NCBI GenBank assembly: GCA_017512805.1
Contig: JAFWES010000080.1
Span: 1 to 50,628, forward strand
Direction: 5' to 3'
DNA length: 50,628 nucleotides
DNA from: Clostridia bacterium
Lineage (GTDB): Bacteria; Bacillota; Clostridia; Christensenellales; Aristaeellaceae
In this document: one piece after another, positions 1 through 50,628 of the stretch
How the letters are laid out: each line of letters begins with the position of its first letter
Numbering within the stretch: the first letter of the stretch is position 1
The notes under the pieces: generated by a model
What the model saw: the letters and a program-made list of their open reading frames with translations, nothing else
The model's database searches: none
What the model was told of the DNA's origin: nothing
Made by a program: the position numbers and the translations under genes

Positions 1-753
1 GCCGCTGTGGCCCCCGCCGCCCCCGCCGCCGCCGCCCCCGCCATGGCCGCCGCCGCCGGAGTGGGAGCTGATATCGATTTTTTTCTGTTTGGTCATACGC
101 GCCCTCCGATTCATGTTCAGGGCGGTGAAGGCGGCCGCGGCGCCGGCGGTCACCGGCAGCGCCGCGCCTTTGATGTTCCCGGCCTTTGGCCGGGTTTCGT
201 ATTTCCGGCTGATATACAGGTAGACCAGCAGCAGCGCCAGCACCAGCGCCAGCAGAAGGTTGCTGGTGATTTTCATGGGGCGGGCGATCTTTTCCCCCCG
301 CAGGAGGGCCAGCGCCTGGGAAAAAACGCGCTGGGCGCAGGCGTAATAATCGCCGCCGCGGGCCAGGCGGAAGGCGTTATCGGTGAGGGTTTCCGCTTCC
401 CCGGATCCGATAACCCGGTAGATGGCGCCGTCGGCGTAGACGGTCAGCTGGCGGACGCCCATATTGATCAGGAAAATGAGGCCGCTTTCCCCCAGGGGCA
501 CGTACTGCCGGAGGAGCCGTTCCGCCAGCGCCTCATTGCTGCCGGCGGACAGATCGGCGGTGCAGAACACGGGAACGCCGTATTCGCACAGGGGGAGCAT
601 GTCCTGATACAGGGCGGCCTCTTCCTCGGCGGAAAGAAGGTCCGCGTCATCCTGAATACAGGGCTGGGAAAGGGATTCCGCCGGGGCGGGGGAAAGGACG
701 CAAAGCCAGCCCAGCGCGATGCAGCAAAGGAACGTGAGAATCCGTTTGTTCAT
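1..753 (-). CDS. TPM-domain (YgcG-type) membrane protein, C-terminus cut by window edge
   Basis: The frame stays open from an ATG at 753 to the window edge, so 251 codons are visible and the stop lies outside. The N-terminus (MNKRILTFLCCIALGWLCVL) is a signal peptide with likely cleavage after an APA at about residue 25. Residues about 30-165 match the TPM domain (QDDADLLSAEEEAALYQDML; a VPVF strand; INMGVRQLTVYADGAIYRVIG). One membrane helix follows at about 185-203 (LLLALVLALLLVYLYI). The protein then ends in a basic linker and a Gly/His/Ser-rich tail, the usual end of YgcG-like proteins. Its ATG overlaps the stop of the upstream zinc-ribbon gene (ATGA), so the two are probably translationally coupled. 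TPM domains are linked to photosystem II repair in plants, but the bacterial role is poorly defined, so no function is assigned beyond a membrane-anchored extracytoplasmic domain. Confidence 0.8.
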   Translation of the reverse strand, partial: MNKRILTFLCCIALGWLCVLSPAPAESLSQPCIQDDADLLSAEEEAALYQDMLPLCEYGVPVFCTADLSAGSNEALAERLLRQYVPLGESGLIFLINMGVRQLTVYADGAIYRVIGSGEAETLTDNAFRLARGGDYYACAQRVFSQALALLRGEKIARPMKITSNLLLALVLALLLVYLYISRKYETRPKAGNIKGAALPVTAGAAAAFTALNMNRRARMTKQKKIDISSHSGGGGHGGGGGGGGGGGHSG

Positions 754-2366
754 ACCGTTTCCTCCTCCTTTTCCCCGAAGAACGGCACCGGCCGGGAGGC
801 ATATTCGTTGTGGGAGCGGTTCATGATGATCAGCTCGATGGCGGAGGCCAGCAGCATCGCGGCGGAGCAGGCGTAATAGATCATATCCTCCACCTGCCCC
901 GTGACCAGGCACAGCAGGCCCGCGGCGCAGGCTAAAAAGCACAGCAGCCGGGGCCACCAGGGGCCGTTTTTCTCCCGATTCAGGTGCCGCGCCGTATGAA
1001 CGGCCATGACGACGGTGGCGATCAGCAGCGCGATGGTCACCAGGCTTCTTTGCGAGGCCGCGCCTTCCGCGGTTATGTAACTGAGAAAAACCGCGGCGCA
1101 GGCGAAAAGAACGGAGGACGAGCCGATGACCGCGCCTGCCTGTTTGGGCACAGACCCTTTCAGGAAGGACAGCGCCCCGCCCGTTCCCTTCAGCATGGCC
1201 TGGGCCGGGCCGACAAAGGGCTTGTCCGCGTTCTGGGGATCCGGATCCCACGCCCGGGTCCGGCGGGTATAGAGCAGCTCCTGGGTGCCCGAAAACTGGA
1301 ACTGCGTCAGGACGGACAGCGCCGCGCACAGGAGCATCAGCAGATCCGGCTTGAGGGTCAGGAAGGTATGCAGCACCGCGAAGAGAACCGCGGCAAAGGC
1401 CAGCACCACCCCTGCCACCCTGCCGCTGCTGACGGGAACATCGCAGACCACGTGGCCGCTTTGCCCGTTGACGGCGGTGTATACCACCCGGGATCCCTGC
1501 CGGTGGGCCAGAAGCCAGACCGGCAGCATGACCAGCTCCTGTTCGAAGCGGGCGTCGGGGAGGCCGAGATGCCCCTCCGCTTCCCCCTTCATCTTCACGG
1601 AATCCATTTTGTTCTCTTCCTTCACCTGATCCATGAACATGCGGACCGCCGTGGCGGCGGCTTCCTCTTCATAGGTTTCGGCCGGAACATCCGCTCCCTG
1701 GGCGAAAAAGCCGCTGAGAAAGGCGGGATGAAAGGGGATGGCCTGGTCCGCCGTATGGCTCAGGAGCGCGGCGGTTTCATCCTCAAAGGCGGTGGAAGCG
1801 TCGTACAGGATGCCCTGCTGGCGGATCCGCGCGTCCATCGACAGATCATAGGTTTCGTCGTAGCGGTAGTTCCCCTTGGTATAGCTCTTCCGGCCCTCCA
1901 GACGGACGGGGCCCTCCGCGGCCACAGAATAGGACCAGAAGGGGACGTATACCGGCCGGAAATGGGAGATCGTCTCGGCCTTTTTCAGGTCGGAGGGGGC
2001 CAGAAGGAATTTTTTCAGATGGCCGCGGTAGGCGGCCTCGCAGTCCTCCCGGGTTACGGAGAAGGGGACGATTTTCGCCGGGCGCTTCGTCCGGGCCAGC
2101 TTTCCCGTCAGCACCACGTCGCTGCCGCAGAAGCTGCAGAAGCTGGTGACCTCCGTGTCGGTGGAGTAGACGGCGGCTCCGCACTGGGGGCAGTGAAATT
2201 CCGTCACCTCCAGGGTGTCGGCGGCGGGCTCCGGGGGAAGCTTGGCCAGTTCGGTCACCTCGCCGCAGCGGTCGCAGCGCATGCCGCGGGAGGGAATATC
2301 ATACCGCAGTCCGCCGCCGCAGTGGGGGCAGCCATACCGCCGGGAGGCGGCGCCGGTTGTTTCCAT
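750..2366 (-). CDS. Zinc-ribbon-containing polytopic membrane protein
   Basis: 538 residues. Start chosen at ATG 2366 because AAAGGA lies just upstream; the frame is open further 5' but that part crosses the promoter. The N-terminus carries two TFIIB-like zinc ribbons: CPHC at residues 13-16 with CDRC at 31-34, then CPQC and CSFC at about 60-82. A long soluble region rich in Tyr/Asp/Glu follows (about 90-320). The C-terminal third has about six hydrophobic helices (for example VVLAFAAVLFAVLHTFL, VTIALLIATVVMAVHT, MLLASAIELII). Homologues of this composition are commonly adjacent to TPM-domain proteins, as here, where the stop overlaps the next start by 4 nt. The function is unknown; membrane quality control or assembly would be inference only. 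Confidence 0.8.
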   Translation of the reverse strand: METTGAASRRYGCPHCGGGLRYDIPSRGMRCDRCGEVTELAKLPPEPAADTLEVTEFHCPQCGAAVYSTDTEVTSFCSFCGSDVVLTGKLARTKRPAKIVPFSVTREDCEAAYRGHLKKFLLAPSDLKKAETISHFRPVYVPFWSYSVAAEGPVRLEGRKSYTKGNYRYDETYDLSMDARIRQQGILYDASTAFEDETAALLSHTADQAIPFHPAFLSGFFAQGADVPAETYEEEAAATAVRMFMDQVKEENKMDSVKMKGEAEGHLGLPDARFEQELVMLPVWLLAHRQGSRVVYTAVNGQSGHVVCDVPVSSGRVAGVVLAFAAVLFAVLHTFLTLKPDLLMLLCAALSVLTQFQFSGTQELLYTRRTRAWDPDPQNADKPFVGPAQAMLKGTGGALSFLKGSVPKQAGAVIGSSSVLFACAAVFLSYITAEGAASQRSLVTIALLIATVVMAVHTARHLNREKNGPWWPRLLCFLACAAGLLCLVTGQVEDMIYYACSAAMLLASAIELIIMNRSHNEYASRPVPFFGEKEEETV

Positions 2367-2400
2367 CGAATCATTCCTTTCTGTGGTTCGGATGAGTTCC

Positions 2401-2429
2401 ATTATATGCTCCCCGGCGCATTTTATCAA
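2401..2429 (-). promoter_or_regulatory. Sigma-70 promoter for the zinc-ribbon/TPM pair
   Basis: On the minus strand, TTGATA (2429-2424), a 17-nt spacer and TATAAT (2406-2401). The -10 lies about 35 nt before the start at 2366. Five of six -35 bases and all -10 bases match consensus. Confidence 0.8.
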
Positions 2430-2458
2430 CGGGGACTTTTCGAAACGGAAGGCCATCA

Positions 2459-2502
2459 TGAAAAAAAGGCGGTCTTGCGAAGCGATGGTCCGCTTTTTTT
2501 TC
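2459..2502. other. A-tract/GCGG...CCGC/T-tract inverted repeat between divergent promoters
   Basis: A run of seven A's followed by GGCGG is mirrored about 20 nt later by CCGC and eight T's. It sits between the two divergent promoters and could act as a weak bidirectional terminator or insulator. The pairing is short and interrupted. Confidence 0.3.
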
Positions 2503-2510
2503 AAAAGGAC

Positions 2511-2539
2511 TTCAAAAGCCGCGGGAAATGCGGTATAAT
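2511..2539 (+). promoter_or_regulatory. Probable promoter for the deoC-ileS run
   Basis: TTCAAA (2511-2516), 17-nt spacer, TATAAT (2534-2539). The -35 is imperfect but the -10 is consensus. The leader to deoC is about 100 nt and holds only a small GGCG/CGCC hairpin near 2555-2572. I see no T-box signature, although ileS is downstream. Confidence 0.65.
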
Positions 2540-2646
2540 TAAAAACTGTTCTGACGGCGGAAAAGAAACGCCGCCAAACACGGTTTCCGAAGAGAACGCG
2601 CGGAAGACGAAACGGGAGCGCGACCAAAGGGGAGGAGAAAAAGATC

Positions 2647-3339
2647 ATGGCACTGACACCGAAAGACATTGCCTCCATGCTGGATCATTCTACACTGCAG
2701 CCCTGGCTGACGGAAGCGGACATCCGTCACGGATGCGAGATCGCCCTGAAATACGGGACGGCCAGCGTTTGCGCCCGGCCCTGCGACGTGCCGATTCTCT
2801 CGGAGATGCTGGAGGGGAGCGGGGTCAGGGTCTGCACGGTGATCGGGTTCCCCCACGGGGCCAACGAGACGGCGGTGAAGCTGGCGGAAGCCCAGCTGGC
2901 CCTGGCGGAAGGATGCGAGGAGCTGGACATGGTGCTGAACATCGGCAAGCTCAAGGCCGGCGCCTATGAAGAGGTGGGGAACGAGATCCGCCTCATTGCC
3001 AACGCGGCCCATGAAGCCGGCGCGATCCTGAAGGTCATTCTGGAAACCTGCTACCTGACCGACGAGGAGAAGGTCACGGCCTGCCACCTGAGCGAGCAGG
3101 CGGGGGCGGACTTCGTGAAGACCAGTACGGGATACGGCTCCGCGGGCTGCACCATAGAGGATCTGAAGCTGATGCGCTCCAGCGTGAGCCAGAAGGTCCG
3201 GATCAAGGGATCCGGCGGGATCCGGGATCTGGATACGGTGCTGGCGGCCCGGGCGGCCGGAGCCAGCCGGTGCGGCGTATCCGCCACGGAAAAGATCATG
3301 GCCGAGGCGGAGAAAAGATACGCGGAAGGAACGCTTTGA
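2647..3339 (+). CDS. deoC: Deoxyribose-phosphate aldolase
   Basis: 230 residues, the normal length for the family. DeoC cleaves 2-deoxyribose 5-phosphate to glyceraldehyde 3-phosphate and acetaldehyde in the cytoplasm, feeding DNA sugar into glycolysis. Visible family motifs are LDHSTL near the N-terminus, CTVIGFPHG, ELDMVLNIG (catalytic Asp region), KVILETCYL and VKTSTGYG with the Schiff-base Lys at residue 158, then the phosphate-binding KGSGGIRD. The start ATG at 2647 follows AGGGGAGGAGAAA. ileS starts 44 bp downstream in the same direction with no terminator between, so they are probably cotranscribed. Other nucleoside-salvage genes (deoD, cdd, pdp) are not in the window. Confidence 0.95.
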   Translation: MALTPKDIASMLDHSTLQPWLTEADIRHGCEIALKYGTASVCARPCDVPILSEMLEGSGVRVCTVIGFPHGANETAVKLAEAQLALAEGCEELDMVLNIGKLKAGAYEEVGNEIRLIANAAHEAGAILKVILETCYLTDEEKVTACHLSEQAGADFVKTSTGYGSAGCTIEDLKLMRSSVSQKVRIKGSGGIRDLDTVLAARAAGASRCGVSATEKIMAEAEKRYAEGTL

Positions 3340-3383
3340 AAAGGCCGCGCGCGGCGCGGCGGACAGGAAAGGACAGACCAGTC

Positions 3384-6300
3384 ATGTACAATAAAGTCGC
3401 AACGGATATGCGGTTTGTGGACCGGGAAAAGGAAGTGGCCAAGCTCTGGAAGGAAAAGGACATCATCCGGAAATCCTTCCACCTTCGGGACGGGAATCCC
3501 CAGTTTACCTTTTTTGACGGGCCGCCCACGGCCAACGGCAAGCCCCACATCGGGCACATCGAAACCCGGGTGATCAAGGACCTGTTCCCCCGGTATCAGA
3601 CCATGAAGGGGAAGAGCGTGCTGCGGATCGCGGGATGGGATACCCATGGCCTGCCGGTGGAGCTGGAGGTGGAAAAGAGCCTGGGCCTGGACGGGAAGCC
3701 TCAGATCGAGAAATACGGGATCGAGCCCTTCATCGCCGAGTGCAAGAAGAGCGTGTGGAAATACCTGCACGAATGGGAAAAGATGAGCGACCAGGTGGGC
3801 TACTGGGCCGACATGGAGCATCCCTACATCACTTATGAAAACAACTATATCGAAAGCGAATGGTGGAGCCTGAAGCAGATCCACGAAAAAGGCCTGCTGT
3901 ATCAGGGGCACAAGATTGTGCCCTACTGCCCCCGCTGCGGGACGGCGCTGTCCAGCCATGAGGTGGCTCAGGGATACAAGAACGTGAAGGAAACCTCCGC
4001 CTTCGTCCGGTTCCCCGTGAAGGGGCAGGCGGATACCTATCTGCTGGCCTGGACCACCACGCCCTGGACGCTGCCCAGCAATCTGGCGCTGTGCGTCAAC
4101 GCGGCGTACACCTACTGCAGGCTGCGCGCGCAGGGCGTCCGGTACATCATGGGCAAGGATCTGGCGGCCCGCGTATTCGAGGGCCAGGAATACACCATCG
4201 AGGAAGAATTCCCCGGATCGGCCCTGGAAGGCCTGGAATACGAGCCCCTGTATCGGTTCCGGGAGCCGGACAAAAAGGCCTGGTTCGTGGTCAGCGACGG
4301 GTATGTCACCATGGATGACGGCAGCGGGATCGTGCATATCGCGCCGGCGTATGGCGAGGACGACAACCGGGTCTGCCGGGAGCACGGGCTGCCCTTTATC
4401 AACCTGGTGGATACGGAAGGAAAATTCGTGGAGGGGACCCTTTGGGCCGGCACCTTCGTCAAGGACGCGGATCCCCTGATCCTGGCGGACCTGAAGGAGA
4501 AGGGGCTGCTGTTCGCGGCGGTGCCCTTCGCTCACGACTATCCTTTCTGCTGGCGCTGCGACACGCCGCTGCTGTACTACGCCCGGCCGACCTGGTTTAT
4601 CGAAATGACCAAACTGCGGGACAACCTGGTGCGCAACAACCGGGCCGTGAACTGGATGCCGGAGCATATCAAGGATGGCCGGATGGGCAATTTCCTGGAG
4701 AATGTCATCGACTGGGGCCTGAGCCGGGAACGGTACTGGGGAACCCCCCTGCCCGTCTGGAAATGCGAATGCGGGCATATGCATGTGATCGGCAGCAAAG
4801 CCGAGCTGCGGAAGATGGCCGTGTCCGATCCGGGCGAAGAAATCGAACTGCACCGACCCTTCATCGACGCGGTGGCGCTGAGGTGCCCGCAGTGCGGAGG
4901 GGAAATGCACCGGGTGAAGGAGGTCATCGACTGCTGGTACGACAGCGGAAGCATGCCCTTCGCCCAGTGGCACTATCCCTTTGAAAACAAGGAAGCGTTC
5001 GAAAAGAACTTCCCCGCCCAGTTCATCAGCGAAGCCATCGACCAGACCCGGGGCTGGTTCTATACCCTGGAAGCGATCAGCACGCTGCTGTTTGACCGGG
5101 CGCCTTTCGAAAACTGCATCGTCATGGGACACGTGCAGGACATGGAAGGCCGGAAGATGAGCAAGCACCTGGGGAACGTGGTGGATCCCTTTGTCATGCT
5201 GGACAAGTTCGGCGCGGACGCGCTGCGGTGGTATTTCTACACGACGGCAGCGCCCTGGCTGCCGAAGCGCTTCGGCGAGGAGGCGATCCAGGAGGTTCAG
5301 CGGAAGTTCCTGGCTACGCTGCAGAACACCTATGCCTTCTTCGCCATGTATGCCCAGATCGACGGATTTGATCCGCTGGCGCATCCGCTGGAAAAGGCGG
5401 AGCTGACGCTGATGGACAAATGGATTCTCAGCAAGCTGAACAGCCTAATCGCCCGGGTGGACGATGACCTGACGAACTACCGGGTCACCGAGCCGGCCAA
5501 TGCCCTGGCGGGATTCGTGGACGAGCTGAGCAACTGGTACGTGCGCCGGGGGCGGGAGCGCTTCTGGGGCAAGGGCATGGCCGGGGACAAGGAAGCGGCG
5601 TTTGCCACGCTGTACCACGTGCTGGTCACGCTGAGCAAAATCGCGGCGCCTTTCATCCCCTTCCTGGCGGAGGAGATCTATCAGAACCTGGTGGTGAACA
5701 ATGTGCCCGGCGCGCCGGAGAGCGTGCATCTGTGCGATTTCCCGGCGAGCGACGCCGCGCGGATCGATCCGGATATGGAGAAGCAGATGGACGCGCTGCT
5801 GGAAGTGGTGCAGCTGGGGCGGGCCTGCCGGAACGCGGCGAACCTGAAGGTCCGGCAGCCGCTGGAAACCCTGTATGTCAAAGGAGCGGCCTTTGAACAG
5901 GCGTACCAGGAGCTGTGCGAGGACGAGCTGAATGTGAAGCGGGTGGTCTTTACGGAGGATGCCCGGGCCTTCACCACCTGGCAGCTCAAGCCGCAGATGC
6001 GGACCCTGGGACCGAGGTACGGGAAGATTCTGAAGAAGATCGGCGAGCATCTGACCACCCTGGACGGCAACGATGTGGTGGACGCCTTCGAACGCGGTGA
6101 GAAGGTATGCTTTGACATCGAGGGAACCCGGGTGGAGCTGGAAAAGGACGATGTGCTGACATCCCCCATGCAGAAGCCCGGCTTTACCAGCCAGACGGAT
6201 CACGGGGTGACGGTGGTGCTGGATACCAATCTGACCGGGGAACTGATCCGGGAGGGATACGCCCGGGAGGTGGTCAGCAAGATCCAGACCATGCGGAAGG

Positions 6301-6506
6301 AAGCGGATTATGAGGTGACCGACCGGATTGAAATCAGGTACGCGGCGGACGCGGAGCTGAGCGCAGCGATTCAGGCCGGCGCGGAGATGATCCGGAACGG
6401 AACGCTGGCGGTGAAGCTGGAGGCCGGCGCCGCGGAAGCGGGCTGGGCCGCCAGGGAATGGGATATTAACGGGAAGAACGCTGTGCTGGCCATCCGGAAA
6501 GCGTAA
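3384..6506 (+). CDS. ileS: Isoleucyl-tRNA synthetase, type 2 (eukaryote-like, long form)
   Basis: 1040 residues. The start at ATG 3384 has AGGAAAGGA 8-13 nt upstream; the open frame extends further 5' but overlaps deoC. It charges tRNA-Ile with isoleucine. The class I signatures are intact: HIGH at residues 55-58 (GKPHIGHIE) and KMSKH at 591-595 (EGRKMSKHLGN). The editing domain lies between (WTTTPWTLPSNLALCV). Length and the blocks around AGWDTHGLPVELEVEK and NNYIESEWWSLKQI are those of the IleS2 class rather than the shorter IleS1 of about 920 residues. IleS2 enzymes are generally mupirocin-tolerant (established); the HIGH motif is not in the swapped form linked to hyper-resistance. No T-box lies in the 44-nt gap upstream. 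Confidence 0.96.
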   Translation: MYNKVATDMRFVDREKEVAKLWKEKDIIRKSFHLRDGNPQFTFFDGPPTANGKPHIGHIETRVIKDLFPRYQTMKGKSVLRIAGWDTHGLPVELEVEKSLGLDGKPQIEKYGIEPFIAECKKSVWKYLHEWEKMSDQVGYWADMEHPYITYENNYIESEWWSLKQIHEKGLLYQGHKIVPYCPRCGTALSSHEVAQGYKNVKETSAFVRFPVKGQADTYLLAWTTTPWTLPSNLALCVNAAYTYCRLRAQGVRYIMGKDLAARVFEGQEYTIEEEFPGSALEGLEYEPLYRFREPDKKAWFVVSDGYVTMDDGSGIVHIAPAYGEDDNRVCREHGLPFINLVDTEGKFVEGTLWAGTFVKDADPLILADLKEKGLLFAAVPFAHDYPFCWRCDTPLLYYARPTWFIEMTKLRDNLVRNNRAVNWMPEHIKDGRMGNFLENVIDWGLSRERYWGTPLPVWKCECGHMHVIGSKAELRKMAVSDPGEEIELHRPFIDAVALRCPQCGGEMHRVKEVIDCWYDSGSMPFAQWHYPFENKEAFEKNFPAQFISEAIDQTRGWFYTLEAISTLLFDRAPFENCIVMGHVQDMEGRKMSKHLGNVVDPFVMLDKFGADALRWYFYTTAAPWLPKRFGEEAIQEVQRKFLATLQNTYAFFAMYAQIDGFDPLAHPLEKAELTLMDKWILSKLNSLIARVDDDLTNYRVTEPANALAGFVDELSNWYVRRGRERFWGKGMAGDKEAAFATLYHVLVTLSKIAAPFIPFLAEEIYQNLVVNNVPGAPESVHLCDFPASDAARIDPDMEKQMDALLEVVQLGRACRNAANLKVRQPLETLYVKGAAFEQAYQELCEDELNVKRVVFTEDARAFTTWQLKPQMRTLGPRYGKILKKIGEHLTTLDGNDVVDAFERGEKVCFDIEGTRVELEKDDVLTSPMQKPGFTSQTDHGVTVVLDTNLTGELIREGYAREVVSKIQTMRKEADYEVTDRIEIRYAADAELSAAIQAGAEMIRNGTLAVKLEAGAAEAGWAAREWDINGKNAVLAIRKA

Positions 6507-6513
6507 TACACGA

Positions 6514-7827
6514 ATGAAAATCACCATGATCGGGCAGGACATACCAATGCTCCTGCCCGCCCTTTTAACGGATCTTCTTTTTGCCGGGCGGGAGCGGGAC
6601 GCCCGGGTCTGGGTGGAGGAAGCGAACCCCGCTATGGCGGAATGCGCGGAAGGATACGGGGACGTGATCTTCCGGAAGGCCGGCCTGGGCGGCTCCCTGC
6701 GGGCCACCGGGGACCGGCGGGAAGCCCTGCGGGGGGCGGACTGCGTGATATACGCGGGGGATCCCCAGGCGGCAAGCCGCTTCTTTCAGGACCGGAGCGC
6801 CCTGGAAAGCGGCAATGAAGAGGATCCGGGCCTGACGGATCAGGCCCGGGTCAACGGCGGAATCGAAGGGCTGATGCATACCCTGCGGGCCGGGGAGGCC
6901 GTGCTGGACCTTTGCCGGGCCATGGAAGAGGCCTGTCCGCGGGCGCTGGTTATCAACCTGGGGCAGCCGGTGGCGCGGACCACGAAGCTGTTTCTGGACC
7001 GGGGATTCCGCTGCTACGGGCTGGGCCGGACGCCGCGAAAGGGCGCCAACGGCCTGGACACGCTGGCGAAGGGCCTGCAGCTTAAGCCCGAGGATCTGGA
7101 CGCGGTCATCGCCGGCCTGCCGGGATTCAGCTTCCTGCTGTCCCTGAAGAGCAAGGGGGACGGCATGGACTGGATGCCGAAGCTGAAACGGGCGGCAAAG
7201 AACGGGGAACTGGGACAGCTGACGAAGCGTTGGCTCGGCTGGTGGGACGCGCTGGCCGTCGGGGACGTGACGGATCACGCGGAGTTCCTGCCCGCTCAGC
7301 CGGATTACCGGCCGGAGGAAAAGCCGGCTTTCGGGGAAAGCGTGGAGCGGCGGAAGGAACGCATCCGGTATATGAACGCGGTCCGGGAACAGGGGGCCGA
7401 CGGGGGAGAAGGCGCCATGGCCCAGCTGCTGCTTTTGTCCAAGGCCCCGCCGGTGCGGCCGATGCGGCTTGCGCTGGCGGTATTGAGAAAGGAAGACGGA
7501 ATCCATCCGTCGGTGGCGCATGAAAACCGGGGCGATCTGCCGCAGCTGACAGGCGGGGCCGTTGTGGAGACGGATCTGAAGCTGGTGGCCGGGAATCCGG
7601 TTCCGCAGGGGATCCGGGTACCGTCCGCGCTGGCGGACATTCTGGCGGAGATCGATGAGGTCAACCGCCTGGCGGCCCGGGCGGCCGCCGGGGACCGGGA
7701 AGCCCTGCGGGAATGCGTGGAGACCGATCCGGCCCTGGGCGGGCTGGACCGGCTGTACTGTCTGGATGTGGTGCAGGCGCTGATCCGGATGCACAAAGAC
7801 ATGCTGCCCCGCTGCGCCTCGGTTTAA
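6514..7827 (+). CDS. Degenerate glycoside hydrolase family 4-like protein
   Basis: 437 residues, starting 7 bp after ileS. Overall layout matches GH4 (NAD- and metal-dependent glycosidases): N-terminal MKITMIG Rossmann start, ALVINLGQPVARTT in place of the family INxTNP motif, GLGRTPRKG in place of the GLCNxP metal motif, and GLPGFSF in place of GLNHF. The C-terminal half (LPQLTGGAVVETDLKLVAG, then a helix ending LYCLDVVQALIRMH) is GH4-like. By this alignment the metal-binding Cys is Gly171 and the metal-binding His is Gly204. The glycine-rich dinucleotide loop is also altered (GQDIPM). The frame is intact over its full length, so it looks maintained but probably not a normal GH4 hydrolase. 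It may be a catalytically dead or repurposed paralogue. Confidence 0.6.
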   Translation: MKITMIGQDIPMLLPALLTDLLFAGRERDARVWVEEANPAMAECAEGYGDVIFRKAGLGGSLRATGDRREALRGADCVIYAGDPQAASRFFQDRSALESGNEEDPGLTDQARVNGGIEGLMHTLRAGEAVLDLCRAMEEACPRALVINLGQPVARTTKLFLDRGFRCYGLGRTPRKGANGLDTLAKGLQLKPEDLDAVIAGLPGFSFLLSLKSKGDGMDWMPKLKRAAKNGELGQLTKRWLGWWDALAVGDVTDHAEFLPAQPDYRPEEKPAFGESVERRKERIRYMNAVREQGADGGEGAMAQLLLLSKAPPVRPMRLALAVLRKEDGIHPSVAHENRGDLPQLTGGAVVETDLKLVAGNPVPQGIRVPSALADILAEIDEVNRLAARAAAGDREALRECVETDPALGGLDRLYCLDVVQALIRMHKDMLPRCASV

Positions 7828-7912
7828 CGGAAAACGCAGGCAACGAGATGTCCCGGGCCGCTGGCTGGATGCCAGGAACGAGGGGCAAATAAAAAAGGGA
7901 CAGGAGACGAGC

Positions 7913-8768
7913 ATGTTCCAGGCGACGGGATGGAAGGACTATGAGGTGCTGGATACCGGGGACGGGGAGAAGCTGGAGCGCTGGGGGGATGTGATCCTTC
8001 GCCGGCCCGATCCCCAGACCATCTGGCCCAAGGCGGATCCCCGGCTGTGGGAACGGGCGGACGCGGTATACCACCGCAGCGAGCGCGGCGGCGGCAAGTG
8101 GGAATTCCGGCGGACGCTGCCGGAACGCTGGACCGTTTCCTGGGAGGGGCTGCGATTTTATGTCCGGCCCACGGGGTTCAAGCATACGGGACTCTTTCCG
8201 GAACAGGAAGCGAACTGGCGCTGGATGGGGGAGAAGATCCGGGAAAGCGGCCGGAAGGATCTGAAGGTGCTGAACCTTTTCGGCTATACCGGCGGAGCCA
8301 CCGCGGCCTGCGCCGCGGCGGGAGCGCATGTGACCCATGTGGACGCGGCCAAGGGCATGGTGCAGTGGGCCCGGGAAAACCGGGCGCTCAGCGGCCTGCC
8401 GGAAGATAGCTGCCGATGGATCGTGGAGGATGCCCTGGCCTTCGTGAAGCGGGAAATCCGGCGGGGGCACAGGTATGACGGCATCCTGATGGATCCTCCC
8501 AGCTACGGGCGGGGGCCTTCCGGAGAGGTCTGGAAGCTGGAAAACGAGCTCTACGGCCTGGTGGAAACATGCAGCCGGGTGCTGAGCGAGGACGCGGTAT
8601 TTTTTCTGATCAACAGCTATACCACCGGCTTTCAGGCCAGCGTGCTGAGCAACATGATCGGGAAGTGCGTTTCGCCGCTGCGGGGCGGAAGGATCGACAG
8701 CCGGGAGCTGTGCCTGCCGGTGACCTCCGGCGGAGTGCTGCCCTGCGGAGCCAGCGGGAGGTGGGAGC

Positions 8769-8776
<8 letters not shown>
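7913..8776 (+). CDS. Class I SAM-dependent methyltransferase, RlmI/COG1092-like
   Basis: 287 residues. ATG 7913 follows GGGACAGGAG. The C-terminal two thirds form a Rossmann methyltransferase: motif I VLNLFGYTGGATAACAAAGA with HVDAAKGMVQWARENR after it, and the catalytic-type motif DPPSYGRGP near residue 198. This is the arrangement of the RlmI-type 23S rRNA m5C methyltransferases, but the N-terminal PUA domain of E. coli RlmI is missing, as in many Firmicutes homologues. The exact target is therefore uncertain; rRNA is the best guess given the neighbouring RNA-modification genes. The last 8 nt overlap the start of the downstream pseudouridine synthase, indicating coupling. Confidence 0.8.
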
Positions 8777-10750
<1,974 letters not shown>

Positions 10751-10851
10751 ACCGCATGCCCCCGCGCGGCGGAGGGAGCGGACAGGCAGAATTTGCCGGC
10801 TTCGCGGGGAAAGCGGGCCGGCTTTTGCCGGAGGGAAAGGAGACCGAGTTC

Positions 10852-12318
10852 ATGAAACGACTGCTGACTGTGCTGTGCCTGCTGCTTTGCTGTCTGTCCG
10901 TGGCCGGGGCGGAGGTGACCATTACCCGGCAGCCGGAGACTCAGACCGTGAAACCGGGGGGCAGCGCGACCTTTACGGTGAAGGCGGACGGGGCGCGGGG
11001 CCAGGCAGTCACATGGTACTTTACGGATCCGGAGAGCGGGAAAACCACCACCGGGCGCAAGCTTTCCGACGAGGTGGAGGGGCTGAAGGTGAAGAGCCCC
11101 AACACCCTGAGCATTACCCTGCAGCATATTCCGGAGGAGATGCACGGCTGGACCCTGTACTGCCATATCGGGAAAAAGGGCCGGGGCGTGGATTCGGAGG
11201 AAGCCATGATCCTCATCGGGGGAAAAGAAGCTTCCGCGGCCGCGGCGGAGACGGACGGGACTGAAACGGAAACCGGAGATCCGGACGAGGATCCGACGGA
11301 AGAAACGGAAACCGGAGACTTGGATGAGGATCCGGCGGAAGAAACCGAAGCGGAGGCCGGGGAGAACAAAACCGGCACCGGGAGCAGGGAGAATACGGCG
11401 GCGTCCGGCGGGGTGATGAACCCGGAGATCCGGGGATTCGACGCCAAAGCCAAAGAGGAATACCAGTATCTGCAGCTGGGGACGTATTATTATGAGGCGG
11501 ACGGAACCAGGGCCCCGCTGGTGTGGCGTGTGCTGTCCCGGGAGGGCAATATCGCGCAGCTGATTACGGAACACGTGATCGACGCGGTGCAGATGCTGAA
11601 AATTGAGGATTATGATACGGCGGTCAAAAATAAAAGGAAGTTTAAGAGCCTGTACAATACCCCCTATGAGGAAATGGACCTCTATTTCTGGCTGAACGGA
11701 GAGATGGCCGAGGTCATGTTCGAAGTTCAGGATTTCAGCTCGGCGATTGTACCGCATAAGATCACGGAATCCGTGAAGGGGGCGACGGATGTACCCGAGA
11801 AGCCCGGATACCAGGATCATGGAAGCGGGGCGCCCCTCACGGCGGAGGAAGCGGAGCGCTTTCCCTATGGGAAGGATCTGTTCTATATCATGACCTATGC
11901 GGACATGAAGAATGAGCTCTTCGGTTTTCCGAAAACGCACCACGGAAACACCATCGAGAACGCGGGGGAGAGAGCCATCCCGGAAAGCGGCAGGCGGAAG
12001 GCGTACCCGACCCCGTACGCAAAAGCCAAGGTGCAGTATCCCGACTGGAAAAAGGATACCCCCAACTACAATCTGGATGTGGTCATCAACTACAAGGGAA
12101 TGAATTACGGAGGCGCCTCCCCCTACTGGGCCATCAAGCGGCGTCCAAATTATTACATGATCGGCATTGTGGGGGCGAACGGGCACCTGAGCTGGAGCAA
12201 CATGGCCTCCGTCAGAATCGGCGTCCGGCCGGCTGCCATCGTGGATCTGAACAAGCTGCGCGTGGCCGGAGGCAGCGGCACTCTCAAGGATCCCTGGGTG
12301 ATGGAAGTCGCGGAGTGA
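10852..12318 (+). CDS. Secreted protein with Ig-like domain, acidic linker and DUF6273-like C-terminal domain
   Basis: 488 residues. ATG 10852 has GGGAAAGGAGACC upstream; the frame is open further 5' without a better site. Residues 1-20 (KRLLTVLCLLLCCLSVAGA) are a signal peptide. Residues about 21-125 look like a bacterial Ig-like domain (VTITRQPETQTVKPGGSATF and a GWTLYC strand). An acidic, imperfectly duplicated linker follows (TETGDPDEDPTEE, TETGDLDEDPAEE). The C-terminal 280 residues resemble DUF6273: WRVLSREGNIAQLITEHVID near its start, then SPYWAIKRR and the closing block SVRIGVRPAAIVDL. Found in Firmicutes cell-surface proteins of unknown role. It precedes another secreted protein by 84 bp. 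Confidence 0.7.
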   Translation: MKRLLTVLCLLLCCLSVAGAEVTITRQPETQTVKPGGSATFTVKADGARGQAVTWYFTDPESGKTTTGRKLSDEVEGLKVKSPNTLSITLQHIPEEMHGWTLYCHIGKKGRGVDSEEAMILIGGKEASAAAAETDGTETETGDPDEDPTEETETGDLDEDPAEETEAEAGENKTGTGSRENTAASGGVMNPEIRGFDAKAKEEYQYLQLGTYYYEADGTRAPLVWRVLSREGNIAQLITEHVIDAVQMLKIEDYDTAVKNKRKFKSLYNTPYEEMDLYFWLNGEMAEVMFEVQDFSSAIVPHKITESVKGATDVPEKPGYQDHGSGAPLTAEEAERFPYGKDLFYIMTYADMKNELFGFPKTHHGNTIENAGERAIPESGRRKAYPTPYAKAKVQYPDWKKDTPNYNLDVVINYKGMNYGGASPYWAIKRRPNYYMIGIVGANGHLSWSNMASVRIGVRPAAIVDLNKLRVAGGSGTLKDPWVMEVAE

Positions 12319-12402
12319 CGGGGTTGGGCCGACGGCCGGCTACCCCGGGAACCGCGCAACCGTACGGATGGAAACCGACGATTACAGAGGAGGAACCCTT
12401 TA

Positions 12403-14097
12403 TTGCACTGTCCATTTGCGCGCCGGATGGGACCGGCGCTTCTTCTTTCATGTCTGCTTTCATTGCAGCTTTTGATTCCTGGCGCCGCGGACGCCGATTT
12501 TGGTTCGGCGGGAATCGCGCCACTGACCCCGGTGCCTCCGGTGGAAACGGCGGTTCCGGACGAAAACGCTGCCGCCGGCTACGGCTTAGCGGGAATCGCG
12601 GCGGTGACCCCGCAGCCGCCGACGGAAACGGAAGCCCCCGCGGAGACGCCCGTTCCCGCGCCGACCGAAACGGCGGTTCCGGATGAGAACATCGCCGGCT
12701 ACGGCTTAGCGGGAATCGCGCCGGTGACTGCTGTGCCGCCTGTGGAGACGGAAGCCCCCGCGGAGACGCCCGTTCCCGCGCCGACCGAAACGGCGGTTCC
12801 GGACGAGAACATCGCCGGCTACGGCTTAGCGGGAATCGCGACGGTGACTGCTGTGCCGCCTGTAGAAACGGAAGCGCCGACAGAGACGCCCGTTCCCGCT
12901 CCGACCGAACCGCCGGAGACCCCGCGGCCGGAGGCTGCGGTGACGCCGGTTCCGGATCCTACGCTGGTTCCCGCCGGGACGGAAGTTGCCAGGGATATCA
13001 GCAAGGAGTGCTTTTTTAACGGACGCTCGGGCCAGCGGCACACCCTGACGGACGGCACCTACAGCCGGGATTTTCAGCCGGGCCTGCAGAACAGGGCCCG
13101 AAGCGTGCGGATCACGGCGCCTGAGGGAGAGGTGATCGGCGCGATCTACATCCAGTGGCACAGCCTGCCCATGGCGCTGAACATTCAGGTTCAGGACGGG
13201 GAGGGAAACTGGACGACGGTTGCGGACTGCGACGGCGACTTTTTTGCCCAGTATATCCCCATTCCGAATCTGACGGACTTCCGGATTGTGAACCGGGAGG
13301 ATCCCAAGGCGAAGCTGCGCATCTGCGAGATGAAGGTGCTGACGCCCGGCATCCCGCCGGATACGGTGCAGGTCTGGCAGAAGCCCGGGGAGAAGGTGGA
13401 CATGATGCTGATCGCCGGCCATCCGGACGATGAGCTGCTCTGGTTCGGCGGCCTGCTGCCTTATTACGCCGGCGAGCTGAAGAAGAACGTGCTGGTCATT
13501 ACCGCGGCCATGAACCGATCCATCCGCCGGCTGGAGCTGCTGGACGCCCTGTGGGCCTGCGGGGTCCGCACGCATCCGATCCACTGCGTGCTGCTGGATT
13601 ACTCCACCGCGGATCTGGATGAGATTTTTGACATCTGGGAAGGGAAGGAAAGGCTGCTGGAAATGTTTACCGGCTTCTATCGCCGGTATAAGCCCGATGT
13701 GGCGGTGCTGCACGATATCAACGGAGAGTATGGCCATGCCATTCATAAGGCGGTTTCCTGGCTGGGCCGGGAATGCGCGGAACTGGCCGCGGATGAAACG
13801 GTCTATCCGGAGCAGGTTTCGGAGGTCGGCACCTGGGATATCCCGAAGATCTATATCCATCTGTATCCGGAAAACACCGTCAGGATGGACTGGAACCGGC
13901 CGCTGACCGCCTTTGACGGGAAAACGGCCTTTGAGGTGGCCGCGGAGGCCCTGAACTGCCATCGGACGCAGACGATCCACGGATGGACGCTGGAACAGGG
14001 CGGAGAACTGGACAATGCCCTCTTCGGGCTGTACCGGACGCTGGTGGGTCCGGACCGCGAAAAAAACGATTTCTTTGAAAATATTGCCGGGGAATGA
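12403..14097 (+). CDS. Secreted PIG-L/LmbE-family deacetylase with Pro/Thr/Glu repeat region
   Basis: 564 residues. A TTG start at 12403 is chosen because AGAGGAGG lies about 10 nt upstream. A signal peptide ends near residue 31 (LLIPGAADA). Residues about 32-190 are a Pro/Thr/Glu/Ala-rich linker built on a 40-residue repeat (GYGLAGIA plus VTAVPPVETEAP plus ETPVPAPTETAVPDEN). Residues about 205-320 look like a carbohydrate-binding beta-sandwich (discoidin-like: YIQWHSLPMALNIQVQDGEG). The PIG-L domain starts at about 330 with LIAGHPDDELLWFGG, the zinc and general-base motif, and continues with DINGEYGHAIHK, which carries the distal His. The family removes N-acetyl groups from sugars such as GlcNAc derivatives; the substrate here, probably extracellular, is unknown. 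No sortase motif is seen. Confidence 0.8.
   Translation: MHCPFARRMGPALLLSCLLSLQLLIPGAADADFGSAGIAPLTPVPPVETAVPDENAAAGYGLAGIAAVTPQPPTETEAPAETPVPAPTETAVPDENIAGYGLAGIAPVTAVPPVETEAPAETPVPAPTETAVPDENIAGYGLAGIATVTAVPPVETEAPTETPVPAPTEPPETPRPEAAVTPVPDPTLVPAGTEVARDISKECFFNGRSGQRHTLTDGTYSRDFQPGLQNRARSVRITAPEGEVIGAIYIQWHSLPMALNIQVQDGEGNWTTVADCDGDFFAQYIPIPNLTDFRIVNREDPKAKLRICEMKVLTPGIPPDTVQVWQKPGEKVDMMLIAGHPDDELLWFGGLLPYYAGELKKNVLVITAAMNRSIRRLELLDALWACGVRTHPIHCVLLDYSTADLDEIFDIWEGKERLLEMFTGFYRRYKPDVAVLHDINGEYGHAIHKAVSWLGRECAELAADETVYPEQVSEVGTWDIPKIYIHLYPENTVRMDWNRPLTAFDGKTAFEVAAEALNCHRTQTIHGWTLEQGGELDNALFGLYRTLVGPDREKNDFFENIAGE
12502..12912 (+). repeat. Tandem 120-bp in-frame coding repeat
   Basis: Copies at 12601-12720 and 12721-12840 are nearly identical. 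A 3' partial copy begins at 12841 and a 5' copy (about 12519-12600) lacks an internal segment of about 40 nt. All end in or are joined by GGCTTAGCGGGAATCGCG. The period is 40 codons and the frame is kept. Confidence 0.9.
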
Positions 14098-14192
14098 CCC
14101 GGCGGGGAAGCATCCCGGACGATCCGCAGATATTCGGGATGGCGGGAAGGCTGTTGGCCGGGGAAAAATCAGCGGTTTCGCCGCTGCGCTTT

Positions 14193-14240
14193 CTGGACTG
14201 AACCATTATCGGACATCTGGACTGAACGATGACCGGACAT
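14193..14240. repeat. Tandem 24-bp duplication
   Basis: Two adjacent 24-nt units (14193-14216 and 14217-14240) begin CTGGACTGAAC and end CGGACAT, with 21 of 24 positions identical. They lie between the end of the deacetylase gene and the transporter terminator. Confidence 0.8.
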
Positions 14241-14270
14241 AAAGAAAAGGGGGGAGCTTTCGCTCCCCCC
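14241..14270 (-). terminator. Intrinsic terminator of the sugar ABC operon
   Basis: GGGGGGAGC/GCTCCCCCC, a 9-bp stem with a 4-nt loop (14249-14270). On the minus strand it is followed by TTTTCTTT. It can also serve the convergent plus-strand genes, though the T-run on that side is weaker. Confidence 0.85.
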
Positions 14271-14287
14271 GATGTTTTACCCGGTGA

Positions 14288-15784
14288 TTACTGGGCCTTC
14301 CAGGTATTGTACTGGTTCTGATACTCGGTCAGGATATCCTGATAGCCGGCAGCATCCAGCGCGGACTGGAATTCAGCGATCATGCTGTCCACATCGGCAA
14401 CACCATAGGCACCCAGCTCCAGGGACTTGCCATACTCATCGAACACGGCAGCGCAGGCAGACCAAGCGGCCTCAACGGGAGCCTTATTGGGACGGAAGCC
14501 AGAGGCCACGGTTCCCTTGGCGGCGTTGTTGAAGTCATCGTACATGGCGACCTTGTTGTCGGGCTCGTCCACGGTCAGGGTCAGGGGCTTCACGGAGGTG
14601 GAGCACCAGGCGTCATGGTGATACAGCTTGGTGATGCCATCGGCGTTGAAGTTGATCTTGCCGTTCTCGAGGATGTAGTCTTCACCCTCGATACCGTAGG
14701 TGTACAGGTTCGCGAGCTCGGTATCGGTGTACAGATAGCCCAGGAACTCGATGGCAGCCGCGGCCACTTCGTCAGAGACGTAAGCGGGGATGGCATAGCA
14801 GGAGCCCAGGGTGGTGGTGGAACGGCCCCAGTTTTCGGTGACCTTCATGAAGGATTCAGCCTGGTTGCCGTCACGGCCTTCAGATTCCTCGTTGTTCGGA
14901 ACGTTGGTCCACCAGTTCAGCATCCAGTCCTGGGTCTGGTTGGTGGCGGAGGAAACGACGCCGCTCATCTCATCGTCTACGTTGAAGTAACCCTTCTCGC
15001 CCCACTCGGCCATCATGACGCAGAAGTCATGATAATCCTGACTCTGGATGGGGTTCACCAGCTCGTTGGTCGCCTGATCCACACCGATGATGCTGAACAG
15101 CTGCTGGTCAACGAAATCATACTTGTCCAGATAGAAGCGATAGAACATGGGGGTGCCGGCGAAGATGAAGGGATACTTCACGCCAGCTTCCAGCGCCTTG
15201 TCCATATAGGGCTCCAGAGCCTTCAGACGGGACAGGATGTCGGGCTGACCTTCCACATCGGCGATCATAGCCGCCAGGTCGATGCCGGCCTTCTCCGCGT
15301 TGGATTCCAGGACCTTGATCATGTAGCCTTCCGCGCCTTCTTTGTACACGGGCACATAGTAGTCCTTGCCATCATAGCGGGCAGCTTCCCAATACCACTC
15401 GGGCATGGATTCCCACAGCTTAGTGCCGGGCAGCAGGGCGGACAGATCCTTCGCGCCGTTGGAGGCGTACAGATCGTTGGTGCCGATGGTGCCGTACCAG
15501 TTGGCCGTCCACAGCAGGTCAGCTTCCTGACCCAGCAGGGCGTTGTTGCCCTTCTGGCCATATTCGCTGTCCATGAACTCATGGATGTCAACAGCCACTT
15601 TGCTGCCCAGCGCGGCCAGGCGAGCGTTGATGGCGTCTTCGACCTTCTGGATCGCGCCTTCGTCCAGAGAAGTCATGTAGCTGTGACGATACAGCCGCAC
15701 CGTCGTGACACCTTCCGCTCCCGCAAAGGAGACGAGAGAAAGCGCCAGGCACAGAGCCAGAACCAGAGATACGAGTTTCTTCAT
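14288..15784 (-). CDS. Sugar ABC transporter extracellular substrate-binding protein (LplA-like)
   Basis: 498 residues. The start ATG 15784 has TAGGAGGATACC upstream. The N-terminus (KKLVSLVLALCLALSLVSFAGAEG) is a signal peptide. The mature part has the family 1 solute-binding layout: VRLYRHSY strand, DGKDYYVPVYKEG hinge block, many surface Trp and Tyr residues (WNTW-type C-terminus), and the large size typical of oligosaccharide binders. With two permeases upstream it forms an LplABC/YtcQ-type importer, a group associated with plant polysaccharide fragments. No Cys follows the signal peptide, so the usual lipoprotein anchor is absent. No ATPase is encoded here; such systems usually borrow a shared MsmX-type ATPase. 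It is last in the operon, after a strong hairpin. Confidence 0.9.
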   Translation of the reverse strand: MKKLVSLVLALCLALSLVSFAGAEGVTTVRLYRHSYMTSLDEGAIQKVEDAINARLAALGSKVAVDIHEFMDSEYGQKGNNALLGQEADLLWTANWYGTIGTNDLYASNGAKDLSALLPGTKLWESMPEWYWEAARYDGKDYYVPVYKEGAEGYMIKVLESNAEKAGIDLAAMIADVEGQPDILSRLKALEPYMDKALEAGVKYPFIFAGTPMFYRFYLDKYDFVDQQLFSIIGVDQATNELVNPIQSQDYHDFCVMMAEWGEKGYFNVDDEMSGVVSSATNQTQDWMLNWWTNVPNNEESEGRDGNQAESFMKVTENWGRSTTTLGSCYAIPAYVSDEVAAAAIEFLGYLYTDTELANLYTYGIEGEDYILENGKINFNADGITKLYHHDAWCSTSVKPLTLTVDEPDNKVAMYDDFNNAAKGTVASGFRPNKAPVEAAWSACAAVFDEYGKSLELGAYGVADVDSMIAEFQSALDAAGYQDILTEYQNQYNTWKAQ

Positions 15785-15856
15785 GGTATCCTCCTATAAA
15801 AAGTATTTTATTTCATGCCTTGCGGCAATGAAACCAATAGTTGTTGCCCGCGCAGT

Positions 15857-15987
15857 GCGATTCTCCGCACTGCGGAGCGAAGCCCGGTCGCCCGCATTGT
15901 CGCGGCTCCACACTGTGGAGACCGCTCTGTGCGGGCTCTGTAAGGATTCTTCGCGATTCTCCGCACTGCGGAGCGAAGAATCCTTAC
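15857..15987 (-). repeat. REP-like palindromic repeat cluster and strong intercistronic hairpin
   Basis: A 26-nt sequence containing CTCCGCACTGCGGAG occurs at 15857-15882 and again at 15953-15978. A related palindrome CTCCACACTGTGGAG lies at 15906-15920. The second copy is enclosed by perfect 15-nt arms, GTAAGGATTCTTCGC (15940-15954) and its complement (15973-15987), giving a stacked hairpin. The outer arm overlaps the TAA of the upstream permease gene (15984-15986). It lies between permease and binding-protein genes. Confidence 0.8.
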
Positions 15988-16877
15988 CCCTTAACAGAGC
16001 CTACGGTCAGACCCTTGATAAAGTACTTCTGGAAGAAGGGGTAGGCGATCACGACCGGGCCTACGACCACGATCACCGTCGCCATGGTGGCAGAATACTG
16101 GGGAACCGCGTTCCCCATAGCCTGCAGGGCAGACGAGGGGATGTTCTTGTTGTTCAGCAGCGTTTCGATGGACTTCTGAATATTGATCAACAGCAACTGC
16201 AGAGGCTTCAGATCCGCCTTGTCGATGAAGAGGAATGCATTCTGCCAGTCGTTCCAGTAGGCGGTGGCCATCATGAACCCGACGGCCGCCAGGGAAGGCT
16301 TCATCAGGGGCAGGGTGATCTGGAAGAACGTCCGGTACTCACCCGCGCCGTCGATCTTTGCGGCTTCCATCAGCTCATCGGGAATGGAGCTGTGGATGTA
16401 GGTCCGCAGAATGATGACGTTCATCGTAGAGACGCACAGGGGCAGAATCAGCACCCACAGGGTATCCTTCAGTCCGTAATATTTGCTGAAGAAGATGTAG
16501 GCTGAAAGCTGTCCGCCGGAGAAGAGCATGGGAATCAGCAGATACACGGAAAGGAAGCCGCGCAGGTTGAAATCCCTCCGGGAGATGGAGTAGGCGAACA
16601 TGCTCATGATCAGCAGGCCCAGGAAGGTGCCCAGGACGGTGACCGAAATCGTGATGAGGTAGGACTGCCGCAGCTGAGAGCCGTAGCGGAGCACCGCGTT
16701 CATGCCGTCCATGGACCACTGCTTCGGGAAATAGGTAAACCCGGTGGAGTTGATTTCGGTTTCAGCGGTAAAGGCGGAAATCAGCACCAGCAACAAGGGC
16801 AGCAGGCAGAAGAGGGTAAACAGAACCAGGCAGATACCGAGGATCAGCTGACCCCAATGAAACTTTTTCTTATTCAT
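15984..16877 (-). CDS. Carbohydrate ABC transporter permease (LplC/AraQ type)
   Basis: 297 residues with ATG 16877 after AGGAGGGAAAAGACG. An inner-membrane permease with an N-terminal helix (LILGICLVLFTLFCLLPLLLVLISAF) and five further hydrophobic segments. The EAA loop that docks the ATPase is clear: EAAKIDGAGEYRTFFQITLPLMKP. The closing VGPVVIAYPFFQKYFIKGLTVGSVKG is characteristic of CUT1-family second permeases. It follows the first permease by 16 bp. The gene ends inside the stem of a strong hairpin, which may protect or delimit the upstream part of the mRNA. Confidence 0.93.
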   Translation of the reverse strand: MNKKKFHWGQLILGICLVLFTLFCLLPLLLVLISAFTAETEINSTGFTYFPKQWSMDGMNAVLRYGSQLRQSYLITISVTVLGTFLGLLIMSMFAYSISRRDFNLRGFLSVYLLIPMLFSGGQLSAYIFFSKYYGLKDTLWVLILPLCVSTMNVIILRTYIHSSIPDELMEAAKIDGAGEYRTFFQITLPLMKPSLAAVGFMMATAYWNDWQNAFLFIDKADLKPLQLLLINIQKSIETLLNNKNIPSSALQAMGNAVPQYSATMATVIVVVGPVVIAYPFFQKYFIKGLTVGSVKG

Positions 16878-16893
16878 CGTCTTTTCCCTCCTA

Positions 16894-17799
16894 TCAGAAC
16901 AGCGCGTTTTCGGGACTGATCCGGTTCACCATGAAATTGGCGAACAGCATCAGCAGCAGTCCGACAACGGACTGGAAGAAGGTGGCCGCCGCCGTAAATC
17001 CGAAGTTGGAATTCTTGGAAATGGCGTTCAGCACGTAGGAGTCAATTACCTCAGTCGTGCGCAGCAGCGAGGAGGTATGCCGGGTCACCTGATAGAACAG
17101 ACCAGTATCGGAATGCATGATGCCGCCTACGGAAAGCAGCAGCATGACAGTAATCATTGGGATCAGGGAGGGCAGGGTGATATGGCGGATTTCATGCCAC
17201 TTGTTGGCGCCGTCGATGCGGGCGGCTTCATACAGGGAGGTATCAATGCCGGCCAGGACGGACATATACAGCACGGAACCGTATCCGACGCCGTTCCACA
17301 TTTTGACAATCGTCAGGATTGTGGGCCAGTACTCCGGCTTGCGGTAGAAGGGAATATTCCCTCCCAGCAGATTATTGATGATGCCGGTGCCCGAGGACAG
17401 GTACGCCATGACGATGAACTGGACGGCCGCATAGGATACGAAGACGGGCATGATCATGACGGTCTGCATATACTTGCCCAGCCGCTTGCGGGAAAACTGG
17501 TCGATGGAGATGGCCAGCACCACATTCAGGAACTGGCCCAGGGCGGTGAAGATCACGTAGTACATCAGCGTGTTCTTCAGCATCCGGACAAAGGTGTCTT
17601 TCGACTGGAGGAGGAACTGAAAATTCTGCAGCCCGACCAGCGGACTCCCGAAAATCCCCTTGGTGTAGTCAAAATTCTCGAACGCGAGAACCAGACCGCT
17701 CATGGGGATGTAATTGATGAACAGCATGACCAGGAAAACCGGAAGCGCCAGAACCACTAAAGCTCTGTGCTGCCATGTGTTGCGCAAAAAAGCTTTCAT
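16894..17799 (-). CDS. Carbohydrate ABC transporter permease (LplB type)
   Basis: 301 residues from ATG 17799. A GTG at 17805 is in frame, but the ATG has better spacing (10 nt) from AGAGGAG. Typical LplB start: basic residues, then LVVLALPVFLVMLFINYIPMSGLVLAFENF. The EAA motif is EAARIDGANKWHEIRHITLPSLIP, and the C-terminus FFQSVVGLLLMLFANFMVNRISPENALF is typical. It heterodimerises with the next gene product to form the membrane pore for an oligosaccharide. It is first in the operon, behind an extended -10 promoter. Confidence 0.93.
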   Translation of the reverse strand: MKAFLRNTWQHRALVVLALPVFLVMLFINYIPMSGLVLAFENFDYTKGIFGSPLVGLQNFQFLLQSKDTFVRMLKNTLMYYVIFTALGQFLNVVLAISIDQFSRKRLGKYMQTVMIMPVFVSYAAVQFIVMAYLSSGTGIINNLLGGNIPFYRKPEYWPTILTIVKMWNGVGYGSVLYMSVLAGIDTSLYEAARIDGANKWHEIRHITLPSLIPMITVMLLLSVGGIMHSDTGLFYQVTRHTSSLLRTTEVIDSYVLNAISKNSNFGFTAAATFFQSVVGLLLMLFANFMVNRISPENALF

Positions 17800-17897
17800 T
17801 GCCACATCGCTCCTCTATCAATAATTTAACGGTGAACAAAACAAGGAAGACTCCTCTGACGGAGATCCTGAGATCATTCACCGATCTGATGACAGCA

Positions 17898-17926
17898 ATT
17901 ATAGCACAACATTTTACTTCTGTCCA
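17898..17926 (-). promoter_or_regulatory. Extended -10 promoter of the sugar ABC operon
   Basis: Minus strand TGGACA (17926-17921), 17-nt spacer ending in TGC, then TATAAT (17903-17898). A leader of about 90 nt follows, with a short imperfect inverted repeat around CTCC/GGAG. I see no catabolite-responsive element that fits consensus. Confidence 0.8.
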
Positions 17927-17973
17927 CCAAAAAATGAAAAAACATGTTCAATCCGGGATTTCGAAACAGTTCC

Positions 17974-18153
17974 TCAGGACATCTCATCCGCCTTCCGGGC
18001 CTGCTCCAGCTCCTCCTCCCAGGTCAGATGCTGATATTCCGCGGCCCGGGGATCCTCTTGGAACCAGGCGAGGATTTTCGTTTTCCTTGGGCTATGCTAT
18101 CGGGTGTGAAGACAGAAAAAGAGCTTTTTGACGGGCCGGGGGTTTTGTTTCAT
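17974..18153 (-). pseudogene. Small reading frame interrupted by one in-frame TAG (possible gene remnant)
   Basis: From an ATG at 18153 a 60-codon frame runs to TGA at 17976-17974, broken only by TAG at 18099-18097 (codon 19). The 40 codons after the TAG read like a real protein end: ILAWFQEDPRAAEYQHLTWE, then a charged helix ending ARKADEMS. The first 18 codons are basic (VKKLFFCLHTR). A good promoter lies directly upstream, but it puts the ATG only about 4 nt from the expected transcript start. No start codon with a ribosome-binding site follows the TAG. It could be a decayed small gene, a leaderless gene with a nonsense mutation, or chance. The family is not recognised. Confidence 0.35.
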
Positions 18154-18163
18154 CGTTGCGGGA

Positions 18164-18192
18164 AGTATAGCGTATATCCGATCCGAAGGCAA
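18164..18192 (-). promoter_or_regulatory. Candidate promoter upstream of the interrupted small frame
   Basis: Minus strand TTGCCT (18192-18187), 17-nt spacer, TATACT (18169-18164). It points toward the ABC operon and lies just after the glgP terminator. Confidence 0.6.
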
Positions 18193-18225
18193 GCGTGCTT
18201 TTGTCAAAAAGAATCAAAAAACGAA

Positions 18226-18264
18226 AGAAAAACAACAAAAAACCGTCCCTCACAGGAGGGACGG
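18226..18264 (-). terminator. Intrinsic terminator after glgP
   Basis: CCGTCCCTC/GAGGGACGG, a perfect 9-bp stem with a 4-nt loop (18243-18264), followed on the minus strand by TTTTTTGTTGTTTTTC. It lies 16 bp past the glgP stop. Confidence 0.92.
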
Positions 18265-18279
18265 AGGACGCGCGGGTGA

Positions 18280-20619
18280 TCAGACCCGCCAGATATCGGC
18301 CGCGTATTCCCGAATGGTGCGGTCGGAAGAGAATTTGCCGCTGTGGGCGATGTTCATCAGGCATTTCCGGGAGAATTCATCGGACCCGGACCCCGCGTCC
18401 CGGATGGCCCGCAGCTTCGTTTCCAGATAGGAAGGAAAGTCCTTCAGAACAAAGTAGTGGTCCGGCCTGTGCCAGCTGGCGCCGGACAGAATGGCGTCCC
18501 GCAGCTCGGCCAGGGAGCCGTCCGGATCCCGGAAGGTGCCGTCGGAGAGGGTGTCCAGCGCCTTCTTCAGATCGGGTTCGCTTTCATAGATTTCCGTCGG
18601 ATCGTAGGTATCGCGAATCGCGTTGAGCTCTTCCACGGTGGCCCCGAAGATATAATTGTTCTCCCGGCCGGCCTCCTCCACGATTTCCACGTTGGCGCCG
18701 TCAAAGGTCCCCAGCGTGACGGCTCCGTTCAGCATCAGCTTCATATTCCCTGTGCCGGAGGCTTCCGTCCCGGCGGGGGAGATCTGTTCGGAGATGTCGG
18801 CTGCGGGGATGATCTTTTCCGCCCAGGAGCAGTCGTAATTCTGCACGAAAACCACCCGCAGCCGGCCGGCGGTCTCCGGATCGTGGTTCAACTTTTCGGC
18901 GATCTGGTTGATCCAGTAGATGATGGCCTTGGCCCGGACGTAGCCCGGGGCGGCTTTTGCCCCGAAGAGGAAGACCACGGGAGGCAGATCCCGCAGCTGT
19001 CCGGCCTTGAGCCGATCGTAGATCACCAGGATGGACAGGGCGTTCATAAACTGCCGCTTGTACTCGTGCAGGCGCTTGATCTGCACGTCAAAGACCCAGT
19101 CGGGATTCAGGGCCACGCCCTCCCGCCGCAGGACGTCCGCGCATAGCTGCGTTTTCTTTTCCCGCTTCACGGCGCGGAAGGCGGCGCAGAGGGCGGCGTC
19201 AATTTCCGGCTCCAGCTGCTTGAGCCTGTCCAGATCCGTGATAAAGCCCGCGCCGATCCTGCTTTCGATCAGCCGGCTCAGCTCCGGATTGCACAGGCCC
19301 AGCCAGCGGCGCTGGGTGATGCCGTTGGTTTTGTTCCGGAACCGGTCAGGGTAGAGCTCCGCCCAGCGGGCGAACAGATCCTCCCTCAGAATCCGGGAAT
19401 GGAGCTCCGCCACGCCGTTGACCGCGTGGGTGGCATAGACCGCCAGCTGGGCCATATGCACCCGGCGCCCCTCGATGATGCAGCGGTCCGGCAGGACGGG
19501 CAGGCCTTTCTCCTTCATCTCGGCCCGGAAGCGGGCGTCGATGCGCCGGATCACGGCCACGGTCTGCGGACAGACGGAGGAAAGCAGGGACAGATCCCAC
19601 TTTTCCAGCGCCTCCTGCATGACGGTGTGGTTGGTGTAGGCGAAGGTGTCCCGGGCGATTTCAAAGGCGGGCTCAAAGTCCACGCCTCTTTCGCCCAGCA
19701 GGCGGATCAGCTCCGGAATCGCCATTACCGGATGGGTATCGTTCAGCTGAATGGCGGTTTCCGCGGCGAAGAACCCGTAATCCGCCCCGTGCCGGGATTC
19801 GTATTTGCGCAGGAGATCCTGCAGGGAAGCGGAGCAAAGCACATACTGCTGCCGCACCCGCAGCAGCTTTCCTGCCCGGGCGGTATCGTTGGGATACAGG
19901 AATTTGACGATGTCCTCGGCCTGATTCTTGTCGGCGCAGGCCAGGGCATAGCGCTGCTGGTTGAACAGCGGGAAATCCACTTCGTGGAGGCTTTCCGTCT
20001 GCCAGAGGCGCAGCGTCCCCACGTTCTTCATGCCGTACCCGATCACCGGAAGGTCGTAGGGCACCGCCAGCACATTGCCGGAAGCCATGGGAACCACCAC
20101 CGCTTCATCCAGGCGGCGGAGGGACCAGGGATCCCCCAGGCGGGACCAGTCGTCCGGCTCTTCATGCTGACGCCCGTCCACGAAGGACTGGCGGAAAAGC
20201 CCGTAGCGGAAACGGAGACCGTAGCCCGTCAGGGGAATATCGCAGGTGACCGCGCTGTCCAGGAAACACGCGGCCAGCCTGCCCAGACCGCCGTTGCCGA
20301 AGGCGTGATCCTCCACGTCTTCCAGGGCTTCCGGGCGGACGCCTTTTTCCGCCAGCAGGGCCCTGACCTGGGGCAGCAGGCCCATGCAGTACAGATTGTT
20401 GTGGATCAGCCGGCCGGTCAGGTATTCCATGGAAAGATAGTACGCCTGCCGCCCGCGGGCCCGCTCCGCCTCCTTTTGGACCCACACGGGGGTCAGGGCT
20501 TCCAGCGCCGCGGCGGAAAGCGCGTTATGCAGTTCCCCGGGGGATGCTTCCGGGAGCGTCTTATGGCTCTGGGTCAGCAGCAGGGTTTCGGTCAGACGGA
20601 TCAGTTCTTGGGCATTCAT
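18280..20619 (-). CDS. glgP: Glycogen/maltodextrin phosphorylase
   Basis: 779 residues, normal for the alpha-glucan phosphorylases. It releases glucose 1-phosphate from alpha-1,4-glucans using phosphate and PLP. Diagnostic blocks: YYLSMEYLTGR near the N-terminus, GNGGLGRLAACFLDS, the DTHPVMAIPELIRLL and YTNHTVMQEALEKW blocks, and EASGTGNMKLMLNGA with the PLP Lys at residue 627. Start ATG 20619 is preceded by GAGGTGATAATCG. malQ lies 40 bp upstream in the same direction; together they degrade linear maltodextrins, and phosphoglucomutase at 31093 can take the product to glucose 6-phosphate. Substrate preference (glycogen or maltodextrin) cannot be read from sequence. Confidence 0.95.
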   Translation of the reverse strand: MNAQELIRLTETLLLTQSHKTLPEASPGELHNALSAAALEALTPVWVQKEAERARGRQAYYLSMEYLTGRLIHNNLYCMGLLPQVRALLAEKGVRPEALEDVEDHAFGNGGLGRLAACFLDSAVTCDIPLTGYGLRFRYGLFRQSFVDGRQHEEPDDWSRLGDPWSLRRLDEAVVVPMASGNVLAVPYDLPVIGYGMKNVGTLRLWQTESLHEVDFPLFNQQRYALACADKNQAEDIVKFLYPNDTARAGKLLRVRQQYVLCSASLQDLLRKYESRHGADYGFFAAETAIQLNDTHPVMAIPELIRLLGERGVDFEPAFEIARDTFAYTNHTVMQEALEKWDLSLLSSVCPQTVAVIRRIDARFRAEMKEKGLPVLPDRCIIEGRRVHMAQLAVYATHAVNGVAELHSRILREDLFARWAELYPDRFRNKTNGITQRRWLGLCNPELSRLIESRIGAGFITDLDRLKQLEPEIDAALCAAFRAVKREKKTQLCADVLRREGVALNPDWVFDVQIKRLHEYKRQFMNALSILVIYDRLKAGQLRDLPPVVFLFGAKAAPGYVRAKAIIYWINQIAEKLNHDPETAGRLRVVFVQNYDCSWAEKIIPAADISEQISPAGTEASGTGNMKLMLNGAVTLGTFDGANVEIVEEAGRENNYIFGATVEELNAIRDTYDPTEIYESEPDLKKALDTLSDGTFRDPDGSLAELRDAILSGASWHRPDHYFVLKDFPSYLETKLRAIRDAGSGSDEFSRKCLMNIAHSGKFSSDRTIREYAADIWRV

Positions 20620-20659
20620 CGATTATCACCTCGGTCCTTTCTGTTTGCGGGGGAACGGT

Positions 20660-22309
20660 TCAGCCTGCCGGATCCGGCGGCGCGGGACGTTCCTGCGCGC
20701 CCGCCCGGGAGGATCCGGCCGCGTCCGATGTCCGTTTCCGGGGGAAAAGCCGGCGGAGCCATTCGGGGACCGCCGGTCCGGCGGCCTTCGGCGCGCGGCG
20801 GAGGGGATGTCTGTCCTTCGGCTGCGCGTCGGCGGCCGGGGCCCGGCCGGTTTCCCGGTTCCAGGCCAGCAGCTTTTTCGCCAGCTCCGGGGAGGCTGCG
20901 CCAGGCAGCATGCGCCACCGCCAGTTGCCCCCGACGGTGCCGGGCAGGTTCATGCGGGCCCGGCCGTCCAGGCCCAGTAAATCCTGCATGGGGAGGATGG
21001 CGGTGTCCGCGGGGGACGCCAGCACCGCCCGCACGAAGGCGGCCGGGGCGTCCGCCAGGGCGTCGAAGCCCAGGAGGGCCTTCGCCTTTTCCAGCTCCTC
21101 CGCCGGGGCCTTCTCCGCCCATCCCAGCACGGTATCGTTATCGTGGGTGCCGGTATAGTAGACCAGATTCTTCCGGATGTTTTCCGGCCGGTGGGGATTG
21201 GTTTCATCTCCGCCGAAGGCATAGGAGAGCACCCGCATACCGGGGTACCCGGTCCAGTCCATGAGGGCGAGCACCTGGTCGTTCACCTCGCCCAGATCCT
21301 CGGCCACCACCCGCAGCTCCGGAATCTCCTTTTTCAGAACTTTGAAGAAGGGGATCCCCGGCCCGTCCACCCATTCGCCCCCGCGGGCGTTGGGCGCGCC
21401 GTAGGGGATGGCGTAGTAGTGCCCGAAGCCGATGAAGTGGTCAATCCGCACCAGGTCGAACAGCCCGGCGGTGGCCCGCATCCGGTCCACCCACCAGTAA
21501 TAACCGTTTTCCCTCAGGTAATCCCAGCGGTACAGGGGGTTGCCCCAGAGCTGCCCGTCCTCGGAGAAATAGTCCGGCGGGACGCCCGCCACCCGGACGG
21601 GCAGCCGGTTCCGGTCCAGCTCGAAGACCTGGGGGTGCGCCCAGGTATCCGCCGAATCCTCCGATACGTAGATGGGCATGTCCCCCATCAGAAGAATGCC
21701 CCGGGCGTTGCAATACGCCTTCAGGGCCCGCCACTGGCGGAAAAACAGCATCTGGCAGAAGATCCGGAAGGTGATTTCCTCCCGCAGCATGGACCGGTAG
21801 ACCAGAAGGCTGGTGAAGCGGTGATTCCGGATCCCCCTGGGGGACCAACTGTTCCACATCCGGCCGCCCTGCTGATCCTTTACGGCGGAGAAGAGGGCAT
21901 AGTCCTCCACCCAGGGGTTGGCCTGCCGGAAGACGCTGATCTCTTTTTTCAGCTTTTCCCCGCTTTGCCGAAAGGCCCGGCGGAGCAGCGCCGTTTTGAC
22001 CTTTTCCGCCCCGGCGTAGTCCGCCGCCTCCGGATCCGCCGGCCCCGGGAGCTCGCTGTCCGCGTAATCAAGGAGCCCCTGGTCCCGAAGCAGGGACAGG
22101 GAGATCAGCAGCGGATTGCCCGCGAAGGCGGAGGAGGACTGGTAGGGGCTTTCCCCGTAGCCTACGGGCCCCAGGGGCAGCACCTGCCAGAGGGAAAAGC
22201 CAGCGCTTTGCAGAAAGTCCGCGAAGGCATAGGCTTCCGGGCCCAGATCCCCGATGCCGCCGGGGGAGGGAAGACTGGTAATATGCAGAAGAACACCGCT
22301 GCGGCGCAT
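20660..22309 (-). CDS. malQ: 4-alpha-glucanotransferase (amylomaltase, GH77)
   Basis: 549 residues, start ATG 22309 after a perfect GGAAGGAGG. MalQ disproportionates maltooligosaccharides and feeds glgP. Seen: N-terminal RRSGVLLHITSLPSPGGIGDLG, the nucleophile Asp290 in LVRIDHFIGF, the acid/base Glu337 in VAEDLGEV and the third carboxylate in THDNDTVLGW. The domain normally ends shortly after the NWRWRM block and YGR-like helix (here ETGR). About 55 extra residues follow, rich in Pro, Ala and Arg, with one amphipathic piece (PEWLRRLFPRK). This extension is not part of GH77 and may be disordered. Confidence 0.94.
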   Translation of the reverse strand: MRRSGVLLHITSLPSPGGIGDLGPEAYAFADFLQSAGFSLWQVLPLGPVGYGESPYQSSSAFAGNPLLISLSLLRDQGLLDYADSELPGPADPEAADYAGAEKVKTALLRRAFRQSGEKLKKEISVFRQANPWVEDYALFSAVKDQQGGRMWNSWSPRGIRNHRFTSLLVYRSMLREEITFRIFCQMLFFRQWRALKAYCNARGILLMGDMPIYVSEDSADTWAHPQVFELDRNRLPVRVAGVPPDYFSEDGQLWGNPLYRWDYLRENGYYWWVDRMRATAGLFDLVRIDHFIGFGHYYAIPYGAPNARGGEWVDGPGIPFFKVLKKEIPELRVVAEDLGEVNDQVLALMDWTGYPGMRVLSYAFGGDETNPHRPENIRKNLVYYTGTHDNDTVLGWAEKAPAEELEKAKALLGFDALADAPAAFVRAVLASPADTAILPMQDLLGLDGRARMNLPGTVGGNWRWRMLPGAASPELAKKLLAWNRETGRAPAADAQPKDRHPLRRAPKAAGPAVPEWLRRLFPRKRTSDAAGSSRAGAQERPAPPDPAG

Positions 22310-22354
22310 GGAACGCCTCCTTCCTGGGTGCGGGTCAATCGGGGGGGAACGTGC

Positions 22355-22381
22355 GGCGCCCGCCCGTAAAGGGCGGGCGCC
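22355..22381 (-). other. Strong GC hairpin between the CT398-like gene and malQ
   Basis: GGCGCCCGCCC and GGGCGGGCGCC, an 11-bp perfect stem with a 5-nt loop. No T-run follows on the minus strand, so it is more likely an RNA processing or stability element, or a leaky terminator, than a standard terminator. Confidence 0.6.
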
Positions 22382-22388
22382 GCGCGGT

Positions 22389-23090
22389 TTACTGGATAAT
22401 CATCCGGCCGCAGGTTTCGCATTCCACCAGCACCCCGTTGCGGATTTTGCTCAGGGTGGCGGAGGGAAGGGAGGTATTGCAGCCGGAGCACTGCCCGAAC
22501 TGCAGGCGGGAAACGGGGGGCGTGATGTGCTTCTTGATGGCCATGTATTCGGCCAGAAGATCCGGCTCCACCGAACTTTCCAGCGCTTTGGCCCGGGCCC
22601 GCTGGGCTTCCAGCTCCTCCTTTTTGGTTTTACTCTCGTTTTCGTAGTCCACCTTCAGCTGGTCAAAGGCCTGCTTGGCTTTGGCGGCTTCCACCCGCAC
22701 GGAGCGGAGCTGCTTGTCATAGGCGCCGGCGTCGCTGTTCATATGGCTCAGCTCCGCTTCGAAGGAATGCAGCTCCTCCCGGGCGTCGGACATCTCGCGC
22801 ACCATGGCCTCGACGGAGGCTTCGTCCTCCGGGTCCAGGCCGTTCATCCGGCCGCGAAGCTGGTCCAGCCGGTCCACCGCCCGGGCCAGGGCCTGCTCCA
22901 GCATTTCTTTCCGGTCAGCCAGACCCGAAATGCTGTCTTCAATCTGTTTATACTGCTTCTGACGCTCGAGGATGAAATCCCGGGAGCGCTCCAGCTTTTG
23001 CCGGGTCGGGGAGCGCCGGATCTCATTGGCGATGGTATCCGCCTTGATATCCTCGGTCTGAAAGGTCCAAAGGGCTTCAAAATTGCTCAT
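22389..23090 (-). CDS. CT398-like coiled-coil protein with C-terminal zinc ribbon
   Basis: 233 residues from ATG 23090, chosen for CAGGAGGTACC upstream. Residues about 15-175 are one long heptad-rich coiled coil (for example KLERSRDFILERQKQYKQIE, then REMSDAREELHSFEAELSHM). The last 40 residues form a zinc ribbon: CSGC about 25 residues before CETCGRMIIQ. This is the COG1579 family; members are often next to nif3-like genes, and proposed roles include tethering of protein complexes. Exact function is unknown. It follows the nif3-like gene by 40 bp in the same operon. Confidence 0.85.
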   Translation of the reverse strand: MSNFEALWTFQTEDIKADTIANEIRRSPTRQKLERSRDFILERQKQYKQIEDSISGLADRKEMLEQALARAVDRLDQLRGRMNGLDPEDEASVEAMVREMSDAREELHSFEAELSHMNSDAGAYDKQLRSVRVEAAKAKQAFDQLKVDYENESKTKKEELEAQRARAKALESSVEPDLLAEYMAIKKHITPPVSRLQFGQCSGCNTSLPSATLSKIRNGVLVECETCGRMIIQ

Positions 23091-23130
23091 AATACCTGGT
23101 ACCTCCTGTCTGGCAGGAACAAGGGGGCAT

Positions 23131-23922
23131 TCAGTCTGCCTGCCGCGGATCCGGGCCGGCGCCATAGGCCCCCGCCCGGGAATGATAAATGCCCAATTTG
23201 TATTCTACCTGATTCAGGGCGGTTTGTAAAGCGTCGGCCAGGGCGAAAATCCCCGGCTGCTCGGTGGCAAAGTGGCCGCACTCAAAGCACGGTAGGCCCG
23301 CGTCGGCCATGGCCAGGGCGTGATGATGCTTCACTTCCCCGGAAAGGAAGGCGTCCGCGCCCAGGGTGGCGGCCTCCTCCCATTCGCCGGAACCGGCGCC
23401 GGAGCACATTCCCAGGCGGCGAACCGTCCGGGCGGGATCCCCCATGAGACGGACCGTATCCCCCAGGGCGGCGCTGAGATATTCCCGCAATTCGCCCGCG
23501 GGCATCGGGACGGGCAGCGTCCCCACCCGGACAAAGCCTTCGCCCTCCACATCCAGCAGGGCGCAGCACTCCGCCAGGGCGTCATTGATGCCGCCGGGCG
23601 CCCGGTCCAGGCAGGTATGGCAGGCGATGAGCCCGACGCCTTCGCGGATCAGGCGAAGGATCAGGCGGCCTTCGAAGGTTTCATCCGTGACCCGGCGGAT
23701 GGGGTCGAACATCAGGGGATGATGGGTGACGATGAGATTGGCGCCGTGGGCCGCCGCTTCGTCGATGACATTTTGGGTGACGTCCAGGGCAAAAAGAATG
23801 CCGGTCACCTCCCGGCCCTTTTCCCCCACCAGAAAGCCGGAATTGTCCCAGGGCTCCTGGGTATCGAAGGGAGCCGCCTGATGAATCAGGTTCAGCACAT
23901 CCCCGCAGGTCAGCCTGTTCAT
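23131..23922 (-). CDS. Nif3-like dinuclear metal-centre protein
   Basis: 263 residues from ATG 23922; GGAGGAATG lies upstream, while an in-frame ATG further 5' would put that site inside the gene. Family motifs are WDNSGFLVG, ILFALDVTQNVIDEA, LIVTHHPLMF (metal-binding His pair), IACHTCLDRAPGGINDALAE, SGEVKHHHALAMADAG and CGHFATEQPG. It is the single-domain form without the PII-like insertion. The family is hexameric and binds two metals; some members act as GTP cyclohydrolase-like or hydrolase enzymes, but the physiological role is unresolved. In many Firmicutes it sits after trmK; here trmK is 3.5 kb away on the opposite strand. Confidence 0.9.
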   Translation of the reverse strand: MNRLTCGDVLNLIHQAAPFDTQEPWDNSGFLVGEKGREVTGILFALDVTQNVIDEAAAHGANLIVTHHPLMFDPIRRVTDETFEGRLILRLIREGVGLIACHTCLDRAPGGINDALAECCALLDVEGEGFVRVGTLPVPMPAGELREYLSAALGDTVRLMGDPARTVRRLGMCSGAGSGEWEEAATLGADAFLSGEVKHHHALAMADAGLPCFECGHFATEQPGIFALADALQTALNQVEYKLGIYHSRAGAYGAGPDPRQAD

Positions 23923-23959
23923 GTTTTCATTCCTCCGTTCCATGGATCGTGACAGAACC

Positions 23960-23988
23960 AGTATAACGGAAAGATCCCTTTTTCGCAA
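23960..23988 (-). promoter_or_regulatory. Promoter of the nif3-CT398-malQ-glgP run
   Basis: Minus strand TTGCGA (23988-23983), 17-nt spacer, TATACT (23965-23960), about 40 nt before the nif3-like start. Confidence 0.75.
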
Positions 23989-24150
23989 GCGGCTGAGGCC
24001 TGTCCGGGGGGCTGCGCGGGGCAGGCCGCTGCGCTCCCGGGGGGCACCGTCCCGTCCAAAATGATTCCCGCCGCAGACAGGATTTTCAGGGACGGATATC
24101 GAATAAAAGCGGAGGATAAGGACACGGAGAATGTTTCAGCAAGGAGACCT

Positions 24151-24189
24151 GTTTTGTCCGCGGCCGCTGCGCGGACGCGGCCGCAAAAC
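24151..24189 (+). other. Palindromic GC hairpin in the dnaG leader
   Basis: Two copies of the palindrome GCGGCCGC (24160-24167 and 24177-24184) can pair with each other across a 9-nt loop, extended by GTTTT (24151-24155) with AAAAC (24185-24189) after a small bulge. An alternative 7-bp stem GTCCGCG/CGCGGAC uses the first copy. The two folds are mutually exclusive. Confidence 0.6.
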
Positions 24190-24248
24190 CGTCATCCGTG
24201 GCCGGAAAGTCAGAAACGGAACCTGGTTCAGGGAGGAGGTGAGGGCCC

Positions 24249-26099
24249 GTGGCCGGAAGATATCCGCCGGGCTGGCTGGAGGAGCTCCGCAGGCGAAACG
24301 ACATCGTGCAGACGGTATCCGGCTATGTGGCCCTGAAGAAAAACGGAAAGAAATACTGGGGTCTTTGCCCCTTTCACGGGGAAAAGACGGCCTCCTTCTC
24401 GGTGGACGGGGAGCAGCAGCTCTACTACTGCTTTGGATGCAAGGCCGGCGGGACGGTCATCCATTTTCTGATGGATATAGAGCACCTGAGCTTCCACGAG
24501 GCGGTGGAGCAGCTGGCGGAACGGGCGCGGATGCCCCTGCCGGACATGATCCGCGACGAGGATTATGAACGGCGGCGGACGCAGAGGGAACGGCTCCTGG
24601 CGGCCAACCGGGAGGCGGCAAGGTTCTTCCACGAGACGCTGTATTCCCCGGCGGGGGAGGAGAGCCTGAACTATCTGAGAGGCCGGGGCCTGACCGACGG
24701 GGTGATCCGGAAGTTCGGCCTGGGGGCGGCTCCCGCGGGGTGGGATACGCTGACCGGCCATCTGCGGGAGAAGGGATACACGGAGGAGGAGCTGAACCTG
24801 GCGGGCCTGACGGTGGTGAAGGAAGCGGAGCCGGCGACGCAGGAACACCCGGGCCGCCCCCGGCGGGCCTTCGACATGTTCCGCAACCGGGCGATTTTCC
24901 CGATTATCGACCAGTACGGGAACGTGCTGGCCTTTGGCGGGCGGATTCTCGGAAAGGGGGAGCCCAAGTATCTGAACACCTCCGATACGCCGGTTTTCAA
25001 CAAACGGAAAGGGGTCTTCGCCGCCAACCTGCTGAAAAAGGAACGGCATCTGGACCGGGTGATCCTGACAGAAGGATACATGGACGTGGTCAGCCTGGTT
25101 CAGTTCGGGGTGAGAGGGGTGGCGGCCACGCTGGGGACGTCCCTGACCAACGAGCAGGCCCGGCTCCTGAAGCGCTTCGCGCCGCAGGTGTATCTGGCCT
25201 ACGACGGGGATTCCGCCGGGCAGCGGGCGATCCTGCGGGGCCTGGACATATTCCGGGAGGAAGGGATCCCCGTGCGGGTGCTGGACTTTCCGGACGGCCT
25301 GGATCCGGATGAATTCATCCGCCGGGACGGGGCGGAAGGCTTCGCGGGCCTGCCGGTCCTCAGGCCCGAGGCCTACCGGATTCGTCGGCTGAAGGCGGAG
25401 GCCGACTTTTCCGGCGAGCAGGGGAAGGCGGACTTCGCCAGGAAAGCGGTGGCCCTCCTGACGGGCCTGGACCCGGTGGAGCGGGAAGGATACCTGAAGC
25501 AGCTGACGGTGGAGACCGGGTTCCCACGGAACGTGCTGGACGCGCAGATGGCGGAGGAGCTGAAAAAAGCGGGAAAGGCCGTTCCGCCAAAGGCGGCGGC
25601 CCCGCGGGAGGATCCGTCGGAGGCCCTGGGCGTCACCGGCGCGACGTTTCAGGCCGGGCGGCCGGGAACGGGGGGCAGGCCGGCGCAGGACGAAACGGAA
25701 TGGAAGATTCTGCGGGCGCAGGAGATGCTGCTGAGCCTGGTGGCGACGGGACTTCTGCCGGCGGATCTGACGCAGGAAGAGGATTTTGAAGGGTCCGAGT
25801 TGAACATAATCTATCAGGATCTGAAGGCGGGGATGAAGCCCGCGGACCTGATCGACCGGGAAACGGACGGGGAGATGCGCTCCGTGCTGACCCGGCTGCT
25901 GCTGTCCCCTCAGGCCGGCGACACCGACGAGATGATCGCCATGGCCCAGGACTGTGTCAAAAAGATCCGCCGGGGCCGCATGGAACAGCAAAAGCAGGAA
26001 ATCGGGAAGCGCATGGCGAACTGTAAGGACGAAGCGGAAGAGGTAAAGCTGCTGCAGGAATATCAGCGGCTGGACGAGAAACTGCGGAAGATGGCATAG
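24249..26099 (+). CDS. dnaG: DNA primase
   Basis: 616 residues. The GTG start at 24249 follows GGGAGGAGGTGAG. It makes RNA primers at the replication fork. Domains in order: CHC2 zinc-binding domain with Cys40, His43, Cys61 and Cys64 (GLCPFHGEKTASFS, YYCFGCKAGG); the central polymerase core (RAFDMFRNRAIFPI, LAFGGRIL, PKYLNTSDT); TOPRIM with ILTEGYMDVVSL and YLAYDGDSAG; and a C-terminal helicase-interaction region (about 430-616) after a low-complexity Pro/Ala linker. rpoD follows 50 bp downstream, the classical macromolecular-synthesis operon order, here without rpsU. Confidence 0.96.
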   Translation: MAGRYPPGWLEELRRRNDIVQTVSGYVALKKNGKKYWGLCPFHGEKTASFSVDGEQQLYYCFGCKAGGTVIHFLMDIEHLSFHEAVEQLAERARMPLPDMIRDEDYERRRTQRERLLAANREAARFFHETLYSPAGEESLNYLRGRGLTDGVIRKFGLGAAPAGWDTLTGHLREKGYTEEELNLAGLTVVKEAEPATQEHPGRPRRAFDMFRNRAIFPIIDQYGNVLAFGGRILGKGEPKYLNTSDTPVFNKRKGVFAANLLKKERHLDRVILTEGYMDVVSLVQFGVRGVAATLGTSLTNEQARLLKRFAPQVYLAYDGDSAGQRAILRGLDIFREEGIPVRVLDFPDGLDPDEFIRRDGAEGFAGLPVLRPEAYRIRRLKAEADFSGEQGKADFARKAVALLTGLDPVEREGYLKQLTVETGFPRNVLDAQMAEELKKAGKAVPPKAAAPREDPSEALGVTGATFQAGRPGTGGRPAQDETEWKILRAQEMLLSLVATGLLPADLTQEEDFEGSELNIIYQDLKAGMKPADLIDRETDGEMRSVLTRLLLSPQAGDTDEMIAMAQDCVKKIRRGRMEQQKQEIGKRMANCKDEAEEVKLLQEYQRLDEKLRKMA

Positions 26100-26149
26100 C
26101 AGGACGGGATCGGGCCCGACAGGGGATATAAGAAAGGGAGAGATGTCCT

Positions 26150-27283
26150 TTGGTACAGGAAAAGCCGGACAATAAGCAGGTAAGCAGGCTGGATGAGCTG
26201 TATGCCTATGGAAAGAAAAAAGGCGTCGTCACCTCCAAAGAGGTCATGGAATATCTGACGGAACAGGAGATGGAGCCCGAGCAGCTGGACAAGATCCTGG
26301 AAACCCTGGAAGCCTACAGCATTTCCGTGGTCAACGACGAAACGGATCTGCCCACCCCCGAGGAAGCGGCGGCGGATAGCGCGGCCCAGAGCGCCATGGC
26401 GGCGGAAAAGGAGATGCCTCCGGAGGAGCTGGATCTCTCCGTTCCCGAAGGGATCGCCATTGATGACCCGGTTCGCATGTATCTGAAGGAAATCGGCAAG
26501 GTGCCGCTGCTGACCGCGGATCAGGAGATCGAGCTGGCCAGGAGGCTGGAGGAAGGGGACGAGGAGGCGAAACAGCAGCTGGCGGAGGCCAACCTGCGGC
26601 TGGTGGTTTCCATCGCGAAGCGCTATGTGGGCCGGGGAATGCTGTTCCTGGATCTGATCCAGGAGGGGAACCTGGGCCTCATTAAAGCCGTCGAGAAATT
26701 CGACTACCGCAAGGGGTTCAAGTTCTCGACCTATGCTACCTGGTGGATCCGTCAGGCCATCACCCGGGCGATCGCCGATCAGGCCCGGACCATCCGCATC
26801 CCGGTGCACATGGTCGAGACCATCAACAAGCTGATCCGGGTGTCACGGCAGCTGCTGCAGGAATACGGCCGGGAGCCCACCCCGGAAGAGATCGCCAAAG
26901 AGATGAACATCTCCGAGAGCAAGGTGCGGGAGATCATCAAGATCGCTCAGGAGCCGGTCAGCCTGGAGACCCCCATCGGCGAGGAAGAGGACAGCCATCT
27001 GGGGGATTTCATTCCCGATGAAGACGCCCCCGCCCCGGCGGACGCAGCCTCCTTTGCCCTGATGAAGGAGCAGCTGACCGAAGTGCTGGATACCCTGACC
27101 CCGCGGGAGGAAAAGGTGCTGCGGCTGCGTTTCGGCCTGGACGACGGCCGGCAGCGGACCCTGGAAGAGGTGGGGAAGGAATTCAACGTTACCCGGGAGC
27201 GCATCCGGCAGATTGAGGCCAAGGCATTGCGGAAGCTCCGGCATCCCTCCCGCAGCAAAAAACTCCGGGATTATCTGGACTGA
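26150..27283 (+). CDS. rpoD: Principal RNA polymerase sigma factor
   Basis: 377 residues, typical of Firmicutes SigA. The TTG start at 26150 has AAAGGGAG upstream; the nearby ATG at 26143 is out of frame. Region 1.1 is present ([20 protein letters not shown]). Region 1.2 begins [11 protein letters not shown]; 2.1-2.4 include [20 protein letters not shown] and [17 protein letters not shown]; 3 has [12 protein letters not shown]; 4.2 has [20 protein letters not shown]. It should read the TTGACA/TATAAT promoters that are abundant in this window. It is followed by a clear terminator. Confidence 0.97.
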
Positions 27284-27302
27284 ACGCCTTTTTGACACAC
27301 AG

Positions 27303-27326
27303 CAGCGCGGGAAACCGCGCTGTTTT
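27303..27326 (+). terminator. Intrinsic terminator after rpoD
   Basis: CAGCGCGG and CCGCGCTG form an 8-bp stem with a GAAA loop, then TTTTC. It lies 20 bp past the rpoD stop and 75 bp before trmK. Confidence 0.85.
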
Positions 27327-27400
27327 CAAAGCGGGGAGAATGCCGCCGCGGGGGCGGAGGAAAGCCGGGAGCCCGAAAGGGCCGGAATGGGGAGCGGACG

Positions 27401-28114
27401 ATGAGGCTGGATGAAAGGCTGAGCCTGGCGTATGACCTGTATGAGACCTGCGCGCTGGCGGCGGATATCGGAACGGATCACGGGTACCTGCCCCTGGCGC
27501 TGCTGTCCGGCGGAAAGTGCGAGCGCATGATCCTCACGGATGTGAGCCCCGATGCCCTGAACAACGCCCGGGGGCATTTCGCGCTGTCGGGCCTGGAGGA
27601 TCGGGCGGATCTGCGGCTGGGGGACGGACTGACCCCGCTGACGGAAGAATGCGGCATGATCTCCGTCCTCGGGATGGGCGGGAAGACCATCCGGGATATC
27701 CTGCTGCGGGGGCGGGACCGGATCCGGGGGGCCAGGCTGCTGCTGTCCGCCCATACGGATCTGCCGGAGGTGCGCTCGGCGGTGGCCGAGCTGGGCTATC
27801 ACCTGACAAAAGAAGAACCCTGCCGGGCGGCAGGGCGGTATTACCTGATCATGAAGGCGGAGCCGGGGGCGGAAAGCCTGACCGAGGAGGAGATCCGCCG
27901 GGGAAAACGGGTGACGGAAAGCGAAAGCCCGGCGCTGGCCGGGTACCTGGCCCACCGGCTGAAGGCGGAGGAAGCGCAGCTGCGCGGCCTGCGCGCGGCG
28001 CCGCGGGCCGAGCCCTCGGCCCTGGCCAGGGCGGAAGCGGACGCGGCGTTTTACAGGTCGGCGCTGAAAGCGGCGGAAGGCCGGCGCGCCGGGAAAACGG
28101 GTCAGAAGGACTGA
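27401..28114 (+). CDS. trmK: tRNA (adenine22-N1)-methyltransferase
   Basis: 237 residues with GGGGAGCGGACG before the ATG. COG2384 family: motif I AADIGTDHGYLPLALL at about residue 20, ILTDVSPDALNNARGH, and the GMGGKTIRDIL block. TrmK makes m1A22 in tRNAs. A helical C-terminal extension (LTEEEIRRGKRV, then an Ala/Arg/Glu-rich coiled region to the end) is typical of the family. It follows rpoD, as in Bacillus. Its last 13 bp overlap the 3' end of the convergent dgt gene. The nif3 partner that normally follows is instead divergent, upstream of dnaG. Confidence 0.93.
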   Translation: MRLDERLSLAYDLYETCALAADIGTDHGYLPLALLSGGKCERMILTDVSPDALNNARGHFALSGLEDRADLRLGDGLTPLTEECGMISVLGMGGKTIRDILLRGRDRIRGARLLLSAHTDLPEVRSAVAELGYHLTKEEPCRAAGRYYLIMKAEPGAESLTEEEIRRGKRVTESESPALAGYLAHRLKAEEAQLRGLRAAPRAEPSALARAEADAAFYRSALKAAEGRRAGKTGQKD

Positions 28115-29106
28115 AAGGAAGAGGGCACGAAAAGCTCCCGGAAGGTGCGGGTGGCATACCGGTCCGTCATGCCGGAAAGGTAATCCGCCACCCCCCGCTC
28201 CAGCCCGTCCCGATAGGTAATCACGATGTACTCCTCCGGCATTTCCCCCGGATGGGCGCAGAAGTAGTCAAACAGGGTGCGGAGAATATAGTCGCACCGC
28301 CGCTCCTCGGGATCCCGCCAGCCGTCCCGGTACACCTTTTCGAACATGAACTCCCTCAGGCCGTTCATGGCCTCCTCCACCTGGGGGCTCATCTCCAGAT
28401 GGGGGCGGTTTTCGCTGTTTTCCACAATGTCCCGGATCATGGTATCGATGCGCTTGCCGTGGGTGGCGCCCAGAATCCTCAGGCAGTCCGCGGGAAGCTC
28501 AAAATCCTTCAGGACCCCGGCCCGCAGCGCGTCATCCAGATCGTGATTCAGGTAAGCGATGCGGTCCGCCCGGCGGACGCATTCCCCCTCCAGCGTGGAG
28601 GGAAAGCCGGCGCCGGAATGGTGGACGATGCCGTCCCGGACCTCCCGGGTCAGATTCAGACCCGCGCCGCCGTTTTCCAGCCGCTCCACCACCCGGAGGC
28701 TCTGCTCGTTATGGCGGAAGCCCCCTTCCAGCAGATCGTTCAGGGTGCGCTCCCCGATGTGCCCATAGGGGGTATGGCCCAGGTCATGCCCCAGGGCGAT
28801 GGCCTCCGTCAGGTCCTCGTTGAGGCGGAGGGCCCTGGCGATGGTGCGGGCCACCTGGGAAACCTCCAGGGTGTGGGTCAGGCGGGTCCGGTAATGATCG
28901 CCTTCGGGGGAAAGGAACACCTGGGTTTTAAATTTCAGGCGGCGGAACGCCTTGCAATGGATGACCCGGTCCCGGTCCCGCTGGTAATCCGTACGGATAT
29001 CGCAGGGGGAGACGGGGTGATCCCGCCCCGCAGTCTTCTCCGAAAGGGCGGCATAGGGGGATAACAGAAGCCGCTCCGCGGATTCAGTACGCTCCCGAAT
29101 GGTCAT
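28102..29106 (-). CDS. dgt: Deoxyguanosinetriphosphate triphosphohydrolase-like HD protein
   Basis: 334 residues from ATG 29106, chosen for GAGGAGG 9 nt upstream; a longer in-frame start lacks a site. HD-domain signatures: RLTHTLEVSQVARTIAR, ALGHDLGHTPYGHIGE (metal-binding HD), FRHNEQSLRVVERLE, and RADRIAYLNHDLDDA with the distal Asp. The N-terminus (DIRTDYQRDRDRVIHCKAFR) is that of the dGTPase type 2/YfjL-like shorter class. It probably hydrolyses dNTPs to deoxynucleoside and triphosphate, helping dNTP balance; nucleotide preference is not predictable. In other Firmicutes this gene also lies next to dnaG-rpoD. Confidence 0.92.
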   Translation of the reverse strand: MTIRERTESAERLLLSPYAALSEKTAGRDHPVSPCDIRTDYQRDRDRVIHCKAFRRLKFKTQVFLSPEGDHYRTRLTHTLEVSQVARTIARALRLNEDLTEAIALGHDLGHTPYGHIGERTLNDLLEGGFRHNEQSLRVVERLENGGAGLNLTREVRDGIVHHSGAGFPSTLEGECVRRADRIAYLNHDLDDALRAGVLKDFELPADCLRILGATHGKRIDTMIRDIVENSENRPHLEMSPQVEEAMNGLREFMFEKVYRDGWRDPEERRCDYILRTLFDYFCAHPGEMPEEYIVITYRDGLERGVADYLSGMTDRYATRTFRELFVPSSFQSF

Positions 29107-29158
29107 GGAAAACCGCCTCCTCACTCAGCCGAGTTTCGTTTCCGATGAACAAATACAG

Positions 29159-29204
29159 TATACCACAGGGAACGGGGAAAATATACCACAGACAACGGGG
29201 AAAT
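29159..29204. repeat. Tandem 23-bp repeat between dgt and the ppd-like gene
   Basis: Units at 29159-29181 and 29182-29204 both read TATACCACAG-nn-AACGGGGAAA-n, with 20 of 23 bases identical. The repeat lies directly upstream of the decarboxylase ribosome-binding site and in the divergent dgt promoter area, where operators would be expected. Confidence 0.8.
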
Positions 29205-29227
29205 TCCTGCCGAAAAGGAGAGAACAG

Positions 29228-30382
29228 ATGAACGCGGAAATCTTTCTGGACACCTGCGGCCGTTACGGGATCGATTTCTACACCGGGGTTCCGGACAGCC
29301 AGCTGAAGGGCCTGTGCGACCTGCTTTACGCCCGCTACGGTACGGGCACGCCCACCCACATGGTGGCGCACAACGAGGGCGGAGCCGTCGGCCTTTGCGC
29401 CGGACACTATCTGGCCACCGGCCGGCCCGCGCTTTGCTATATGCAGAACAGCGGCCTGGGAAACGCGGTGAACCCGCTGGCCTCCCTGATGGATCCGGCG
29501 GTCTATGGGCTGCCCTGCCTGCTGGTCGTCGGCTGGCGGGGGGAGCCGGGGGTCCGGGATGAACCCCAGCATGTGAAGCAGGGGATCATCACGCCGGGAC
29601 AGCTGGACCTTTTGGGGATCCCCTGGCGAATCCTGTCCGGGGAGACGGACAGGGAAACCTTCGAGGCGGATTTTGCCGCCCTGTGGCAGGAAATCAGAGG
29701 GGGAAAGTGCGCGGCCTTCCTGGTGCGCAAGGGGGGACTGACCACCGACAAAAAGCCGGATTACCGCAACGGCTATCTCATGACCCGGGAGCGGGCAGCG
29801 GACATCCTGACGGCGGCGGGCGCGCCTTCGGACGTGTATGTCTGCACCACGGGGAAACTGAGCAGGGAGGTCTTCGAGATCCGGGAGCGCCGGGGCGAAG
29901 GCCACGGGCAGGATTTTCTGACCGTGGGGAGCATGGGGCACGCCTCCATGATCGCCCTGAAGATGGCCCTGGATCAGCCGGGGCGGCGGGTCTGGTGCCT
30001 GGACGGGGACGGGGCGGCCCTGATGCATCTGGGGGCGCTGCCGGTTATCGGGCGGGCGGCCCCCGGAAACCTGATCCACGCGGTCATCCGGAACGAAGCC
30101 CACGAAACCGTCGGGGGGATGCCGGTGTGCGACCGGGGGCTGAACCTTTCGGCCCTGGCGGCGGCGGCGGGGTACGGACGGGTGCTCTCCGCGTCGGACG
30201 AGGAAGGCCTGCGGGCCGCGCTGGCGGAGGCCAAAGCCGCCGCCGGCCCGGTGATGCTGGAGGTGCGGTGCGCCTGCGGGGCCAGACCGGATCTGGGCAG
30301 GCCCACCACGACGCCGGCCCAGAATCGTGACGAATTGATGCAAATATTACAAAAAGTTCATGATTTTGACCACAAGATGTAG
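29228..30382 (+). CDS. Phosphonopyruvate decarboxylase-like thiamine diphosphate enzyme
   Basis: 384 residues from ATG 29228, with AAAAGGAGAGAAC upstream; the longer in-frame start overlaps dgt and lacks a site. The N-terminal domain begins FLDTCGRYGIDFYTGVPDSQLKGLCD and carries MVAHNEGGAVGLCAGHYLATG, with the ThDP-activating Glu. The C-terminal domain carries the ThDP/Mg motif, GDGAALMHLGALPVIG then IRNEAHETVGGMP. This fused two-domain layout matches AepY/Ppd, which converts phosphonopyruvate to phosphonoacetaldehyde, the step that makes phosphonate synthesis irreversible. No PEP mutase (aepX) or 2-AEP aminotransferase is in the window, so sulfopyruvate or another 2-oxoacid is possible. Confidence 0.8.
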   Translation: MNAEIFLDTCGRYGIDFYTGVPDSQLKGLCDLLYARYGTGTPTHMVAHNEGGAVGLCAGHYLATGRPALCYMQNSGLGNAVNPLASLMDPAVYGLPCLLVVGWRGEPGVRDEPQHVKQGIITPGQLDLLGIPWRILSGETDRETFEADFAALWQEIRGGKCAAFLVRKGGLTTDKKPDYRNGYLMTRERAADILTAAGAPSDVYVCTTGKLSREVFEIRERRGEGHGQDFLTVGSMGHASMIALKMALDQPGRRVWCLDGDGAALMHLGALPVIGRAAPGNLIHAVIRNEAHETVGGMPVCDRGLNLSALAAAAGYGRVLSASDEEGLRAALAEAKAAAGPVMLEVRCACGARPDLGRPTTTPAQNRDELMQILQKVHDFDHKM

Positions 30383-30392
30383 TATGAAAGGG

Positions 30393-30421
30393 TTGACGCG
30401 CCGCAGGATTTGGGATAATAT
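30393..30421 (+). promoter_or_regulatory. Promoter of the 30457 unknown gene
   Basis: TTGACG (30393-30398), 17-nt spacer, TAATAT (30416-30421). It begins 10 bp after the decarboxylase stop. Confidence 0.8.
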
Positions 30422-30456
30422 GGATCCGATTTTGGAGTGAAGGGGGGAAAACGGCT

Positions 30457-30981
30457 ATGATTGCGAGATATGGTCATAAGCCGGTCTTTCAGTACAAATT
30501 CCGTCCCTTTGCCCGGGATCCTCAGCCGCAGGACGGCGGTTTTACCGTGACCCTGTATGAAAACGGGATCCTCTCCTTTTCCACCTTTGACGCCAACGGC
30601 GGGTTTTTGGACGAGATTTGCTTCTCGCTTCCCTCCCGGGTGCTGCAGTGCTTTTACGCCCTGCTGCGGAACGCGGCCAGCTGGCTGCCTTCCACGCCCT
30701 GCGACCTGAGGGGGACGCCCGACAGCCCGTACGGTTCTTCCTTCGCCTTTGACGGATACGATCCGATCCGGGTCTGGGGGATGAATCAGCTGCTGAGCGA
30801 GCCCTGCGGCAGCGCCGGGGGGTTTTTCGCCCGGCATCTGTATGTCCTGTTCGAGGATATCAGCAATGTCATGGTGGAATACGGGATTAATCTCTCTCTG
30901 GACGGGTTCACCTGGACGGATCAGATTCACCCCTTCCGAAAAAACCAGCTGCACACCTCGGCGCAGCAGCGCGTTGTATAA
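30457..30981 (+). CDS. Unknown protein, single-gene transcription unit
   Basis: 174 residues. ATG 30457 follows GTGAAGGGGGG. It has its own promoter and terminator, so it is expressed independently. No signal peptide, membrane helix, Cys cluster or nucleotide-binding motif is visible. Composition is rich in Phe, Tyr and Pro. The first half reads as beta strands (GFTVTLYENGILSFSTFDAN) and the second as a mixed region (FARHLYVLFEDISNVMVEYG). It looks like a compact soluble cytoplasmic domain. I do not recognise the family and assign no function. Codon use matches the neighbours and the frame is uninterrupted, so it is very likely real. Confidence 0.75.
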   Translation: MIARYGHKPVFQYKFRPFARDPQPQDGGFTVTLYENGILSFSTFDANGGFLDEICFSLPSRVLQCFYALLRNAASWLPSTPCDLRGTPDSPYGSSFAFDGYDPIRVWGMNQLLSEPCGSAGGFFARHLYVLFEDISNVMVEYGINLSLDGFTWTDQIHPFRKNQLHTSAQQRVV

Positions 30982-30985
30982 TACA

Positions 30986-31010
30986 GGGCTCCCCTTCGGG
31001 GGCTTTTTCT
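30986..31010 (+). terminator. Intrinsic terminator with UUCG loop
   Basis: GCTCCCC-TTCG-GGGGGC followed by TTTTTCTTTTC, directly after the 30457 gene. Confidence 0.88.
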
Positions 31011-31092
31011 TTTCGGCCGCAGGGGGGACGGGCTGACAGGGGCCGGCCGCGCGGATGATTCGTCAGACAGAAGAATTAAAGGAGGCAGAACG

Positions 31093-32754
31093 ATGAATAC
31101 GGAACAGATGTTTCAGGACTGGCTGGCCTGCCCGGCCATGCCGGAGGAGCTGATGGCGGATCTGCGGGGCATGGACGAAAAAACGAAAACAGACAGCTTC
31201 TACCGGGATCTGGCCTTCGGGACCGGCGGCCTGCGGGGGGTCCTGGGAGCCGGAACCAATCGGATGAACCTTTTTACGGTGCTTCGGGCGACCCGGGGGC
31301 TGGGGGCCTATCTGAAGGAGCGCTATGACCGGCCCTCCTGCGCCGTGAGCTGCGACAGCCGGATCCACAGCCGGGATTTCGCGGAGCTGACGGCGGCGGC
31401 CCTGGCGGAGATGGGGATTCGGGTGTACCTGTACCCGAAGCTGCAGCCCACGCCCATGCTGAGTTTCGCTGTGCGGCATCTGGGATGCAGCGCGGGGGTT
31501 ATGATCACCGCCAGCCATAATCCGGCGAAGTTCAACGGCTATAAGGTCTACGGAGACGACGGCTGCCAGATCACCCTGGAAGCGGCGGACCGGATCATGG
31601 CCCGCATCTGCCGGGAGCCGGTTCTTTCCGACCGGCTGCCCGACGTGGGGACCTATCTGGCGGACGGAAAGGTGTCCTATATTACGGAGGATACCATCGA
31701 GGCCTATTACCGCGCGATCCTCAGCCTGCGGGTGAACCCCTGTGACACCCCGCTGCACGTGGTATATTCCCCGCTGAACGGGGCGGGGAATGTGCCGGTC
31801 CGGGAGATTCTGCGCCGCATGGGGAACATCCGGGTGGACGTGGTGGAGGAGCAGGAAAAGCCCGACGGGCATTTTCCCACCTGCCCCTACCCGAACCCGG
31901 AAATCCGGGAAGCCATGACCCTGGCCATCCGCAAGTGCGTGGACACGGGGGCGGATCTTTGCTTTGCCACGGATCCCGACTCCGACCGCATGGGCGCCGG
32001 CGTCCGGGTGGGGGAGGATGTCCGGCTCATCAGCGGGAATGAGATGGGCCTGCTGATGCTTGATTATCTGATCCGGAACAAAAAGAGAACCTCCGAGCTG
32101 CCGCCGGTGGCGGTGAAGACCATCGTCAGCACCCAGCTGGCGGAAAAGATGTGCCGGAAGCGGGGCGTGGAGCTGAAAAATGTGCTGACCGGGTTCAAGT
32201 TCATCTGCGAGCAGATTCACTTCCTGGATGAGGCGGGGCAGACGGACCGGTTCCTTTTCGGCTTTGAAGAGAGCTACGGGTATCTTTCCGGAACCTTTGT
32301 CCGGGATAAGGACGCGGTCAATGCCGCGCTGCTGCTGTGCGAAATGGCGGCGAATCTGAAGCGGGATGGGAAGACCCTGCTGGATCAGCTGCGGGCGATC
32401 CGGGAGGAGTTTGGCTATGACGCCCAGAAGACCCTGACCTTCCAGTACGAGGGGCAGGACGGGGCACAGAAGATGGGGGAGATCATGGAGAGCCTGAGGC
32501 GCCCCATCGATGCTTTTGAGGCCCCCCTCATGGCCGGAGCGGTCCGGACCGATTACCTGAAGGACGAAACCGGCCTGCCCCGGAGCGACGTTCTTTCCTT
32601 CCGCCTGGCCGGCGGGCAGCGGTTTATCGTCCGCCCCAGCGGCACCGAGCCCAAGCTGAAGGCGTATCTGTTCACCGAAGGGAAAAACCAGGCGGAGGCC
32701 GAAGCGGAGCTGGCCGCGCTGGAACCCGCGGTCGCGGCCCTCTGCGAATCCTGA
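31093..32754 (+). CDS. pgcA: Phosphoglucomutase/phospho-sugar mutase (PgcA type)
   Basis: 553 residues; ATG 31093 after AAAGGAGGCAG. Alpha-D-phosphohexomutase superfamily: FGTGGLRGVLGAG near residue 45, the phosphoserine loop GVMITASHNPAKFNGYK, the metal loop ATDPDSDRMG, the sugar-binding GFEESYGYL and the phosphate-binding RPSGTEPKLK at the C-terminus. It interconverts glucose 1-phosphate and glucose 6-phosphate, linking glgP output to glycolysis and UDP-glucose supply. It is expressed alone, bounded by terminators on both sides. Confidence 0.94.
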   Translation: MNTEQMFQDWLACPAMPEELMADLRGMDEKTKTDSFYRDLAFGTGGLRGVLGAGTNRMNLFTVLRATRGLGAYLKERYDRPSCAVSCDSRIHSRDFAELTAAALAEMGIRVYLYPKLQPTPMLSFAVRHLGCSAGVMITASHNPAKFNGYKVYGDDGCQITLEAADRIMARICREPVLSDRLPDVGTYLADGKVSYITEDTIEAYYRAILSLRVNPCDTPLHVVYSPLNGAGNVPVREILRRMGNIRVDVVEEQEKPDGHFPTCPYPNPEIREAMTLAIRKCVDTGADLCFATDPDSDRMGAGVRVGEDVRLISGNEMGLLMLDYLIRNKKRTSELPPVAVKTIVSTQLAEKMCRKRGVELKNVLTGFKFICEQIHFLDEAGQTDRFLFGFEESYGYLSGTFVRDKDAVNAALLLCEMAANLKRDGKTLLDQLRAIREEFGYDAQKTLTFQYEGQDGAQKMGEIMESLRRPIDAFEAPLMAGAVRTDYLKDETGLPRSDVLSFRLAGGQRFIVRPSGTEPKLKAYLFTEGKNQAEAEAELAALEPAVAALCES

Positions 32755-32763
32755 AACGCCCGG

Positions 32764-32803
32764 CCCCACCGCCCCCGGGCGCCGCGCCCGGGGCCGGTGG
32801 GGG
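32764..32803. other. Very stable GC hairpin after pgcA
   Basis: An 18-position stem with one mismatch: the arm beginning CCCCACCG pairs with the arm ending CGGTGGGG around a 3-nt loop. It immediately precedes a bidirectional terminator and probably acts as an RNA 3' end stabiliser or a second termination element. Confidence 0.7.
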
Positions 32804-32812
32804 AACAGAAAT

Positions 32813-32842
32813 AAAAAAACCTGCCAGTCCGGCAGGTTTTTT
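32813..32842. terminator. Bidirectional intrinsic terminator
   Basis: A7 CCTGCC-AGTCC-GGCAGG T6, symmetric, placed between convergent pgcA and the small zinc-ribbon gene. Confidence 0.93.
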
Positions 32843-32851
32843 GAATGAAAA

Positions 32852-33139
32852 TCAATACTGGTTCTGACGCTGCGCTTCGAAGCATTCGCGGCAGTACACG
32901 GGCCGATCTCCACGGGGCTGGAAGGGCACCTGGGTGGTGCGGCCGCAGCCGTCGCAGATCACTTCGTACATCTGGCGGGGGCCGTTGCCGCCATTCTGGG
33001 CGCGGCGGGCAGCGCGGCAGGCCGGGCAGCGGCTGGGCTCATTCTGGAAGCCCTTTTCGGCGAAGAACGCCTGCTCGCTGGCGGAGAAAACGAATTCGTT
33101 GCCGCAATCACGGCAGGTCAGAGTCTTGTCCTCGTACAT
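32852..33139 (-). CDS. Small protein with two zinc ribbons
   Basis: 95 residues; ATG 33139 after TTGGGAGG. The first module is CRDCGNEFVF...CPACRAAR (probable zinc-ribbon domain), the second ICDGCGRTTQVPF...VYCRECFEA (CxxC-x-SSSS-like family). Both Cys pairs of each module are intact. The linker is Gly/Asn/Arg-rich (QNGGNGPRQ). Proteins of this kind are common in Firmicutes and are presumed nucleic-acid or protein binding; the role is unknown. The expected mRNA has a leader of about 130 nt, long for so small a gene. Confidence 0.85.
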   Translation of the reverse strand: MYEDKTLTCRDCGNEFVFSASEQAFFAEKGFQNEPSRCPACRAARRAQNGGNGPRQMYEVICDGCGRTTQVPFQPRGDRPVYCRECFEAQRQNQY

Positions 33140-33275
33140 GGATAAAACCTCCCAAAAAAATGATTGTTGACCCGCGCCACATGGGAATACACTGTGCTTT
33201 TTCCTTACGATGGCGTCAAGCGAACAACCATAGAGGGAAGCGTAACCAGCAGACCAGGGTTAGGGTTCAAGGATC

Positions 33276-33304
33276 ATTATAGCATCTTTTTCCCATTTTG
33301 TACA
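33276..33304 (-). promoter_or_regulatory. Promoter of the small zinc-ribbon gene, with flanking inverted repeat
   Basis: Minus strand TGTACA (33304-33299), 17-nt spacer ending TGC, TATAAT (33281-33276). CTTTTTCCC (33286-33294) and GGGAAAAAG (33305-33313) form a 9-bp inverted repeat around the -35, placed like an operator. Confidence 0.75.
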
Positions 33305-33323
33305 GGGAAAAAGAAAAACTTTT

Positions 33324-34421
33324 TTACTTCCACTCCAGCGGATACTCCTGCACGGCGTATTCCAGCTTGCGGCCGTTGGCCCGCAGGGTGGACAGGACGG
33401 AGTCGATATTGGCTCCGCTGTCATAGGGGGTGGGAATAAAGTCGTTCCTCCCGGTTTTGGAGGAGATCCGGATGGGAATGATCCGGAAGCCCCTGGGGGT
33501 GCAGACCCCGTCCTTCACCCGGAAGCGCATCTGGAAAACGAAGGAGCTCATGTCACTGGGCTTGGAATTCCCGGAGAAGCAGAAGTTCCCCAGGGAGTAG
33601 CAGATATAGACGCCGTTATACTGCTCAATAGGGTTCATGCGGTGGGAATGATGCCCCACCACCAGATCCGCCCCCGCGTCGACCGCCAGGCGGCCCATGC
33701 GGATCTGATTGTTGGTGGGGGAGTAGTCCAGCTCGTTCCCCCAGTGGAAGGAAACGATCACCAGCGGGTATTCCGCCTTGGCCGCGGCAATATCCGCGGG
33801 GACCTTGTCCCACAGCTTTTCATACCGGTCGATGCACAGATAGGACAGCATGGCGATTTTCACGCCCTTGGCCTCGAATACCCCCAGATGCTCCGAGTTG
33901 GACCAGACGATGCCGGCCTCTTCCAGATGCCGCTGGGTCTCCTCATAAACCTCCTGGCCATGATCCATGATGTGGTTGTTTTCCAGGGAAACGGCTTCGA
34001 TTCCGTTGTCCGACAGCATGGATACATACTCCGGCGGCGCGCTGAAGAGGAACTGGTTTTCCTTCTTGTTGGCGGGGATGTAGGTGGAGTCGGTCAGGGT
34101 GCCCTCGAAATTGACCAGGGTCAGATCATCCTCCAGAAAAACGTTCCGCATGTTCCGCATGGTGAAGTTGATATCCCCGCCCTGGGCGCTGAGTTCGTCC
34201 TCGAAGATGTTTTTGCGCTTGCGGGAGTCTCCGCCGATGGTAAAATCCCCCGTGCAGGTGACGGTCAGAATATCGGACCCGTCCGTATCCAGAATCTTCT
34301 GCTTTTCGGTGACCACTTCCTCGATGACCTCCTCGATCAGCAGGTCATCCTCCTCTTCCGCGAAGGCGGAGGGGAACATCAGCAGGGCGGCGCATGTCAC
34401 CAGGCAAAAAAATCGTTTCAT
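33324..34421 (-). CDS. CapA/YwtB-family secreted metallophosphatase-like protein
   Basis: 365 residues; ATG 34421 has GAGGAGGTGCCCG upstream. Signal peptide at residues 1-22 (KRFFCLVTCAALLMFPSAFA), then an acidic stretch (EEEDDLLIEEVIEEVV). The CapA domain has the metal-site motifs TVTCTGDFTIGGD, LVNFEGTLTD, SLENNHIMDHG, VSFHWGNELDYSP and VVGHHSHRMNPIEQYNG followed by YSLGNFCFSGN. The family includes poly-gamma-glutamate proteins CapA/PgsA, but no capB or capC is present here, so a polyglutamate role is unsupported. It lies 11 bp after the aminotransferase gene and is the last gene of the alaR-alaT operon. Confidence 0.88.
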   Translation of the reverse strand: MKRFFCLVTCAALLMFPSAFAEEEDDLLIEEVIEEVVTEKQKILDTDGSDILTVTCTGDFTIGGDSRKRKNIFEDELSAQGGDINFTMRNMRNVFLEDDLTLVNFEGTLTDSTYIPANKKENQFLFSAPPEYVSMLSDNGIEAVSLENNHIMDHGQEVYEETQRHLEEAGIVWSNSEHLGVFEAKGVKIAMLSYLCIDRYEKLWDKVPADIAAAKAEYPLVIVSFHWGNELDYSPTNNQIRMGRLAVDAGADLVVGHHSHRMNPIEQYNGVYICYSLGNFCFSGNSKPSDMSSFVFQMRFRVKDGVCTPRGFRIIPIRISSKTGRNDFIPTPYDSGANIDSVLSTLRANGRKLEYAVQEYPLEWK

Positions 34422-34432
34422 CGGGCACCTCC

Positions 34433-35635
34433 TCAAGCGGATTTCCCGGAATGCGTCCGGACGAAGGCGGCGATCCGGTCAAGAGAGATGTTCAGTTTGT
34501 CGATGGCTGTGGCGTAGCAGCAGCGGATGTTTCCCTCCCCGCTTTCCCCGAAGGCGTTGCCGGGCACAGCGGCCACCTTCTGTTCCATCAGCAGGGCGGA
34601 ACAGAATTCCTCGCTGGTCATGCCGGTGGACTGAATGGACGGGAACACGTAGAAGGCCCCGTAGGGTTCAAAGCAGTCCAGCCCCATGGAACGGAACCCG
34701 TCCACCATCAGGCGGCGGCGGCGGTCGTAGCTTTCCCGCATGGCCAGAACATCTTCATATCCGTTTTCCCGGCCCCGCCTCAGGGCTTCTTCCGCGGCGA
34801 CCTGCCCCATCCGGGGCGCGCACATGATCCCATACTGATGGATTTTATTCAGGATGGAGATCATCTCCCGGGGCCCGCAGACATATCCCACCCGCCATCC
34901 GGTCATGGCGAAGGATTTGGAAAAGCCATTGATGGTCAATGTCCGCTCCGCCATTCCCGGCAGGGCGGCGAAGGAGAAATGGGCCTTGCCCCCGTAAATC
35001 AGCTCGGAATAGATTTCGTCGGAAATGACCATCAGGTCGTTCGCCAGGATCAGGGGCACCAGGGCTTCCAGATCCTCCCGCTCCATGATTCCGCCCGTGG
35101 GGTTGTTGGGATAGGGCAGGATCAGGGCTTTGGTTTTCGGCGTCACGGCGGCGGCCAGCTGCTCCGGCCGCAGGCGGAAGGCATGCTCCTCCATCGTCCG
35201 GACCGGGACAGGGGTTCCCCCGGCGAAAACCACGCTTGGCGCGTAGGAAACATAGCTGGGATCGGGCACCAGCACCTCGTCCCCCGGGGAAAGCATGGCC
35301 CGCAGGGCCAGATCAATGGCCTCGCTGGCGCCCACCGTCACCAAAATCTCGGCCTCCGGGTCATAGGGCGTACCGTATCGGTGCTCCAGATAGAAGGAAA
35401 TCTCCTTTCGCAGGGACAGCAGCCCCCGGTTGGGCGTGTACTGGGTTTCCCCGTCCACCAGGGAGTTGATGGCCCGGTTGCGGATGGCATAGGGGGTCTT
35501 GAAATCAGGCTCCCCCACCCCCAGGGAAATGGCGTCCTTCATGGTGGAGGCCAGGTCAAAGAAACGGCGGATGCCGCTGGGAGGTACCGCCGCGACGGCG
35601 GGATTCAGAAAACGGGCATATCCGTCCGGTCTCAC
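34433..35635 (-). CDS. Class I/II aminotransferase, AlaT/YugH-like
   Basis: 400 residues. GTG start at 35635 overlapping the regulator stop (GTGA). PLP fold type I: AISLGVGEPDFKTP, TVGASEAIDLALRA, PYPNNPTGG, SDEIYSELIYGG, and the Schiff-base Lys in NGFSKSFAMTGWRVGY, then RCCYATA with the C-terminal substrate-carboxylate Arg. Cotranscription with an Lrp-family regulator is the alaR-alaT arrangement of Bacillus, where the enzyme is an alanine transaminase, so alanine or another small/aromatic amino acid is the likely substrate. Activity on phosphonate intermediates has no support. Confidence 0.9.
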   Translation of the reverse strand: MRPDGYARFLNPAVAAVPPSGIRRFFDLASTMKDAISLGVGEPDFKTPYAIRNRAINSLVDGETQYTPNRGLLSLRKEISFYLEHRYGTPYDPEAEILVTVGASEAIDLALRAMLSPGDEVLVPDPSYVSYAPSVVFAGGTPVPVRTMEEHAFRLRPEQLAAAVTPKTKALILPYPNNPTGGIMEREDLEALVPLILANDLMVISDEIYSELIYGGKAHFSFAALPGMAERTLTINGFSKSFAMTGWRVGYVCGPREMISILNKIHQYGIMCAPRMGQVAAEEALRRGRENGYEDVLAMRESYDRRRRLMVDGFRSMGLDCFEPYGAFYVFPSIQSTGMTSEEFCSALLMEQKVAAVPGNAFGESGEGNIRCCYATAIDKLNISLDRIAAFVRTHSGKSA

Positions 35636-36123
35636 GGGGAAATCACCAGCCGTTGATCCGACTCCTCGCCCTCGAAGACGATGCCTTCTTCTTTATACCG
35701 CTTGAGCACGAAGCTGGTGGCCGTCCCGGTGACCAGTTCCAGGGTGCTGAGCTTGGCGGAGACGAAGGCCGCCAGCTCCCGCAGGGTCCGGGCTTCCACC
35801 AGCACCAGCAGGTCGTACGCCCCGGACATCAGGTATACGCTTTTGACCTCGTCAAACCGGTAGATCCGGGCGGCCACGGCGTCGAACCCCATGTCCCGCT
35901 GAGGGGTCACCTTCACCTCAATCATGGCCTCCACGCGCTCCCGGTCGGTCAGGTCCCAGTTGATCACCGGGGCATACCGCAGGATCACCCGCCGCTTTTC
36001 CAGACTTTCAACGGTTTCAGCCACCTCTTCCAGGGAGGCGCCGGTCATCACGGCCAGCTTTTCCAGAGGCAGGCGGCAGTCCTCCTTCAGCACATCCAGC
36101 AAAGCCGATTCCAGTTTCGTCAT
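35632..36123 (-). CDS. Lrp/AsnC-family regulator (AlaR-like)
   Basis: 163 residues. N-terminal winged helix-turn-helix (LLDVLKEDCRLPLEKLAVMT, LEEVAETVESLEKRRVILRY), then the RAM/AsnC ligand-binding domain (EAMIEVKVTPQRDMGFDAVA, SVYLMSGAYDLLVLVEARTL). Such proteins bind amino acids and form octamers on DNA. Being first in the operon with an aminotransferase suggests it senses an amino acid and controls its own operon. A 10-bp palindrome overlaps the -35 of the promoter upstream. No ribosome-binding site better than GGATG (AAAGGATGTG) is seen near ATG 36123. Confidence 0.9.
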   Translation of the reverse strand: MTKLESALLDVLKEDCRLPLEKLAVMTGASLEEVAETVESLEKRRVILRYAPVINWDLTDRERVEAMIEVKVTPQRDMGFDAVAARIYRFDEVKSVYLMSGAYDLLVLVEARTLRELAAFVSAKLSTLELVTGTATSFVLKRYKEEGIVFEGEESDQRLVISP

Positions 36124-36170
36124 CGTACATTCACATCCTTTGCACAGGGAACGTTCATCACCCGCATATT

Positions 36171-36236
36171 GATTCCGTACGGCGGATCCGCCCCTCGGGG
36201 AAGGGGAGGTTCCCCGCCCGCCGTGGATCCGGAATC
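36171..36236 (-). other. Structured leader of the alaR operon
   Basis: GATTCCG/CGGAATC (36171-36177 with 36230-36236) encloses ACGGCGG/CCGCCGT (36179-36185 with 36218-36224) and inner G4/C4 pairings. It falls in the roughly 125-nt leader between promoter and alaR. No T-run follows, so it is not a standard terminator. Confidence 0.6.
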
Positions 36237-36254
36237 TGACCGTACAGCGCTCCC

Positions 36255-36283
36255 ATTTTACATCAGAAAGACCTTGCGCGCAA
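36255..36283 (-). promoter_or_regulatory. Promoter of alaR-alaT-capA with overlapping palindrome
   Basis: Minus strand TTGCGC (36283-36278), 17-nt spacer, TAAAAT (36260-36255). The palindrome TTGCGCGCAA occupies 36274-36283 and covers the -35, a natural site for repression. Confidence 0.7.
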
Positions 36284-36299
36284 GCAGAAGGATTGGGAC

Positions 36300-36329
36300 T
36301 TTACAGAAACCGCCGAATGTGGTTAAATA
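36300..36329 (+). promoter_or_regulatory. Probable promoter of uxaC
   Basis: TTTACA (36300-36305), 18-nt spacer, TAAATA (36324-36329), divergent from the alaR promoter. The leader is about 80 nt. Confidence 0.5.
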
Positions 36330-36414
36330 ATGGACGGAAGAAAACCGGGCTTCGCGGGAGGATCATCCCTTCCCCGGGGCGGAATAACGCATCGGCGAAA
36401 CGGAGGAAACGGAT

Positions 36415-37824
36415 ATGAAAGCGTTCATGGACAAGGATTTTCTGCTGAATACGGATGCGGCGAAGACGCTGTATCACGAAGTGGCGGCGGGGTGCCCCAT
36501 CATCGATTACCATTGCCATCTGAATCCCCGGGAAATCTATGAGGATATCCGGTACGAGAATATTACCCAGGTCTGGCTGGGAGGCGACCATTACAAGTGG
36601 CGCCTGATGCGCAGCGCCGGTGTCCCGGAAAAATACATCACCGGCGACGCCACCGATTACGAGAAGTTCGAAAAATACGCCGAAGTGCTGGGCAAGGCCA
36701 TCGGCAATCCGCTGTATCACTGGAGCCACCTGGAGCTGCGGCGCTTCTTCGGCTATGACGGCATTCTGAACAAGCAGACCGCCGCGAAGGTCTGGGAAAT
36801 CGCCAACGCAAAGCTGCAGAGCGAGGGGTATACCAGCCGGGGCCTGATTAGCATGAGCAATGTGGAAATCATCTGTACCACCGATGATCCGGCGGATTCC
36901 CTGGAGTGGCACGAAAAAATGGCCGCGGACGAAACCCTGAAGGTGACCGTGCTGCCGGCCTGGCGCCCCGATAAGGCCATGAATCTGGAAAAGGAGACGT
37001 ATCCGGAGTATCTGGCCCAGCTGGAAAAAGCAGCCGGGATGACCATTTCTTCCTTCGCGGATCTGAAGGCGGCGCTGCACGCCCGGATGGACTTCTTTGA
37101 GGCCCACGGCTGCAGCCTCAGCGACCATGCCCTGAACTATGTCATGTACGCCCCCGCCTCCGGGGAAGAGGTGGAGCGGATCTTCAAGGCCCGGCTGGGC
37201 GGCGCCCTGCCCACCGCGGCGGAGGAGATGACCTTCAAGTTCGCCTTCATGACCTTTGTCGCCGCGGAATACGCGAAGCGCGGCTGGGTTATGCAGCTGC
37301 ACTACGGCTGCCAGCGGGACAATAACCCGGTGATGTTCCGGAAAATGGGCCCCGACACGGGCTTCGACTGCGTGGACAACTATGCCCCCTCCGGCCAGAC
37401 CGCGCGCTTCCTGGGATACCTGGAAGATCGGGGAGAACTGCCGAAGACCATTCTGTATTCCCTGAACACCAATGACAACGCCGCCATCGACTCCATCCTG
37501 GGCTGCTTCCAGAATGAGACGGCCGTGGGCCGGATTCAGCATGGGTCCGCCTGGTGGTTTAACGACCATTTTGACGGCATGAGCGAACAGATCAGGAGCC
37601 TGGCGAACCTGGGGTATCTGGCGGGCTTCGTGGGCATGCTGACGGACAGCCGCAGCTTCCTGAGCTATCCGCGGCATGACTACTTCCGCCGCATCCTTTG
37701 CCGGATCTTCGGCGAATGGGTGGAAGAGGGGTTCTATCCCGAGGATATGGACACCCTGAAGGAAATCGTCCGTGACATCAGCTACGGCAACGCCAAACGG
37801 TATTTTAACTTCCGGACGAAGTAA
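36415..37824 (+). CDS. uxaC: Glucuronate/galacturonate isomerase
   Basis: 469 residues; ATG 36415 after GGAGGAAACGG. UxaC converts glucuronate to fructuronate and galacturonate to tagaturonate, the first step of uronate catabolism. Amidohydrolase-like motifs include PIIDYHCHLNPREI, WLGGDHYKWRLMRS, ICTTDDPADSLEWH, MQLHYGCQRDNN, and the C-terminal LTDSRSFLSYPRHDYFRR. The gene is alone: no uxuA, uxaA, kdgK or kdgA is in the window. It is functionally compatible with the pectin- or xylan-type importer at 14288-17799, but there is no sequence link between them. Bounded by a strong terminator. Confidence 0.96.
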   Translation: MKAFMDKDFLLNTDAAKTLYHEVAAGCPIIDYHCHLNPREIYEDIRYENITQVWLGGDHYKWRLMRSAGVPEKYITGDATDYEKFEKYAEVLGKAIGNPLYHWSHLELRRFFGYDGILNKQTAAKVWEIANAKLQSEGYTSRGLISMSNVEIICTTDDPADSLEWHEKMAADETLKVTVLPAWRPDKAMNLEKETYPEYLAQLEKAAGMTISSFADLKAALHARMDFFEAHGCSLSDHALNYVMYAPASGEEVERIFKARLGGALPTAAEEMTFKFAFMTFVAAEYAKRGWVMQLHYGCQRDNNPVMFRKMGPDTGFDCVDNYAPSGQTARFLGYLEDRGELPKTILYSLNTNDNAAIDSILGCFQNETAVGRIQHGSAWWFNDHFDGMSEQIRSLANLGYLAGFVGMLTDSRSFLSYPRHDYFRRILCRIFGEWVEEGFYPEDMDTLKEIVRDISYGNAKRYFNFRTK

Positions 37825-37837
37825 AACGTCCGTCCGT

Positions 37838-37877
37838 CAAAAAGGCAGGCAGGGCATCATGCCCTTCCTGCCTTTTT
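37838..37877. terminator. Bidirectional terminator between uxaC and the flippase gene
   Basis: GGCAGG-c-AGGGCAT pairs with ATGCCCT-t-CCTGCC (13 bp, one mismatch) around a single-base turn, flanked by A5 and T6. Confidence 0.92.
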
Positions 37878-37931
37878 TCGGGTGATCCGGCCGGCCGCGG
37901 CATACGGTTTTCCCGCGGAGGCCGGGAGGGT

Positions 37932-39353
37932 TCATTTTCTTCCCGGAAACGGTTTTCCGGACAGCTTCCAGGCCAGCAGGGTCAATCCGCCGAAGACCAG
38001 GATCCCCGCGCCCACCTGCAGCCCCAGGGCGAGCCAGCCCCCAAAGGGAAGAAGGGCGCCGAGCCCCCGAACCGCCAGCAGCATGGCGAAGCCGATGAGG
38101 GCGTATTTCAGGACGTAGCCCAGAAACCGGCCGTAGGGGAGCTCCCGGCGGAGAATCAGAAACTGCACCAGGGGCACGGTTCCCTCCGCCAGGAGGGTTC
38201 CCACGACGGCTCCCATGGCCCGCATCCGGGGAATCAGCAGGAGATTGGCCGCCAGGTTGACCGCCGCGCCGGCGCAGACGCTTTTGACGAAGATATGATC
38301 CCGCCCCTGGGGGAGCACCCACTGGGTCCGGATGACGTTGGCGAACCCGATCATGATCAGGGTGAAGGCCAGGGGGATCATCAGATCCCCCGAACCGGAG
38401 AACGCCGGCCCGTAGAAAAGAACGGAGAAGGGCCGGGCCACCGCCGCCACCCCGAAGGCCATGGCGGAAACCATGGCCAGCACCAGATCCATGCTGCGGT
38501 CGATCTGCCGCCGGATGGCTTCCGTTTCCCCTTTTTGCTGCATATGACTGATCTTGGGCATCATGACGGTGCCGAAGGCGGAGATGAAGCCGGAGAGACA
38601 GTAAATGATTTTTTCCGCGTTTTCGTACAGGCCGTTTTCAACGTACCCCGCCATGCGGCTGACCATGACCTTATCCATGGTGCGGTAAATGTTGACCGCC
38701 ATCACGGAAATAAAAAGGACAGCGCAGGGCCCCAGATGAGCCAGGCTTTCCCGGAAGGGCACCGGACGGTATCTGACCTTTCCCCGCAGGCCGGGGAGGC
38801 AGCTCAGGTTTCCCAGCAGGGTGGACAGGCTCCAGACGAAGGCATAGATCCACAGGTCCTTTTTCTCCTTGACGAAAATGAACACGCAGACGGCGGCCGC
38901 GGACTTGATAAAGGTATTGCGCAGGGCAATGGGCCGGAAGATGTCCAGGCCCATCAGGCACCAGTCGAAGCTGACCAGGCAGCTGACGCTCATGAGCGTC
39001 AGGTGGAAGGCGATTTCCTTTTCTTCCCCGGCGAAGAGAAAAACGTACCCAAACCAGGCGGCCAGGGTCAGCCCGGCCACCAGAAGCTGCATCTGCCACA
39101 GGGAGGAGAAGGTACGGTCCAGCCGCTCCCGGTCGTCCCTGACCCGGGCGACGGCCCGGACGCCATAATCGTTCAGGCCAAGCATCCCGATGAGGCAGAA
39201 GATATAGGAAACGCTCCAGGCATGGGAATAAAGGCCGACCCCGTCGGTTCCGACGGTGCGGGCCAGATAGGGGGCTGTCGCCAGGGGCAGCAGCACGGAA
39301 AAGAGCCGGTAGGCCATATTGTAGAAGGTGTTTTTCCGGGTCGTGGATGCCAT
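37932..39353 (-). CDS. Oligosaccharide flippase (Wzx/MOP superfamily)
   Basis: 473 residues, with about 12-14 hydrophobic helices along the length. Start ATG 39353, with GGAAGGGAG about 11 nt upstream. The N-terminus (NTFYNMAYRLFSVLLPLATAPYLARTVG) and LGLNDYGVRAVARVRDD are typical of Wzx-type polysaccharide exporters. It would flip lipid-linked repeat units across the membrane for capsule, teichoic acid or other surface glycan synthesis. No glycosyltransferases or polymerase are adjacent, so it stands outside any glycan cluster, as scattered flippase paralogues often do. Confidence 0.9.
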   Translation of the reverse strand: MASTTRKNTFYNMAYRLFSVLLPLATAPYLARTVGTDGVGLYSHAWSVSYIFCLIGMLGLNDYGVRAVARVRDDRERLDRTFSSLWQMQLLVAGLTLAAWFGYVFLFAGEEKEIAFHLTLMSVSCLVSFDWCLMGLDIFRPIALRNTFIKSAAAVCVFIFVKEKKDLWIYAFVWSLSTLLGNLSCLPGLRGKVRYRPVPFRESLAHLGPCAVLFISVMAVNIYRTMDKVMVSRMAGYVENGLYENAEKIIYCLSGFISAFGTVMMPKISHMQQKGETEAIRRQIDRSMDLVLAMVSAMAFGVAAVARPFSVLFYGPAFSGSGDLMIPLAFTLIMIGFANVIRTQWVLPQGRDHIFVKSVCAGAAVNLAANLLLIPRMRAMGAVVGTLLAEGTVPLVQFLILRRELPYGRFLGYVLKYALIGFAMLLAVRGLGALLPFGGWLALGLQVGAGILVFGGLTLLAWKLSGKPFPGRK

Positions 39354-39381
39354 GGCGTCAAAGGCTCCCTTCCTGAATCAT

Positions 39382-39473
39382 CCGCGCCGGGCGGCGCTGA
39401 AAACCCGCGCCGGATGGCGCTGAGAAGCTGCGAAGCGGGGTGCTGAAAATCCGCGCCGCGGGGCGCGGAAAAA
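39382..39473. repeat. Four tandem imperfect 23-bp repeats
   Basis: Units 39382-39404, 39405-39427, 39428-39450 and 39451-39473. Units 1, 2 and 4 begin CCGCGCCG; units 1-3 contain GCTGA(A/G)AA. Unit 3 is the most diverged. The array fills most of the gap between mgtE and the flippase gene and abuts the mgtE terminator. Confidence 0.75.
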
Positions 39474-39501
39474 AGATCCCGCCGGACGGGACTCCGGCGG
39501 G
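39469..39501 (-). terminator. Intrinsic terminator after mgtE
   Basis: Minus strand CCCGCCGGA paired with TCCGGCGGG around 6 nt, then ATCTTTTTTCC. It lies 11 bp past the mgtE stop. Confidence 0.9.
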
Positions 39502-39511
39502 AAAAAACGGG

Positions 39512-40894
39512 CTACAGCCCCAGCAAAGCCTTGGCGATGCCGAAGTACACCAGCAGGCTCAGGGCGTCCACAATAGTGGTGATGAAAGGACTGGCCATGA
39601 CGGCCGGATCAAAGCCCAGCCTTTTGGCGATCATGGGGAGGGTACAGCCCACCACCTTGGCGCACAGGATGGTAATGGCCATGGTCAGGCAGACGACGGC
39701 GGCGACCAGCACCGTGATGTCCGGGTTGCCCAGCAGCAGCCGGTCCACCAGCATGATCTTGCCAAAGCAAAGCACCGCCAGGGCCAGACCGCACATAACG
39801 GCCGTCCGGACTTCCTTCCATATGACCTTGGGCAGCTCCTTGAATTCCAGCTCTCCCAGGCTCAGGGCACGGATCACGGTTACCGAGCTCTGGGATCCGG
39901 AATTGCCCCCCGTGTCCATCAGCATGGGGATGAAGGCGGTCAGCGCTACCTGGGCCGCCAGGGCCTCCTCAAAGCTGGTAATGATCAGGCCGGTAAAGGT
40001 GGCGGAGACCATCAGCAGAGCCAGCCAGGGGATCCGATGCTTAAACAGGTCCCAGGGGGTGGACCGGAGATAGGTCTTATCGCTGGGCGTCATACCGGCC
40101 ATGATCTCCATGTCCTCGGTGGTCTCATCTTCCAGAACGTCCATGGCGTCGTCGAAGGTGACAATCCCCACCATGCGGTTGTCGTTATCCAGCACCGGGA
40201 CGGCCAGCAGATTGTATTTGCTCATCGTCCGGGCGACTTCTTCCTGGTCGGTATGGGTGTTGACGGTCACCACCCCGGAGCCGCTTTCCATGACGCTGTC
40301 AATGGTCTGCATATCCGAGGGGGCCAGCAGCAGGCTTTTGACGCTGACCGTTCCGATCAGCAGGCGGCTCTTCAGCACGTAGCAGGTATAGATGGTTTCC
40401 TTGTCCACCCCGGTCTGCCGGATGCGGAGGATGGCATCCCCCACGGTCATGTTCGGGGTCAGGGAAACGTATTCCGTCGTCATCACCGATCCGGCGGAAT
40501 TTTCCGGATACTGGAGAATCTCGTTGATCTCCTTGCGCATCTGGGGATCACTCTGGGCCAGAATCCGCTGAACCACGTTGGCAGGCATTTCCTCCACAAT
40601 GTCCACCGCGTCATCCACGTACAGCTCCGCCATGACCTGCTTCAGCTCGCTGTCGCTGATCCCGCGGATCAGGGATTCCTGTTCTTCGGGCTCCATTTCC
40701 ACAAAGCTTTCCGCCGCCAGCTCCTTGGGCAGCAGGCGGAAAAGCAGGGGCATCTGCTCCGGCTGGCATCCGGCAAACACGGCGGCAATGTCCGGCGGAT
40801 TCATGGTCACCAGAATATCCCGGACGGTCGAATACTTTTTGTCTTTCAGCAGAACCTGAAGGGTGTTTTCAATCCGAACGTTGTGCTCCGGCAT
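39512..40894 (-). CDS. mgtE: MgtE-family magnesium transporter
   Basis: 460 residues from ATG 40894, supported by GAGGAGGAAAAACGC. Domains in order: N-terminal superhelical domain (about 1-125, with NPPDIAAVFAG and LVDD-type motif LYVDDAVDIVEEMP), a tandem CBS pair (about 128-255: AGSVMTTEYVSLTPNMTVGD, YNLLAVPVLDNDNRMVGIVT), a plug helix, and five membrane helices. The pore signatures IPMLMDTGGNSGSQSS and FDPAVMASPFITTIVDALSL are intact. Channel gating is by Mg2+ at the CBS and N domains (known for the family). It is the only gene in its transcription unit, behind a leader of about 330 nt with an upstream ORF and attenuator-like hairpin. Confidence 0.96.
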   Translation of the reverse strand: MPEHNVRIENTLQVLLKDKKYSTVRDILVTMNPPDIAAVFAGCQPEQMPLLFRLLPKELAAESFVEMEPEEQESLIRGISDSELKQVMAELYVDDAVDIVEEMPANVVQRILAQSDPQMRKEINEILQYPENSAGSVMTTEYVSLTPNMTVGDAILRIRQTGVDKETIYTCYVLKSRLLIGTVSVKSLLLAPSDMQTIDSVMESGSGVVTVNTHTDQEEVARTMSKYNLLAVPVLDNDNRMVGIVTFDDAMDVLEDETTEDMEIMAGMTPSDKTYLRSTPWDLFKHRIPWLALLMVSATFTGLIITSFEEALAAQVALTAFIPMLMDTGGNSGSQSSVTVIRALSLGELEFKELPKVIWKEVRTAVMCGLALAVLCFGKIMLVDRLLLGNPDITVLVAAVVCLTMAITILCAKVVGCTLPMIAKRLGFDPAVMASPFITTIVDALSLLVYFGIAKALLGL

Positions 40895-40956
40895 GCGTTT
40901 TTCCTCCTCTTCTTTCTTAATGATGAGGAATCCCTCCTGTATCAAGGGAACCCCGT

Positions 40957-40975
40957 CGCCGGAAACCTTCCGGCG
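40957..40975 (-). other. Second hairpin in the mgtE leader
   Basis: CGCCGGAA and TTCCGGCG, an 8-bp perfect stem with a 3-nt loop, about 63 nt before the mgtE start. No T-run follows, so it is not a terminator. Confidence 0.7.
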
Positions 40976-41010
40976 GAATGGGGGGAGCGGGCATACGGGT
41001 CAGGCATATG

Positions 41011-41072
41011 AAAAGGCGCGCGAAAACACACCCGCAAAAACAGGTGCTATACGGTTTTCGGACAGACGCGCC
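41011..41072 (-). terminator. Attenuator-like hairpin in the mgtE leader
   Basis: Minus strand, three stacked segments: GGCGCG (41072-41067) with CGCGCC (41020-41015); CGAAAAC (41060-41054) with GTTTTCG (41027-41021); CACCTG (41046-41041) with CGGGTG (41034-41029, one G-U pair). That is 19 pairs around a 6-nt loop, followed directly by TTTTC. It begins 10 nt after the stop of the upstream ORF. Confidence 0.7.
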
Positions 41073-41082
41073 ACAGGAACGG

Positions 41083-41166
41083 TTACAGAGGGAACGGGAA
41101 CGTCAGGACGTTCGGGTTCCGCCGCCTTCGCCCAACCGGCACGCCGCTGCTACTCCCAGCGTCCAT
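41083..41166 (-). CDS. Upstream ORF (27-residue putative leader peptide) of mgtE
   Basis: ATG 41166 has AAGGAGG with 7-nt spacing, as good as any gene in the window, and lies about 57 nt after the predicted transcript start. The peptide starts MDAGSSSGVPVG, then four consecutive Arg (codons CGA AGG CGG CGG), then NPNVLTFPFPL and TAA. A GAACGTC/GACGTTC inverted repeat (41098-41113) lies within its last third. An overlapping ATG at 41171 is only 2 nt from the GGAGG core and is less likely. Role inferred: ribosome progress on this ORF sets the fold of the downstream attenuator-like hairpin. It has no other recognisable protein features. Confidence 0.55.
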   Translation of the reverse strand: MDAGSSSGVPVGRRRRNPNVLTFPFPL

Positions 41167-41229
41167 GACATTTCCTCCTTTTTCCGTTTTTCACCCGGGA
41201 CGGGCGTTCGCCACCCCGGAACCGGCATT

Positions 41230-41259
41230 ATTATAATGGATGGGACAGGGAAAAGTCAA
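41230..41259 (-). promoter_or_regulatory. Promoter of the mgtE leader transcript
   Basis: Minus strand TTGACT (41259-41254), 18-nt spacer, TATAAT (41235-41230). Confidence 0.85.
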
Positions 41260-41294
41260 CCGAAGATTTTGGACAAAATGCCCGAAAATGCAAC

Positions 41295-41323
41295 TTTACA
41301 AATCGCCCAATGTTTGATAAGAT
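41295..41323 (+). promoter_or_regulatory. Probable promoter of rpsO
   Basis: TTTACA (41295-41300), 17-nt spacer, TAAGAT (41318-41323). The leader of about 95 nt is GC-rich and could hold an S15 autoregulatory site, but I cannot match it to a described rpsO leader. Confidence 0.6.
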
Positions 41324-41425
41324 AATCCAGGTTCAAATGAACCGCCGGCGCAGGCGACCGACGCTCCAACGGCGATCCGGGCTGGCGGCGATGGGACCGA
41401 GAAAGAAAAACGGAGGAATAAACCG

Positions 41426-41680
41426 ATGACCAAGGCTGAAATCATTGCCGCCTATGCCATGCACGAAGGCGACACGGGCTCCCCTGAGGTGCAGATCGCG
41501 CTGCTGACCGATCGCATCAACCATCTGAACGAGCATCTGAAGGCGAACAAGAACGACCATCACTCCAACCGCGGGCTGCTGCTGATGGTCGGCCGCCGCC
41601 GCAATATGCTGGAGTACCTGAAGAGGACGGACATCGAGCGGTACCGTTCGCTGATCGCCAGGCTGAACCTGCGGAAGTAA
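41426..41680 (+). CDS. rpsO: 30S ribosomal protein S15
   Basis: 84 residues, slightly shorter than the usual 88-89 at the N-terminus. ATG 41426 after ACGGAGGAA. S15 motifs: [42 protein letters not shown], and [21 protein letters not shown]. It binds 16S rRNA helices 20-22 early in small-subunit assembly. rpsO-pnp is the conserved order. Confidence 0.97.
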
Positions 41681-41756
41681 TTCCCGCAGGCAGGTTCGGG
41701 TATTCCGGAAGGGTTTCCGCGTTTCCGCGCCCACAGGGGCGGAGAGCGCGCTGCGT

Positions 41757-41792
41757 CAAAGCCGCCGGAGGAGGATCCTTCCGGCGGCTTTG
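41757..41792 (+). terminator. Strong hairpin after rpsO
   Basis: CAAAGCCGCCGGA and TCCGGCGGCTTTG form a perfect 13-bp stem with a 10-nt loop. Only a weak T-rich tail follows, so it may terminate partially or mark an RNA processing site between rpsO and pnp. Confidence 0.65.
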
Positions 41793-41883
41793 GCTGCGTC
41801 AGGCGGAAGAAAGCGCCTTTTCGGGATATCCTGACGAAGCTAAGCCGGACAGGCAGGACGATCGCGTATACGCGTTCGCTGAT

Positions 41884-41925
41884 GGGGGCGTTTCCCTCCC
41901 GGAGCGGGGAGGGCTTTTCGCCCCC
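41884..41925 (+). other. Two-step hairpin in the pnp leader
   Basis: GGGGGCG/CGCCCCC outside and CCCTCCC/GGGAGGG inside. In E. coli a leader duplex cut by RNase III underlies pnp autoregulation; a comparable role here is inference. Confidence 0.6.
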
Positions 41926-42061
41926 GGCCGGAGAGATCGTGTGTTATCCCCTGAAAATCGCGCTGCAGCAGGGGTTTTCATCAGATAGCATACGAGGTTT
42001 CGGCCAAAGAGGAAGAAAGAACGAAGAGAGAAGAAGAGAGAGAAAAAAGGAGAAAAGCGAA

Positions 42062-44215
42062 ATGGAATCCAAATGCTATTCCATGGATCTGGCCGGCAAA
42101 AAGCTGACGCTGGAATTCGGCCGGTACTGTGAACAGGCCAACGGCTCCGTTTGGGTGCATCTGGGCGATACGGTGGTCATGGTCAACGCGACGATGGCTC
42201 CCACCCCCCGGGAAGGCGTGGACTTCTTCCCCCTGGCGGTGGATGTGGAAGAGAAACAGTATTCCGTGGGGAAGATTCCCGGCGGATTCATCAAGCGGGA
42301 AGGCCGTCCCACCGACAAGGCGACCCTGACCTGCCGGCTGATTGACCGGCCCCTGCGGCCCCTGTTCAATAAGGGCATGCGCAATGACGTGCAGGTGGTG
42401 GTCACCGTGCTGAGCGTGGAGCAGGACGTGCCCCCGGAAATTCCGGCGATGATCGGTTCCTCCATTGCCCTGGCCGTGTCCGACATTCCGTGGAACGGGC
42501 CGACCGGCGCGGTGCTGGTGGGCCGGGTCAACGGGAAGTATGTGATCTGCCCCGATGAGGCCCAGCGGGCGGAAAGCGATCTGAGCCTGTATGTGGCCGG
42601 GACGGAAGAAGCGATCATGATGGTGGAAGCCGGCGCCAAAGAGCTGAGCGAAGACACCATGCTGGACGCCATCCTCTTCGGCCATGAGGAGATCAAGAAG
42701 CTGGTAGCCTTCCAGAAGCAGATCGTGGCCGAAATCGGCAAGGAAAAGAAGGTCGTGCCGCTGATCACCACCGGCGACGATATCAAGGCCGCGGTGCGGG
42801 AATTCGCGCTGGAAAAGTGCAAGTGGGTCTATGAAACCTTCGAGCGCAAGGAACGGCAGACCCGGGAGGCCCAGGTGAAGGAAGAGACCCTGGCGGCCCT
42901 GAGCCAGCAGTTCCCGGAGCGGGAGAGCGAAATTGAAGACGCGCTGTACTACCTGAACAAGGAAGTCATGCGGAGCAAGATCCTGAACGAGGGGATCCGT
43001 CCCGACGGGCGGAAGGTCACCGAGATCCGGCCCATCTGGTGCGACGTGGGCGTGCTGCCCCGGACCCATGGCTCCGCCATCTTCACCCGGGGCCAGACGC
43101 AGGCCCTGACGGTGACCACGCTGGGAACCGTGTCCGAAGGCCAGACGCTGGACGGGCTGAGCACCAGCGAGACCTTCAAGCGGTACATCCATCAGTATAA
43201 CATGCCCCCGTACGCCACCGGCGAGGCGGGCCGCATGAAGAGCCCCGGCCGGCGGGAAATCGGCCACGGGGCCCTGGCGGAGCGGGCCCTGCTGCCCGTC
43301 ATTCCCTCCGAGGAAGAGTTTCCCTATGCCATGCGGCTGGTGAGCGAAATCCTCAGCTCCAACGGATCCTCCTCCATGGCTTCCGTATGCGGCAGCACCC
43401 TGAGCCTGATGGACGCGGGCGTGCCGATTTCCGCGCCGGTGGCCGGCGTGGCCATGGGCCTGATCACCGATCAGGAAAGCGGAAAGCTGGCTGTCCTGAC
43501 CGATATCCAGGGCCTGGAGGACTTCTTGGGCGATATGGACTTCAAGGTGGCGGGCAGCATGAACGGGATCACCGCCCTGCAGATGGATATCAAGATTGCG
43601 GGGATCAACCGGGCTATCCTGCAGCAGGCCCTGAATCAGGCGCTGCAGGGACGGCTGCATATCCTCAAGATCATGCTGGAGACGCTGGGTCAGCCCAGGG
43701 ATGAGCTGAGCCCCTACGCCCCGAAGATCATCAACTTTACCATCAATCCCGACAAGATCCGCGAAGTCATCGGGCCCGGCGGCAAGATGATCAACAAGAT
43801 TATCGCCGAAACCGGCGTCAAGATCGATATCGAGGACGACGGCCGGGTCTTCATCTCCACCCCGGACAGCGATGCCGCGGAGAAGGCGAAGAAGATTATC
43901 GAGGGCATTGCCAAGGATATCGAGGTGGGGGACGTGTTCACCGGGAAGGTGGTCCGGATTATGAATTTCGGCGCCTTCGTGGAGCTGGCCCCCGGCAAGG
44001 ACGGGATGATCCACATTTCCAAGCTGGATAATCACCGGGTGGAAAAGGTGGAGGATGTGGTCAATATCGGGGACGAACTGGAAGTCAAGGTCAACGAGAT
44101 CGATGCCCAGGGCAGGATTAACCTGATCCGGAATGACATCGTGTACGAGAATACCGCGCCGGCTCGTCGGGAGGGAAGCGGCAGCCGCCGTCCGCCCCGC
44201 CGGGACAGCCACTGA
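42062..44215 (+). CDS. pnp: Polynucleotide phosphorylase
   Basis: 717 residues from ATG 42062, with AAAGGAG upstream; the frame is open further 5' but without a site. 3'-5' phosphorolytic exoribonuclease. Domains: RNase PH-like domain 1 ([22 protein letters not shown]), helical linker (about 225-310), RNase PH-like domain 2 with the catalytic [18 protein letters not shown], a KH domain ([20 protein letters not shown]), and S1 ([21 protein letters not shown]). The C-terminus is a short basic tail. Acts in mRNA decay. Confidence 0.97.
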
Positions 44216-44224
44216 CAAATGAAG

Positions 44225-44260
44225 CTTTCAGGGAGGCGCCGCGCCTCCCTGAAGGTTTTT
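44225..44260 (+). terminator. Intrinsic terminator after pnp
   Basis: TTCAGGGAGGCGC and GCGCCTCCCTGAA form a 13-bp stem around one base, then GGTTTTT. It lies 12 bp before ruvX, so part of ruvX expression may be readthrough. Confidence 0.88.
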
Positions 44261-44271
44261 CCGGAGCGTAA

Positions 44272-44703
44272 ATGATGATGAAGAGAATCCTCTGCCTGGA
44301 TGTGGGCGATGCCCGGATCGGCGTCGCCGTTTCGGATCCGGAACGGATCATCGCCACCCCGGTGGAGGTCATCCGCCGGGTCGGATGGGGGCCGGACTGC
44401 CGGCGCATCAAAGCCCTTTGCGATCAGTATGAAACCGACGAGGTCCTCAGCGGCCTGCCGCTGAACATGGACGGTACGGAGGGGTTTCAGGCGGAAAAGG
44501 TCCGTACCTTCTGCGCTCAGGTGGAAAAGCAGGGGTTGAAGGTCTTTTTCCAGGATGAGCGCCTGACCACGGTATCGGCGGAGGACGCTCTCATGGAGGA
44601 CGGACTGGACGGACGGGAAAGGCGAACGCGGGTGGACATGATCGCCGCGGCCCTGATCCTGGAACAATGGCTGGAAGAACAGCGAAAGCTGCAGAAAATG
44701 TAA
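44272..44703 (+). CDS. ruvX: Putative pre-16S rRNA nuclease / Holliday junction resolvase homologue
   Basis: 143 residues. Three ATG codons stand in a row at 44272-44280; CGGAGCG lies just before the first. YqgF family RNase H-like fold: ILCLDVGDARIGVAVSDPE with the first catalytic Asp, VLSGLPLNMDGTEG, QDERLTTVSAED and the final VDMIAAALILEQWL. The E. coli homologue matures the 5' end of 16S rRNA. The pairing with the DUF1292 gene 12 bp downstream repeats the yrrK-yrzB order of Bacillus. Confidence 0.93.
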   Translation: MMMKRILCLDVGDARIGVAVSDPERIIATPVEVIRRVGWGPDCRRIKALCDQYETDEVLSGLPLNMDGTEGFQAEKVRTFCAQVEKQGLKVFFQDERLTTVSAEDALMEDGLDGRERRTRVDMIAAALILEQWLEEQRKLQKM

Positions 44704-44715
44704 AGGAGAAAGCAC

Positions 44716-45048
44716 ATGAACGAAGAAATGGACAGCCGGAACATGGACGAAATGGACGAGGATGTGGAATACATCGACCTGATCGACGAGGAAGGCAACA
44801 GCGAGACCTATGAGGTGCTGGCCTCCTTCCCCATGGGGGAGGTTCAGTACGTGGCGGTCACCGAAGCCGTGAAGGAAGCGGAAGACGAAGAATCCGAAAC
44901 CGATGAGGATGAGGAAATCCCGGTGATGCTTCTGCGGATGGAGACCGACGAGGAAGGAAACGACATTTTTGTGGCCGTGGACGACGATGAGGAAGCGGAA
45001 CAGGCCTTCAATGCCCTGGAGGAGCTGCTGGGGGACGAAGAGGAATAA
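44716..45048 (+). CDS. DUF1292 (YrzB-like) acidic protein
   Basis: 110 residues; ATG 44716 after AAAGGAGAAAGC. The DUF1292 core is YIDLIDEEGNSETYEVLASF, VAVTEA and EIPVMLLRME followed by DIFVAVDDDEEAEQAFNAL. The protein is extremely acidic at both ends and in the linker. No catalytic motif is seen. The family is a conserved Firmicutes companion of ruvX with unknown function. Confidence 0.9.
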   Translation: MNEEMDSRNMDEMDEDVEYIDLIDEEGNSETYEVLASFPMGEVQYVAVTEAVKEAEDEESETDEDEEIPVMLLRMETDEEGNDIFVAVDDDEEAEQAFNALEELLGDEEE

Positions 45049-45077
45049 GAAGGTCGGAATTTGGTGCGTCCGGGGCA

Positions 45078-45106
45078 TTGACGGAAAGGCAGAGAAGGTC
45101 TAAAAT
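45078..45106 (+). promoter_or_regulatory. Promoter of the membrane pyrophosphatase
   Basis: TTGACG (45078-45083), 17-nt spacer, TAAAAT (45101-45106). The leader of about 80 nt contains a small GGCTTC/GAAGCC hairpin. Confidence 0.8.
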
Positions 45107-45190
45107 AAGATCTGCATCCGGCTTCCGTCCGAAAAGAAGCCAGAAAAAAATAAACCTGTTCATATCAGGGAGAATTGGGGGTCTTTCATT

Positions 45191-47314
45191 ATGTCCGGGT
45201 GGTATATCCTGACGCTGTGCGCCATCGCGGCGACCGTTTGCTACGTGATCTGGAATTATCTTCGGATCCGGAAGATGCCGGAAGGCACGAGCGAGATGGT
45301 GGAGATGGCCGGAATCATCCGCAGCGGTGCGAACACCTTTATGAAAACCGAGTATCGGACCATCGCCATCGTGGTGGCGATTCTGGCCGTGGCGCTGACG
45401 CTCTTCGTGGAAAAGACCAGCGGCATCACCTTTCTGATCGGCGCCTGCATGAGCAGCGCGGTTTGCGTGCTGGGCATGCGCAGCGCCACCTTCGCCAACG
45501 TGCGGACGGCCAACAAGGCCCGGGAAAGCATGTCCATCGGCGAAACCGTGAAGGTCGCCCTGTGCGGCGGCTCCATCTCCGGCCTGAGCGTGCAGGCTTT
45601 CGGGCTGCTGGGCTTCGTGGCCGTGCTGCTGATCTTCGGCAACGTGGATCCCAACGCCCAGAGCGGCGGCCTGATCACCAACCTGGGGAATATCAATCCC
45701 ACCATCATGCATGTGTCCACCTACAGCCTGGGCTGCTCTCTGGTGGCGATGTTTAACCGCGTGGCCGGCGGCAACTACACCAAGGCGGCGGACATCTCCG
45801 CGGATATCCTGGCCAAGGTCCGTAACGACCTGCCCGAGGACGACAGCCGCGTGCCCAACGTCATTGCCGACTTCATCGGCGACAACGTGAACGATATCGC
45901 CGGCAACTGCTCCGACCTGCTGGAGAGCTTCGTGGCCACCATCGCCGCGGCCCTGATGATCTGCGTGGTGCTGTTCCATCAGCATGGGGAAGTGCTGAAC
46001 GAAGGCGCTTTCCACGCGCTGACGGTTTATCCGGTGGCCCTGGCGGGTCTGGGCCTGATCGGCTGTCTGCTGGGCCTGCTCTACGCGGCGGTCAAGAAGA
46101 TGGGCGACAATCCCTCCCGGGAACTGAACCTGGCCACCTGGATCTCCGCCGGGCTGACGCTGGTGATGGGCTTCTTCGGCGCGATGGTGATCTTCCAGAA
46201 GGTGGACGCCTCCGTTCTGACCGAGCTGGGATGGAAGATCGGCTGGGTCAGCCCCTGGGTCTGCGCCGTGCTGGGTATCGCCAGCGGCGTGGCTATCGGC
46301 TCCATTACCGAATACTATACTTCCACGGACTATAAGCCCACCCGGGTGCTGGCGGAAATGGCGCCGGAAGGGGAGGCCTTCGTGGTCACCAAGGGCGATG
46401 CGGTGGGCTCCCGCAGCGTTCTGCTGCCGGTGCTGGTGATCGGCCTGGCCCTGTATCTCTCCGGAACCCTGGCGGGCATCTACGGCGTGGCGCTGGCGGC
46501 CCTGGGCATGCTGAGCTTCGTGGGCGCGACGGTTTCCATCGACGCCTTCGGGCCGATCGCGGATAACGCCGGCGGCCTGGCGGAGAGCTGCCACCTGCCA
46601 CACGATGTCCGGAAGATTACGGACAAGCTGGATGCCGTGGGCAACACCACCGCCGCTGTGGGCAAGGGCTTTGCCATCGGCTCCGCGGCCTTCGCGACCG
46701 TGTCCCTGATTGTTTCCTACGTGGGCTCCTATTCCAAGGGCACCCCCGACCTGAACATCGCCAGCTTCGTGGTGGTGGCGGGCGCCATCATCGGCGGCGC
46801 GCTGGTGGAATACTTCGCGGCCATGCTGACCGATAACACCATCGATTCCGCCAAGCTGATGGCTGACGAGGGCGACAAGCAGCTGACGCCCGAAGTGCTG
46901 GCCGGAAAGAAGACCCCCGACTACAACCGGATGATTGAGCTGGCGGCCAAGGAAGCCCTGCGGAAGATGCTGGTGCCCTCCGTGCTGGCGATGGTCATCC
47001 CCGTGGTGGGCGGATTCATCTTCGGCGTGGAATTCGTGGGCGGTATCCTGATCGGCGCAACCATCGTGGCGATTCCCCGGGCCATCTTCATGGGCAACAG
47101 CGGCGGCGCCTTCGACAATGCCAAGAAGTATATTGAATCCGGCGCTCTGGAAGGGCACGGAAAGGGTTCCGCGGCTCACAAGGCGGCCGTCACCGGCGAT
47201 ACCGTCGGCGATACCCGCAAGGACGTGGTGGGCGTGGCCCTGGACATCTTTATCAAGACCATGTCCACCGTGGGCAACACCCTGGTGAGCCTGTTCCGGG
47301 TGACCCTGCACTGA
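45191..47314 (+). CDS. hppA: Membrane-bound ion-pumping pyrophosphatase (K+-dependent type)
   Basis: 707 residues, about 16 membrane helices. It couples PPi hydrolysis to H+ and/or Na+ export. Active-site regions are present: GGNYTKAADISADILAKV, DDSRVPNVIADFIGDNVNDI with its Asp pair, and DAFGPIADNAGG. GNTTAA at 484-489 has Ala where K+-independent enzymes have Lys, so K+ stimulation is expected. The family signature D-x7-K-x-E reads D201...K209-V-R211: the Glu is Arg. Several other blocks also differ from the classical enzymes (GDNVNDIAGNCSDLLESF). This marks a divergent clade; whether H+ or Na+ is pumped cannot be told. The ribosome-binding site is weak (GGGGG 9 nt from ATG 45191). Confidence 0.93.
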   Translation: MSGWYILTLCAIAATVCYVIWNYLRIRKMPEGTSEMVEMAGIIRSGANTFMKTEYRTIAIVVAILAVALTLFVEKTSGITFLIGACMSSAVCVLGMRSATFANVRTANKARESMSIGETVKVALCGGSISGLSVQAFGLLGFVAVLLIFGNVDPNAQSGGLITNLGNINPTIMHVSTYSLGCSLVAMFNRVAGGNYTKAADISADILAKVRNDLPEDDSRVPNVIADFIGDNVNDIAGNCSDLLESFVATIAAALMICVVLFHQHGEVLNEGAFHALTVYPVALAGLGLIGCLLGLLYAAVKKMGDNPSRELNLATWISAGLTLVMGFFGAMVIFQKVDASVLTELGWKIGWVSPWVCAVLGIASGVAIGSITEYYTSTDYKPTRVLAEMAPEGEAFVVTKGDAVGSRSVLLPVLVIGLALYLSGTLAGIYGVALAALGMLSFVGATVSIDAFGPIADNAGGLAESCHLPHDVRKITDKLDAVGNTTAAVGKGFAIGSAAFATVSLIVSYVGSYSKGTPDLNIASFVVVAGAIIGGALVEYFAAMLTDNTIDSAKLMADEGDKQLTPEVLAGKKTPDYNRMIELAAKEALRKMLVPSVLAMVIPVVGGFIFGVEFVGGILIGATIVAIPRAIFMGNSGGAFDNAKKYIESGALEGHGKGSAAHKAAVTGDTVGDTRKDVVGVALDIFIKTMSTVGNTLVSLFRVTLH

Positions 47315-47331
47315 TCATCATAAGCAAAATA

Positions 47332-47363
47332 AAGGACCGCGTGCCGTCAGACACGCGGTCCTT
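47332..47363. terminator. Bidirectional terminator between hppA and nnr
   Basis: AAGGACCGCGTG and CACGCGGTCCTT form a perfect 12-bp stem with an 8-nt loop. TTATTCAATT follows on plus and TTATTTTGC on minus. Confidence 0.9.
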
Positions 47364-47369
47364 ATTCAA

Positions 47370-48866
47370 TTAACGCTTCAGCAGCTCCGAAATCACCGCC
47401 GGGACACATCCTGCCGTATCCCCGGCGGTCATGCTGTATGCATTGGTCTTTTCCTGTGCCAGCTCCCCGGCCTTTCCGTTGATCCATGCCGCCGCGGCTG
47501 CCGCTTTCAGCGGATCCGGCAGCCACCCGGCTACGGCGGCCAGGATGCCGCTGAGCACATCGCCGCTGCCGGCCGTGGCCATCCCGGGGCATCCCGTGTC
47601 CGTGAAAAAGACCTGATTCCCATCCGTGATCAGGGTGGCGGGCCCCTTCAGCAGCAGGACACAGCCCGCTTCCTTCGCGAAGCGGCGCGCGAGGCCGACG
47701 GGATCCTGCTGAATGTCGGTGACAGAGCGGCCGCACAGACGGGAAAATTCCTTCAGGTGAGGGGTCAGGATGACCTTCGGTCTGGCTTTTTTCAGCAGGG
47801 AAGCGCACTCCGGCAGGGAAGAGAGGAGGTTCAGCCCATCGGCGTCAATCACCAGGCGGCCATCGCAGTTTTCCAGCAGCCACCGCAGGGACGACAGCGC
47901 CTGCCGGCTCTGGCCGATTCCCATGCCGAAGGCAACGGCCTTTGTGCCGGCGGTCAACTCCTGCAGCGCGCCTGGGTCATAGGCCAGATGCCCGTCCTCG
48001 TCCGGCAGCGGAAAGGCGGTGGCTTCCAGCAGGCCGGGACTGATAATATCGTAAAGGAAGCGGGGGAATCCCACTTTGATGACGCCCGCGCCGGCGCGCA
48101 TTCCGGCGGAGGCCATGGCGGCCAGCCGGATCGCTCCGTTGTACCGTTCGGATCCGCCCACCAGGGCGATATAACCGAAGGAACCCTTATGGCTCAGGTT
48201 CGGGCGGGGAGGGAAGAGGGCGGCAATGTCCTCCGCCTCCAGGAGAACCATGGGAGGTTCCACCGGCCGGATTCCAATGGGACAGTTCACCTTGTTCGCC
48301 ATCATATCCTTTGCCATGTTCAGAATATGCCCGGGCTGGAAGCTCCCCACGGAAACGGTCATGTCGGAGCGGACGCAAAGCTCCGCCATCCCGGTATCAC
48401 CGTTGAGCCCGCTGTTGATGTCGACGGAAACCACGTAGGCGCCGCTCTCATTGATGGCGTGAATGGCTTCCGCCGCGACTCCGGTGACCTCTCCCCGGAA
48501 ACCGGTACCGAAAATACAGTCAACTACGGTGGCCGCGCCCCTCAGCGCGTCGGGATCCCCCCAGCGGCTGACTTCCACCCCCTGATCCAGGCACTGGTCA
48601 TAATAGGTTCGCCCGTCCGGAGAGAATCGGTCTCCCAGCAGAACCAGGCGGCAGGAGATTCCCGCCTCCCGCAGCAGTAAAGCCAGGGCATATCCGTCCC
48701 CGGCGTTGTTCCCGCTGCCGCAGACGATGGCTACGGGCCCTTTCCAATTCACGGCCTCAAAGATGCCCCGACTGGCCCGGAGCATCAGCTCGCGGCCCGG
48801 CGTTCCTCCGGCGATGGTGGCGGCATCGCTCCTTCTCATTTGATCCACGGACAGAATTTCGATCAT
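47370..48866 (-). CDS. nnr: Bifunctional NAD(P)H-hydrate epimerase / ADP-dependent dehydratase
   Basis: 498 residues; ATG 48866 after AAAGGAAACGGAG. The N-terminal YjeF_N epimerase domain (about 1-210) has IVCGSGNNAGDGYALALLL, VDCIFGTGFRGEV and SVDINSGLNGDTG. The C-terminal ribokinase-like dehydratase domain (about 225-498) has HKGSFGYIALVGGSERYNGA, AFGMGIGQ, VIDADGLNLL, ILTPHLKEFSRL and the catalytic TAGSGDVLSGILAA. It repairs hydrated NADH and NADPH, a metabolite-damage function. The fused architecture is normal for many bacteria. It is a single-gene unit. Confidence 0.95.
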   Translation of the reverse strand: MIEILSVDQMRRSDAATIAGGTPGRELMLRASRGIFEAVNWKGPVAIVCGSGNNAGDGYALALLLREAGISCRLVLLGDRFSPDGRTYYDQCLDQGVEVSRWGDPDALRGAATVVDCIFGTGFRGEVTGVAAEAIHAINESGAYVVSVDINSGLNGDTGMAELCVRSDMTVSVGSFQPGHILNMAKDMMANKVNCPIGIRPVEPPMVLLEAEDIAALFPPRPNLSHKGSFGYIALVGGSERYNGAIRLAAMASAGMRAGAGVIKVGFPRFLYDIISPGLLEATAFPLPDEDGHLAYDPGALQELTAGTKAVAFGMGIGQSRQALSSLRWLLENCDGRLVIDADGLNLLSSLPECASLLKKARPKVILTPHLKEFSRLCGRSVTDIQQDPVGLARRFAKEAGCVLLLKGPATLITDGNQVFFTDTGCPGMATAGSGDVLSGILAAVAGWLPDPLKAAAAAAWINGKAGELAQEKTNAYSMTAGDTAGCVPAVISELLKR

Positions 48867-48993
48867 GGTGTATCTCCGTTTCCTTTCTTTACCGCGTTCA
48901 CGTTTTCTTTACCAATCCTATCATACATGAAATTCCCCCAAAATGCGAGTTTTGGAATCCGGATGACTTTTCGCTCCTGCTGGGGTATCCTCC

Positions 48994-49022
48994 TTGACGG
49001 TGGCCGGGGATCCCCCTATAAT
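48994..49022 (+). promoter_or_regulatory. Consensus promoter of the HAD gene with palindromic spacer
   Basis: TTGACG (48994-48999), 17-nt spacer, TATAAT (49017-49022). The spacer contains the 10-bp palindrome GGGGATCCCC (49006-49015). Confidence 0.88.
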
Positions 49023-49053
49023 AGCGGCAGAATGCAGGGAATGAGGTGTTTTC

Positions 49054-49722
49054 ATGCTTCCGGAAGCTGTCATCTTCGACATGGATGGCCTGATGTTTGA
49101 TACCGAGCGACTGTCCTCCCAGGCATGGCAGGCTGCCGGAAAGCGGATGGGCGTTGATTTGAATGAGTCGGTCATATCCCGTTTCCGGGGCACGACGCCC
49201 CAGGTCAGCCGCCGGGTGTGCCTCGAGGCCTTTGGACCGTCGTTTGACTATACCGCCGCCAGAACGCTGCGGACGGAGTTTTTGGAGCAGGCGATCCGGG
49301 AGCGGGGGCTTCCTGTCAAACCCGGACTGAAAGACCTGCTGTCCCGTCTTTCCGAGGAAGGGATTCCGGCAGCGGTAGCATCCTCCAGCCCGTTAGAGAC
49401 GATCCGGTGGTATCTGTCCCTGGCTGAAATCACACCATTCTTTCAGGCGATCGTTTCCGGGGAAGAAGCGGCCCGCTCCAAGCCCGATCCGGACTGTTTC
49501 CTGCTGGCTGCCTCCCGACTGAAGAAACCGGCGGCTTCCTGTCTTGTGCTGGAGGATTCGGAAAACGGACTGCTCGCCGCGCAGGCGGCCGGGATGAGAT
49601 CAATCTGCATTCCCGATCTTGCCATGCCCGCCCCGGAAATTTTGGCCCGTACCGAAGCTGTCCTTCCTTCTCTGTCGGAGGTATGGCCTTGGCTTCAGCA
49701 TGCATCGTCAGATCACAGATGA
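49054..49722 (+). CDS. HAD-superfamily phosphatase, beta-phosphoglucomutase-like
   Basis: 222 residues; ATG 49054 with GAGGTG upstream. Subfamily IA HAD: motif I VIFDMDGLMFDTE with nucleophile Asp9 and acid/base Asp11, an alpha-helical cap, motif II VASSSP, motif III Lys in RSKPDPDCF, and motif IV VLEDSENGLLAA. The DGxxxDTE start and cap size fit beta-phosphoglucomutase or small sugar-phosphate phosphatases. No maltose phosphorylase is nearby, so a general phosphatase is the safer call. Confidence 0.9.
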   Translation: MLPEAVIFDMDGLMFDTERLSSQAWQAAGKRMGVDLNESVISRFRGTTPQVSRRVCLEAFGPSFDYTAARTLRTEFLEQAIRERGLPVKPGLKDLLSRLSEEGIPAAVASSSPLETIRWYLSLAEITPFFQAIVSGEEAARSKPDPDCFLLAASRLKKPAASCLVLEDSENGLLAAQAAGMRSICIPDLAMPAPEILARTEAVLPSLSEVWPWLQHASSDHR

Positions 49723-49822
49723 GTTCCTTTCATCGTTTCCACCGTCCGAGGTCGGTCATCCGTGGCTAAACGGCATGTTTTCGGCCTTCGGCTTGGAAAT
49801 ATGATTTTTTGGAAATTAGCTC

Positions 49823-49851
49823 TTGACCTGGGACAACTTTTATGCTATACT
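49823..49851 (+). promoter_or_regulatory. Strong extended -10 promoter of the tRNA-Val transcript
   Basis: TTGACC (49823-49828), 17-nt spacer ending TGC, TATACT (49846-49851). Confidence 0.9.
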
Positions 49852-49856
49852 CCCTT

Positions 49857-50060
49857 CTGTTCCGTTAAGGGTCACGCTTCTATGAGGCATAGATCCGGAA
49901 GGAAGGTCGCATGGCTCAGTTGGTAGGACCCACTGGTCAAGTTATCAAACTGCCGTTCATGAGTATCTTAAGTGACTGGCACACTGGCAGACAAGACCGA
50001 CATGCGTAGGAAGCTGAAATGGCCGAACGATTTCAGTGAAAATGGATTAAAAGTTCGGAA
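49857..50060 (+). ncRNA. Candidate structured RNA preceding tRNA-Val
   Basis: Downstream of a strong promoter, several perfect complementarities nest without conflict. Domain A: TTCCG (49860-49864) with CGGAA (49896-49900), enclosing TCTATG-AGG-CATAGA (49879-49893). Domain B: CGCATG (49908-49913) with CATGCG (50001-50006), enclosing GGTC/GACC (49935-49938, 49995-49998) and CTGCC/GGCAG (49950-49954, 49986-49990). Domain C: an H-type pseudoknot, CTGAAAT/ATTTCAG (50014-50020, 50030-50036), whose loop bases CCGAAC (50023-50028) pair with GTTCGG (50053-50058). No ORF with a ribosome-binding site is present. It may be an independent RNA, a processed tRNA leader or a cis-regulator. It matches no family I can name. 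Confidence 0.45.
49910..49926 (+). pseudogene. tRNA 5'-segment duplication (tRNA-like remnant)
   Basis: CATGGCTCAGTTGGTAG (numbered from C 49910) matches positions 50068 onward of tRNA-Val with one mismatch in 17. Acceptor and anticodon halves are missing or unrecognisable, and GCTC has no GAGC partner after the D-loop. It is either a decayed tandem tRNA or a tRNA-mimicking part of the structured RNA. Confidence 0.5.
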
Positions 50061-50063
50061 TTA

Positions 50064-50139
50064 GGTGCCATGGCTCAGTCGGTAGAGCACCTCGTTCACA
50101 TCGAGGGGGTCACAGGTTCGAGTCCTGTTGGCACCACCA
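50064..50139 (+). tRNA. tRNA-Val (anticodon CAC)
   Basis: 76 nt with encoded CCA. Acceptor GGTGCCA/TGGCACC, D-arm GCTC...GAGC, anticodon stem CCTCG/CGAGG with loop TTCACAT (anticodon CAC, reads GUG), variable loop GGGTC, T-arm ACAGG-TTCGAGT-CCTGT, discriminator A, then CCA. All stems pair. Confidence 0.97.
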
Positions 50140-50143
50140 AACT

Positions 50144-50175
50144 CCCTTGAAAACACTAAGTTTTCGAGGGTTTTT
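50144..50175 (+). terminator. Intrinsic terminator of tRNA-Val
   Basis: CCCTTGAAAAC and GTTTTCGAGGG (11 bp, one G-U pair) with a 5-nt loop, then TTTTTC. Confidence 0.92.
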
Positions 50176-50333
50176 CATTTTCTCCGGATGTTGACATTTT
50201 CATTTTGGAGAGCCGAAATGAGCGGAATCCATCACGCCGTTCATATCGAAAAAACAGATGTTTTCCGAACGATACATTCTTCTCCCCCGCCCGGAGGGGT
50301 GTTCAATATCCGGGTTGTCCACCGTCCTGCATA

Positions 50334-50393
50334 ACAAAGTGCCTGCCTCTTGAGATACACGCGTCGGTGTGGCTCAAGTGACAGGCACTTTGT
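50334..50393. repeat. Long imperfect palindrome
   Basis: Outer arms ACAAAGTGCCTG (50334-50345) and CAGGCACTTTGT (50382-50393) are perfect; inner arms CTTGAG (50349-50354) and CTCAAG (50373-50378) extend the stem, with a small ACAC/GTGT tip. Total about 22 bp with one internal loop and no T-run. Confidence 0.85.
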
Positions 50394-50596
50394 GTCGAGG
50401 TGAACAATGCGATAGAAATCGGTGTGGCTTAATGGCCGGAAATCGTGTATAACAATGGGGGACATATCTTGATAATCCTGCAAAAAATGCTCATGTACGG
50501 TAAAGTATCACAAGAAAATTATGTCGAATTGACAGCCGCCTCCGCTATACCGAATAAGGAAATAAAGAGTCCTCAAATTTTGCGCTACTAAATGAA

Positions 50597-50624
50597 GACG
50601 AGCGGAAGTAATCTCCCGCTCGTC
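50597..50624. terminator. Hairpin at window edge, possible terminator of a gene to the right
   Basis: GACGAGCGG and CCGCTCGTC, a 9-bp perfect stem with a 10-nt loop. The T-rich side on minus (CTTCATTT) is modest. The gene it would serve lies outside the window. Confidence 0.5.
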
Positions 50625-50628
50625 AGTA

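Follow-up and report, generated by a model that had tools for sequence, protein, structure and literature searches.

How is the magnesium transporter gene mgtE regulated at a locus where no magnesium riboswitch can be recognised? The question is raised by a contig of 50,628 nucleotides from a member of the Clostridia (JAFWES010000080.1; the whole analysed stretch is called the window below), in which a short open reading frame (uORF) lies between a promoter and mgtE. Our analysis suggests an answer: the uORF element, conserved in many gut bacteria along with co-evolving RNA pairings, looks like a switch that takes the place occupied in other bacteria by a magnesium riboswitch. The reading we favour, at a probability of roughly 0.55, is a leader-ORF switch resembling that of the enterobacterial leader peptide MgtL and acting mainly on translation, in which translation of the early uORF codons would set the fold of the RNA and Mg2+ would be the quantity sensed.

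All elements of the leader lie on the reverse strand, and its layout largely agrees with the preliminary description. The promoter TTGACT-18-TATAAT is present at 41259-41230 (11/12 matches). The uORF, preceded by the Shine-Dalgarno (SD) sequence GGAGG, was confirmed by direct reading as 27 codons at 41166-41083 (MDAGSSSGVPVGRRRRNPNVLTFPFPL, stop TAA), with the four consecutive Arg codons in place as CGA AGG CGG CGG. The downstream gene (39512-40894, ATG at 40894) is indeed mgtE: its 460-residue product matches the magnesium transporter family TIGR00400 at 1.7e-130, and PF01769 and PF03448 were matched as well. The SD of mgtE, AGGAGG, is read directly at 40903-40908, and a TTCCTC complementary to it lies at 40925-40930 in the predicted fold. 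Directly past the mgtE stop there is a strong terminator-like site of 10 pairs (TCTTTTTT, 39502-39477), and two genes on the forward strand (41426-44215), which from their translations we take to be rpsO-like (S15) and pnp-like, diverge from the mgtE promoter region.

The absence of an M-box, claimed from the letters alone, withstood a covariance-model search of Rfam, RF00380 included: the window leader matched neither the M-box nor any other Rfam family, at gathering thresholds or at E up to 5, the permissive search covering the window locus and seven relatives. The window's genome is likewise without an M-box at the filters of our survey. Rfam also includes an mgtA-leader family. Since the leader shows no relation to this enterobacterial model, we do not count it in the MgtL family; it may be a new form of leader-ORF regulation outside that family. 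A full-text literature search returned no description of an mgtE leader ORF in Clostridia among the matches listed, as judged by their titles and the openings of their abstracts.

The related loci comprised 30 from the same genus and 80 others, of which 109 have upstream DNA (L098 has none). A uORF of the same kind was recognised in 102 of the 109 loci, including 30/30 from the genus; because the choice of uORF scored peptide features, conservation figures derived from this set are partly selected. The 109 loci contain seven exact duplicate leaders, from genomes present in two collections, and 95 of the 102 uORF-bearing leaders are distinct. Seven loci (L054, L068, L075, L080, L086, L088 and L110) lack the uORF. 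According to the submitters' titles, the loci come from Bacillota, with five from Spirochaetota and one from a Coriobacteriaceae bin, and most are metagenome bins. We used 74 representatives sharing less than 85% identity; in 61 of them a promoter-like site with at least 10/12 matches lies ahead of the uORF.

Conservation is concentrated in codons 1-14 (41125-41166 in the window), which among the representatives read MDAGSxSGxxxGRS. In this N-terminal part, pairwise differences fall on codon positions 1, 2 and 3 in proportions of 25, 30 and 45%, whereas the C-terminal part is aperiodic (34, 32 and 34%) and codon entropy approaches its maximum in the C-terminal half. The distance from the start codon to the conserved CGA varies, yet it is a multiple of three in 40/40 leaders outside the genus. 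The conserved Arg, residue 13 in the window, is encoded by CGA in 66/66 cases, whereas CGA makes up 2.4% of the Arg codons in the representatives' own mgtE genes. An acidic residue occupies position 2-3 in 73/74 representatives, again with uORFs chosen partly by peptide features; the window peptide starts with MDAG and has no Pro there. Taken together, the comparison supports the view that the uORF is coding, and an alignment of leaders from relatives bears out the preliminary description in part: the start and the frame of the uORF are conserved, the Arg run is not (RRRR in 2/74 representatives). Ser codons at residues 5 and 14 are mostly AGT (58/63 and 44/46), which makes up 4.4% of Ser codons in mgtE. 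The peptide belongs to no known family in NCBIfam (four peptides searched) or Pfam (three peptides). We also considered an overlapping ORF (MSWTLGVAAA...) starting 5 nt upstream, which is common in the genus, and rejected it, as its ATG is found in only 3/40 leaders outside.

Two long-range pairings, first picked out by eye and then put to the test, stand out in the leaders. Pairing A joins the uORF SD region through the start codon (41165-41179) to GACGTTCC within the 3' part of the uORF (41090-41106). Pairing B joins the early codons (41159-41129) to segment D, a conserved stretch downstream of the uORF stop (41006-40978). In a partner-swap test, which set each sequence's own partner against the partners of other species in 72 of the 74 representatives (L056 and L081 dropped), own partners scored -13.1 versus -10.3 for swapped ones in A and -28.8 versus -23.5 in B. 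Both differences correspond to a z of -11.3, and 0/20,000 permutations were as low for either pairing; the permutations ignore relatedness, but the crossed controls, subject to the same relatedness, were null (uORF SD with D, z +0.7; early codons with the 3' part, z -0.1). A covariation count over 34 hand-chosen leaders outside the genus, aligned by MAFFT without structure, gave 42 two-sided compensatory cells for A and B versus 22.2 in shuffles (0/500 as high), and two-sided change in 19 of 32 pairs versus 13.4 (3/500 as high). The cells of A and B were paired in 78.5% of cases versus 38-52% with one arm slid, A being the least well paired helix in this count (73%). RNAalifold, run on 40 leaders, recovered the inner part of B but assigned the outer arm of D to the uORF SD, not to the early codons; the outer arm may thus pair there instead, although the swap of the SD with D was null. 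Pairings A and B cross, and probably only one of them can form in full at a time.

In the window itself, the duplex of A is weak (-12.1 kcal/mol, z -1.4) and that of B gives -36.3 kcal/mol (z -2.4, with 1.1% of shuffles as strong); when 30-nt duplexes with the uORF codons are scored along the 4-kb transcript strand, four other sites come out stronger. A recurrent TF or AF near the end of the uORF looks like a by-product of GACGTTCC having to pair with the uORF SD.

Segment D also appears to be coupled to the SD of mgtE. The partner-swap z of this pair is -4.25, while the duplex is weak against shuffles of D (mean z -0.94, 36% below -1.5, n=59). One run of the shuffle and swap test covered the 59 of 74 leaders of usable length, another run 72. 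The mgtE SD is predicted to be unpaired at 0.207, compared with 0.293 when the upstream sequence is shuffled (p 1.7e-4, n=50). Blocking D in silico raised the accessibility of the mgtE SD no more than a random block did. What comparison among relatives shows is A, B and the coupling of D to the mgtE SD. A further candidate, the A3:D pairing, is not claimed: its z of -4.7 in the survey set fell to -0.8 when the core set was examined.

That the uORF element does the job of an M-box is suggested above all by an apparent exchange between the two. Two of the seven uORF-lacking loci, L075 (955-1112) and L088 (2162-2321), carry an M-box. All seven fall within the MgtE clade of the uORF-bearing loci, and the MgtE tree places these two as sisters (starred support). 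No M-box was found in 69 uORF-bearing loci, the remaining 33 of the 102 being genus members or duplicates. The hypergeometric probability of 2/7 versus 0/69, calculated by hand, is about 0.007. Among the indirect evidence that the uORF element takes over the role of the M-box, this exchange, seen in sequence comparison, ranks highest.

How far does the device extend beyond the core family? We surveyed 140 mgtE leaders, 53 from the order (of 64 places) and 87 from the phylum (of 133), selecting uORFs solely by their SD, their position and a length of 16-45 codons and leaving the peptide sequence unused. An M-box was detected in 32 leaders, leaving 108 without; these flags were assigned from coordinates under stricter filters, so some M-boxes may be missed. 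Among the 108, 48 show Asp or Glu at residue 2 of an SD-led uORF. Counted by uORF, such a residue is found in 49 of the 76 SD-led uORFs without a detected M-box versus 26 of 439 background ORFs, with controls of 32/306 for SD-led genes and 5/63 for uORFs of other genes, two of these five actually being mgtE uORFs. Divergent members start, for example, with MDADPGS, MESDPGS, MDPLPQS or MDDGARCQAKEGVPRS, Pro being part of the starts MDADPG and MESDPG. A swap test on 28 of the 48 uORFs (repeated N-termini and short segments dropped), a few of which are possibly not true leader ORFs, included 22 outside the core family. These 22 divergent acidic uORFs retain A (z -6.9) and B (z -3.5), controls being null, and show a z of only -1.5 for the swap of D with the mgtE SD. 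Hence the architecture outlives the peptide sequence. An acidic-start, SD-led uORF is also present in 9/32 M-box leaders, such as L210 (METDPGRS...), L214 (MDDGTGLHIQ...) and L133 (MDAGGSSCG...); beyond the core family, a leader may therefore hold both devices at once.

A model of the conserved core itself, R1, built from 70 of the 74 representatives (L056, L081, L092 and L094 dropped), matched 10 of 398 phylum genomes at E <= 0.001; matches lie upstream of mgtE in the window and six others, and the remaining three (E 4e-4 to 1e-3) do not. Over many genomes R1 scores about 13 candidates per genome, so that its absence is weak evidence. In the survey, matches at E <1e-4 number 6/53 in the order and 1/87 in the phylum, with four more at 0.001-0.01 in the order set.

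These elements can be assembled into a mechanism with a known precedent. In the published account of MgtL (PMC11282234), mgtA is repressed when Mg2+ suffices for the leader to be translated to its end, while at low Mg2+ ribosomes drop off at the acidic-proline motif EPDP and the mRNA refolds. In the window, ribosome progress through the first 14 or so uORF codons would set the RNA fold. Early codons free of ribosomes would pair with D in pairing B; D being captured, the mgtE SD would be open, so that B would be the state in which mgtE is on. Ribosomes reading through would disrupt B and release D, which, when uncaptured, would mask the mgtE SD, directly or via neighbouring hairpins, and in a minority of species would feed a terminator, so that mgtE would be off. 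Pairing A would gate initiation on the uORF and may support either state. Owing to the acidic peptide start and the fixed rare CGA at residue 13, early elongation may be easily disrupted when Mg2+ is low, as in MgtL, and low Mg2+ would therefore empty the early codons and turn mgtE on. Which way the switch runs, that it responds to Mg2+ and that ribosome drop-off does the sensing are our inferences. Drop-off may be weak in this particular leader, since its peptide offers a single acidic residue close to the start and nothing like EPDP. In its general outline, a leader peptide before mgtE occupying the place of the M-box by analogy with MgtL, the preliminary description has held up: the uORF recurs in 102/109 loci, its codons have a downstream pairing partner and an M-box is missing.

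A different sensor and output had been proposed at the same time, namely that ribosome pausing in an Arg- and Pro-rich uORF decides whether transcription terminates at the hairpin of 41072-41011. Such a hairpin exists as described, with three segments (41072-41015), a short U run (TTTT, 41014-41011) and considerable stability (-27.9 kcal/mol, z -3.9 against dinucleotide shuffles), except that it has 21 pairs, not 19. Relatives speak against its being the switch. When 73 nt containing it were searched against 37 genomes, everything found apart from the window copy was short and had E >0.01, and in the near relative L003 the uORF stop directly joins segment D with no insert. Other members of the genus (L002, L004-L007, L022 and L028) have unrelated inserts between the uORF stop and mgtE, several of them hairpin-like by eye; the window hairpin is the one among these inserts that was folded individually. 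As segment D lies beyond it, the hairpin falls within the loop closed by pairing B. The supposed sensor fares no better, given the scarcity of RRRR and the near-random codons around the NPNVLTFPFPL tail, and with no conserved codon run we also rejected an amino-acid attenuator of the trp type. The antiterminator suggested between the uORF and the first hairpin arm is at chance level (z +0.6, 72% of shuffles as strong); since the partner favoured by comparison lies beyond the hairpin, at 41006-40978, and pairs better, this part of the proposal is unsupported. Terminator-like sites do occur in 11/74 leaders, versus 1.6% of mononucleotide shuffles, so some species may add a terminator, and the window hairpin may still terminate some transcripts. 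With so few sites and no match to the hairpin at E <0.01 in the relatives searched, the element does not qualify as an intrinsic-terminator attenuator, and we give the Arg/Pro pausing model hardly any credence.

The chief rival to drop-off is a stall at the CGA codon: with 12-13 residues in the tunnel, the nascent chain MDAGSxSGxxxGRS would arrest the ribosome in response to Mg2+ or another small molecule; the stalled ribosome would cover the early codons and so block B. It shares the RNA architecture of A and B with the reading we prefer, and it would explain why conservation stops abruptly at codon 14 and why Arg is always CGA, which base pairing alone would not need. Divergent mgtE uORFs, however, retain the acidic start and both pairings but not this peptide, which rules out a specific arrest sequence as the sensor in general, and we consider the stall unlikely while still worth keeping in mind. 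Either way, control would rest on ribosome occupancy of codons 2-14. A folded RNA that binds Mg2+ through A and B, with the uORF as by-product or modulator, would fit the strongly co-evolving pairings, the compact leader and the fact that other mgtE genes are under Mg2+ riboswitches (of 159 genomes sampled from the phylum, 58 contain an M-box). We judge it improbable, as the N-terminal part evolves as protein, with third-position changes, a kept frame and an acidic residue 2, the window leader has no Rfam match, and in divergent uORFs the acidity of the peptide outlasts the nucleotide sequence. Finally, the SD-led uORF lying close to mgtE in 102/109 loci might be an ordinary small ORF or one that boosts mgtE translation by translational coupling, with no sensing at all; this very improbable reading leaves the crossed co-evolving pairings, the fixed CGA codon and the exchange with the M-box unexplained.

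Returning to the drop-off reading, a broader version of it can be put forward, tentatively and at somewhat less than even odds: abortive early translation of acidic-start leader ORFs may be a widespread Mg2+ sensor of mgtE genes in Bacillota and Spirochaetota that can stand in for the M-box and be replaced by it, sharing the two-pairing architecture while the peptide diverges past its acidic start, in which case MgtL would be one instance of a much broader class. If true, many of the 108/140 leaders without a detected M-box would gauge Mg2+ by the ribosome itself, and leader-ORF sensing would have arisen or spread far past mgtA of enterobacteria. With its fixed CGA codon, this compact element would offer a concrete handle on the interplay of decoding and Mg2+.

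Several known systems resemble the window leader in part. Like the M-box (ykoK leader, RF00380), it is found on mgtE genes, and two loci of the same clade have an M-box in the place of the uORF; unlike the M-box, it has no match to that family in the window or its genome, and a coding ORF is central to it. The mgtE motif of Thioalkalivibrio (SRC-65-1) is likewise a candidate non-M-box cis-regulatory RNA on mgtE (PMC11109978). It is described as a riboswitch candidate exclusive to Thioalkalivibrio, with the SD of the gene in its P4 stem (PMC11109978), a description that sets it apart from the window leader. Unlike the window leader, it has no uORF mentioned in that description, as far as the latter goes (PMC11109978). 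In the pe20 M-box of Mycobacterium tuberculosis, a Mg2+ leader, a conserved uORF and control at the level of translation come together (PMC12810186), features that the window leader would share if Mg2+ is its signal. In that account, however, the M-box controls the uORF (PMC12810186), whereas here there is no M-box and the uORF is the proposed sensor. The closest parallel is MgtL, from which the window leader differs in several respects: the gene encodes an MgtE transporter and not the P-type ATPase MgtA, the hosts belong to other phyla, the peptide and RNA sequences are unrelated, the window peptide is without EPDP, and the apparent output is mostly masking of the mgtE SD and not Rho termination. 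What the two have in common, going by the account of MgtL in PMC11282234, is a short leader ORF before a gene for a Mg2+ importer, to some extent an acidic start directly after the initial Met (a single residue in the window peptide), and alternative RNA pairings, predicted in our case, that depend on whether the ribosome finishes the early codons.
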